From a virus: 27,111 bases of DNA. Numbering within the stretch: position 1 is the stretch's first letter; each line of letters opens with the position of its first letter. The position numbers were made by a program, and so were the translations under genes. The DNA lies in IMG/VR virus record IMGVR_UViG_3300046010_011944, positions 1 through 27,111 of that record, one strand, 5' to 3'. Below the pieces are notes generated by a model. That model did no database searches. It was not told where the DNA came from and saw only the letters and a program-made list of their open reading frames with translations. Of the stretch, positions 1-27,111 are shown piece by piece.

Positions 1-252
1 GTCCCTGCTGCAAAGCCAGCCGCCAAGACTACCACGGCCAAGCCACCTGCAAAGACTGGTGAAAAGAAAATGTCTGCCGCCCAGATGTTCCAAGACCTGA
101 TCATGGAGGGGAAGTTGACCGACGACAAGATCTTCGAGAAGGTGCAGGAGAAGTACGGCCTCGACGAGAAGAAGCGCGGCTACGTCAAGTGGTATCGCAA
201 CCACCTGAAGAAGCAGGGTGCGAATCCGCCCGAAGCTAAAGTCGGCAAGTAA
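1..252 (+). CDS. Hypothetical phage protein, 5' truncated by window edge
   Basis: The reading frame is open from base 1, so the gene probably starts outside the window; an internal ATG lies at 70. The visible N-terminal part is a low-complexity Ala/Pro/Lys/Thr linker of about 23 residues. It is followed by a compact charged domain of about 55 residues containing EGKLTDDKIFEKVQEKYGLD and RGYVKWYRNHLKKQG. Similar short helical C-terminal domains occur in uncharacterised phage proteins, and the basic helix suggests nucleic-acid binding, but this is only an impression. The stop is followed by a small hairpin (GGGCCA at 258-263, TGGCCC at 267-272) and a 48-nt gap before the methyltransferase gene. 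Function unknown; if translation really begins at 70 the protein has 60 residues. Confidence 0.7.
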   Translation, partial: VPAAKPAAKTTTAKPPAKTGEKKMSAAQMFQDLIMEGKLTDDKIFEKVQEKYGLDEKKRGYVKWYRNHLKKQGANPPEAKVGK

Positions 253-300
253 GACCCGGGCCATGGTGGCCCAACCAATAATCATCAAAGGAGAGCCACT

Positions 301-1107
301 ATGGCCCGCAAAGAAGTAGAACGTGACACCCGCGACTACGATACCACTCAGTTGCATGAGGCCGGCCACGGCCGCACGCTTCACAGAGATTACAGCAGTC
401 ATTTTTTCCGCTGGAGCTTTGCCCGCCGCTTCGTCTCGGCCAAGGACAACGTCCTTGAGGTCGGCTGCGGCGAGGACAAGCCGCTCAGCAAGATCTTGAC
501 TGGTGGCGCAGCTGCCCACGTCGGCCACTACACTGGCGTAGATCTGAACAAGCTCAAGCTGTCCAACAGCCAGCGTCTGGAGTTCCACGGCGAGTTCAAC
601 TTCGTCGAGCGCTATAAGGAGCTGCTGAAGAAGCGACCTGAGGGCTGGGACGTCGTCGTCAACTACGAAGTCATCGAGCACATGAAGGTCGAGCACGGCG
701 CCAGCTTGCTCAAGGCCATGTTCGCCTGCACCAAGCCGGGCGGGGTCCTGCTGCTCTCGACACCGGTCTACGATGGCGTGCGCCATGCCAAGAACCACAT
801 TCACGAGTACAAGGTACCGGAGCTTCAGGCCGCCATCGAGAAGGCGGGCTTCGTTGTCGAGCGTCGCTTCGGCACGTTCATGGACATCAAGCACATCGGC
901 AAGGTCGACCCCACCGGCTGCAGCAAGGCAGCTGTGCTGGAGGTTCGCAAGGCGCTGGAGCAGTACTTCGATAGCGACGCCATCAGCAACATCTTCGGCC
1001 CGCTGCACGAGAACCACTCCCGCAACAACCTGTGGGTCTGCCGCAAAGCAGCTGACGGCAAGCCGGTCAAGCCAGCGGCCCGCAAGACGAAAGGAGCGCC
1101 GTTCTGA
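301..1107 (+). CDS. Class I SAM-dependent methyltransferase
   Basis: This 268-residue protein has a Rossmann-fold methyltransferase core. The SAM-binding glycine loop VLEVGCGEDKPL lies near residues 51-62, the acidic end of strand 2 is in YTGVDLNKLKL, and the motif-IV region WDVVVNYEVIEHM is followed by the GGVLLLSTPVYD strand. A conserved-looking NHIHEY patch follows, typical of UbiG-like small-molecule methyltransferases. The last 20 residues are Lys/Pro/Ala rich and basic. The start has a good ribosome-binding site (AAAGGAG). The stop overlaps the start of the next gene by one base (TGATG), so it is probably co-translated with the nucleotide-metabolism genes. The target cannot be read from the sequence. 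I see none of the usual DPPY or PC DNA-methylase motifs, so a nucleotide, a modified base or a small molecule is more likely than ordinary N6-A or C5-C methylation. Confidence 0.85.
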   Translation: MARKEVERDTRDYDTTQLHEAGHGRTLHRDYSSHFFRWSFARRFVSAKDNVLEVGCGEDKPLSKILTGGAAAHVGHYTGVDLNKLKLSNSQRLEFHGEFNFVERYKELLKKRPEGWDVVVNYEVIEHMKVEHGASLLKAMFACTKPGGVLLLSTPVYDGVRHAKNHIHEYKVPELQAAIEKAGFVVERRFGTFMDIKHIGKVDPTGCSKAAVLEVRKALEQYFDSDAISNIFGPLHENHSRNNLWVCRKAADGKPVKPAARKTKGAPF

Positions 1108-1505
1108 TGATTGGAAACGTTCTGGAGTTTCATGAGAAGTTTGGTCTGCCGTTGGGCAAGGACGATCAGCTCACCCATAACCTGGACGCCACCGTCTTCC
1201 GTCTGAAGTTCCTGCAAGAGGAACTCGATGAGCTGGAAGAAGCTCTGGGCGACGGTGACCGCGTCAAGGCCTTCGATGCGCTGCTGGATCTGGCCTACGT
1301 GGCCTACGGCACAGCGCTTTTCCTGGGCGTCGATCCCGGCCAGTGGCATGCCGGCATGCACGCGGTCCACTCGTGCAACATGGCCAAGGTCCGTGTGGCC
1401 AAGGCTGAGGACTCGAAGCGCGGTAGCGCCTACGACGTCAAGAAGCCTGAAGGCTGGGTTGGTCCTGAGGTTCGCCTGGAGGAGATTCTGTCATGGACCA
1501 AGTAA
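1107..1505 (+). CDS. MazG/HisE-like nucleoside triphosphate pyrophosphohydrolase
   Basis: The 132-residue protein matches the all-alpha NTP pyrophosphohydrolase fold. It has the EExxE metal site FLQEELDELEEAL at residues 35-47 and the paired acidic helix FDALLDLAYVAYG at 56-68 (Asp57 and Asp61). Members hydrolyse (d)NTPs to (d)NMP and pyrophosphate; phage members include enzymes that remove dCTP or dUTP. The N-terminal VLEFHEKFGLP resembles phage HisE/MazG-like proteins. It overlaps the methyltransferase by 1 nt and the next kinase gene by 13 nt, with a strong GGAGGAG site for the kinase inside its end, so the genes are translationally coupled. Given its neighbours, a plausible role is removing an unmodified dNTP, as T4 gp56 does for dCTP, but the substrate is not visible in the sequence. 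Confidence 0.85.
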   Translation: MIGNVLEFHEKFGLPLGKDDQLTHNLDATVFRLKFLQEELDELEEALGDGDRVKAFDALLDLAYVAYGTALFLGVDPGQWHAGMHAVHSCNMAKVRVAKAEDSKRGSAYDVKKPEGWVGPEVRLEEILSWTK

Positions 1506-2407
1506 GCAAGAAGCTAACCATCTTCGAGGGCCCAGACGGCGGCGGCAAAAGCACAGCTGCCCAGGCCTACGCTGAAGCGACTGGCGCTAAGTACGTGCAC
1601 TTCTCTGCTTTGCCACGTGTCAACCATGGGTTGGGACGCGTCTACGTCGAGGCGATGCTGCCGGCCCTGTTGGGGTACCAGGACGTCGTCTTCGACCGCT
1701 GCTGGCTGAGCGAGGTGCCCTATGGCATCGCGTTCCGCGAGGGCAAGGACCGCCTTACCAACGCCAGCCGGCGGATGCTCGAGCGCTTGGCTATGCGGTG
1801 CGGGGCGGTTGTTGTGCGGTGCCAACCTTGCTGGGACGCCGTACGCCTCTGCTACATGTCACGCCGCCACCTGGAGATGCTCACGAACGAGGAGCAACTC
1901 AAGACGGTCTACGACCTCTACTCCGAACAGGTCACCGATCTGCCTGAGCTGGTTTACGACTACACCACGGATGGCGACCTGTTTGCCACGCAGAAACTCG
2001 GGTTCGAGATCGACCACCTGCGCATGCCGCAGCACCCGCTGTACCTCGCCTCGGCTGGCAACTGGGACGGGCGCGTCGTGCTGATCGGTGAGGCATTCGC
2101 TGAGCGCAAGGACCAGGATGCGTTCTACCAGTGGCCCTTCGCCTCGTTCAGCAACGAGGGTTGTAGCCAGTGGCTGACGAATCAGCTCGATTCGATCGAC
2201 ATGGGCGAGCAGGACCTGCTGTGGCTCAACGCGGACCAGGACCTGTCGGTGCTGCATGACCTGCAACATGAGCGGGTCATCGCGCTAGGCACCAAGGCCC
2301 ACGAGCAGCTGTACCGGCTGAAGATCGTGGCCGCCACCGTACCCCACCCTCAAGCGTTTAAGCGCTTCAATGCCAAGCAGCGTTACCCGCTGCTGGATCT
2401 GATCTAG
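1493..2407 (+). CDS. Fusion: P-loop dNMP-kinase-like domain plus UDG-like domain
   Basis: 304 residues in two parts. Residues 6-165 form a thymidylate-kinase-like P-loop domain: Walker A FEGPDGGGKST at 11-21 and a DR-type motif VFDRCWLSEVPYG at 66-78. Residues 180-304 resemble the uracil-DNA glycosylase superfamily: VVLIGEAFAERKDQ at 195-208 recalls the GEAPGxxED motif of family 4/5 UDGs, PFASFSNEG matches the region after it, and VIALGTKAHEQL at 262-273 followed by VPHPQAF (HPQ at 285-287) recalls the C-terminal strand and HPS loop. The Glu of motif A is kept; the usual HPS is HPQ. The fusion lies between a MazG-like and a ThyA-like gene, suggesting phosphorylation of a modified deoxynucleotide, or of a modified base in DNA with the second domain binding DNA. 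Kinase assignment is fairly secure; the UDG-like call rests on motif order only. Confidence 0.8.
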   Translation: MDQVSKKLTIFEGPDGGGKSTAAQAYAEATGAKYVHFSALPRVNHGLGRVYVEAMLPALLGYQDVVFDRCWLSEVPYGIAFREGKDRLTNASRRMLERLAMRCGAVVVRCQPCWDAVRLCYMSRRHLEMLTNEEQLKTVYDLYSEQVTDLPELVYDYTTDGDLFATQKLGFEIDHLRMPQHPLYLASAGNWDGRVVLIGEAFAERKDQDAFYQWPFASFSNEGCSQWLTNQLDSIDMGEQDLLWLNADQDLSVLHDLQHERVIALGTKAHEQLYRLKIVAATVPHPQAFKRFNAKQRYPLLDLI

Positions 2408-2416
2408 GAGGACCAA

Positions 2417-3199
2417 ATGGACTTTTCACGCACCTGGCTCAATGCCCTCAATGACATTCTCACCAATGGCGACCTCGTCAGCCCGCGCGGCAAACTCACT
2501 AAGGAAATTCCGCAGCGCACCATCGTGGTCAATATGCGCCAGCCGGTGCTTCGCGTACCCGACCGCAGCCTGAGCTACCGCTTCATGGTGGCCGAGGCAT
2601 TCTGGATCCTGTCGGGCGACGACCGTGTCGAGACGATCGCGCCGTACAACAGTCGCATCGCCGACTTCTCTGACGACGGCGAGCGCTTCTTCGGCGCCTA
2701 TGGCCCCAAAATCCAGGCCCAGTTGCCCTACGTGGTGGAGAAGCTGCTGGTTGACGTGGACAGCCGCCAAGCTGGCCTGACCATCTGGCGCGAGTGCCCA
2801 CCCCAGACCAAGGACGTACCCTGTACGGTGGCCGCATTCTTCGCCATTCGCGGCGGCAAGGTCAATGTCCACGTGTTCATGCGGTCAAGCGACGTCTGGT
2901 TGGGCGTGCCGTACGACGTCTTCAACTTCAGCATGCTGGGCCACCTCGTCTGCGGGCTGCTGAACGAGCACCGCCTGTCGGACAACCTGCTCAGTCCGGG
3001 CAAGTTGTTCCTGACGGCGGCGAGCAGCCACCTGTACGAGACCAACTGGGACGACGCTAAGTTGTGCTTGGCTGCTACGCCGCTGGATCAACCGGAGACG
3101 CCCAAATCGCTCTGGAACGACCCAAGGTTCCTGCTGGAAGAGCTCAGGATCCTGCGCGACACGCGACCGGGCGACCTGCATCGCTGGTGGGAGGTGTGA
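2417..3199 (+). CDS. ThyA-family enzyme, probable deoxypyrimidine hydroxymethylase
   Basis: 260 residues of the thymidylate synthase / dCMP hydroxymethylase family. Visible landmarks are the general-base Glu60 in the VAEAFWILSGD region, the catalytic Cys136 in DVPCT, the phosphate-binding MRSSD at 155-159, LGVPYD at 162-167 and the HLY pair (His205, Tyr207). Asp167 replaces the Asn that reads dUMP in thymidylate synthase (Asn177 in E. coli); T4 dCMP hydroxymethylase also has Asp there (Asp179). The IWDEW tryptophan region of E. coli ThyA appears here as IADFS, without Trp. These changes plus a separate ThyX favour hydroxymethylation of dCMP over dTMP synthesis. A TAGGAGG ribosome-binding site precedes the ATG. 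The next gene starts 2 nt after its stop. An ordinary ThyA remains possible, since phage families vary at these positions. Confidence 0.85.
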   Translation: MDFSRTWLNALNDILTNGDLVSPRGKLTKEIPQRTIVVNMRQPVLRVPDRSLSYRFMVAEAFWILSGDDRVETIAPYNSRIADFSDDGERFFGAYGPKIQAQLPYVVEKLLVDVDSRQAGLTIWRECPPQTKDVPCTVAAFFAIRGGKVNVHVFMRSSDVWLGVPYDVFNFSMLGHLVCGLLNEHRLSDNLLSPGKLFLTAASSHLYETNWDDAKLCLAATPLDQPETPKSLWNDPRFLLEELRILRDTRPGDLHRWWEV

Positions 3200-3200
3200 C

Positions 3201-3668
3201 ATGCGACCCAGCCGCGACGAATGGGCTCTGAAGTTAGCCCTACTGACTGCCCAACGGACAACCTGCTGCCGCCGAGCGGTGGGCTGCGTGCTGCTGAACG
3301 CACGAGGCCACGTGTTGGCCACGGGCTACAACGGCGTCGCGACTGGGCTACCGCACTGCAACGAGCACGACCCATACTTCGAGACGGGGTTCCCGCACGC
3401 CTGCTCCGGGGCCCAGGCGCCGAGCGGCACGAACCTCGATGGCTGCCAGGCGATCCACGCGGAGCAGAATGCCATGCTGCAGTGCCGGGACGTCTACAGC
3501 ATCCACACCTGCTACGTGACGGCCAGCCCCTGCATGACCTGCATCAAGCTGCTACTCAACACGAGCTGTGAACGAATCATCTTTGTGGAGGAGTATCCGC
3601 ACTCGGCGGCCAAGGAGCTCTGGACAGGCGCTGGGCGGGCTTGGGAGCAGCTTCTTGTGGAGATTTGA
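3201..3668 (+). CDS. Deoxycytidylate (dCMP) deaminase
   Basis: 155 residues with the zinc-dependent cytidine deaminase signature: HAEQNAM at 86-92 (zinc His86, proton-shuttle Glu88) and PCMTC at 110-114 (zinc Cys111 and Cys114). The N-terminal RRAVGCVLLNARGHVLATGYNG is typical of dCMP deaminases (ComEB / T4 cd type), as is the insertion before the HAE motif. The reaction is dCMP to dUMP plus ammonia, feeding thymidylate synthesis, presumably by ThyX. It is the last gene of the rightward row and is followed by the convergent terminator region. A GGGAGG site precedes the ATG. The enzyme is usually regulated by dCTP and dTTP; the sequence alone does not show whether this holds here. Confidence 0.93.
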   Translation: MRPSRDEWALKLALLTAQRTTCCRRAVGCVLLNARGHVLATGYNGVATGLPHCNEHDPYFETGFPHACSGAQAPSGTNLDGCQAIHAEQNAMLQCRDVYSIHTCYVTASPCMTCIKLLLNTSCERIIFVEEYPHSAAKELWTGAGRAWEQLLVEI

Positions 3669-3674
3669 TCCAAC

Positions 3675-3703
3675 TTGACCCTCAGGAATGACCCGAGGGA
3701 CAA
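3675..3703. terminator. Imperfect inverted repeat after dCMP deaminase gene
   Basis: TTGACCCTC at 3675-3683 pairs with GAGGGACAA at 3695-3703 with one mismatch and an 11-nt loop. It lies between convergent genes next to a stronger hairpin. For leftward transcription it would follow the stronger hairpin. It has no U-tract, so it is only a helper or transcript-end structure. Confidence 0.4.
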
Positions 3704-3706
3704 CGA

Positions 3707-3749
3707 AATGGCCTAGCCCATAGGAAGTATCAAGCTAGGCCATTCTTTT
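3707..3749 (+). terminator. Intrinsic terminator of the rightward nucleotide operon
   Basis: A perfect 11-bp stem, AATGGCCTAGC at 3707-3717 and GCTAGGCCATT at 3734-3744, is followed by CTTTT. It sits between the convergent dCMP deaminase and holin genes and should stop rightward transcription. On the other strand the stem is followed by TCGTTG, a weaker end for the leftward late transcript. Confidence 0.8.
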
Positions 3750-3780
3750 CAATCCTGCATGGTTCCTGTTGAACCCTGCA

Positions 3781-4200
3781 CTACTTTGTAGCTCCGCGCA
3801 CCTTCTCCCAGGACCTGCCGGCAACGTAGCCAGTCATCACAACCCCGAAGAGCGTCAGGACGGGCTCCGGAATGGCGGCCATCCACGCCTGGAAGCCGGA
3901 GGTGAAAGCAGCAGCGGCCTCGGGGCGGAAGATCGTCAGGACGCCCATGGGAATGCTCCACAGCAGGAGCACATAGACCACATAGAGGAACGACGGGCGG
4001 GCGCGGCTGGTCCACGGGTCCGAGGACTGGGCTTCAGCGATGATGGCGCTGAGTTGCGTTTTCATCTCATCCAATTCCCCAGCCTGCTGCATGCGGAGCA
4101 GCTCCAGCTGGGCCTTGGCCTTTTGCTCCGGGTCAGGGAACAGCTTGTCGATGAGCTTGCCGCCGATTGAGAAAAGCCCACTCAAGGTAAGAGGATCCAT
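3781..4200 (-). CDS. Holin, GTA_holin_3TM-like
   Basis: 139 residues. The N-terminal MDPLTLSGLFSIGGKLIDKL followed by FPDPEQKAKAQLELLRMQQ and a charged helix is the hallmark of the 'holin of 3TMs, for gene-transfer release' family. Two hydrophobic segments are visible, around residues 72-92 (LYVVYVLLLWSIPMGVLTIF) and 111-130. Such proteins open the inner membrane to release endolysin. The ATG overlaps the endolysin stop by one base and uses an AAGGAG site within the endolysin end. It is the last gene of the leftward late block. Assignment rests on the family-like N-terminus and lysis context. Confidence 0.8.
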   Translation of the reverse strand: MDPLTLSGLFSIGGKLIDKLFPDPEQKAKAQLELLRMQQAGELDEMKTQLSAIIAEAQSSDPWTSRARPSFLYVVYVLLLWSIPMGVLTIFRPEAAAAFTSGFQAWMAAIPEPVLTLFGVVMTGYVAGRSWEKVRGATK

Positions 4201-4685
4201 TATTCCGCTCCTTTCTTCAGGTTGGTCGCCACACGTCGCGCCCAGCCCCGGCTGAAGCTCGGCCAGGTCGACAGGTTGGTCATGAACAGTAGGCGCTCGG
4301 CGTTGAACAGCAGCACGAGCTTCAGCCGATCGGTGGCCAGCACGTGTCGCATGGTCACTGGGCCGAGCTTGCCATCATCGGCTGCACCTACCGCGCGTTG
4401 CAGCCAGCGAACCGCCTGACCAACGCCAGAGTTTACTGCCGCGTCGAACACCTGGAAGGCAACCGGGTAGGGCAGCTGATCGAAGGCGGCAAGCCAGTAC
4501 TTCTTGGCGTAGATTGCCCTAGCCACGGACTGATCCAGGTCCTTCATGGCACCGATGTAGCCATTCTCGCGGGCCACGGCCACGGTGATGCCCCAGTTGG
4601 TCTCGCCGCCCGGGTCATCCGGGTGGTTGGTGTGCCCGCCCTCGTGGCCGAGCAGCTCGGTGAAAGCTTTGTCGAAATTGGACAT
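4200..4685 (-). CDS. Endolysin, glycoside hydrolase family 108 N-acetylmuramidase
   Basis: 161 residues from the chosen start. The N-terminal GHEGGHTNHPDDPGGETNWG motif carries the catalytic Glu15 of the GH108 (zliS-like) muramidases, which cut the N-acetylmuramic acid - N-acetylglucosamine bond of peptidoglycan. The C-terminal half, with VFDAAVNSGVGQAVRWLQRA and DGKLGPVTM, matches the peptidoglycan-binding domain usually attached to it. The frame extends 13 codons upstream (to 4724), but MSNFDKAF at 4685 fits family N-termini and overlaps the upstream stop in a TGATG junction. No signal peptide is seen, so export through the holin is expected. Confidence 0.93.
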   Translation of the reverse strand: MSNFDKAFTELLGHEGGHTNHPDDPGGETNWGITVAVARENGYIGAMKDLDQSVARAIYAKKYWLAAFDQLPYPVAFQVFDAAVNSGVGQAVRWLQRAVGAADDGKLGPVTMRHVLATDRLKLVLLFNAERLLFMTNLSTWPSFSRGWARRVATNLKKGAE

Positions 4686-4954
4686 CAGTGCCCACCGGTA
4701 ATCTTGCCAACGATGCCGGCCCAAAGCGCAGCAAGCATGGCGGTCACTAGCACACCGAGTACGGTCATCATGCCTTTATCGGCAGCACGGCGCATGCTTG
4801 CCCCGAAGCGCAAATTTTCGCGAAACTCTTCCACCTCCTTCGGCACGTCAATATCAACACCGAGGATGGCGAAGACTCGTTTTACTGCCATCTCAGCTGC
4901 ACCACTGGCATGTGGGCATTCACCGGGTTTTTGAGCGTCGCACTTTTCAACCAT
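4685..4954 (-). CDS. Small membrane protein of the lysis module
   Basis: 89 residues. The N-terminal part is soluble, with two cysteines (EKCDAQKPGECPHASG) and a charged helix (VPKEVEEFRENLRFGASMRR). The C-terminal part has one clear transmembrane helix, MMTVLGVLVTAMLAALWAGI (about residues 62-82). Its start overlaps the previous gene by 8 nt and its stop overlaps the endolysin start. The location suggests a holin-associated or antiholin role, but I do not recognise the family, and it lacks a lipobox and the Rz-type periplasmic coiled coil. Confidence 0.75.
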   Translation of the reverse strand: MVEKCDAQKPGECPHASGAAEMAVKRVFAILGVDIDVPKEVEEFRENLRFGASMRRAADKGMMTVLGVLVTAMLAALWAGIVGKITGGH

Positions 4955-5228
4955 TGGGTACTCCAGAAAAAAGAACCGCCAAAGTAGTTACAACCACCAC
5001 CGGAACCAGCAAATCAAACTGCGCATCCAGTGACCATTCCCAAATCTTGAACGCCGGGAACGGGTTACTGCGATCCTTGCCGCTGATGATTTCCTCGCGC
5101 TGAGAATGCTCGCGGCCAATGAAGAACCCGATGGCAAGAGCAGCACCAACCCACCAGTAGCCGAACATCCCGAACGGCAACTGCATCAGCAGGGCGTAGC
5201 CGGCGTGCTCGAAGTTCGTGCTGTTCAT
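4947..5228 (-). CDS. Small two-helix membrane protein upstream of endolysin
   Basis: 93 residues with two predicted membrane segments: QLPFGMFGYWWVGAALAIGF (about residues 16-35) and DLLVPVVVVTTLAVLFSGVP (about 72-91). Between them is a charged loop (REHSQREEIISGKDRSNPF). The start codon overlaps the tail-fibre stop in an ATGA junction, so it is translated from the late transcript. Between the fibre and the endolysin it could be a second holin-like or accessory lysis protein; no diagnostic motif is visible. Confidence 0.75.
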   Translation of the reverse strand: MNSTNFEHAGYALLMQLPFGMFGYWWVGAALAIGFFIGREHSQREEIISGKDRSNPFPAFKIWEWSLDAQFDLLVPVVVVTTLAVLFSGVPNG

Positions 5229-6919
5229 TTTGACGCCTTAAGCATATCTACCTCTGCTTTCAGCTCCTGCACCGCTTTAACAAGCACGGCCAGCAGATTC
5301 TGATCTACCAACTTGAGCTTATTCTCGTCTTCTGCGTCAACGATTACCGGGGAATCCCCCTCAAGAGCAAGAATGTCTTGTGCTAAGAATCCGTATCTTG
5401 TATTTCCATTTGCCTCATCTGAATCACGGTTGAGTTTATATTTGTAGCTCACTGGCTTGAGCTGACTCACAAAATTTAATCCATGGGGGACTTCGCCAAT
5501 CTCGGTCTTATCCCTTGCGTCTGATACAACCGTCCAGGCAACCTGCACATAGGCATTGGTAATCGCCGTGTGGCCCATGACAAGACGATTATTTTCCGTT
5601 GTTGGATCAAACACTGGAACATACGCATCCGCAGAACTGTGGAATCCAATACCAATATTGCCTTTACCAGTCGTATTGTTTTTAAGTGCGGCGATTCCAA
5701 GCGCCACATTATCTATGCCTGTCGTGTTGCCGAATAAGGCACGATAACCAACTGCGGTATTTTGGTATCCCGAGGTATTGTTGTAAAGCGACTGAAATCC
5801 TAATGCTGCATTGTTTATTCCTGACAAGTTATAGTACATCGACTGAGCGCCGACGCTTGCGTTCTGGTATCCGGTTTCATTGGTATAAAGCGATTGGTAT
5901 CCTGCCGCTGTATTGTTGTAACCGGAAATGTTGTTGTAAGCTGACAGCGCGCCAAGCACGGCGTTCCGGTATCCTGTCGTGTTATCATAAAGGGCAGTCC
6001 TCCCGCATGCGGCATTTTCATACCCAGTGGTATTGCTATAAATTGCACCGAGTCCTATTGCGGTATTTTCGCTACCAGTCAAACTGCTGTAAAGCGCATC
6101 GTTTCCAATAGCTACATTATTCCCACCAGTTGTATTAGAAAAAAGCGCAGCATATCCGACCGACACGTTGGCATTTCCTGAGGTGTTTGAGTACCCTGCT
6201 TGAAACCCAAGAGCGGCGTTATACTGCCCTGTTAAATTTCCCCAAAGAGCTTTGTATCCAACGGCTAAATTGTCTTCCCCTGTGGTATTGGAGAACATGG
6301 ATTGATAACCGAACGCTTGGTTATTAAACCCGGAAATATTTTGGTATAGCGCACGATACCCAATTGCGCACAAATTTTCACCAATCGTGTTGGCTTTAGC
6401 GGACTCATATCCGACCGCAGTATTGTTAGTCGCTGTTGTGTTTGAATAAAGCGAGTCTCGGCCAACTGCGGTATTGTTATATCCAGATATGTCATTTGAC
6501 ACAAGCGCATTCTTGCCTAGAGCTGTGTTCTCAACTCTATTACCAGTACCCCGCCCAATAGTTACCCCATTTACAACAATGTCGTTATCGCCACCAGATG
6601 TGAAGCTGAAAGGAATTCTCTGCGTGCATGTTAGCGACGAATACACAAGGCGTCCGTGTTTATCCTTTAATAAAATGGAGTAATCATCTACGGCGGCAAA
6701 AATACGAACAGGCGAACCGCTTACGACAGGGTATCCTCCACTTGTACGAACAGGCTGTGCTATCGGCACAGCAAGCCCAACATCGGAATAAACGGTTATA
6801 GGATTAGTTTCTGGATTTAGGCCGGCGGTGCCAACATAAATATATCCATCATCCACCTGATTCCCGTCAATATCAGTAAAAATCGGGAAGGGTACACTAA
6901 GTGAAACAATCGAACTCAT
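5225..6919 (-). CDS. Tail fibre/spike: P22-like head-binding domain, 17-residue repeats, S74 chaperone
   Basis: 564 residues with three parts. Residues 8-95 (PFPIFTDIDGNQVDDGYIYV, ITVYSDVGLAVPIAQPVRTS) resemble the P22 tailspike head-binding domain, which attaches the spike to the tail hub. Residues about 130-425 contain about 17 copies of a 17-residue repeat of the type NTAVGYxALYxNTTGYx, as in YadA-head-like or shaft beta structures. Residues about 460-564 form an intramolecular chaperone of the peptidase S74 family, with the VVSDARDK site (Ser466, Lys471) where self-cleavage would release the chaperone after trimerisation, and a C-terminal coiled coil (VKAVQELKAEVDMLKASK). No endoglycosidase beta-helix is seen. 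The DNA is visibly richer in A+T than its neighbours, suggesting the receptor-binding part was exchanged. Confidence 0.92.
   Translation of the reverse strand: MSSIVSLSVPFPIFTDIDGNQVDDGYIYVGTAGLNPETNPITVYSDVGLAVPIAQPVRTSGGYPVVSGSPVRIFAAVDDYSILLKDKHGRLVYSSLTCTQRIPFSFTSGGDNDIVVNGVTIGRGTGNRVENTALGKNALVSNDISGYNNTAVGRDSLYSNTTATNNTAVGYESAKANTIGENLCAIGYRALYQNISGFNNQAFGYQSMFSNTTGEDNLAVGYKALWGNLTGQYNAALGFQAGYSNTSGNANVSVGYAALFSNTTGGNNVAIGNDALYSSLTGSENTAIGLGAIYSNTTGYENAACGRTALYDNTTGYRNAVLGALSAYNNISGYNNTAAGYQSLYTNETGYQNASVGAQSMYYNLSGINNAALGFQSLYNNTSGYQNTAVGYRALFGNTTGIDNVALGIAALKNNTTGKGNIGIGFHSSADAYVPVFDPTTENNRLVMGHTAITNAYVQVAWTVVSDARDKTEIGEVPHGLNFVSQLKPVSYKYKLNRDSDEANGNTRYGFLAQDILALEGDSPVIVDAEDENKLKLVDQNLLAVLVKAVQELKAEVDMLKASK
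5645..6532 (-). repeat. About 17 degenerate 51-bp coding repeats in tail fibre
   Basis: The segment encodes consecutive 17-residue units such as NTAVGRDSLYSNTTATN, NNVAIGNDALYSSLTGS and NTAVGYRALFGNTTGID. The protein pattern is regular but the DNA copies are diverged, so this is an old repeat maintained by selection on structure. It would form the fibre shaft. Confidence 0.9.
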
Positions 6920-6929
6920 TTCATTCTCC

Positions 6930-8807
6930 CTATTCGCCTAGAGCCTTGCGAACTTTGGTTTTCAATCGGGCGTCTTTAATGCTGTTGGTGATTACTCGGA
7001 AGCTGGTCATGATTGGCGCAGGAACGCCAGCCGTTCCTGAGATAGCAACGTCCATAAGGCCAGCAAGAACGCTCGCGGTGTTGCTGGTATTAACGGCACC
7101 TGACGGCGCAGTCAGCACATCCTTGGCCACATCGTTAATGGTGCGCAGTTGCTCGGCACCTTTCTTGCCGAATACGAAGTCCAACTTGCCGTTCTTATCC
7201 AGCTGAGTGATGACGCGGTCGAGTTGAGCCGGTGACATGACGCGGCTGCCCAGCTGATCCGGCGCGACATTTTTAAGCGCCTCGTCTTTGATATGGCGCA
7301 GCGTGCCGCCCTGTAATTCCTTCCAAGCCTGTGCGCCATTCTCGCCTCCGGTTTGCAACAACCGGCGAACTTGACGAACCGTGTCCAGCGAAGTGGATGG
7401 ATCAATGACTGAACGACGCAGCACATCTTCCAAGGCGATGGCGCGGTCCTCAGAGCCACGCTTGAGACCAAGCAGCTGCTTCACCAACCCGATGTTCTCG
7501 TAGTTGCTGGCATAATCGCTGCGCGCTCGGCGGGCCTGCTTGTAAAGATTTCCTCCGGCGCTTTCGGTGTCACCATCCACCAGCTTTTTCATTATCGCAG
7601 CTTGGCGGATGTTGGTCGGCTCGGCGTTAGTTGCCCCGTTGATTGAGCGACGGAACAGCTCGGCAGTTTTCAAAGGCACCGGCTGTGGTACGAGATTGCC
7701 GGAGGAGTCCTCAGCCGCCACTCCCAGCTGCAACGCCTTGGCACGCACTGCTTTTAAGACATTGGCAACTTCGGCTTCTGGGGCGCTTTCAGTCAAATGC
7801 TGTACCACGTTGCCGAGTGTTACCGGCTGCTCAAGCTCGCCCGCCTTCTCGGCGTCTTTGTAAAGTGTACGAATCTTGATCTTGTCGCGTGCCGCTCGCT
7901 CGCGCAATGCCTTATCCACTGACAAACCAACGGAGCGCAGGTCAGGCGCTTCGGCACCGGTCATATCAATGAAGGCGTCCATGTTCTGTTGAAGTTGGCG
8001 GTTTTGCTGCGCGAAGCGTTCCCGCAGCGGCTCCCCAGTTTCCGGCAGCTTGGCTGTTTCGCGCTCAAAACGCTGCTGCTCAAAAGCGCGAGTCCTTTGG
8101 CCCTCAGTCAGCTTGATCGGCACTGGCAATTCTTCCGCCTTGGCTTGGCGCAGCGTGCCAATATCCACAGCGGCGGCCCCGCCACTTGCCATGGTGCCGG
8201 GTGTTGGGCGCGCTTGCTCGGCGCCCGGTATTGCCTGCTTAACGGTCTGCGCAACTTTTGCAGCAGCGGCTTGAACCGGTGCAGCTACACGTTGGGCGGT
8301 AGCAGTCACCGCCGGCCGAGCAGCACGCGTGCCGGCCGAGATGGCCCCTAGTTCAGCGGTCAGCGGTGTGACTGGTAGCACCTGGGCCAACGCCTCTCCG
8401 GCCGCCTGAGTCATTTCCTGACCTGCCTGGGTGCGTGGTGCGTAGGTCAAGGCCTGGGCACCTTTCATCGCAGACTGCTCAACGAGGTTAGCCGCCTGCT
8501 GGGTGCCAAATTGGCCAGCAAGAATCTGCTCAGCTAGACCCTTGAGGGTGCCGCCGATCATGCCTACCATGCCGCCAGTGGCGCCAGTACCTAGGGCCAA
8601 AGCTGTCTCACCAGCGCCGACGATCTTCTCACCAGCGCCGGGTTCCTGATACTGCGGCATCGTTTCACCGACCTGCGTATCAGGAATTTGGTTGACTGTG
8701 TCCTGTCGTGCCCGCATAACCACCGCGGCAAGTTTGCGTGCGGCGTCCATGTCACCGGCGGCGTCAGCGTTCTTCAGGGCTGTTTCCAGCTGCTGGAGCG
8801 TAGCCAT
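6930..8807 (-). CDS. DNA ejection protein, P22 gp16-like
   Basis: 625 residues (P22 gp16 has 609), in the gp16 position, third of three ejection genes. The N-terminus (LQQLETALKNADAAGDMDAA) is a short helical repeat common in phage ejection and tape-like proteins. Residues about 60-165 are Gly/Ala rich with membrane-active character (GAGETALALGTGATGGMVGM). The C-terminal half is helical and charged, ending in a hydrophobic Gly/Ala segment around 585-605. In P22 such proteins leave the virion with the DNA and help form a path across the envelope. The start overlaps the upstream stop (TAATG). The assignment depends on position, size and composition more than on a diagnostic motif. Confidence 0.72.
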   Translation of the reverse strand: MATLQQLETALKNADAAGDMDAARKLAAVVMRARQDTVNQIPDTQVGETMPQYQEPGAGEKIVGAGETALALGTGATGGMVGMIGGTLKGLAEQILAGQFGTQQAANLVEQSAMKGAQALTYAPRTQAGQEMTQAAGEALAQVLPVTPLTAELGAISAGTRAARPAVTATAQRVAAPVQAAAAKVAQTVKQAIPGAEQARPTPGTMASGGAAAVDIGTLRQAKAEELPVPIKLTEGQRTRAFEQQRFERETAKLPETGEPLRERFAQQNRQLQQNMDAFIDMTGAEAPDLRSVGLSVDKALRERAARDKIKIRTLYKDAEKAGELEQPVTLGNVVQHLTESAPEAEVANVLKAVRAKALQLGVAAEDSSGNLVPQPVPLKTAELFRRSINGATNAEPTNIRQAAIMKKLVDGDTESAGGNLYKQARRARSDYASNYENIGLVKQLLGLKRGSEDRAIALEDVLRRSVIDPSTSLDTVRQVRRLLQTGGENGAQAWKELQGGTLRHIKDEALKNVAPDQLGSRVMSPAQLDRVITQLDKNGKLDFVFGKKGAEQLRTINDVAKDVLTAPSGAVNTSNTASVLAGLMDVAISGTAGVPAPIMTSFRVITNSIKDARLKTKVRKALGE

Positions 8808-10075
8808 TACTGAGTCCCATACTTCTTGAGGAGCGCGTCGATCTCACCAGCTGCTGGTGCGGCCTCAGGCGTATCAGGTACCTTGTCCGGCACTCCGTAG
8901 CGCTCGGCCACGTTCTTGCGTGCCTTGAGGATCAGGCGTTGCGCTTCACGGACGTTCTCCATGAGGCGCTTCGGCGACTGCTTGAGGTTGAAGTTCTGCA
9001 ACGCAGCCTGGAGCTTCTCACCTTCAGCATTGGACAACGCGCCCATGCCCTTGATGTTCGGGATCTGGGCCAAAAAGGCTTGGCTGCCCAAGGTATCCAC
9101 CAGCGCCTCGAAGTCGGAAGTATCTTCGGTCAACGTCGGCATGCGAGCCGAGATGGGGCCGGCGGCTGACTCAACCACGCCAATCGGGGTCTTCAGGATG
9201 CGATCTGCGGTGTTGAGCATGTTGTCCATGTTGCCACGCGCCGATTCCACATCAGCCACCTTGGTGCGTACCGCCTCGTCACGCTTCTGCTTCATCTCCT
9301 CGAGCTTTAGACCAAGCTCCTGCTTCTTGAGCGTGTTGCCCTCACGGGAGACGACGGCGTTCAACGCAGCGATGCGACTGTTCTCTTTGGCGATCTTGAT
9401 GTCCTCTTGAATCTTGGTGATGTCCCAGCCCTTTTTCTGCAAGTCCACCGCAGCATTCGACTCGGCAAACTTAGCGTCGACGGCGGCCTTCTGAGCCTTG
9501 GCCTGTGCCTCAGTCAACTCAAACGGGGCCTTAGCGGCTGCGCGCTGCTCAGTTTGCAACTTAGTGAAGGTCTCAGTGAACTTATCCGGCCCCATAGCAT
9601 GCGCGAGGAACAAACCGGTTGAGGTCTTGGCTGTCTCGGGGTGCAACTTGACCAACTCAGCGATCGTCTCCGCGGTTTTAGCCTCTTGTTCCTGGCCGGA
9701 GTTGCGCATGGCAGCAGCCTGCTCAGTGAGCAGTTGCTGGGCAACCTCAGGCTTGCCCGACTGCAGAGCCGCGTAAACCTGGGTGGCTTGGCCAAGGCGC
9801 GACTGCTGCTGCTCAGTATTGAGCACGTCATAGGTGCGCTTGAACTGCTCACTGAGCTGCGGATACTTGACCATCATCGAGGCCAGGGCCGAGGGTGATG
9901 GGTTGCTTGCCACGCGACCCAGATCAACTTGCAGCTGAGCCTGCTGCTCGGCAGCGCGCTGTTTCTCGGCCACCTGGGCTTGCACGTTGGCGATCCCGAG
10001 CGCGCTTTGTACCCCACTCATGACGTTCTGAGTGGGATCCGGCAGGTTGAGCATGTAATTGTAGGGAGCTGGCAT
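8807..10075 (-). CDS. DNA ejection protein, P22 gp20-like
   Basis: 422 residues (P22 gp20 has 471), between gp7-like and gp16-like genes. It is almost wholly alpha-helical and Gln/Ala/Lys rich. The N-terminus NYMLNLPDPTQNVMSGVQSA with the following QVAEKQRAAEQQAQ is typical of this phage ejection family, and a long coiled-coil region runs from about residue 185 to 275. A more globular C-terminal domain (LGSQAFLAQIPNIKGMGALS) ends in DALLKKYG. It is expected inside the capsid and injected with the genome. The start lies 2 nt after the gp7-like stop. Confidence 0.78.
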   Translation of the reverse strand: MPAPYNYMLNLPDPTQNVMSGVQSALGIANVQAQVAEKQRAAEQQAQLQVDLGRVASNPSPSALASMMVKYPQLSEQFKRTYDVLNTEQQQSRLGQATQVYAALQSGKPEVAQQLLTEQAAAMRNSGQEQEAKTAETIAELVKLHPETAKTSTGLFLAHAMGPDKFTETFTKLQTEQRAAAKAPFELTEAQAKAQKAAVDAKFAESNAAVDLQKKGWDITKIQEDIKIAKENSRIAALNAVVSREGNTLKKQELGLKLEEMKQKRDEAVRTKVADVESARGNMDNMLNTADRILKTPIGVVESAAGPISARMPTLTEDTSDFEALVDTLGSQAFLAQIPNIKGMGALSNAEGEKLQAALQNFNLKQSPKRLMENVREAQRLILKARKNVAERYGVPDKVPDTPEAAPAAGEIDALLKKYGTQ

Positions 10076-10077
10076 GA

Positions 10078-10722
10078 TCAGAATACCTTCAGAGCTTTAA
10101 GGGTGGCAACGTTGCCAATTGACTGGCCAACATTACCCCAGGCCTGCGCTTGAGCTTGACCAGACGCCAGAGCTGAGCCGGCTTGCGCCGCGCCCTGTTG
10201 ACCAAGCAGCGTTGCGATGTCGGAGCCGGTCTGTTGAGCCGCAGCAGCTTGACCAGCGGCGGACGCCTGACCGAGACCAGACAGCGCGCCGAGCTTGCCG
10301 TACTGGGACTCGATCAGTTGGCTGAGCAACTGCGGGCGGAACTGGGCGAGTGCGGCCTGCAGGTTGCCGCCACGGAGGCCGCCGGTGGCTGAGGCATTTT
10401 GAAGCAGCGCATTCTCGCCCTGCTGCTGTAGCATCTGAAACTGCGGCGACTGCTGCAAGGCGGTGATGGCTTTCTGCTGCTCCGCCGCTCCACCGAGACC
10501 AATTAGATTTTGCTGCGCACCAATTGCGCTGGTGCCAGCACCGACATACGGTTCCAACAACTTGCGCACGGCATCAAACTGGCGGCGCTGCTCAGCGATA
10601 CCGGCCTCACTGGCGGCGGTCTGCGCGCCAGCTGCAGTGGATGCGGCCGACTGCTGCGCATCGGAGGCCATCATGCCGCTGACGACTGATCCACCAACTA
10701 CTGCTACTGCTACCCAAGCCAT
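10078..10722 (-). CDS. DNA ejection protein, P22 gp7-like
   Basis: 214 residues (P22 gp7 has 229). The N-terminus has a hydrophobic Gly/Ala segment (WVAVAVVGGSVVSGMMAS) followed by Ala/Gln-rich helices. It carries RRQFDAVRKLLEPYVGAGTS, LIGLGGAAEQQKAI and SATGGLRGGNLQAALAQFRP, a pattern seen in gp7-type DNA transfer proteins. It is the first of three ejection genes, as in P22. Its start lies 13 nt inside the end of the cupin-like gene, with a GAAGGAGG ribosome-binding site there. Confidence 0.85.
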   Translation of the reverse strand: MAWVAVAVVGGSVVSGMMASDAQQSAASTAAGAQTAASEAGIAEQRRQFDAVRKLLEPYVGAGTSAIGAQQNLIGLGGAAEQQKAITALQQSPQFQMLQQQGENALLQNASATGGLRGGNLQAALAQFRPQLLSQLIESQYGKLGALSGLGQASAAGQAAAAQQTGSDIATLLGQQGAAQAGSALASGQAQAQAWGNVGQSIGNVATLKALKVF

Positions 10723-11192
10723 TTTTGATCCTCCTTCACATCAACTACGAACACCCCGTGCTTTGGTTGGTTGTTGACGTCATACAACGAGAGTTCGTCT
10801 TCCTCCATCAGCTCCTCTTCAAGGCACTCAGTGGAAGTCAAGTCAGTTTTGTGGATGGTGAGACATACCACGTCGCTCAGCGCATAGACCGCACGTTTTG
10901 TGCCGACGGCGGAGGGGATAACGTCACCCGGTCGCAGGATGTAGGTCTCGCCTTGGCCAACGATTTTGAGTTCACCAAGGCAGCCGACGAACAGGTGCTC
11001 AGTTTTGTGGACTTTGCTGACAATCGCGGTGCCGGCAGGAATGTGGATTCGCCGGCAGTACATGCCGCCAGCAAAGAAGTGCTCTGTATCCATCCCTGGA
11101 GCTTGAGGCAGCTGCGCCATGGCGGCTTGCAGGTCATCGATGCGCGACCGTGGCACCAAGTCAGTTTTGTGGATTTCGGCCGTAGCCAGCAC
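10710..11192 (-). CDS. Cupin-fold phage protein, GTG start
   Basis: 160 residues. The middle part, GGMYCRRIHIPAGTAIVSKV followed by HKTEHLFVGCLGELKIVGQG and YILRPGDVI, is a cupin-like beta-barrel with the PG...H.E motif order and a possible metal site (His62, His66). The GTG start at 11192 follows a CTAGGAG site with 7-nt spacing. The motif HKT(D/E) recurs three times (residues 8, 62 and 114). The gene sits in the tail region before gp7, where P22 has gp14, but the two are not obviously related. It may be a structural accessory or an assembly factor. Confidence 0.75.
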   Translation of the reverse strand: MLATAEIHKTDLVPRSRIDDLQAAMAQLPQAPGMDTEHFFAGGMYCRRIHIPAGTAIVSKVHKTEHLFVGCLGELKIVGQGETYILRPGDVIPSAVGTKRAVYALSDVVCLTIHKTDLTSTECLEEELMEEDELSLYDVNNQPKHGVFVVDVKEDQKWLG

Positions 11193-11288
11193 GCTCGCTC
11201 TCCTAGAGTAGGGACTTATGAGCTGCTGGCGGCTCGATCGGCTCAGCTGTGGTGCATCCTACCGTGGAACCAGAGAAAAGTACACAGG

Positions 11289-11624
11289 TCATGTGATTTC
11301 TCGGCCGGAGGCGCTGATGGTCAACGAGGTGGCGGCACCAGCCAGGGTGGAGATGAACCCGCCTGGTTCCAGGGTCTGACCCACAAGTTCTGGGCAGGTG
11401 TAGCACTCGCCGGCCGCAATTGACTTTGCACTGATAATCAAGTTCGACGCCCCGGCAGCCCCGGCACTTGCCACAAGATTGGCCGAGAAGGCGACCGCAC
11501 CGGCTGTGGTGTTGGTCGCCGTAAACTTATCGATGATTGTCTTGCAGTTAGTGGCAGTGTATTGGGTCGTCTGTGCGTTCTCGGCTTGCTTACGCGGGAT
11601 GATGTTCTTTACTGTGACGGTCAT
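11289..11624 (-). CDS. Small beta-rich phage structural protein
   Basis: 111 residues, Thr/Ala/Ser rich, predicted mostly beta (NLIISAKSIAAGECYTCPEL, ATSLTISASG). A CACTTAGGAG site precedes the ATG. The spacing and orientation place it in the tail-completion block between the 305-residue protein and the cupin-like protein. I recognise the type as a recurrent small virion-associated phage protein but cannot give a function. About 95 nt without an obvious gene separate it from the cupin-like start. Confidence 0.65.
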   Translation of the reverse strand: MTVTVKNIIPRKQAENAQTTQYTATNCKTIIDKFTATNTTAGAVAFSANLVASAGAAGASNLIISAKSIAAGECYTCPELVGQTLEPGGFISTLAGAATSLTISASGREIT

Positions 11625-11633
11625 TTTATTCTC

Positions 11634-12551
11634 CTAAGTGTAGAAATCCGGTGATTTGTTCTTCGATATAAAACCAGTGGATTGGTAGTGAATGTCGCAC
11701 ATATGCAAGAAGGGTTTAGCTCCGGCGTCCATGGTGTTTGCCGTCAGTGAAACTCGCACAAGCAAAAGACCGTCAATCTCAATATCGTCCGTGTCTTGTT
11801 GAGTTACACTGCCGCCACTTATTGTTGCTTGAACCTCGGCAATCATATGCTGGTACTGTGTTGTGCTGGCCGCTTGAGTTATAGTAACCGTCTTAGCCGT
11901 GGTGAAGGCTGCTTGGTCATGCCCTTTGGCGTAGAGCACCTCAAATGACCAAGTTACGCTTCCAGTTGTTACCCCGGCCGTATTGTGGCTCCAATGAGCA
12001 TGCAGGTACAGGTCAGTTCCAGGTGCATAGTCGTGCAGAATGTGAAACTCGATAAAGACTTGGTCATTTATGTCAAATCTGTATGCAAGCAAACCACCGT
12101 TATAGGTAACGTAGTTAGGGTCCGTTGCTGCAACACCGCGCACCATTATAGACCCGAGGAAGTCGTTCCAACCATATGTCGGATTGACTTTATCGACCAG
12201 CAACCCGACTCCTGAGCCTGCTGGCAGAATCAAATTGCCATTTACTGTCAGGGTTGAATCAATCAATTGCTGAGAAGGCTGTGACGGCAGCAAGTTTTCA
12301 AATATCTCCCCTTCAACAAGCATTGGAGCCAAGGCCAGCAACTCAAGCGCGTCGGCGATACGTTGCAATGTGTCCAAGGCCTGCTGAGCGCGACTGCCGG
12401 CGTTCTCAGCAGCAATGTTTACCTCATTGACAAAATCAGGCGCTACAGCATCAACAGTCGAGAACAATAACTCAAATTGTTTGATTGACTGGTGGTCTTT
12501 TAGAAAAGTCGCCAGTTGGTCACGAGTCAGGTTTAGGCGTCCGTTGGCCAT
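11634..12551 (-). CDS. Probable tail structural protein in the needle-gene position
   Basis: 305 residues. The N-terminal 75 residues are helical and charged (LNLTRDQLATFLKDHQSIKQ, then a coiled-coil-like SRAQQALDTLQRIADALELL). The C-terminal 190 residues are beta-rich with a distinctive DLYLHAHWSHNT patch and a final CDIHYQSTGF strand. The start is 2 nt after the gp10-like stop. In P22 the tail needle gene (26) follows gene 10, so this protein occupies the needle slot, with helix first and beta domain last as in needle and knob proteins. I do not see direct sequence evidence that it is the needle. Confidence 0.65.
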   Translation of the reverse strand: MANGRLNLTRDQLATFLKDHQSIKQFELLFSTVDAVAPDFVNEVNIAAENAGSRAQQALDTLQRIADALELLALAPMLVEGEIFENLLPSQPSQQLIDSTLTVNGNLILPAGSGVGLLVDKVNPTYGWNDFLGSIMVRGVAATDPNYVTYNGGLLAYRFDINDQVFIEFHILHDYAPGTDLYLHAHWSHNTAGVTTGSVTWSFEVLYAKGHDQAAFTTAKTVTITQAASTTQYQHMIAEVQATISGGSVTQQDTDDIEIDGLLLVRVSLTANTMDAGAKPFLHMCDIHYQSTGFISKNKSPDFYT

Positions 12552-12553
12552 GA

Positions 12554-13954
12554 TTACACCGCCAGCGCTTCAAGGCGCGCTTCAAGGCGTGCGATTGAGA
12601 TGAATGACTGGCTGTCGCCGCGGAACCGCTGCATGCGCCAGTTGCGCATAGCACCCTGCTGCAACCAGGTGATGCGCTTGGTACGATCGCCTGACTTGCC
12701 GACTTTAACGAACTTGTCTTGGCTCCAGGTCTCGCCGTCAACTGAATAAGACGTGCTGATCTGTGGGTCCAGGCCGAATGCGACGCGACCGGTTAAGCAC
12801 ACCAGTTCCAGCTCATGGAAGATGGCGCCACGGCCCTCGTTATACACGATCAACGTGCCGAACTCCCAGCGGACAATCTCACCATAGTGGGACGAGATAG
12901 CATCTGTGAGATAACCTACGCTGGTGCTTGACGGGTCACCGATCAACCATTGATTATAGCACCAGACCAAATCCTTGGCTCGATACGCCGAGAAACCTTG
13001 AATGGCGCTGGTCAGATGGAACCATACCGGCTCGCCCAATACTTGAGACGCGGCGGCATCATAGACAAGCGTCTGGTCAGGCAACCGCACCCACAAATGC
13101 TGGTGCGCTTTATCGTTGCGCGTCTCAAAGATGACGCCAGCAAGTTCGCTCTCCGAATAACCGGTGAGTATTTCATCTATTTCCCTTGTGGTGATCTTTA
13201 CCGCCGTGGCGTTGGAGGCTAAATAAATGCTCGGCGACTCGTTGCGCCCGCTACCAAGGAACGCAATAGTATCAACAAAGACGCAAGAACAAAATGTGCC
13301 AATCGCGCCTTTTTGAATCTGTGCGCCTTCGATACGTTGGAACGGGAACAGATCGCCGCCAACGTTGTCGAATACCTCAATTGTATTCCTGTTTATGGCA
13401 TAAACCTCGTTGCGCAACTTTAGCACAGCATTGATCGGGTCAGGATCGGCTTCAGAGCTGCCGTATTTCAACGGGTTGACTTGTGTCGGATCGTTTAGCT
13501 CCGTCACTATAAGGAACTCGCCATCTGTAGTCAAAAAATAACCATCGACCCAGCAAAAGTCTATAACGTTGCCAAGGTCGGGGTCGGTCACTTGTGTTAA
13601 TACTGCGCCATTCCAATAGAACAAGTTACCGCCTGAAGCAATGGCCAAGCGATCGAAGGAGTAGTCAAAAACGACTTGCCCTGTACCGCCAACGTCGCCG
13701 AGCGTTGTAACTGTGCCATCGGGTGCTACAGTCACCAATTTTGAACCCATTACACGGTAACACATGCCATTCCAACTAATCCCGCCACGTGTGGTACCTG
13801 GACCAGTGCCATTGGCAATCAGGCCATCAGCGGGGCGCAAATACCCTTTGCTGATACCTTGCTCTTTTGGCACTGGCACCAGGTTGACAGGGTAGGAAGT
13901 CCGAAAGTCGGCCACCCCGTCAGTGAAGATGCCGTTGAGTACAGGGATTTGCAC
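12554..13954 (-). CDS. Packaged DNA stabilisation protein, P22 gp10-like tail hub
   Basis: 466 residues (P22 gp10 has 472). The N-terminus IPVLNGIFTDGVADFRTSYP and the following VNLVPVPKEQGISKGYLRPA are characteristic of the phage stabilisation protein family, as are RGGISWNGMCYRVMGSKLV and the beta-propeller-like repeats that follow. The protein joins the gp4-like ring to the needle and spikes and keeps DNA inside the head. The start codon is GTG (13952-13954), 2 nt after the upstream stop, with AAGGG nearby. Confidence 0.93.
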   Translation of the reverse strand: MQIPVLNGIFTDGVADFRTSYPVNLVPVPKEQGISKGYLRPADGLIANGTGPGTTRGGISWNGMCYRVMGSKLVTVAPDGTVTTLGDVGGTGQVVFDYSFDRLAIASGGNLFYWNGAVLTQVTDPDLGNVIDFCWVDGYFLTTDGEFLIVTELNDPTQVNPLKYGSSEADPDPINAVLKLRNEVYAINRNTIEVFDNVGGDLFPFQRIEGAQIQKGAIGTFCSCVFVDTIAFLGSGRNESPSIYLASNATAVKITTREIDEILTGYSESELAGVIFETRNDKAHQHLWVRLPDQTLVYDAAASQVLGEPVWFHLTSAIQGFSAYRAKDLVWCYNQWLIGDPSSTSVGYLTDAISSHYGEIVRWEFGTLIVYNEGRGAIFHELELVCLTGRVAFGLDPQISTSYSVDGETWSQDKFVKVGKSGDRTKRITWLQQGAMRNWRMQRFRGDSQSFISIARLEARLEALAV

Positions 13955-13956
13955 GA

Positions 13957-14424
13957 TTAGCAGCCCTTGAAGCGTTGCACGCCAAATGAAACCGTCATAT
14001 CATCAGCAGCCACAGCAATAGCTGCCGAGTCGTAGAAGCGGATAGTCGAACCGGCTGGGAGATACAGGTCAATCGGAATTGGTATTTGGATCATGCCGTC
14101 AATGAACGCTGTTTCACGGTAGATGCCTTGCAGGAAACCATAACTGCGTGTCAAAGATGCCGCCTGCACCGCGCCAGCCGAGATGTAGCCAACCTCGTTG
14201 CCACTTGGGTCTGTGACAGCAAAGCGAAGTTGACGGTTTCCAACATCGGCCGAGGTAGCCAACTTGACGTTGGCATACATCAACTTCCACATTTCGCCAG
14301 CAGGCACAGTAAAAGACTTGTCGCTGTCATTGGCGGCATTATCAAATACGCCATAGATTGGGGCAACGACGGTAATCCCGTCGGTGTAGTTCTCATTGGG
14401 GGCGGAACCGAATTGAAAGCGCAT
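13957..14424 (-). CDS. Beta-rich virion-associated protein
   Basis: 155 residues from the ATG at 14424, chosen because AACTAAGGAG lies just upstream; the frame itself extends 11 codons further to 14457. The sequence looks like a jelly-roll or beta-sandwich (KSFTVPAGEMWKLMYANVKL, IDLYLPAGSTIRFYDS). It lies between tail-completion genes 4-like and 10-like, where P22 has no gene. It may be a tail or head decoration component; function is not known. Confidence 0.7.
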   Translation of the reverse strand: MRFQFGSAPNENYTDGITVVAPIYGVFDNAANDSDKSFTVPAGEMWKLMYANVKLATSADVGNRQLRFAVTDPSGNEVGYISAGAVQAASLTRSYGFLQGIYRETAFIDGMIQIPIPIDLYLPAGSTIRFYDSAAIAVAADDMTVSFGVQRFKGC

Positions 14425-14438
14425 GATGTTCTCCTTAG

Positions 14439-14915
14439 TTAACCGACGCGATACCACGTCTGCATGATTGCGTCGTATTTCAGACGAAAAAAGTCGTCAG
14501 CGCCGAGCGACGTCGGTTCGCCGGTAACTGCTACAGCACCATTACCATTCACAGTCAAAGCCGTGACTTGCTGAGTGCAGTTGACTAGAACCTCTTGCTT
14601 GTCTACTGTATCGGCGACCGCTGGCAGCACAATCGTACCTGCCGCGTAACCTGCCGTGGGTGTCAAAATCAAGTGCACATTGTCACCTTCAGCAGGTGGG
14701 GCAATCGTAACACTGAAACCACTGGCTGAAGGTGCCGCGTATTGGGTCTCGAATTGTGGTAGACCAGCCGACGGAAAGGTCAGATTGTCCTGGATATATG
14801 CCAACAAGGCACTGGCAGAAACTTTACGAGCGTCACCATTACTGGTGTCGAAGATCGGAAAGTTGTCTCCGGCAGCAAGTTGGTCGACGGCTGAGAGTTG
14901 GTTGATTTGAGGCAT
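14439..14915 (-). CDS. Small phage structural protein with fibre-like N-terminus
   Basis: 158 residues. The opening PQINQLSAVDQLAAGDNFPI with FDTSNGDARKVSASALLAYI is a recurrent N-terminal module of phage head and tail fibres. The remainder is beta-rich (FSVTIAPPAEGDNVHLILTP, QQVTALTVNGNGAVAVTG) and ends in a WYRVG strand, a common end for such domains. It uses the same TAACTAAGGAG junction as the next gene downstream. It probably is a virion protein; exact location is unknown. Confidence 0.7.
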   Translation of the reverse strand: MPQINQLSAVDQLAAGDNFPIFDTSNGDARKVSASALLAYIQDNLTFPSAGLPQFETQYAAPSASGFSVTIAPPAEGDNVHLILTPTAGYAAGTIVLPAVADTVDKQEVLVNCTQQVTALTVNGNGAVAVTGEPTSLGADDFFRLKYDAIMQTWYRVG

Positions 14916-14924
14916 GGCGGCTCC

Positions 14925-15407
14925 TTAGTTAAATTCAATTTCGCCATCCTGACCTGCAAGCAGCGGGTCAACTGGCGGGGTCAGGAAAGGGCTATCAGTC
15001 AGACGCCATGACTTGTTACCTGCTCCTGCGGGCATGGTGCCAGGCAGTTGCTGCTCCATTGGCATGGCAACTCGTGAGAGCAGGGTGTCATAGCCTAGTT
15101 TGGCTGTGGCCTTAGTGTCGGCCGAGACTGTCTTGCCAAAACTTGGCCCGAGCCGCACTGCCAGATTGGCGTAGATTGCCTCGTTGGCTGAGTCAGGCAC
15201 GCCGGTCTCTGCATCCAACTCGCTGTCTTGTGGATTGCTTGGGATCGGGTAACCTAGACGGATGCCCTTGGCGTTCCATGAAGCTAGCATGGCATCGAGG
15301 CGGCGTAACGCAGATTGGAGTTGTTCAGGAGTCAGGTCGAAGACGTAAGCGGCCAACCCGATCTCGTCGAACGCCTGGGTTACGAATTGGCGCTTCGTCC
15401 AGCCCAT
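14925..15407 (-). CDS. Tail accessory factor, P22 gp4-like
   Basis: 160 residues (P22 gp4 has 166). The N-terminus WTKRQFVTQAFDEIGLAAYV and following LTPEQLQSALRRLDAMLASW match the P22 gp4 family, as does the LAVRLGPSFGKTVSADTKAT helix. In P22 twelve copies assemble under the portal and form the platform for gp10. A GGAGG site precedes the ATG. It begins 2 nt after the 105-residue protein's stop. Confidence 0.92.
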   Translation of the reverse strand: MGWTKRQFVTQAFDEIGLAAYVFDLTPEQLQSALRRLDAMLASWNAKGIRLGYPIPSNPQDSELDAETGVPDSANEAIYANLAVRLGPSFGKTVSADTKATAKLGYDTLLSRVAMPMEQQLPGTMPAGAGNKSWRLTDSPFLTPPVDPLLAGQDGEIEFN

Positions 15408-15409
15408 GA

Positions 15410-15727
15410 TCAGGCCTCCAATGTGGCAGCGATCAACTGACTGAGTTCATCGTCAGTCGTCTTCTTGCTGAACTTGATGTTGAGCTCCTTGGCTTTGGCT
15501 TCCAGCTCATCACGTGTAGGCGGTATGGTCTCATCAGCGATCGGCTCATCACGTGTAGGCGGTATGGTCTCATCAGCGATCGGCTCATCGGCAATAGTGT
15601 GTTCTTTGGCCAGGGCCTCAGGCACGGAGGCGAACCAACCTTCTTTGCGGAGTAGGTCAAACTCCTCTTTGGTATCAGCTACGCTGTGCTCGGCAGCTGA
15701 CTTGTAGACCAGGCGTGGGAAGTCCAT
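15410..15727 (-). CDS. Small protein with tandem repeats and HeH/LEM-like C-terminus
   Basis: 105 residues. The N-terminal 45 residues (FPRLVYKSAAEHSVADTKEE) look like the short 'KS..E...V....E' motifs found near phage head genes. The middle holds two exact copies of a 13-residue acidic unit, DEPIADETIPPTR (second copy begins at the repeat boundary). The C-terminal 33 residues (DELEAKAKELNIKFSKKTTD) resemble HeH/LEM helix-extended-helix domains. The gene lies between coat-associated and gp4-like genes. Its ribosome-binding site sits in a 13-nt palindrome. Role unknown; the HeH-like end could bind DNA or another head protein. Confidence 0.75.
   Translation of the reverse strand: MDFPRLVYKSAAEHSVADTKEEFDLLRKEGWFASVPEALAKEHTIADEPIADETIPPTRDEPIADETIPPTRDELEAKAKELNIKFSKKTTDDELSQLIAATLEA
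15507..15584 (-). repeat. Two exact 39-bp tandem repeats
   Basis: Copies at 15507-15545 and 15546-15584 are identical base for base and encode 13 residues each in frame. The exactness at the wobble positions points to a recent duplication. A further copy is not complete (only the first 5 bases match). Confidence 0.95.
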
Positions 15728-15734
15728 TTGCGTT

Positions 15735-15772
15735 CTCCTTGAAGGAGCTAGACCGAGCGAACCCGGTCTAGC
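15735..15772 (-). promoter_or_regulatory. RNA hairpins before the 105-residue gene
   Basis: A 9-bp stem with an 8-nt loop (GCTAGACCG at 15747-15755, CGGTCTAGC at 15764-15772) is followed on the minus strand by CTCCTTCAAGGAG (15735-15747), whose AAGGAG is the ribosome-binding site. The stem lacks a U-tract, so it looks more like a processing or stability hairpin than a full terminator. The second palindrome could reduce translation. Confidence 0.6.
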
Positions 15773-15780
15773 AAAGTTGC

Positions 15781-16386
15781 TTAGGTGTTGGACAGCGAGT
15801 AGGTCACGAAGGTATCGGCCGCCGTCTTCCGGGTACGGAAGCGACCAGCCTTGCCTGCGGCTACCACCATATTACCAACTACTGTGTGGCCAGAAGCGGC
15901 CGCCGTCACGGTGAAGGCGTTGGCACCAGTCGTGATAACCGACCAATCGATGGAGTCGCCCACTGCGAAGGACGAGGAGGCATCCATCACAGCGCCAGTC
16001 GGGATCGTACCAGCTACGGCAGCTGCCGTAGTGGACGTCACGATACCACCCAGGATTGCGGCAGCAGTCACAGCGCCAGTAGCGTTCAGTGCAACAGGAT
16101 CGCCCTGATACACTTCGCCCTTGCGTGCCTTGACCACGGCATCAGTACCGACTTCGTAGTAGACTGGCGCGGCACCTGCCTCAATGATGACTGTTGCTGC
16201 AGCCGAGAAGGCGGCAGTGGTGTACAGGCCGCTTGCAACCTCAGCCAGTACATCAACTGTGGAAGGCACGTTGGGATAACCAACTTCTTGTGAAAGCGTG
16301 ACACTGCCTTCGCTGAAGACGGCGACCTTGTCACTGGCGGCTACGGCGACTTCGACGCGGCCATTCGGATAAACGATATTGCTCAT
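15781..16386 (-). CDS. Coat-associated protein, possible head decoration protein
   Basis: 201 residues, Ala/Val/Thr/Ser rich and beta-rich, without cysteines. It begins SNIVYPNGRVEVAVAASDKV and carries GDPVALNATGAVTAAAILGG in the middle, similar in style to phage decoration proteins. It lies directly after the coat gene, where many phages encode decoration proteins; P22 itself has none here. AAAGGAAA precedes the ATG. No enzyme motif is visible. Confidence 0.75.
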   Translation of the reverse strand: MSNIVYPNGRVEVAVAASDKVAVFSEGSVTLSQEVGYPNVPSTVDVLAEVASGLYTTAAFSAAATVIIEAGAAPVYYEVGTDAVVKARKGEVYQGDPVALNATGAVTAAAILGGIVTSTTAAAVAGTIPTGAVMDASSSFAVGDSIDWSVITTGANAFTVTAAASGHTVVGNMVVAAGKAGRFRTRKTAADTFVTYSLSNT

Positions 16387-16418
16387 GATGATTTCCTTTT
16401 CAGAATGTTGGTAGTAAG

Positions 16419-16442
16419 TGACAGGGACCTAGGTCCCTGTCA
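16419..16442 (-). promoter_or_regulatory. Perfect 24-bp palindrome after the coat gene
   Basis: TGACAGGGACCT is followed at once by its exact reverse complement AGGTCCCTGTCA. In RNA this makes a strong hairpin 9 nt after the coat stop codon. No U-run follows on the leftward transcript. It may protect the 3' end of coat mRNA or act as a weak terminator that raises coat over downstream genes. Confidence 0.75.
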
Positions 16443-16451
16443 ACTCACGTC

Positions 16452-17720
16452 TTAGGTCTGCGAGAACAGCATGATGCCGGACATCTCAGGTTGCTTGTTC
16501 ACGACACCAAAGAGAGTATCGAGACGATACTTGGTCTTCATGGTGTTGATGTCGTAGAACTTCTGCCACACCAGTTCGATACCCTGATCGGTAGAGGCGC
16601 GCATCACAGCGGTACCTGCGTCGGTCGGGACGGCGTAGCGACCCGGCAGGATCTCCATTGCGTCCTTCTGCCAGAACGGGTTGGCATAAGCGGCCACCGT
16701 GTTCAGGAAGACAAGCGCGGAGTTCGCAGCCTTGGTGTTGATGACGCAGTTCTGATACTGCAGCTCGGAGTCGGTGCCACCTTGCGCCGTGATCATCGGA
16801 GGACTGATGGTCATGGTCGTGCCGGAATCGACGGACACCACACGGAAGGTCTTGAGTTGACCAGTGTCGCCCTTGGTGATGTGATGCACAGCATCGAGAG
16901 CCGCAACAGTGAAGCAGTCACCAGCCGCGACATTGGCAGTCGTAGACACGGTGATAGTCTGGTAGCGATTATCAACGTTGCTCATCTCACCAGTGGCAGC
17001 CACGCGCGTTGCAACCGGGGTGTAGTAGTTACCACCACCGTCCAGCGTACTCATGGTGATGCCTGCGCCACCAGCAGCTGCGGCGATGCGGTTGGCATAG
17101 TCGAGCTTGTAGGTGTCGAACGACGCCACCATGCCGACGTAGGCCTTCTCGTAGGCAGTGACCGGCTTACCAGTCATGGTCTGACGACCAGCCAGGTTGT
17201 TGGCCATGCCGTTGTAGTCACGAGTGGACAGAGCCAGGTAACGATCGAAGGCTTGGACGCCCTGTTCGTTCATGATGGCTTCGCACTGAGCGACGTCGTC
17301 GAAACCCGACGCAGCGGCCGTACGCTTGACCACCAAGGTGCCTTGGAGAGCAGCCACGTTCATGACGGCCACGTTGATGTCGCTGGCCAGTTTCTGCTTG
17401 GCAGCATCGCCGAGACGACCTTCTTGCAGTGCATCACGCAGCTCGGTGGCGGTCATGATCCACGGGGACGACTTGTTAAAGCCGATCGTGGCCGGAACCG
17501 ACAGCTGGGTCATGTTCTGGAAGTTGGCAGTCTGATCGGTGCCATCGAACGATTGGGCAACGTAGGGCTGCGGACGCCAGATGACGTTGTTGGTGCGCTC
17601 CATCATCGTCTGGTCGGTGTTGTAGACCGCGACATTGCGGGAGAGAACCAGAGCGTCCTGGAAACCTTCCAGGATGTCTTCGAACGCTACGCGTTCTTCT
17701 TTGCTAAAGGCATTTGCCAT
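16452..17720 (-). CDS. Major coat protein, P22 gp5-like
   Basis: 422 residues (P22 coat has 430). The N-terminus ERVAFEDILEGFQDALVLSR with the following YNTDQTMMERTNNVIWRPQP is a typical P22-type coat start. The WIMTATELRDALQEGRLGDA and RYLALSTRDYNGMANNLAGR stretches also match the family. The family folds as HK97 with an inserted I-domain, here about residues 220-340. It builds the icosahedral shell around scaffold. A GGAGCTTCAAA site precedes the ATG, 27 nt from the scaffold stop. Confidence 0.94.
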   Translation of the reverse strand: MANAFSKEERVAFEDILEGFQDALVLSRNVAVYNTDQTMMERTNNVIWRPQPYVAQSFDGTDQTANFQNMTQLSVPATIGFNKSSPWIMTATELRDALQEGRLGDAAKQKLASDINVAVMNVAALQGTLVVKRTAAASGFDDVAQCEAIMNEQGVQAFDRYLALSTRDYNGMANNLAGRQTMTGKPVTAYEKAYVGMVASFDTYKLDYANRIAAAAGGAGITMSTLDGGGNYYTPVATRVAATGEMSNVDNRYQTITVSTTANVAAGDCFTVAALDAVHHITKGDTGQLKTFRVVSVDSGTTMTISPPMITAQGGTDSELQYQNCVINTKAANSALVFLNTVAAYANPFWQKDAMEILPGRYAVPTDAGTAVMRASTDQGIELVWQKFYDINTMKTKYRLDTLFGVVNKQPEMSGIMLFSQT

Positions 17721-17747
17721 TTTGAAGCTCCTTAATATGAGATGTGA

Positions 17748-18623
17748 TTACTTGTCGGACTGGCGCTTCTGCCGTTTATATGCCGTGACCTTGGTGTAGT
17801 CACCGGTTTTCTCGGCCTCAGTGCGCAGTCGCTCGAGGGTTGAGTCCACACTTCCTGACGTTCCGCCGGTTCCCTGGACAGTCTTCTCAGGAGGTGGCGG
17901 TGCTTTGCGGTTGGTAACTTTCAATTGAGTCTCCAGTTTAGCTACCGCGAAAGCGAATTTCACGGGGTCTGTGATTGAGCCAAGCTCCTTCGCCTTGTTC
18001 GGGTTCTTCCCGAGCGCGTAGACGAGCAACGCAGGATTTTCCGCTCCTTGTATGACTATACCTTGTTGCGTAACACTCAGGTGGTCTTGCAGTGCCGCCT
18101 CGGCGTCATCGAAGTCCTTAACCTTGAGCTCAGTCTTAGCTGTGCCATAGGTCTCGAGCTTCTTCTTCCAAGCAGTCTGCGCAGCCTCTTCAGCATCACG
18201 TGCCTTGGCCGCAACGGTATCATGCTGCCGTTTACGGTCATGCCAAGCAGTTAGTTCCTGCTCGAACCGTTCAGCATCGTAGTCGTAATCTTCAAGAGCT
18301 GGCTTCTTACCGAGAGTGGCAGGTTTGGTCTCCGCCTCCTTGGTGGTCCTCAGCTGCTCTTCAAGTTCACGGATACGACGTTGGTCCTCACGATTCTTCT
18401 TACGTAGTTCGCGCACCCACTCAGGTGCTTGGGCCTGCTCTTCTTGAGGTGGCGGTTCCTCACCAATCGACACCACAACTTCTTCAGTGACGCTAGTATC
18501 GGCCGGTTGGTCAGTCTCCTTGGTGTCAGTGGCTTGGCCACCTTCGTCCTGGGTCGTGCCCTTCTGGTCATCTAACTCCACATCAGTCTGTTGCTCGTCG
18601 ATCTTTTCTGCCTGTTTACTCAT
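17748..18623 (-). CDS. Capsid scaffold protein, P22 gp8-like
   Basis: 291 residues (P22 scaffold has 303), acidic and Gln/Glu rich at the N-terminus. A charged coiled-coil region (WVRELRKKNREDQRRIRELE) follows near residue 90-120. The C-terminus, SDSTLERLRTEAEKTGDY with a final basic KRQKRQ run, resembles the P22 coat-binding helix-turn-helix. Scaffold occupies the space between portal and coat genes as in P22. It directs procapsid assembly and exits before DNA packaging. The ribosome-binding site is poor (GGGG). Confidence 0.87.
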   Translation of the reverse strand: MSKQAEKIDEQQTDVELDDQKGTTQDEGGQATDTKETDQPADTSVTEEVVVSIGEEPPPQEEQAQAPEWVRELRKKNREDQRRIRELEEQLRTTKEAETKPATLGKKPALEDYDYDAERFEQELTAWHDRKRQHDTVAAKARDAEEAAQTAWKKKLETYGTAKTELKVKDFDDAEAALQDHLSVTQQGIVIQGAENPALLVYALGKNPNKAKELGSITDPVKFAFAVAKLETQLKVTNRKAPPPPEKTVQGTGGTSGSVDSTLERLRTEAEKTGDYTKVTAYKRQKRQSDK

Positions 18624-18676
18624 GTCATACCCCGTTCTAACTCACCCAATCGAGCGGCTGGGTGGATGCCGCGTAA

Positions 18677-20752
18677 TCACTGCTGTGGCGCTTGAACTGC
18701 CACAACGGTGGTATCTGGTTGTGCAGGTGGTTGGGCGCCGAAGCGATCGATGACTTCCAAGGCTTGCTGTTGTTCACCTGCATCGATGTCTGCCAATGTC
18801 TTCATGGTCTTGGCCTTGGTTTCCTCCGCCTGCGCCACTGTGAGGACAGTCTTGGCCCGTGCCTGAGTAGCATTGGCTGAAGCTTCCTCAGCTGCTGCTT
18901 GCAAGTACTGCGTATTCGGATCAGGTTGTGCATTCACTTGAGCATTTGCCAACTGCTGAGCTTCTTCGTCAGTCGGAGCCACGGCGCCGAGTTTCAAGAG
19001 CTTCTTGCGGAAGAAGTCACGTACCTCACTGATGCCCTCACCTTCCATGTTCATCATGGCCATGGCCTGCAATACCTGTGTCGTCTCAGGATCCTGTGTG
19101 ATGGCCATCATGCCAGTCAGGGCACGTACTGTGGCAGCTCGCTTGCTGGAACTCGATGGGCCAACCTGCACATCGACGTCGAACTTGGCGTTGGACAGGT
19201 CGTTCTCAGTCTCCATCTCGCCAGTTTCCTTGTTGACCATTGGCCGCATCAACTCAACTGTGCTCATCTCACCTTGGACACCAATGCCCTTCATCTTGCG
19301 GTTCGGCTCAACCAGTACGTCCTTGGCCATGGAGAGCCAAATCTCACCAGAACGCTTCACGGCCTTGGCCATGTTGCTCATGTAGATGAACGTCTGCATG
19401 TCCAGCTTGTTTTGGATCAACTCAACTGCTTTCCCACTAATGTTCGGTTGCATCTGCTCACCAGCTTCCTGGTTGCCAAGCAGTGCCTGCATGTCTTGGT
19501 CTGTGATCTGAAGCAGAGCTGCCATAGCCGGCGGGATCATTGGGGCCTTGGTGTAAGCAACTGGTCCACTGGTCTGCTGGTTGCCATTCAGATCCATGAT
19601 GGGATTGATCAGCAAGTAAGGATAATTCTTGACGTTGTCCTCGGACCACATAACTTGGTGGCCAGCGATCTGCTCTGGCGTCAAGATGGGCTTCTCCACC
19701 GAAGAGAGTGCGCTGATTTCACCCAACTTGCTGAGTTGCATGTTCTTCAGGCGTTGGGTATCCTTGGCCAGACGTACGTGACCCATGCAGCGCTCGACGT
19801 TGTCGATGAACCAGCGCTTGCCATAGACAGGCACAATGGGGATGCAGCTGCCGGCGATATAGCCACAGTCCTCAAGCACTTTGCCACCGGATAGGATGTA
19901 CTTATGTACACGGCGCTTCTTGATCTTCTTGGTGCGAACCAGTTTGCTGCCAATGGCAAAGAGTTTCTCCTCAAGGGCATCGTCGTCCTCAAAGTCCTTA
20001 TCGGTGTAGCGCGACTCCTCGCCATCAAGCGATTCCCATACTTGCACCTGCTCGTTGGTCTCCTCGACTCGGTAATACTCAGCCACAAAGACGACATTCG
20101 GAGACGACCAGTCGAATTCGTATTGGTGAATCTCCTTCGGCCACGAAGATGGATCATCTCCGTACTCATCTTCGTAGGCACCTGGCGTCATGGCCGTCAG
20201 GACGAAGCACTTCTTGGCATCAGCCTTGTCTTGGCGCTTGGCCTGCAAGTCGAAGAACACGGAACTGTCTGCGTCGAAGATAGGTTCGATGCGAATGCGC
20301 TGGCGCTCATCTTCTGGGTCCTCATCATCCTCGTACGCGGTGCGCAGACGCCAAGCACCGAAGCCGCCACCAACCGCCTCCTCGAAGGCGTTATCGTAGG
20401 CCTCATCGGCCACGCTGTCCTGCTCATCAGCGCGATACAGATCGTCGCAGGAATCAGCGAGCTTGTCGTATTCCTTGCCCTCCTTGCTGACGAAGTCGAC
20501 GGTGATGCGGTTGTTGCGGTACTCGTTGATAATGCGGATGACGGCCAAGTGAATCTTGTTGACCTCGAACTTCGGCTTATTCTCGAACTGGTCACCAAGT
20601 GGACCTTCCCACTGGGCACCAGCAATCGAGTAGAAGCGGCGGTCTTGCAGGCACTGCAGGCGTTCGTCGCGCAAGGCAGACTGGATCTTGTCGAACTCGA
20701 CCAGAGCTTCTTGGTGGATTGCAGCCAGGCGTTCGGCTTTTGTGCGTGTCAT
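18677..20752 (-). CDS. Portal protein, P22 gp1-like
   Basis: 691 residues from the ATG at 20752 (P22 portal has 725). That start is chosen because AGGAAA precedes it and it lies 1 nt after the terminase stop; the frame extends 15 codons further upstream. The sequence contains QWEGPLGDQFENKPKFEVNK and RIINEYRNNRITVDFVSKEG, typical of P22-type portals, and a helical C-terminal barrel from about residue 590 (YLQAAAEEASANATQARAKT). Twelve copies form the vertex ring through which DNA is packaged and ejected. Confidence 0.94.
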   Translation of the reverse strand: MTRTKAERLAAIHQEALVEFDKIQSALRDERLQCLQDRRFYSIAGAQWEGPLGDQFENKPKFEVNKIHLAVIRIINEYRNNRITVDFVSKEGKEYDKLADSCDDLYRADEQDSVADEAYDNAFEEAVGGGFGAWRLRTAYEDDEDPEDERQRIRIEPIFDADSSVFFDLQAKRQDKADAKKCFVLTAMTPGAYEDEYGDDPSSWPKEIHQYEFDWSSPNVVFVAEYYRVEETNEQVQVWESLDGEESRYTDKDFEDDDALEEKLFAIGSKLVRTKKIKKRRVHKYILSGGKVLEDCGYIAGSCIPIVPVYGKRWFIDNVERCMGHVRLAKDTQRLKNMQLSKLGEISALSSVEKPILTPEQIAGHQVMWSEDNVKNYPYLLINPIMDLNGNQQTSGPVAYTKAPMIPPAMAALLQITDQDMQALLGNQEAGEQMQPNISGKAVELIQNKLDMQTFIYMSNMAKAVKRSGEIWLSMAKDVLVEPNRKMKGIGVQGEMSTVELMRPMVNKETGEMETENDLSNAKFDVDVQVGPSSSSKRAATVRALTGMMAITQDPETTQVLQAMAMMNMEGEGISEVRDFFRKKLLKLGAVAPTDEEAQQLANAQVNAQPDPNTQYLQAAAEEASANATQARAKTVLTVAQAEETKAKTMKTLADIDAGEQQQALEVIDRFGAQPPAQPDTTVVAVQAPQQ

Positions 20753-20753
20753 G

Positions 20754-22088
20754 TTATGGTTTCCTGTTGAAATGATTGACCGTGGCCACGGGCGCAACCT
20801 GAATGTCTTTCTTCATGGTGATGGGCCACTCGTAGTCGATGCAGTAGCCGATGGCCGTAGTGATGTGCTGGTAGTCGCTATCCTCTTCGAGGAAGGTGCT
20901 ACCTTTCTTGATCTGCACGGTAGCCAAGCCTTTGTGCGCGTACGGAGCCAGCTTAGGATTCACGAGCAGACTGACTTCACCCTTGGCATTGCGAATCTTG
21001 GCGCGCACGGCATTCTGCCGGTCCTTGATGGCCGGTGCTGCGTTCTTCACCTTACGCTCGACCACCCAGTTGTTGGCGCGCAGCACTTGCTCCATCTCGG
21101 TGTAGTCTGAGGCGTGACCGTGCTTCTCACCAGCTCGGCCTGCTGGGTCACCATACACAATGACCTTGCGGTTCTGATGGTTCTTGTACTTCTCCACGAA
21201 CTCGAGAGCCGACTGCCTAGACGTCGCGCTGGTCAGAATGATCTCATCCAAGATCAGGAAGTCTTGGCCACGTCGCACACCGATGCCTGAGCTCATGGGC
21301 GTAAAGTTGAAGTCATGGTGCCACATCAGCTGCTCGTGTGGCTTGATCGTCTCAGTCGTGTAGTTCGCTGGGCTATAGTCCTCGTAGACGCGCCCTGAGG
21401 CCGTCTCAAAGCTTGCCTCGTACTCCTGACGATACTGGCGGGGCGACATGCGGCGCTTGGCAGCTTCGATAACGTCAGGTGGAAGGATGTCTGCTGACTT
21501 CCAGGTGTAGAGTTTCCAGTCCGGGTCGTTCGAGGTGCGTGCGTACTCAGCCATCTCGAAATAGTGGTTGAGACCATCGGGCACACCGATCAACCAGCAC
21601 CAAGGACGATAGTCAGGGCGCTCTGGGTTGAAGGTATCGAGGGCTGGCGAGATGTTCTCCTGCCACGCATTTTCACGGACGTCGGCAATCTCATCGATGA
21701 TACCGCCACCCCACAATACGCCTTCCATGCGCTGTGGTTGGTCGAGGCCGATGAGGCTGATCGTGCTGCCGTTGGGGAGGCGGATCTGGAGCTCTGACTC
21801 GCTGACTGAGCGGTCGCCGAGCACGGAGGTGAAGCACAGACGTTTGAGGTCCTGCCAGTAGATGCGCTTGACTTGGTCCCGAGTGGGAGCTGCAACGAAG
21901 TACGGCATCGGGTCCCGCATCGCTTCACGTACGACAAAGCGCTTGGCGCGTTCGGTCTTGCCAGACCGGCGACCAGCTGGCACCACCTTGAAGCGCACTT
22001 GATCATTGACCAGTTCTGCTTGCACAGGATGCTCAGTCAGTGGGTACCAACGAGCAACATCCTTTTGGTGGGCGAGCGCGACTGTCAT
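20754..22088 (-). CDS. terL: Terminase large subunit
   Basis: 444 residues with the packaging ATPase Walker A GRRSGKT at 39-45 and Walker B GGGIIDE at 127-133 (Asp132, Glu133). The C-terminal RNase H-like nuclease is marked by HHDFNFTP (Asp259), VIVYGDPAG (Asp314) and EDSDYQHITTAIGY (Asp405). It drives DNA translocation into the procapsid and cuts the concatemer. Its start overlaps the terS stop in an ATGA junction. Confidence 0.96.
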   Translation of the reverse strand: MTVALAHQKDVARWYPLTEHPVQAELVNDQVRFKVVPAGRRSGKTERAKRFVVREAMRDPMPYFVAAPTRDQVKRIYWQDLKRLCFTSVLGDRSVSESELQIRLPNGSTISLIGLDQPQRMEGVLWGGGIIDEIADVRENAWQENISPALDTFNPERPDYRPWCWLIGVPDGLNHYFEMAEYARTSNDPDWKLYTWKSADILPPDVIEAAKRRMSPRQYRQEYEASFETASGRVYEDYSPANYTTETIKPHEQLMWHHDFNFTPMSSGIGVRRGQDFLILDEIILTSATSRQSALEFVEKYKNHQNRKVIVYGDPAGRAGEKHGHASDYTEMEQVLRANNWVVERKVKNAAPAIKDRQNAVRAKIRNAKGEVSLLVNPKLAPYAHKGLATVQIKKGSTFLEEDSDYQHITTAIGYCIDYEWPITMKKDIQVAPVATVNHFNRKP

Positions 22089-22453
22089 ACTGGCAGCTTC
22101 TCCGCGATGTCCTTCAACGTGTTGGCTACAGCGTCAGAGTTGCTGTTGACGGAGACCGTCTGCACAGCGAGCTTGGGGGCATAGAACGGAGCCGCCGCTT
22201 TCGCAGCATCAAGGCGCGTGGGGAAGTCAGCGTAAACTTCTTCAGTGATGAGTTCACGACCCTTCTCCTTGCCGTTCTTGTCGTACACAATCTTCCACCT
22301 TTTGTGTTCGATGCCTTCACCGCGGCTGACCTTCAACAACCACTCATGGGGAAGCAATCCAGTTTCCATGGCAGCTTCACGGGCTTTGGCCGTCACTTTC
22401 GCAAGCGTGCCCTTTTTACGCCCTGCTCCTGGTCGAGCACCACCAACCGCCAT
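22085..22453 (-). CDS. terS: Terminase small subunit
   Basis: 122 residues from ATG 22453. The N-terminal GGARPGAGRKKG motif, followed by a helical domain ending ATLKDIAEKLPV-like residues, is typical of phage packaging initiation proteins. The chosen start has GGAG 8 nt upstream; the frame extends 30 codons further (to 22543) but that extension has no site and crosses the predicted promoter. The protein selects the packaging site and loads TerL. It is the first gene of the leftward late block. Confidence 0.85.
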   Translation of the reverse strand: MAVGGARPGAGRKKGTLAKVTAKAREAAMETGLLPHEWLLKVSRGEGIEHKRWKIVYDKNGKEKGRELITEEVYADFPTRLDAAKAAAPFYAPKLAVQTVSVNSNSDAVANTLKDIAEKLPV

Positions 22454-22463
22454 ATTCCAATCT

Positions 22464-22494
22464 CCACATGTGGTTTCCTGAATGCGTTTCAGGG
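22464..22494 (-). promoter_or_regulatory. Hairpin and palindrome in the terS leader
   Basis: CCTGAA (22477-22482) and TTCAGG (22488-22493) form a 6-bp stem with a 5-nt loop near the predicted transcript 5' end. Next to it is the palindrome CCACATGTGG (22464-22473), which overlaps the GGAG ribosome-binding site of terS. They may stabilise the late mRNA or limit terS translation. Confidence 0.5.
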
Positions 22495-22502
22495 ATGGAC
22501 GG

Positions 22503-22531
22503 ATCATAAACTGAATCCCATCGTGTGTAAA
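22503..22531 (-). promoter_or_regulatory. Leftward late-block promoter candidate
   Basis: On the minus strand TTTACA (22526-22531), a 17-bp spacer and TATGAT (22503-22508) form a sigma70-like promoter. The predicted start is near 22496, about 43 nt before the terS ATG. It is the only good leftward match I found upstream of the late genes. Confidence 0.65.
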
Positions 22532-22592
22532 CCGGCATACCACGATCCGGACGCCGCGTACACTTATGGGAGCAAACTACACAACGGCGCCG

Positions 22593-22773
22593 GCGTAGCG
22601 CATATTGTAGCGAAATGTGGTGCCTAAGTTGTTGATTCTATTAGGGGCTGCTACTAGCTACATGCTACAGATTCTATTCTTCCGTCTCTTCTAGAGAGAG
22701 AGAGTAGATAATATCCTTTATAATAGAGAGATTCTAGTATAGGAACCGGCTGTAGTGTGTAGCATTCTGTAGC
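22593..22773. repeat. Clustered GTAGC-type heptamer motifs
   Basis: GTAGC lies at 22595 and 22607; GCTAC at 22650, 22657 and 22664 (exactly 7 bp apart); GTAGT/GTAGC at 22752, 22759 and 22769. The middle array is inverted relative to the last. The surroundings share TGTAGC. These could be iterons or sites for a repressor. Confidence 0.7.
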
Positions 22774-22827
22774 GGGTCCTTAGTTACCACATAATCTGTT
22801 TACTAGTTACTTTACACATACTAGAAT
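22731..22827. repeat. 10-bp inverted repeat overlapping the early promoter
   Basis: ATTCTAGTAT (22731-22740) and ATACTAGAAT (22818-22827) are exact inverted copies 77 bp apart. The right copy contains the -10 box of the rightward promoter. It may mark paired operator sites or a second, leftward -10-like box. Confidence 0.6.
22799..22827 (+). promoter_or_regulatory. Rightward early promoter candidate P1
   Basis: TTTACT (22799-22804), 17 bp, then TAGAAT (22822-22827). It would start transcription near 22834 for the gene beginning at 22860. The spacer holds CTAGT (22803-22807) and ACTAG (22820-22824), a weak inverted repeat. Confidence 0.65.
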
Positions 22828-22859
22828 GGCAACGCCGTCAACCACTTAGGAGCATAATC

Positions 22860-23246
22860 ATGGAACAAATTCCAACACCGGTTCAAGCACTGTCACAAAT
22901 TGTGGAAGCGCTTGGCCCAAAGAAGCGCGAAGCTTTGCAGCTTGCAATCAAATCTCTTCAACTAATTGTGGAGCCCAAACAATCATCAGGGCCAGGATCT
23001 TTTTGGGCAGATCCAGAACGAGGGGCCAGGGCGCGCGAAGCAATGAAGGCGTCTTGGGCGGCCAGAAAGCCAGACATGCAAGTCACATGGCGGACAAGTG
23101 GAGAGCAACGAATAGTAAAGGGCTACGACGAACTGCCAAAATTAGTTGGCAGAGCCGAGATGACGATCCGCATTGCTATCTCAAAGGGAAGAGGCGTAGC
23201 CTATTTCATGCACAACGACGACGTCATCACGGTTCAACGTCTCTAA
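22860..23246 (+). CDS. Small DNA-binding-like early protein
   Basis: 128 residues, preceded by TTAGGAG. The N-terminal half is helical (VQALSQIVEALGPKKREALQ). The C-terminal part, KGYDELPKLVGRAEMTIRI followed by AISKGRG, resembles the helix-turn-helix of NUMOD-like or small phage regulators, with a short beta end (VITVQRL). It is the first gene of the early strand, next to the divergent control region, so a regulator acting on the repeated motifs there is plausible. The family is not recognised with certainty and the DNA-binding role is inferred. Confidence 0.7.
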   Translation: MEQIPTPVQALSQIVEALGPKKREALQLAIKSLQLIVEPKQSSGPGSFWADPERGARAREAMKASWAARKPDMQVTWRTSGEQRIVKGYDELPKLVGRAEMTIRIAISKGRGVAYFMHNDDVITVQRL

Positions 23247-23253
23247 CCACCTG

Positions 23254-23282
23254 TTTACAAGACAGTTCGCGCGAACTATAGT
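23254..23282 (+). promoter_or_regulatory. Rightward promoter candidate P2 with operator-like palindrome
   Basis: TTTACA (23254-23259), 17 bp, TATAGT (23277-23282). The spacer contains AGTTCGCGCGAACT (23264-23277), a perfect palindrome immediately before the -10 box, which looks like an operator. Transcription would start near 23289, at the first base of the long-range RNA helix. Confidence 0.7.
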
Positions 23283-23461
23283 CCTCTCGTCCGCTCGACT
23301 CGCCGTGTCTCCTTAAAGCGCCTAGCGCTCGGGTCCCACGTCATCATCCCTCAGCAAGATGGCCGTCGAGCGGACACCTTTACTTGCGGCTGAGCGCAAG
23401 ATGCGAAGAGGCTAGCTGCTGAGGGTAGCCATAAGATGACAGTTGTGAAGGGGAACCCGAA
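23283..23461 (+). ncRNA. Structured leader RNA upstream of the primase gene (candidate)
   Basis: Elements read by eye: a long-range 11-bp helix (GTCCGCTCGAC 23289-23299 with GTCGAGCGGAC 23365-23375) enclosing a hairpin AGCGC-CTA-GCGCT (23317-23329); a hairpin CTTGCG/CGCAAG (23383-23388, 23395-23400); and GGCTA/TAGCC (23410-23414, 23426-23430). The loop of the third, TGCTGAGGG (23417-23425), is complementary to CCCTCAGCA (23348-23356) inside the first. There is no long reading frame. It may be a cis regulator of the primase gene, a small RNA, or an origin structure. Confidence 0.55.
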
Positions 23462-25564
23462 TTGGCAACACGATCCAAGAAGACGGCGTCAACCGCCGAC
23501 CAGAAAGCGCTCGCCCTAGGCGAGGCCAAACTGAATACCTCCGGACTCACACTCAACGATGCTAAGCAACTCGGCATCACATGCCTCGGCGCCATCGCCG
23601 TCAGCAACCTGCATCCTGCCTTCAAGCCGCTTTGCAGCTTGCGCCTCGATTACCTCGATCATCACGGCCACCCACTGCCTGACTGGCCAGGAGCCAAGCC
23701 CTTCTATCGGCTTCGCTACTTAGAAACCCCGACCGACTTTTCTGCAATGACTGAGAAGAAGCAGGTCCGCTACGTGCAGGAGCCGAACACCGCGCCCGTT
23801 GCCTACTATCCAGGCAACCAAGACTGGACGAAGATTGTTGGCGACACCGACAAGCCGCTGATTCTCACCGAGGGTGAACTCAAGGCAGCCAAGGCCTGTA
23901 AGGAGGGCTTCCCTACCATCGGTCTGGGTGGCGTGTACAACTGGCGCAGCCATAAGCTGGGATTGACCTGGTTGCCGAGCCTCGACCCCGTGCAGTGGGT
24001 GAAGCGCAACGTCTACATCTGCTTCGACTCGGATTACACCTCAAACCCCATGGTCTGCTCGGCACTCAGGGAGCTAGCTGAGGAGCTCCATCGTCGCGGC
24101 GCGTTCGTGCACCTGATCAGCCTGCCGCAGCTGCACGGCCTCGAGAAGGTAGGTCTCGACGACTTCCTCGTGCATGCTGGGCCGTCCGCTGTCGAGATGT
24201 TCCGCCAGCTGCTGGCTGAGGCTGAGCCACTGGGGCTGACGAAGCCGCTTTGGAGTCTCAATGAGAAGTACGTCTATGTGCAGGACCCCGGCCTGATCGT
24301 GGACCAGGGTACGCGGTTCAAAGCAAGCCCATCTGCATTCAAGGAGCACCTGCAGGCGCCGCTCAACTATCAGGAGCGTGGACTGAAGCCCGATGGTTCC
24401 ATCTCCTTCAAGACCGTCTCAGCAGCTGCTGCCTGGCTCAAGTGGCCACTCCGCACGGAGGTCACGAAGCTCACGTACCAACCAGGTGCTGAGCGCTTCG
24501 TGCAGGAGCCGCGCCCCATGTTCAACATCTGGCCAGGCTGGGGTATTCAGCCGATCGAGGACGATGTGTCCCCGTTCTTGGAGCTGGTCAAGCACATCTT
24601 CACGAATGTCGAGCCGGAGGCCATGCAGTGGTTCTTGCGCTGGTGTGCCTACCCGCTTCAGCATCCAGGGACGAAGTTGTTCAGCTCCTCAGTCCTGCAC
24701 GGCATTCGGCACGGCACCGGCAAGTCACTGATCGGCTACACGCTGGGCCGGATCTATGGACAGAACTTCACTGAGATTAGTCAGATGGACCTGCATAACA
24801 GCTTCAATGAGTGGGCTGAGGGCAAGCAGTTCGTCATGGGGGACGACGTGACTGGGTCGAACAAGCGGGCCGACGCCGACTTTCTCAAGAAGCTCATCAC
24901 GCAGCGAGAGCTCCGAGTCAATGGCAAGTACGTGCCCACGTACGTCGTGCCTGACTGCATCAACTACTTCTTCACGGCCAACCACCCAGACAGCTTCTTC
25001 CTGGAAGACGATGACCGCCGCTTCTTCATCCACGAGGTGCGAGTCGGGCCGATGGACGAGGAGTTCTACATGAACTACGACCTGTGGCTGGACACCGGTG
25101 GCTCAGCGGCTGTGTTCCATTACCTGCTGAACCTAGACCTTGGCGACTTCAATCCGGCAGCACCTGCCTTCAGGACAGCGGCCAAGGAGCGCATGATCGC
25201 GAACGTGCAGTCCGACCTGGCCGGCTGGGTGCGCCAGCTCATGGCGACTCCGGACTACGTGCTGCGGGTTGGTGAGGTGCCGGTTACCAAGGAGCTGTTT
25301 ACCTCGAAGGAGCTGCTGCAGTTCTACGATCCGTCAGGGAAGACAGGGACTACAGCCAACGGTCTGGGCCGCGAGCTGGCACGGGCTGGGCTCCATCAGA
25401 TCTGCAACGGCAAGCCGATTCGCTTGACCGATGGGTCCCAGGGTCGCTACTACGCTGTGCGGAACCTTGACCACTGGGCAATGAAGGGGACTCCTCAAAC
25501 TGCGGTTCAGCACCTTGAGAGTTGGGGTATGAAGCAGACCGGTAAAAAAGTTGCAAAATATTGA
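23462..25564 (+). CDS. Primase-helicase (TOPRIM-like plus SF3-type ATPase)
   Basis: 700 residues with a TTG start at 23462, supported by AAGGGG 8 nt upstream. Residues about 130-240 look like a TOPRIM/DUF3854 domain: LILTEGELKAAKAC (Glu136) and VYICFDSDYTSNP (Asp189, Asp191). Residues about 380-530 form a superfamily-3-like helicase: Walker A GIRHGTGKS at 414-422, KQFVMGDDV (Walker B-like) at 455-463, the sensor region FFTANHPDS near 503-511 and DDDRRFF near 516-522. The C-terminal region is a helical DNA-binding-like domain. It would prime and unwind phage DNA during replication. Confidence 0.9.
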   Translation: MATRSKKTASTADQKALALGEAKLNTSGLTLNDAKQLGITCLGAIAVSNLHPAFKPLCSLRLDYLDHHGHPLPDWPGAKPFYRLRYLETPTDFSAMTEKKQVRYVQEPNTAPVAYYPGNQDWTKIVGDTDKPLILTEGELKAAKACKEGFPTIGLGGVYNWRSHKLGLTWLPSLDPVQWVKRNVYICFDSDYTSNPMVCSALRELAEELHRRGAFVHLISLPQLHGLEKVGLDDFLVHAGPSAVEMFRQLLAEAEPLGLTKPLWSLNEKYVYVQDPGLIVDQGTRFKASPSAFKEHLQAPLNYQERGLKPDGSISFKTVSAAAAWLKWPLRTEVTKLTYQPGAERFVQEPRPMFNIWPGWGIQPIEDDVSPFLELVKHIFTNVEPEAMQWFLRWCAYPLQHPGTKLFSSSVLHGIRHGTGKSLIGYTLGRIYGQNFTEISQMDLHNSFNEWAEGKQFVMGDDVTGSNKRADADFLKKLITQRELRVNGKYVPTYVVPDCINYFFTANHPDSFFLEDDDRRFFIHEVRVGPMDEEFYMNYDLWLDTGGSAAVFHYLLNLDLGDFNPAAPAFRTAAKERMIANVQSDLAGWVRQLMATPDYVLRVGEVPVTKELFTSKELLQFYDPSGKTGTTANGLGRELARAGLHQICNGKPIRLTDGSQGRYYAVRNLDHWAMKGTPQTAVQHLESWGMKQTGKKVAKY

Positions 25565-25573
25565 AAATAGGTG

Positions 25574-25602
25574 TTTACAACTCAGCAAGTCCACACTAGA
25601 AT
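25574..25602 (+). promoter_or_regulatory. Rightward promoter candidate P3
   Basis: TTTACA (25574-25579), 17 bp, TAGAAT (25597-25602), 45 bp before the next ATG. The spacer contains one arm of a 12-bp inverted repeat, CTCAGCAAGTCC (25581-25592); the other arm, GGACTTGCTGAG (25626-25637), covers the ribosome-binding region. A CGGTC/GACCG hairpin (25610-25626) would begin the transcript. Confidence 0.7.
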
Positions 25603-25637
25603 CTAATCACGGTCAACGCTCGACCGGACTTGCTGAG
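25581..25637 (+). repeat. 12-bp inverted repeat spanning promoter P3 and leader
   Basis: CTCAGCAAGTCC and GGACTTGCTGAG are exact inverted copies separated by 33 bp. The first lies between the -35 and -10 boxes and the second next to the TGAGGAG site, so DNA-level operator pairing seems more likely than RNA pairing. Confidence 0.75.
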
Positions 25638-25646
25638 GAGATTCAA

Positions 25647-25862
25647 ATGGCACACGCAACCAAACAGTTCTTCGCCACGCGCAACGGCAAACACGGCGCC
25701 ACAATCGTAACAACGCGCACCGGCGTAAAGGCCGCGCTGATTGGCAATTTTAAAGGCGAGGGATTCCGCGTCATCAGTCTTCACAACCGTGAAGAACTTG
25801 CCCGGCCAGAGGACGTCGCGAATAGTGACTTCACTGACATTCAGATCGCCTATCCAATCTAA
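25647..25862 (+). CDS. Small early protein, 71 residues
   Basis: The ATG at 25647 follows TTGCTGAGGAGATTCAAA, which is repeated before the next gene. The protein is beta-rich and small (ATKQFFATRNGKHGATIVTT, then GVKAALIGNFKGEGFRVISL). The family is not recognised. A strong hairpin with a GAAA loop follows its stop. Early-expressed small phage proteins often modify host functions, but nothing here shows which. Confidence 0.75.
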   Translation: MAHATKQFFATRNGKHGATIVTTRTGVKAALIGNFKGEGFRVISLHNREELARPEDVANSDFTDIQIAYPI

Positions 25863-25867
25863 ACCAA

Positions 25868-25885
25868 GGCCCGGGAAACCGGGCC
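25868..25885 (+). terminator. GAAA-loop hairpin between two small genes
   Basis: GGCCCGG (25868-25874), GAAA, CCGGGCC (25879-25885): a perfect 7-bp stem. The following GCTCTAACC is U-poor, so termination would be weak; stabilising or processing the upstream mRNA is an alternative. Confidence 0.55.
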
Positions 25886-25912
25886 GCTCTAACCTTGCTG
25901 AGGAGATTCAAA

Positions 25913-26134
25913 ATGAGTGAAGTGAAACGTTGGCTAAGCCCAGTTCCTGGGTTCTGCGAAGTTTGTGACGGTCCAATCCATGAAGTGTTCTACGACGCCA
26001 AGACTGTCCAAGGTCCTTGGGCTTGTATGTGCAAGACCTGTTTCACACTTGGCCCAGGTATTGGCAAGCTCGGTTCCGGTCTTGGACAGGAGTACACCGA
26101 ACAGGGACATCATTGGATTAAGACCGGCGGATAA
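25913..26134 (+). CDS. Small protein with a CxxC pair (zinc-finger-like)
   Basis: 73 residues. FCEVCDGPIHEVFYDAK and MCKTCFTLGPGIGKLG carry CxxC and CxxC pairs about 26 residues apart, a probable zinc-binding knuckle. A DAKTVQGPWACMC segment lies between. The ATG follows the same TTGCTGAGGAGATTCAAA leader as the previous gene. Function unknown; similar small zinc-ribbon proteins are common in phages. Confidence 0.78.
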   Translation: MSEVKRWLSPVPGFCEVCDGPIHEVFYDAKTVQGPWACMCKTCFTLGPGIGKLGSGLGQEYTEQGHHWIKTGG

Positions 26135-26162
26135 ATATTAGCCAAATAATTGAAACCACATA

Positions 26163-26191
26163 TTTACTATAGTCCGCTTGGACTGTATTAT
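26163..26191 (+). promoter_or_regulatory. Rightward promoter candidate P4 with operator-like repeat
   Basis: TTTACT (26163-26168), 17 bp, TATTAT (26186-26191). AGTCC-GCTT-GGACT (26171-26184) lies in the spacer just before the -10 box, matching the layout AGTYC-N4-GRACT seen in P2. It would drive the gene at 26247. Confidence 0.65.
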
Positions 26192-26246
26192 CTAACCTGC
26201 TGAGGGACAAGCCCGAAGCTCACTCAACCACCTGAAGGAGTTCAAC

Positions 26247-26450
26247 ATGAGTAAGTTGCTCGAAGATCCGAAAGTCGCCGCCCTCGTCGAAAAGACCGAG
26301 AAGAATGCCACCAAAGCTGAAACCAAGCGTGTCCTGTCCATCATCAAGGACTGCAAGGAAGCCAACAAGGTCGAAGAAAACAAGGCCACCAAGAAGGTTG
26401 TGGCTGACCTGCTCAAGGCCCTGGAAGCCGGCATCAAGGAAGCTGCATAA
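26247..26450 (+). CDS. Small Lys/Glu-rich helical protein
   Basis: 67 residues, very rich in Lys, Glu and Ala, probably one long helix or helical hairpin (LLEDPKVAALVEKTEKNATK, KKVVADLLKALEAGIKEAA). AAGGAG precedes the ATG. It has its own promoter-like site and is followed by a strong terminator, so it may be a single-gene unit. The family is not recognised. Confidence 0.75.
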   Translation: MSKLLEDPKVAALVEKTEKNATKAETKRVLSIIKDCKEANKVEENKATKKVVADLLKALEAGIKEAA

Positions 26451-26468
26451 GCAAGCTGTCCAATGGAT

Positions 26469-26493
26469 AGGAGACTTCGGTCTCCTTTCTTTT
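26469..26493 (+). terminator. UUCG-loop intrinsic terminator
   Basis: AGGAGAC (26469-26475), TTCG, GTCTCCT (26480-26486) and then TTCTTTT form a textbook terminator with a 7-bp stem and stable UUCG loop. It ends the unit of the 67-residue gene. Confidence 0.88.
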
Positions 26494-26520
26494 CACCTCA
26501 ATGTAAGCAAGGAGTTTCAC

Positions 26521-26733
26521 ATGCGTTGTTATCTCGTAACAGGACCCGGTGCTAAGCGCTACGGCAGCACCCAAGCCGATGCTCGCAACAAGCGGGAAGA
26601 ACTGGTCGAGCTGATCGGCTGCAAGAAGAAGGACGTCGAGATTGAGGAGGTTGAAGTGCCTGTGTCCAAGGCTGATCTGCTCGAGTTCATCAATGGTTTG
26701 TGCGCCGAGTCCGATAAGGTAGAAGCAGAATGA
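26521..26733 (+). CDS. Small hypothetical protein, 70 residues
   Basis: MRCYLVTGPGAKRYGSTQAD followed by a charged helical region (ARNKREELVELIGCKKKDVE, VSKADLLEFINGLCAESDK). AAGGAG lies upstream of the ATG. The stop overlaps the thyX start in an ATGA junction, so the two are co-translated. A role next to ThyX is possible but no motif supports one. The longer frame beginning at 26305 in this region crosses the 67-residue gene and the terminator, so it is not used here. Confidence 0.75.
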   Translation: MRCYLVTGPGAKRYGSTQADARNKREELVELIGCKKKDVEIEEVEVPVSKADLLEFINGLCAESDKVEAE

Positions 26734-27111
26734 GCCAAGTCCGTCTGATCGCATTCACCCAGCCGTTGGAGCTGGAAGGCGTGCAGACGGGCGAGGAGCT
26801 GGTTGCCTACTGCGCTCGGGTCTCGAACCCGGGCAACCAAGCCAACCACGAGACTGCTCCACGTCTGCTGAACTACCTAGTCCGCAACCAACACTGGTCT
26901 CCCTTTGAGATGGCCCATGCGGTCATCGAGATTACCACGACCCGCGACATCGCTCGACAGATCCTGCGCCACCGTAGTTTCTCCTTCCAAGAGTTCAGTC
27001 AGCGCTACGCCGAGGTCGATGCTGAACCGATACTACGTGAGGCTAGGATGCAGGATGCTAAGAACCGCCAAGCAAGCATCGATGTGAATGACACAGATCT
27101 GCAAGCGTCTC
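26730..27111 (+). CDS. thyX: Flavin-dependent thymidylate synthase ThyX, 3' truncated
   Basis: The first 127 residues are visible; the window ends inside the gene. The signature RHRSFSFQEFSQRY at 80-93 matches the ThyX motif RHRxxSxNExSxRY, with Gln for Asn. The conserved HWSPFEMAH (55-63) and CARVSNPGN (28-36) also fit. ThyX makes dTMP from dUMP using FAD, NADPH and methylenetetrahydrofolate. The start overlaps the previous stop by 4 nt. Its presence makes a second dTMP enzyme (the ThyA-like protein) unnecessary. Confidence 0.93.
   Translation, partial: MSQVRLIAFTQPLELEGVQTGEELVAYCARVSNPGNQANHETAPRLLNYLVRNQHWSPFEMAHAVIEITTTRDIARQILRHRSFSFQEFSQRYAEVDAEPILREARMQDAKNRQASIDVNDTDLQAS

Follow-up and report, generated by a model that had tools for sequence, protein, structure and literature searches.

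The row of nucleotide-metabolism genes at the start of this phage DNA raises the question of whether it supplies ordinary thymidylate or a modified pyrimidine. The window, the whole stretch of 27,111 nucleotides that was analysed (IMG/VR virus record IMGVR_UViG_3300046010_011944), comes from a podovirus whose portal, adaptor, closure and ejection genes form a P22-like set, in agreement with the assignment made in an earlier, sequence-only reading. That reading described a four-gene cassette parallel to the hydroxymethyl-dCTP pathway of T4. Our analysis confirmed the four ORFs (MazG-like, thymidylate-kinase-like, ThyA-like and dCMP deaminase) on the + strand at the positions listed in Table 1, in a row as tight as had been claimed: the MazG-like and kinase ORFs overlap by 13 bases, and the gaps that follow measure 9 bases and 1 base. 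In the 9-base gap between the kinase and the ThyA-like gene, AGGAGG precedes the ATG.

Table 1. Features of the gene block and its downstream border in the window
Feature	Position	Strand	Evidence
Small 60-aa protein	70..252	+	phrog_17205, 2.2e-4; adjoins methyltransferase in relatives
Class I SAM-dependent methyltransferase (Methyltransf_23)	301..1107	+	Pfam 1.5e-13
MazG-like all-alpha NTP pyrophosphohydrolase, 132 aa	1107..1505	+	PRA-PH/MazG Pfam 1.4e-10; phrog_671 9.5e-23
Thymidylate-kinase-like P-loop nucleotide kinase domain (GPDGGGKST)	1493..2038	+	phrog_761 2.1e-13; model pLDDT 95
Kinase C-terminal domain, probable divergent member of the uracil-DNA-glycosylase (UDG) superfamily	2042..2407	+	VLIGE...PF.S..GCS.WL...LWLNA...IALG..A...HPQ..KRF
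Predicted ThyA-superfamily cytidylate hydroxymethylase, 260 aa	2417..3199	+	Thymidylat_synt 4.8e-20 (Pfam); residues
dCMP deaminase, HAE and PCMTC zinc motifs, 155 aa	3201..3668	+	dCMP_cyt_deam_1 1.3e-18; phrog_174 2.6e-35
Inverted repeat, 11-bp, then T-rich tail (CTTTT)	3707..3745	.	RNA fold -17.7 kcal/mol, z -3.05

Although the four genes are real, the cassette drawn around them was incomplete, as it omitted the methyltransferase and the small 60-aa protein, which are members of the same conserved block. The stop codon of the methyltransferase gene overlaps the start codon of the MazG-like gene (TGATG), and each of these two genes is present in 58 of 65 loci. The small protein, which corresponds to the C-terminal part of a protein of ~200 aa in relatives, was found in 42 of the 65 loci that extend 4 kb or more upstream, and the deaminase gene in 69 of the 72 that extend 1.5 kb or more downstream. 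Where the methyltransferase, MazG-like, hydroxymethylase and deaminase genes are all present, their order on one strand is kept in 58/59 loci; thus, the arrangement is not due to chance. Downstream, the hairpin is likely the terminator that closes the block, before the convergent lysis and structural genes; it is visible in the RNA fold, and the terminator scan, whose loop range was 3-8 bases, did not report it. A scan of genome contigs gave two metagenome-assembled bins, with no informative host.

The residues of the ThyA-like enzyme were compared across 81 sequences, in all of which the catalytic nucleophile Cys136 and Glu60, the residue for methylene-THF activation, are conserved. The Asp noted earlier at the base-reading position was confirmed as Asp167, which is invariant in the 81 sequences and occupies the cytosine-reading position (Asn177 in EcTS, Asp179 in T4 and Asp186 in MilA). 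Equally invariant are Thr137, adjoining the catalytic Cys, and Asp133 (T4 Asp145, water activation), three residues ahead of it. An Asp or Glu three residues before the catalytic Cys has been reported as the hydroxymethylase signature, whereas TS has Leu (PMC6400193). Additionally, Thr137 and Asp167 correspond to EcTS positions 147 and 177, which showed the strongest association with cytosine modification in the MetaGPA study (PMC8670742). Ser157 and Arg117, found in all 81 sequences, are of the deoxyribose type according to the reported ribose versus deoxyribose rule, in which the CMP-preferring MilA carries Ala/Lys (PMC5175136). The CMP hydroxymethylase MilA, from mildiomycin biosynthesis, is the PDB sequence closest to the ThyA-like enzyme; apart from these ribose positions, the two share the Asp before and the Asp after the Cys, the Cys-Thr pair and the cytosine-reading Asp. 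A Ser or Thr two residues before the catalytic Tyr has been proposed within the T4 gp42 signature (PMC6400193); this position is Ser94 in T4 and Gly93 in 81/81 sequences here, and the ThyA-like protein was not filed as a gp42 orthologue. Since Gly also occupies the position of T4 Ser94 in AN14 and ISTP3, two control enzymes of the hmU type, we did not treat this Ser/Thr as defining hydroxymethylases. The residues predict the activity of a cytidylate hydroxymethylase and not that of a thymidylate synthase, and the direct product is likely 5-hydroxymethyl-dCMP.

Two described phages, Stenotrophomonas phage AXL3 (gp27-gp31; Axeltriavirus) and Pseudoxanthomonas phage PW916, have the identical gene order from the small protein to the deaminase, kinase fusion included. 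Both share the whole block and the early module with the window's relatives but, unlike the window, carry a siphovirus structural module. In AXL3, whose ThyA-like enzyme is 55% identical to that of the window, the DNA withstood every one of the 35 restriction enzymes tested that have G/C in their recognition sequence, whereas the two enzymes with A/T-only recognition sequences, TasI and Tru1I, did cut it (PMC7504290). The AXL3 resistance could reflect a modified G; no G-modifying genes are annotated in that phage. A ThyX (PF02511) was identified in 10 of the 11 searched virus contigs of at least 31 kb, as well as in AXL3 and PW916, indicating that dTMP has its own enzyme there; none was found in the 27-kb window fragment. 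Because the hydroxymethylase residues, the ThyX of the relatives and the block and digests of AXL3 agree, a C5 modification derived from cytosine is well supported and highly probable in this phage DNA, which upholds the earlier proposal that a dCMP hydroxymethylase leads to a modified cytosine.

An enzyme that reads dCMP might instead end its reaction by hydride transfer, yielding 5-methyl-dCMP and DNA with 5-methylcytosine, as in Xanthomonas phage XP12. A dCMP methylase is known in XP12 (as cited in PMC5175136), the TS mutants N177D/N229D behave as dCMP methylases (as cited in PMC8670742), and the AXL3 digests do not distinguish 5mC from hmC. Nevertheless, this reaction is improbable here, given the invariant Asp133 at C-3, water-activating in T4 dCH and replaced by Leu in TS, and given that the TS Pfam profile match ends at position 231 of 266, so that the TS C-terminal tail, which shields hydride transfer, is not recognisable. 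The AXL3 authors annotated a thymidylate pathway, not hydroxymethylation, and proposed a route to dTDP (PMC7504290); accordingly, the deaminase would give dUMP, ThyA dTMP and the kinase dTDP, and the kinase fold is indeed nearest to thymidylate kinases. This ordinary cassette was rejected as very unlikely, since Asp167, Thr137 and Asp133 are not TS residues, ThyX already supplies dTMP in relatives, and AXL3 DNA is modified. A 5-hydroxymethyl-dUMP pathway of the SPO1, ViI or M6 type, drawing dUMP from the deaminase, would fit the combination of hydroxymethylase, kinase and dCMP deaminase in hmU-type phages and the name deoxyuridylate hydroxymethyltransferase given by the PW916 authors, but it is the least likely of the three and was discarded, because uracil enzymes carry Cys-Asn and an Asn at the specificity position (Asn at the Asp167 equivalent in AN14, ISTP3 and Goe26), the kinase does not match PF18748, and the enzymes that cut AXL3 DNA are those with A/T-only sites, not those with G/C.

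The preferred reading, a cytosine hydroxymethylation pathway, shares its function set with the hmC pathway of T4 (gp56, gp1, gp42, cd and td), namely pyrophosphohydrolase, kinase, dCMP hydroxymethylase, deaminase and separate dTMP synthesis, here predicted from the genes. It differs from T4 in that the genes form one operon instead of being scattered, the hydrolase is of the MazG/PRA-PH type and not gp56, the kinase is thymidylate-kinase-like with a UDG-like domain, dTMP synthesis in relatives involves ThyX and not ThyA, and the relatives lack GT1 or GT2 glycosyltransferases but have a conserved methyltransferase. The Pfam families matched in the window block (PF00303, PF01503, PF00383 and PF14437) co-occur on the modified-cytosine contigs of MetaGPA (PMC8670742), which also share the Asp177-type ThyA and the PF14743/PF01068 ligase present in relatives. 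Unlike those contigs, where a 5hmC carbamoyltransferase was described, no carbamoyltransferase was found in 12 relatives, with the positive control detected. Two genomes from the Manatee Spring metagenome, Podoviridae sp. ct3Et533 and Siphoviridae sp. ctUtU524, share the order methyltransferase, NTP-PPase, kinase, 'pyrimidine hmase' and deaminase; the ct3Et533 kinase has 187 aa and is without the glycosylase-like domain.

The kinase ORF of the window (1493-2407, + strand) encodes 304 aa, with the phrog_761 thymidylate kinase match over residues 3-167 and an extra C-terminal domain. The best structural match of its model was YorR (3kb2; Z 14.8, rmsd 2.5 over 158), followed by thymidylate kinases, and the domain is a putative hm-dCMP kinase. 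A 5-hmdU DNA kinase was also considered and rejected, with no PF18748 match for the window (0.1) or AXL3 (1) kinases as against 7.7e-18 for the M6-like AN14 control. Kinase-domain rows filled the fold search of the whole model, making the absence of UDG rows there uninformative; therefore, the C-terminal domain was examined by sequence profile only. Nearly all top rows of its profile (A6) against PDB were UDGs (E 0.019-0.4), and PF03167 matches 11 of 36 domain members (best 6.7e-5), the window member itself being unmatched; the UDG link rests on these two results, since a PF03167 search across whole relatives gave nothing above threshold. This putative module probably recognises the base. In other members, a DUF1599-like protein replaces the kinase-glycosylase fusion at the same position, never both together, and this exchange arose repeatedly. 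Although a kinase is present here, as the sequence-only reading held, it is not a universal member of the cassette; many relatives lack it, so that not every version of the pathway can depend on it. The kinase with a putative UDG-superfamily domain and its exchange with the DUF1599-like protein are new here. One tentative view is that the two are interchangeable answers to one step, with the methyltransferase acting on hm-cytosine.

The AlphaFold model of the methyltransferase (pLDDT 91.5) has the class I MTase fold, with CmoM in the top structural rows (Z 19.6/19.0); this search does not separate substrates, and CmoM, which acts on tRNA wobble uridine, leads by a small margin. Neither a [DNS]PP[FYW] nor a PC motif was seen in its sequence. 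For the glycosyltransferase that, according to the earlier reading, the rest of the genome may hold, the families GT1 and GT2 (PF00534, PF00535) were found in none of 12 relatives, with positive controls detected, and since these relatives are near-complete, T4-like glucosyl-hmC is not indicated. The alpha- and beta-glucosyltransferase profiles PF09198 and PF11440 gave no match in relatives, the controls being likewise silent. The strongest candidate for a tailoring enzyme, acting in a further step on the modified base or nucleotide, is the linked methyltransferase. It may conceivably act on hm-cytosine, at the hydroxymethyl group or elsewhere, either in DNA or at the nucleotide stage, which would give a new hypermodified cytosine such as 5-methoxymethyl-dC; this suggestion is doubtful.

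Based on these results, with a probability of roughly 0.85, the block serves to replace cytosine in the phage DNA with a C5-modified form, through a pathway whose enzyme activities are all predicted. The MazG-like protein, a putative dCTPase by family and position, would convert dCTP into dCMP, keeping ordinary dCTP from the pool. The ThyA-like enzyme would transfer the methylene of methylene-THF onto C5 of dCMP, where attack by water would yield 5-hydroxymethyl-dCMP. The thymidylate-kinase-like enzyme would bring the modified dCMP closer to the triphosphate by phosphorylation, with probable recognition of the base by the glycosylase-like domain. Surplus dCMP would be deaminated to dUMP, the substrate from which ThyX, whose gene lies elsewhere in the relatives, would make dTMP, and the adjacent methyltransferase may add a step on base or nucleotide.

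In AXL3, the genes of this block have been interpreted as an ordinary thymidylate pathway, and the restriction resistance of that phage, so far unexplained, now receives a gene-level prediction. The repeated swap between kinase fusion and DUF1599-like protein offers a testable handle on the poorly understood DUF1599 domain. That the methyltransferase is conserved while neither a known glycosyltransferase nor a known carbamoyltransferase accompanies it hints at a DNA base that may be new to science. Finally, the same module occurs in phages whose structural genes are of the podovirus, siphovirus or myovirus type, which suggests a widespread, mobile means of hiding phage DNA from restriction.

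The sequence-only reading had proposed that this podovirus modifies cytosine through a hydroxymethylase pathway, and our analysis supports and extends that proposal through active-site residues, ThyX, the restriction resistance of phage AXL3 DNA and MetaGPA families. We put the probability of a cytosine-derived modification at roughly 0.9, and a hydroxymethyl group is very likely its direct product. Based on open reading frames and family profile matches, the four genes lie where that reading had placed them, belong to the families it named and are translationally coupled; the row itself, however, starts earlier than proposed, with a 60-aa protein and a methyltransferase.

Features of the probable modification block in the window
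Feature	Position	Observation
60-aa protein	70-252	
Methyltransferase	301-1107	stop/start TGATG shared with the MazG gene
MazG/PRA-PH hydrolase	1107-1505	family match
Kinase fusion	1493-2407	family match
ThyA-like enzyme	2417-3199	family match
dCMP deaminase	3201-3668	family match
Strong hairpin with T-rich tail	3707-3745	end of the row

The ThyA-like enzyme was aligned with T4 gp42, the CMP hydroxymethylase MilA, thymidylate synthases and enzymes of 5-hydroxymethyluracil (hmU)-type phages. In this alignment, Asp167 corresponds to T4 Asp179 and MilA Asp186, the cytosine-reading position, which is Asn in thymidylate synthases and hmU-type enzymes. Asp133, three residues before Cys136, corresponds to T4 Asp145, which activates the substrate water and is replaced by Leu in thymidylate synthases (PMC6400193). 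Thr137, directly after Cys136, is as in T4 and MilA, the position being Asn in hmU-type enzymes and His in thymidylate synthases. In MetaGPA, EcTS positions 147 and 177, the counterparts of Thr137 and Asp167, showed the strongest association with modified cytosine (PMC8670742). Ser157 and Arg117 are of the deoxyribose type, following the rule from PMC5175136. Asp167, Asp133, Thr137, Ser157 and Arg117 are invariant in 81 sequences. At T4 Ser94, one proposed T4 feature, the enzyme has Gly, as do the hmU-type controls AN14 and ISTP3, which is why we call it a putative cytidylate hydroxymethylase working like gp42, not a gp42 orthologue. AN14, ISTP3 and Goe26 are presumably hmU-type, since they belong to the M6, ViI and SPO1 groups.

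Of 13 virus contigs searched, 10 encode ThyX, and those lacking it are three fragments of 15 to 32 kb. The Stenotrophomonas phage AXL3 and the Pseudoxanthomonas phage PW916 have it too; thus, dTMP supply does not need the ThyA-like protein. AXL3 shares helicase, exonuclease, polymerase, ligase, primase and the block with the window's relatives. Its genomic DNA resisted 35 restriction enzymes whose sites contain G/C, and was cut by TasI and Tru1I, which have A/T-only sites; its authors suspected altered nucleotides, yet took gp27-gp29 as a dTDP route (PMC7504290). PF00303, PF01503, PF00383 and PF14437, the families matched by the window proteins, co-occur on modified-cytosine contigs in MetaGPA (PMC8670742), and the ligase families from the MetaGPA list were found in the relative G004.

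The block is ordered as small protein, methyltransferase, MazG, kinase fusion, ThyA-like enzyme and deaminase in AXL3, PW916 and the metagenomic phage ctUtU524. The metagenomic podovirus ct3Et533 carries methyltransferase, NTP-PPase, kinase, 'pyrimidine hmase' and deaminase. Of the IMG/VR loci collected with the ThyA-like profile, 65 extend 4 kb or more upstream; among these, the methyltransferase occurs in 58, MazG in 58, the kinase in 46 and a DUF1599-like protein in 17. The deaminase is present in 69 of 72 loci with at least 1.5 kb downstream, and 58 of the 59 loci having all four genes tested keep the same order on a single strand. Between the window and AXL3, identity is highest for the methyltransferase (70%), followed by deaminase (64%), ThyA-like enzyme (55%), kinase (46%) and MazG (38%). 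In many relatives (L061-L107), the 60-aa protein has two paralogous homologues, one of about 130-160 aa and one of about 200 aa, which lie upstream of the methyltransferase, between it and the helicase.

The early module (helicase, exonuclease, polymerase A, ligase, primase and modification block) is paired with podovirus structural genes in the window and G004, with myovirus genes (baseplate wedge, tape measure) in the contig G003, which holds L007, L144 and L145, and with siphovirus genes in AXL3 (L021). Beyond the hairpin, the window has convergent lysis and structural genes, the latter of P22-like podovirus type. At 27,111 bases it is a fragment beside its 38-41 kb relatives, so gene absences in it weigh little. 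A tail-spike-like protein (5225-6919, minus strand) has many diverged repeats of ~24 aa of the NNTAVGYQSLYSNTTG type, and a DNA-level tandem repeat finder found none. In G004, Phage_gp49_66 and RyR domains are joined in one protein (L142:3504-4094, minus strand) near ThyX.

The N-terminal domain of the kinase fusion is thymidylate-kinase-like (phrog_761 match; model pLDDT 95; best structural match YorR, Z 14.8). The last 120 residues of the fusion make up a distinct conserved domain, probably a divergent one of the uracil-DNA-glycosylase superfamily, whose motifs it carries. The highest PDB rows of a profile search were almost all such glycosylases, with weak E-values, and PF03167 matches 11 of 36 members, the window's protein not among them. 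Our guess is that this domain serves base recognition. A DUF1599-like (Nmad1) protein of 113-133 aa fills the kinase slot in 19 loci (L007:2869-3270, L012:5603-5998 and 17 others), against 53 with the kinase fusion, and the two never occur together; 11 of 12 members match DUF1599, all weakly (best 1.7e-3). On a quick ThyA-like tree with several long branches, the kinase/DUF1599-like label must change at least 10 times, at least three of them forced by well supported branches; the exchange is therefore recurrent. The DUF1599-like and MazG proteins match different parts of phrog_18404, which suggests that they are fused in some phages. No kinase homologue was found elsewhere in the genomes of the swapped relatives searched, and the simplest idea is that a host kinase phosphorylates modified dCMP there.

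The methyltransferase belongs to the class I SAM enzymes and is of UbiG/Methyltransf_23 type (model pLDDT 91.5); on reading its sequence, we saw none of the motifs typical of N4/N6 or C5 DNA methyltransferases. CmoM-type rows topped its structural search with many others at similar Z, so the fold does not single out a substrate. Searches of 12 relatives, AXL3 included, turned up neither a GT1 or GT2 enzyme nor a carbamoyltransferase, which would leave the methyltransferase as the leading candidate for whatever tailoring 5-hydroxymethylcytosine may undergo. The pathway is known in kind; what makes it a variant is the fusion of kinase and glycosylase-like domain, together with the swap and the methyltransferase.

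Follow-up and report, generated by a model that had tools for sequence, protein, structure and literature searches.

The open reading frame at positions 1493..2407 (+ strand) of the window, the whole stretch of 27,111 nucleotides of viral DNA that was analysed, encodes a protein of 304 amino acids in which a P-loop kinase of the thymidylate-kinase (TMPK) type is joined to a true uracil-DNA-glycosylase (UDG) superfamily domain. Full-length versions of the fusion occur in about 35 distinct loci, drawn from viral contigs, MAGs and phage genomes, and both the kinase half and the UDG half are under purifying selection: most pairs gave dN/dS values of 0.03–0.22, and in one pair the UDG half reached 0.44. 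The protein is proposed to be a kinase of modified dCMP in a T4-like cytosine-replacement pathway, with the UDG half as a fused quality check, and a probability of about 0.45 is given to this chain as a whole. None of the open-access papers found describes the fusion, and for the UDG half the view of the initial annotation that no function is settled for this architecture still holds.

The UDG-superfamily domain comprises approximately residues 185–304 (2045..2404, +). The window sequence alone is too divergent to be matched by Pfam UDG; PF03167 matched six of 32 relatives (best E 2.4e-4), and a profile of the 32 relatives compared with the PDB gave family-4 UDG or UdgX in 24 of 27 rows, each of them weak (E about 1). 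The domain-only AF2 model had a pLDDT of 89, and the first 36 rows retrieved with it by Foldseek were all UDGs, the best being that of T. maritima (E 2.6e-4). In the VIA fold search family-4 UDG and UdgX were again on top (Z 10–10.7, the best over 121 residues at 3.0 Å), and the structure of the phiLo family-A polymerase was among the UDG-fold matches (Z 9.1). The AF2 input alignments were shallow (12 rows and 32 rows), and the motif-A loop was the least certain region of the model (pLDDT 59–75). A chance resemblance of motifs in this half was rejected by fold, profile and selection. The initial annotation had described residues 180–304 as a UDG-superfamily-like domain, and the fold check of these residues agreed, with UDGs on top and no unrelated fold; its extent was slightly corrected, the core starting at about residue 185.

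UDG motif A with the stacking Phe, G199-E200-AFAERKDQDAFYQWP-F216 (2087..2140, +), and motif B, H285-PQAFK-R291-F292 (2345..2368, +), were assigned by alignment to UdgX, together with N246 (2228..2230, +), the equivalent of the uracil-binding N91 of UdgX. The order of acid, aromatic stacker, Asn and motif B His is that of the UDG superfamily. Among the 32 relatives, F216 (UdgX F65) is conserved in 31, N246 in 30, H285 (UdgX H178) in 30 and R291 (UdgX R184) in 31, while the position of E200 (UdgX E52) is occupied by E in 17, D in 12, Q in two and L in one, so that an acidic residue is kept in 29. Conservation of the four pocket columns (F, N, H and R) exceeded that of columns drawn at random from the domain (P = 0.0016). 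In UdgX, F65 stacks on the base, N91 hydrogen-bonds uracil and R184 contacts the DNA backbone (PMC10359453, PMC10776899); the presence of N246 favours a uracil-type base edge. Motif B has the form H-P-x-x-x-[KR]-R-F in the window, in phage G gp315 and in DSL-LC01 among the aligned members.

The motifs named in the initial annotation do map onto motifs A (GEQPG..PF) and B (HPS..R184) of UdgX, with the reservation that in motif A the P and the final G of GEQPG are lost, their places being taken by F202 in 27 and A203 in 21 of the 32 relatives. The GE[AG]PG motif A of family-4 UDG is thus not retained. The four Fe-S cysteines of family 4 were likewise missing from most of the domains, which have one or two Cys (one in the window), only three members having four, and the alignment showed no counterpart of the UdgX KRRIH loop with its cross-linking His109 after N246-A-D. 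Lacking the Fe-S cysteines, the PG of motif A and the cross-linking loop of UdgX, the domain belongs to the UDG superfamily outside family 4 and UdgX as these are defined.

The gene order, conserved among relatives, is methyltransferase, pyrophosphohydrolase, kinase-UDG, synthase homologue and dCMP deaminase. The 5' end of the kinase-UDG gene overlaps the pyrophosphohydrolase gene by 13 nt and the synthase-homologue gene starts 9 bases after it, so the fusion gene is part of an operon. The SAM-dependent methyltransferase (Methyltransf_23; 301..1107, +; Pfam 1.5e-13) adjoins the cassette in most relatives. The all-alpha NTP pyrophosphohydrolase (MazG/DR2231-like; 1107..1505, +; PF01503 1.4e-10; PDB DR2231 1e-4) is a candidate dCTPase/dUTPase as judged from its sequence. 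The thymidylate-synthase homologue is located at 2417..3199 (+; PF00303 4.8e-20) and the dCMP deaminase at 3201..3668 (+; PF00383 1.3e-18; phrog_174 2.6e-35). An assignment of the methyltransferase to CmoA, the Cx-SAM synthase of the carboxymethylcytosine system (PMC12783734), was rejected, the NCBIfam matches being UbiG/Hen1-like instead.

The rest of the 27 kb virus record contains terminase, portal and primase genes, and no tRNA or Rfam features were found across the 27,111-nt window. A short ORF at 70-252, perhaps only the last part of a gene that begins outside the window, carries the C-terminal motif MEGKLTDxxIFxxVxxxYG...NPPEA, which almost all relatives conserve ahead of the cassette. 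At 5225-6919 (-) a probable tail protein of 564 aa has many repeats of N-T-G-x-x-N-x-A-x-G type, and towards its C-terminus it is similar to a tail-fibre chaperone domain.

The modified base was assigned to cytosine because the position that decides between dUMP and dCMP is occupied by Asp in all 36 aligned synthase homologues, those of the UDG-less cassettes L050, L052 and L055 among them; Asp is also present in ct3Et533, MedDCM and HTVC119P. This deciding role is that of Asn177 of ThyA (PMC5175136, PMC8670742), to which Asp167 of the window (codon 2915..2917, +; E. coli numbering 177) corresponds. The closest solved relative of the synthase homologue is the CMP 5-hydroxymethylase MilA (1.3e-16). 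The protein is predicted from its sequence to act on dCMP, as a hydroxymethylase or methylase, and the added group is most likely hydroxymethyl rather than methyl. In MetaGPA this Asp and the families PF00303, PF01503, PF00383 and PF14437 occur together on modified-cytosine contigs (PMC8670742), and all four families were detected in the window with Pfam. The window also brings a dCMP deaminase, an NTP pyrophosphohydrolase and a kinase together in a single operon, as expected of a T4-like hmC pathway.

Additionally, phage AXL3 has the same operon and fusion (gp29) as the window, and its DNA was cut by only two of 37 enzymes, TasI and Tru1I (AATT and TTAA) (PMC7504290). MluCI and MseI, which have these same sites, digest T4 DNA completely, whereas the SP8 phage DNA with 5hmU is resistant to only 8% of enzymes (PMC7653180). 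The AXL3 restriction pattern thus points, indirectly and by analogy, to modified cytosine in phage DNA; it is compatible with modified G as well as with modified C, and no gene of the cassette suggests modified G. A hmU/thymine pathway was rejected by Asp177 in 36 of 36 homologues together with the AXL3 digest. The connection with hydroxymethylated nucleotides made in the initial annotation is supported by these data, whereas its hypermodified-thymine setting has to be replaced by a cytosine one.

Almost all of the approximately 35 loci have the full-length relative within the same operon, L047 being the exception. UDG-less kinases occupy the same operon slot in L050/L052, L055, ct3Et533 and MedDCM, and that of HTVC119P is placed directly before the synthase; the kinase therefore works without the UDG half. 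In the kinase tree the rows with a UDG half cluster together, save for a single UDG-less row on a long branch (L055), which suggests, at the level of sequence, a single fusion event in the clade of the window. The same architecture was found far off, by a fold search of viral models, in gp315 of Bacillus phage G, whose matches to Pfam UDG (1.5e-12) and to Thymidylate_kin (1.1e-6) each exceed the cutoff. In the alignment gp315 is missing the stacking Phe motif. Its gene is near those of a dCMP deaminase, an Asp-type synthase homologue and two annotated alpha-glucosyl transferases. A third version, in the Actinomycetia phage DSL-LC01, is encoded directly before an Asp-type synthase and a dCMP deaminase, and its UDG half was recognised by motif alignment and not by Pfam. 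The fusion thus recurs beside a dCMP-type synthase in at least three distant phage lineages.

Several further observations were made in these relatives. The two transferases of phage G, gp306 and gp313 (L066:13188-14597 (-) and 18759-20141 (-)), have described T4 homology (PMC6024577); gp306 matches the T4 DNA alpha-glucosyltransferase family (1.2e-10), which suggests glucosylated 5hmC in phage G DNA. In a 504 kb contig related to the phage G cluster (L069:8989-10649), the UDG half is shortened and motif B is missing, and an intein-like insertion is apparent in the dCMP deaminase gene. Five relatives (L032:6252-7574, L037:5224-6570, L038:2282-3352, L045:6546-7610 and L048:6366-7475) have a C5-cytosine-methyltransferase-like gene between the methyltransferase and the pyrophosphohydrolase, with PF00145 matches of up to 4e-16 in the two tested. 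This gene is puzzling, as C5 would already be substituted by the dCMP-type synthase; a hypermodification of the 5-substituent is conceivable. Upstream of the cassette in L039:3069-6120, L052:4385-7445 and L058:5561-7568, at the place of the methyltransferase of most relatives, a block encodes a protein with the motif GASFE(H/A)DHGWRN and a PLP-dependent-like enzyme (PALP), joined in L039 and L052 by an SGNH-like protein; this block has the look of a gene set for DNA hypermodification. The UDG half and the methyltransferase gene are not strictly coupled, since L039, L042 and L058 have the UDG half without the methyltransferase and ct3Et533 has a methyltransferase without the UDG half.

In the proposed pathway, the NTP pyrophosphohydrolase would clear unmodified dCTP (and dUTP), the synthase homologue would put a one-carbon group, most likely hydroxymethyl, on dCMP, the dCMP deaminase would get rid of surplus dCMP, and the kinase half would phosphorylate the modified dCMP, which we infer to be its substrate, towards the triphosphate for the DNA polymerase. 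The UDG half would be a quality check beside the kinase, recognising a pyrimidine that is wrong or deaminated (U or 5hmU, a product of the neighbouring dCMP deaminase or of deamination of the modified base), and would excise it either at the fork, from DNA, or directly from the nucleotide. Standard UDGs exclude 5hmU. This exclusion, the uracil-type edge favoured by N246, the deaminase in the operon and the origin of 5hmU by deamination are the reasons for which a fused domain that clears U/5hmU is preferred. Compared with a repair UDG, the UDG half is far shorter and no longer has the Fe-S part, but its uracil-type pocket is retained; it would read the pyrimidine base and perhaps have glycosylase activity. 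It is also possible, by analogy, that its pocket fits the modified base (5hmC) itself, as Brig3, a bacterial UDG-superfamily defence protein, excises 5hmC and, weakly, U (PMC13160076). The suggestion of the initial annotation that the second domain inspects modified nucleotides is in accordance with this proposal.

On the other hand, other points weigh against the chain. Glycosylase activity may be lost in some members, as the acid varies (E/D/Q/L) and phage G is without the stacking Phe; the UDG half is not essential to the pathway, as cassettes without it exist; and spontaneous deamination may be of little weight for a fast-growing phage. The stronger version, in which a UDG enzyme was recruited as a built-in proofreader, so that one polypeptide would charge modified dCMP and would destroy or reject dUMP, 5hm-dUMP or their bases in DNA, is considered rather unlikely. 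If this version is true, the glycosylase would guard a non-canonical genetic alphabet instead of repairing the canonical one.

A tentative alternative, almost as likely as the clearance of U/5hmU, is that the UDG half is a purely binding, non-catalytic module, which would anchor the protein to DNA or to the replisome or would act as an allosteric base sensor tuning the kinase; its pocket would then have been retained solely to bind. The variable acid position beside the nearly fixed binding residues F, N, H and R, the loss of the Fe-S region and the loss of the stacking Phe motif in phage G are consistent with it, as are the UDG-fold match of the phiLo family-A polymerase and the N-terminal UDG domain of the DNA polymerase of SPO1, a 5hmU phage (PF03167 1.5e-22). 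No such N-terminal domain was found by Pfam on the polymerases of AXL3 or ctUtU524. However, H285 and the acid at E200 are kept in most members, and pure binding would not clearly need them.

The kinase half, which in the preferred reading charges modified dCMP, comprises approximately residues 7–170 (1511..2002, +). Its Walker A motif G13-PDGGGK-S20 (1529..1552, +) has G13, G18 and K19 invariant and S or T at position 20 in 45 of 45 kinases, and in its DR motif D68-RCWLSEVPY-G78 (1694..1726, +) D68, R69, S73 and Y77 are invariant in the same number. The PHROG profile match was thymidylate kinase (phrog_761, E 2.1e-13), while Pfam and NCBIfam detected only the P-loop in the window sequence. 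In the full-protein model (AF2, pLDDT 86) the kinase matched YorR of SPbeta, thymidylate kinases and deoxynucleoside kinases (Z 12–14). The P-loop, the DR motif and the fold are therefore of TMPK type, and the assignment to the thymidylate-kinase type on the basis of Walker A and DR motifs in the initial annotation was confirmed. Position 78 of the DR motif is G in 38, A in six and S in one of the 45 kinases, and aligns with the Gln of ...AYQ in the Aquifex TMPK. In TMPKs this Gln, following the conserved Tyr, contacts thymine. Because it is replaced by Gly, Ala or Ser, a base other than thymine is plausible for these kinases, a weak indication taken from the alignment.

The protein was annotated as a thymidylate kinase in the RefSeq records of AXL3 and phage G, and dTDP synthesis was proposed by the AXL3 authors (PMC7504290). 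It is nevertheless improbable that the protein supplies dTMP as an ordinary thymidylate kinase while its UDG half does no more than repair uracil in the DNA of the phage. Weak matches to TIGR00041/PF02223 were obtained in 12 of 12 members tested, but the TIGR00041 (dTMP kinase) score of 18.3 bits is far below the curated cutoff of 83.25, the thymine-contacting Gln is replaced by a small residue, and a dCMP-type synthase adjoins the gene in every locus checked, so that dTMP is not made by the route of the operon.

Less probable still is a kinase acting on DNA, with the UDG half flipping a hydroxymethylated base and the kinase half phosphorylating its 5-hydroxymethyl group, a hmC version of the 5-hmU DNA kinase analogy put forward in the initial annotation: UDG folds do flip bases and 5-hmU DNA kinases are P-loop enzymes (M6 control; activity in PMC7653180), but all that the window protein has in common with HMUDK is the P-loop fold, its best structural matches are nucleotide and nucleoside kinases, and homologous UDG-less kinases fill the same operon slot. 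No match to HMUDK (PF18748) was obtained in the window family with Pfam (E 0.1-1), the M6 5-hmdU DNA kinase used as positive control matched it at 7.7e-18, and membership in the 5-hmU DNA kinases was rejected on this basis. The kinase profile of the window did not find the M6 enzyme (E 1.9) and found UDG-less phage kinases at 1e-14 to 1e-30, mostly from similar cassettes. The analogy was therefore abandoned in favour of a modified-dCMP kinase.

Because the kinase-UDG pairing recurs in very distant phages, a UDG half of repair type was probably given a new job in the handling of modified DNA letters. Phages that replace a base must bar wrong letters from the pool and from the genome, and this policing is poorly known; one purifiable protein of about 300 residues and the cultured phages AXL3, PW916 and phage G make the question testable. 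The finding of a kinase-UDG protein also corrects the records in which these proteins are named plain thymidylate kinases. The bacterial proteins Brig1 and Brig3 attack the same modified cytosines, and the UDG fold would thus stand on both sides of the conflict.

In T4, gp42 is the dCMP hydroxymethylase of the hmC pathway, which also includes a dCTPase and the dNMP kinase gp1. The window shares with this pathway an Asp-type synthase homologue, a dCMP deaminase, an NTP pyrophosphohydrolase and a nucleotide kinase, and its relative AXL3 has a restriction pattern like that of T4; unlike T4, the window kinase is TMPK/YorR-like with a UDG half, and a conserved SAM methyltransferase is present instead of a known glucosyltransferase. 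The kinase fold and motifs are those of YorR of prophage SPbeta (PDB 3kb2, 2axp) and of phage thymidylate kinases (phrog_761), but YorR has no UDG half. The 5-hmdU DNA kinases (HMUDK, phage M6) are likewise P-loop kinases in a phage base-modification setting, but constitute a separate profile family, act on hmU in DNA and have no UDG half.

Among the UDGs, family 4 (Tth UDGa, TM0511) and UdgX of M. smegmatis are like the UDG half in fold (Z about 10) and motif order, and have in common with it the pocket residues F65, N91, H178, R184 and mostly E52. The UDG half differs from them in its length of about 130 aa against approximately 190–205, in the absence of the Fe-S cysteines and of the KRRIH loop, in having GE[AS]FA instead of GEQPG with three extra residues before PF, and in its fusion to a kinase. 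Brig1 and Brig3 (PMC13160076) are UDG-superfamily proteins that meet (glucosyl-)5hmC, as the pathway of the window may do; they are compared here by description, and they are single-domain bacterial defence proteins that destroy phage DNA. The gp31 polymerase of SPO1 is also a UDG-fold domain fused to a replication enzyme in a phage with a modified pyrimidine; its UDG domain is polymerase-fused and closer to family 4 (PDB 4e-28), and the DNA of SPO1 contains 5hmU, not modified cytosine.
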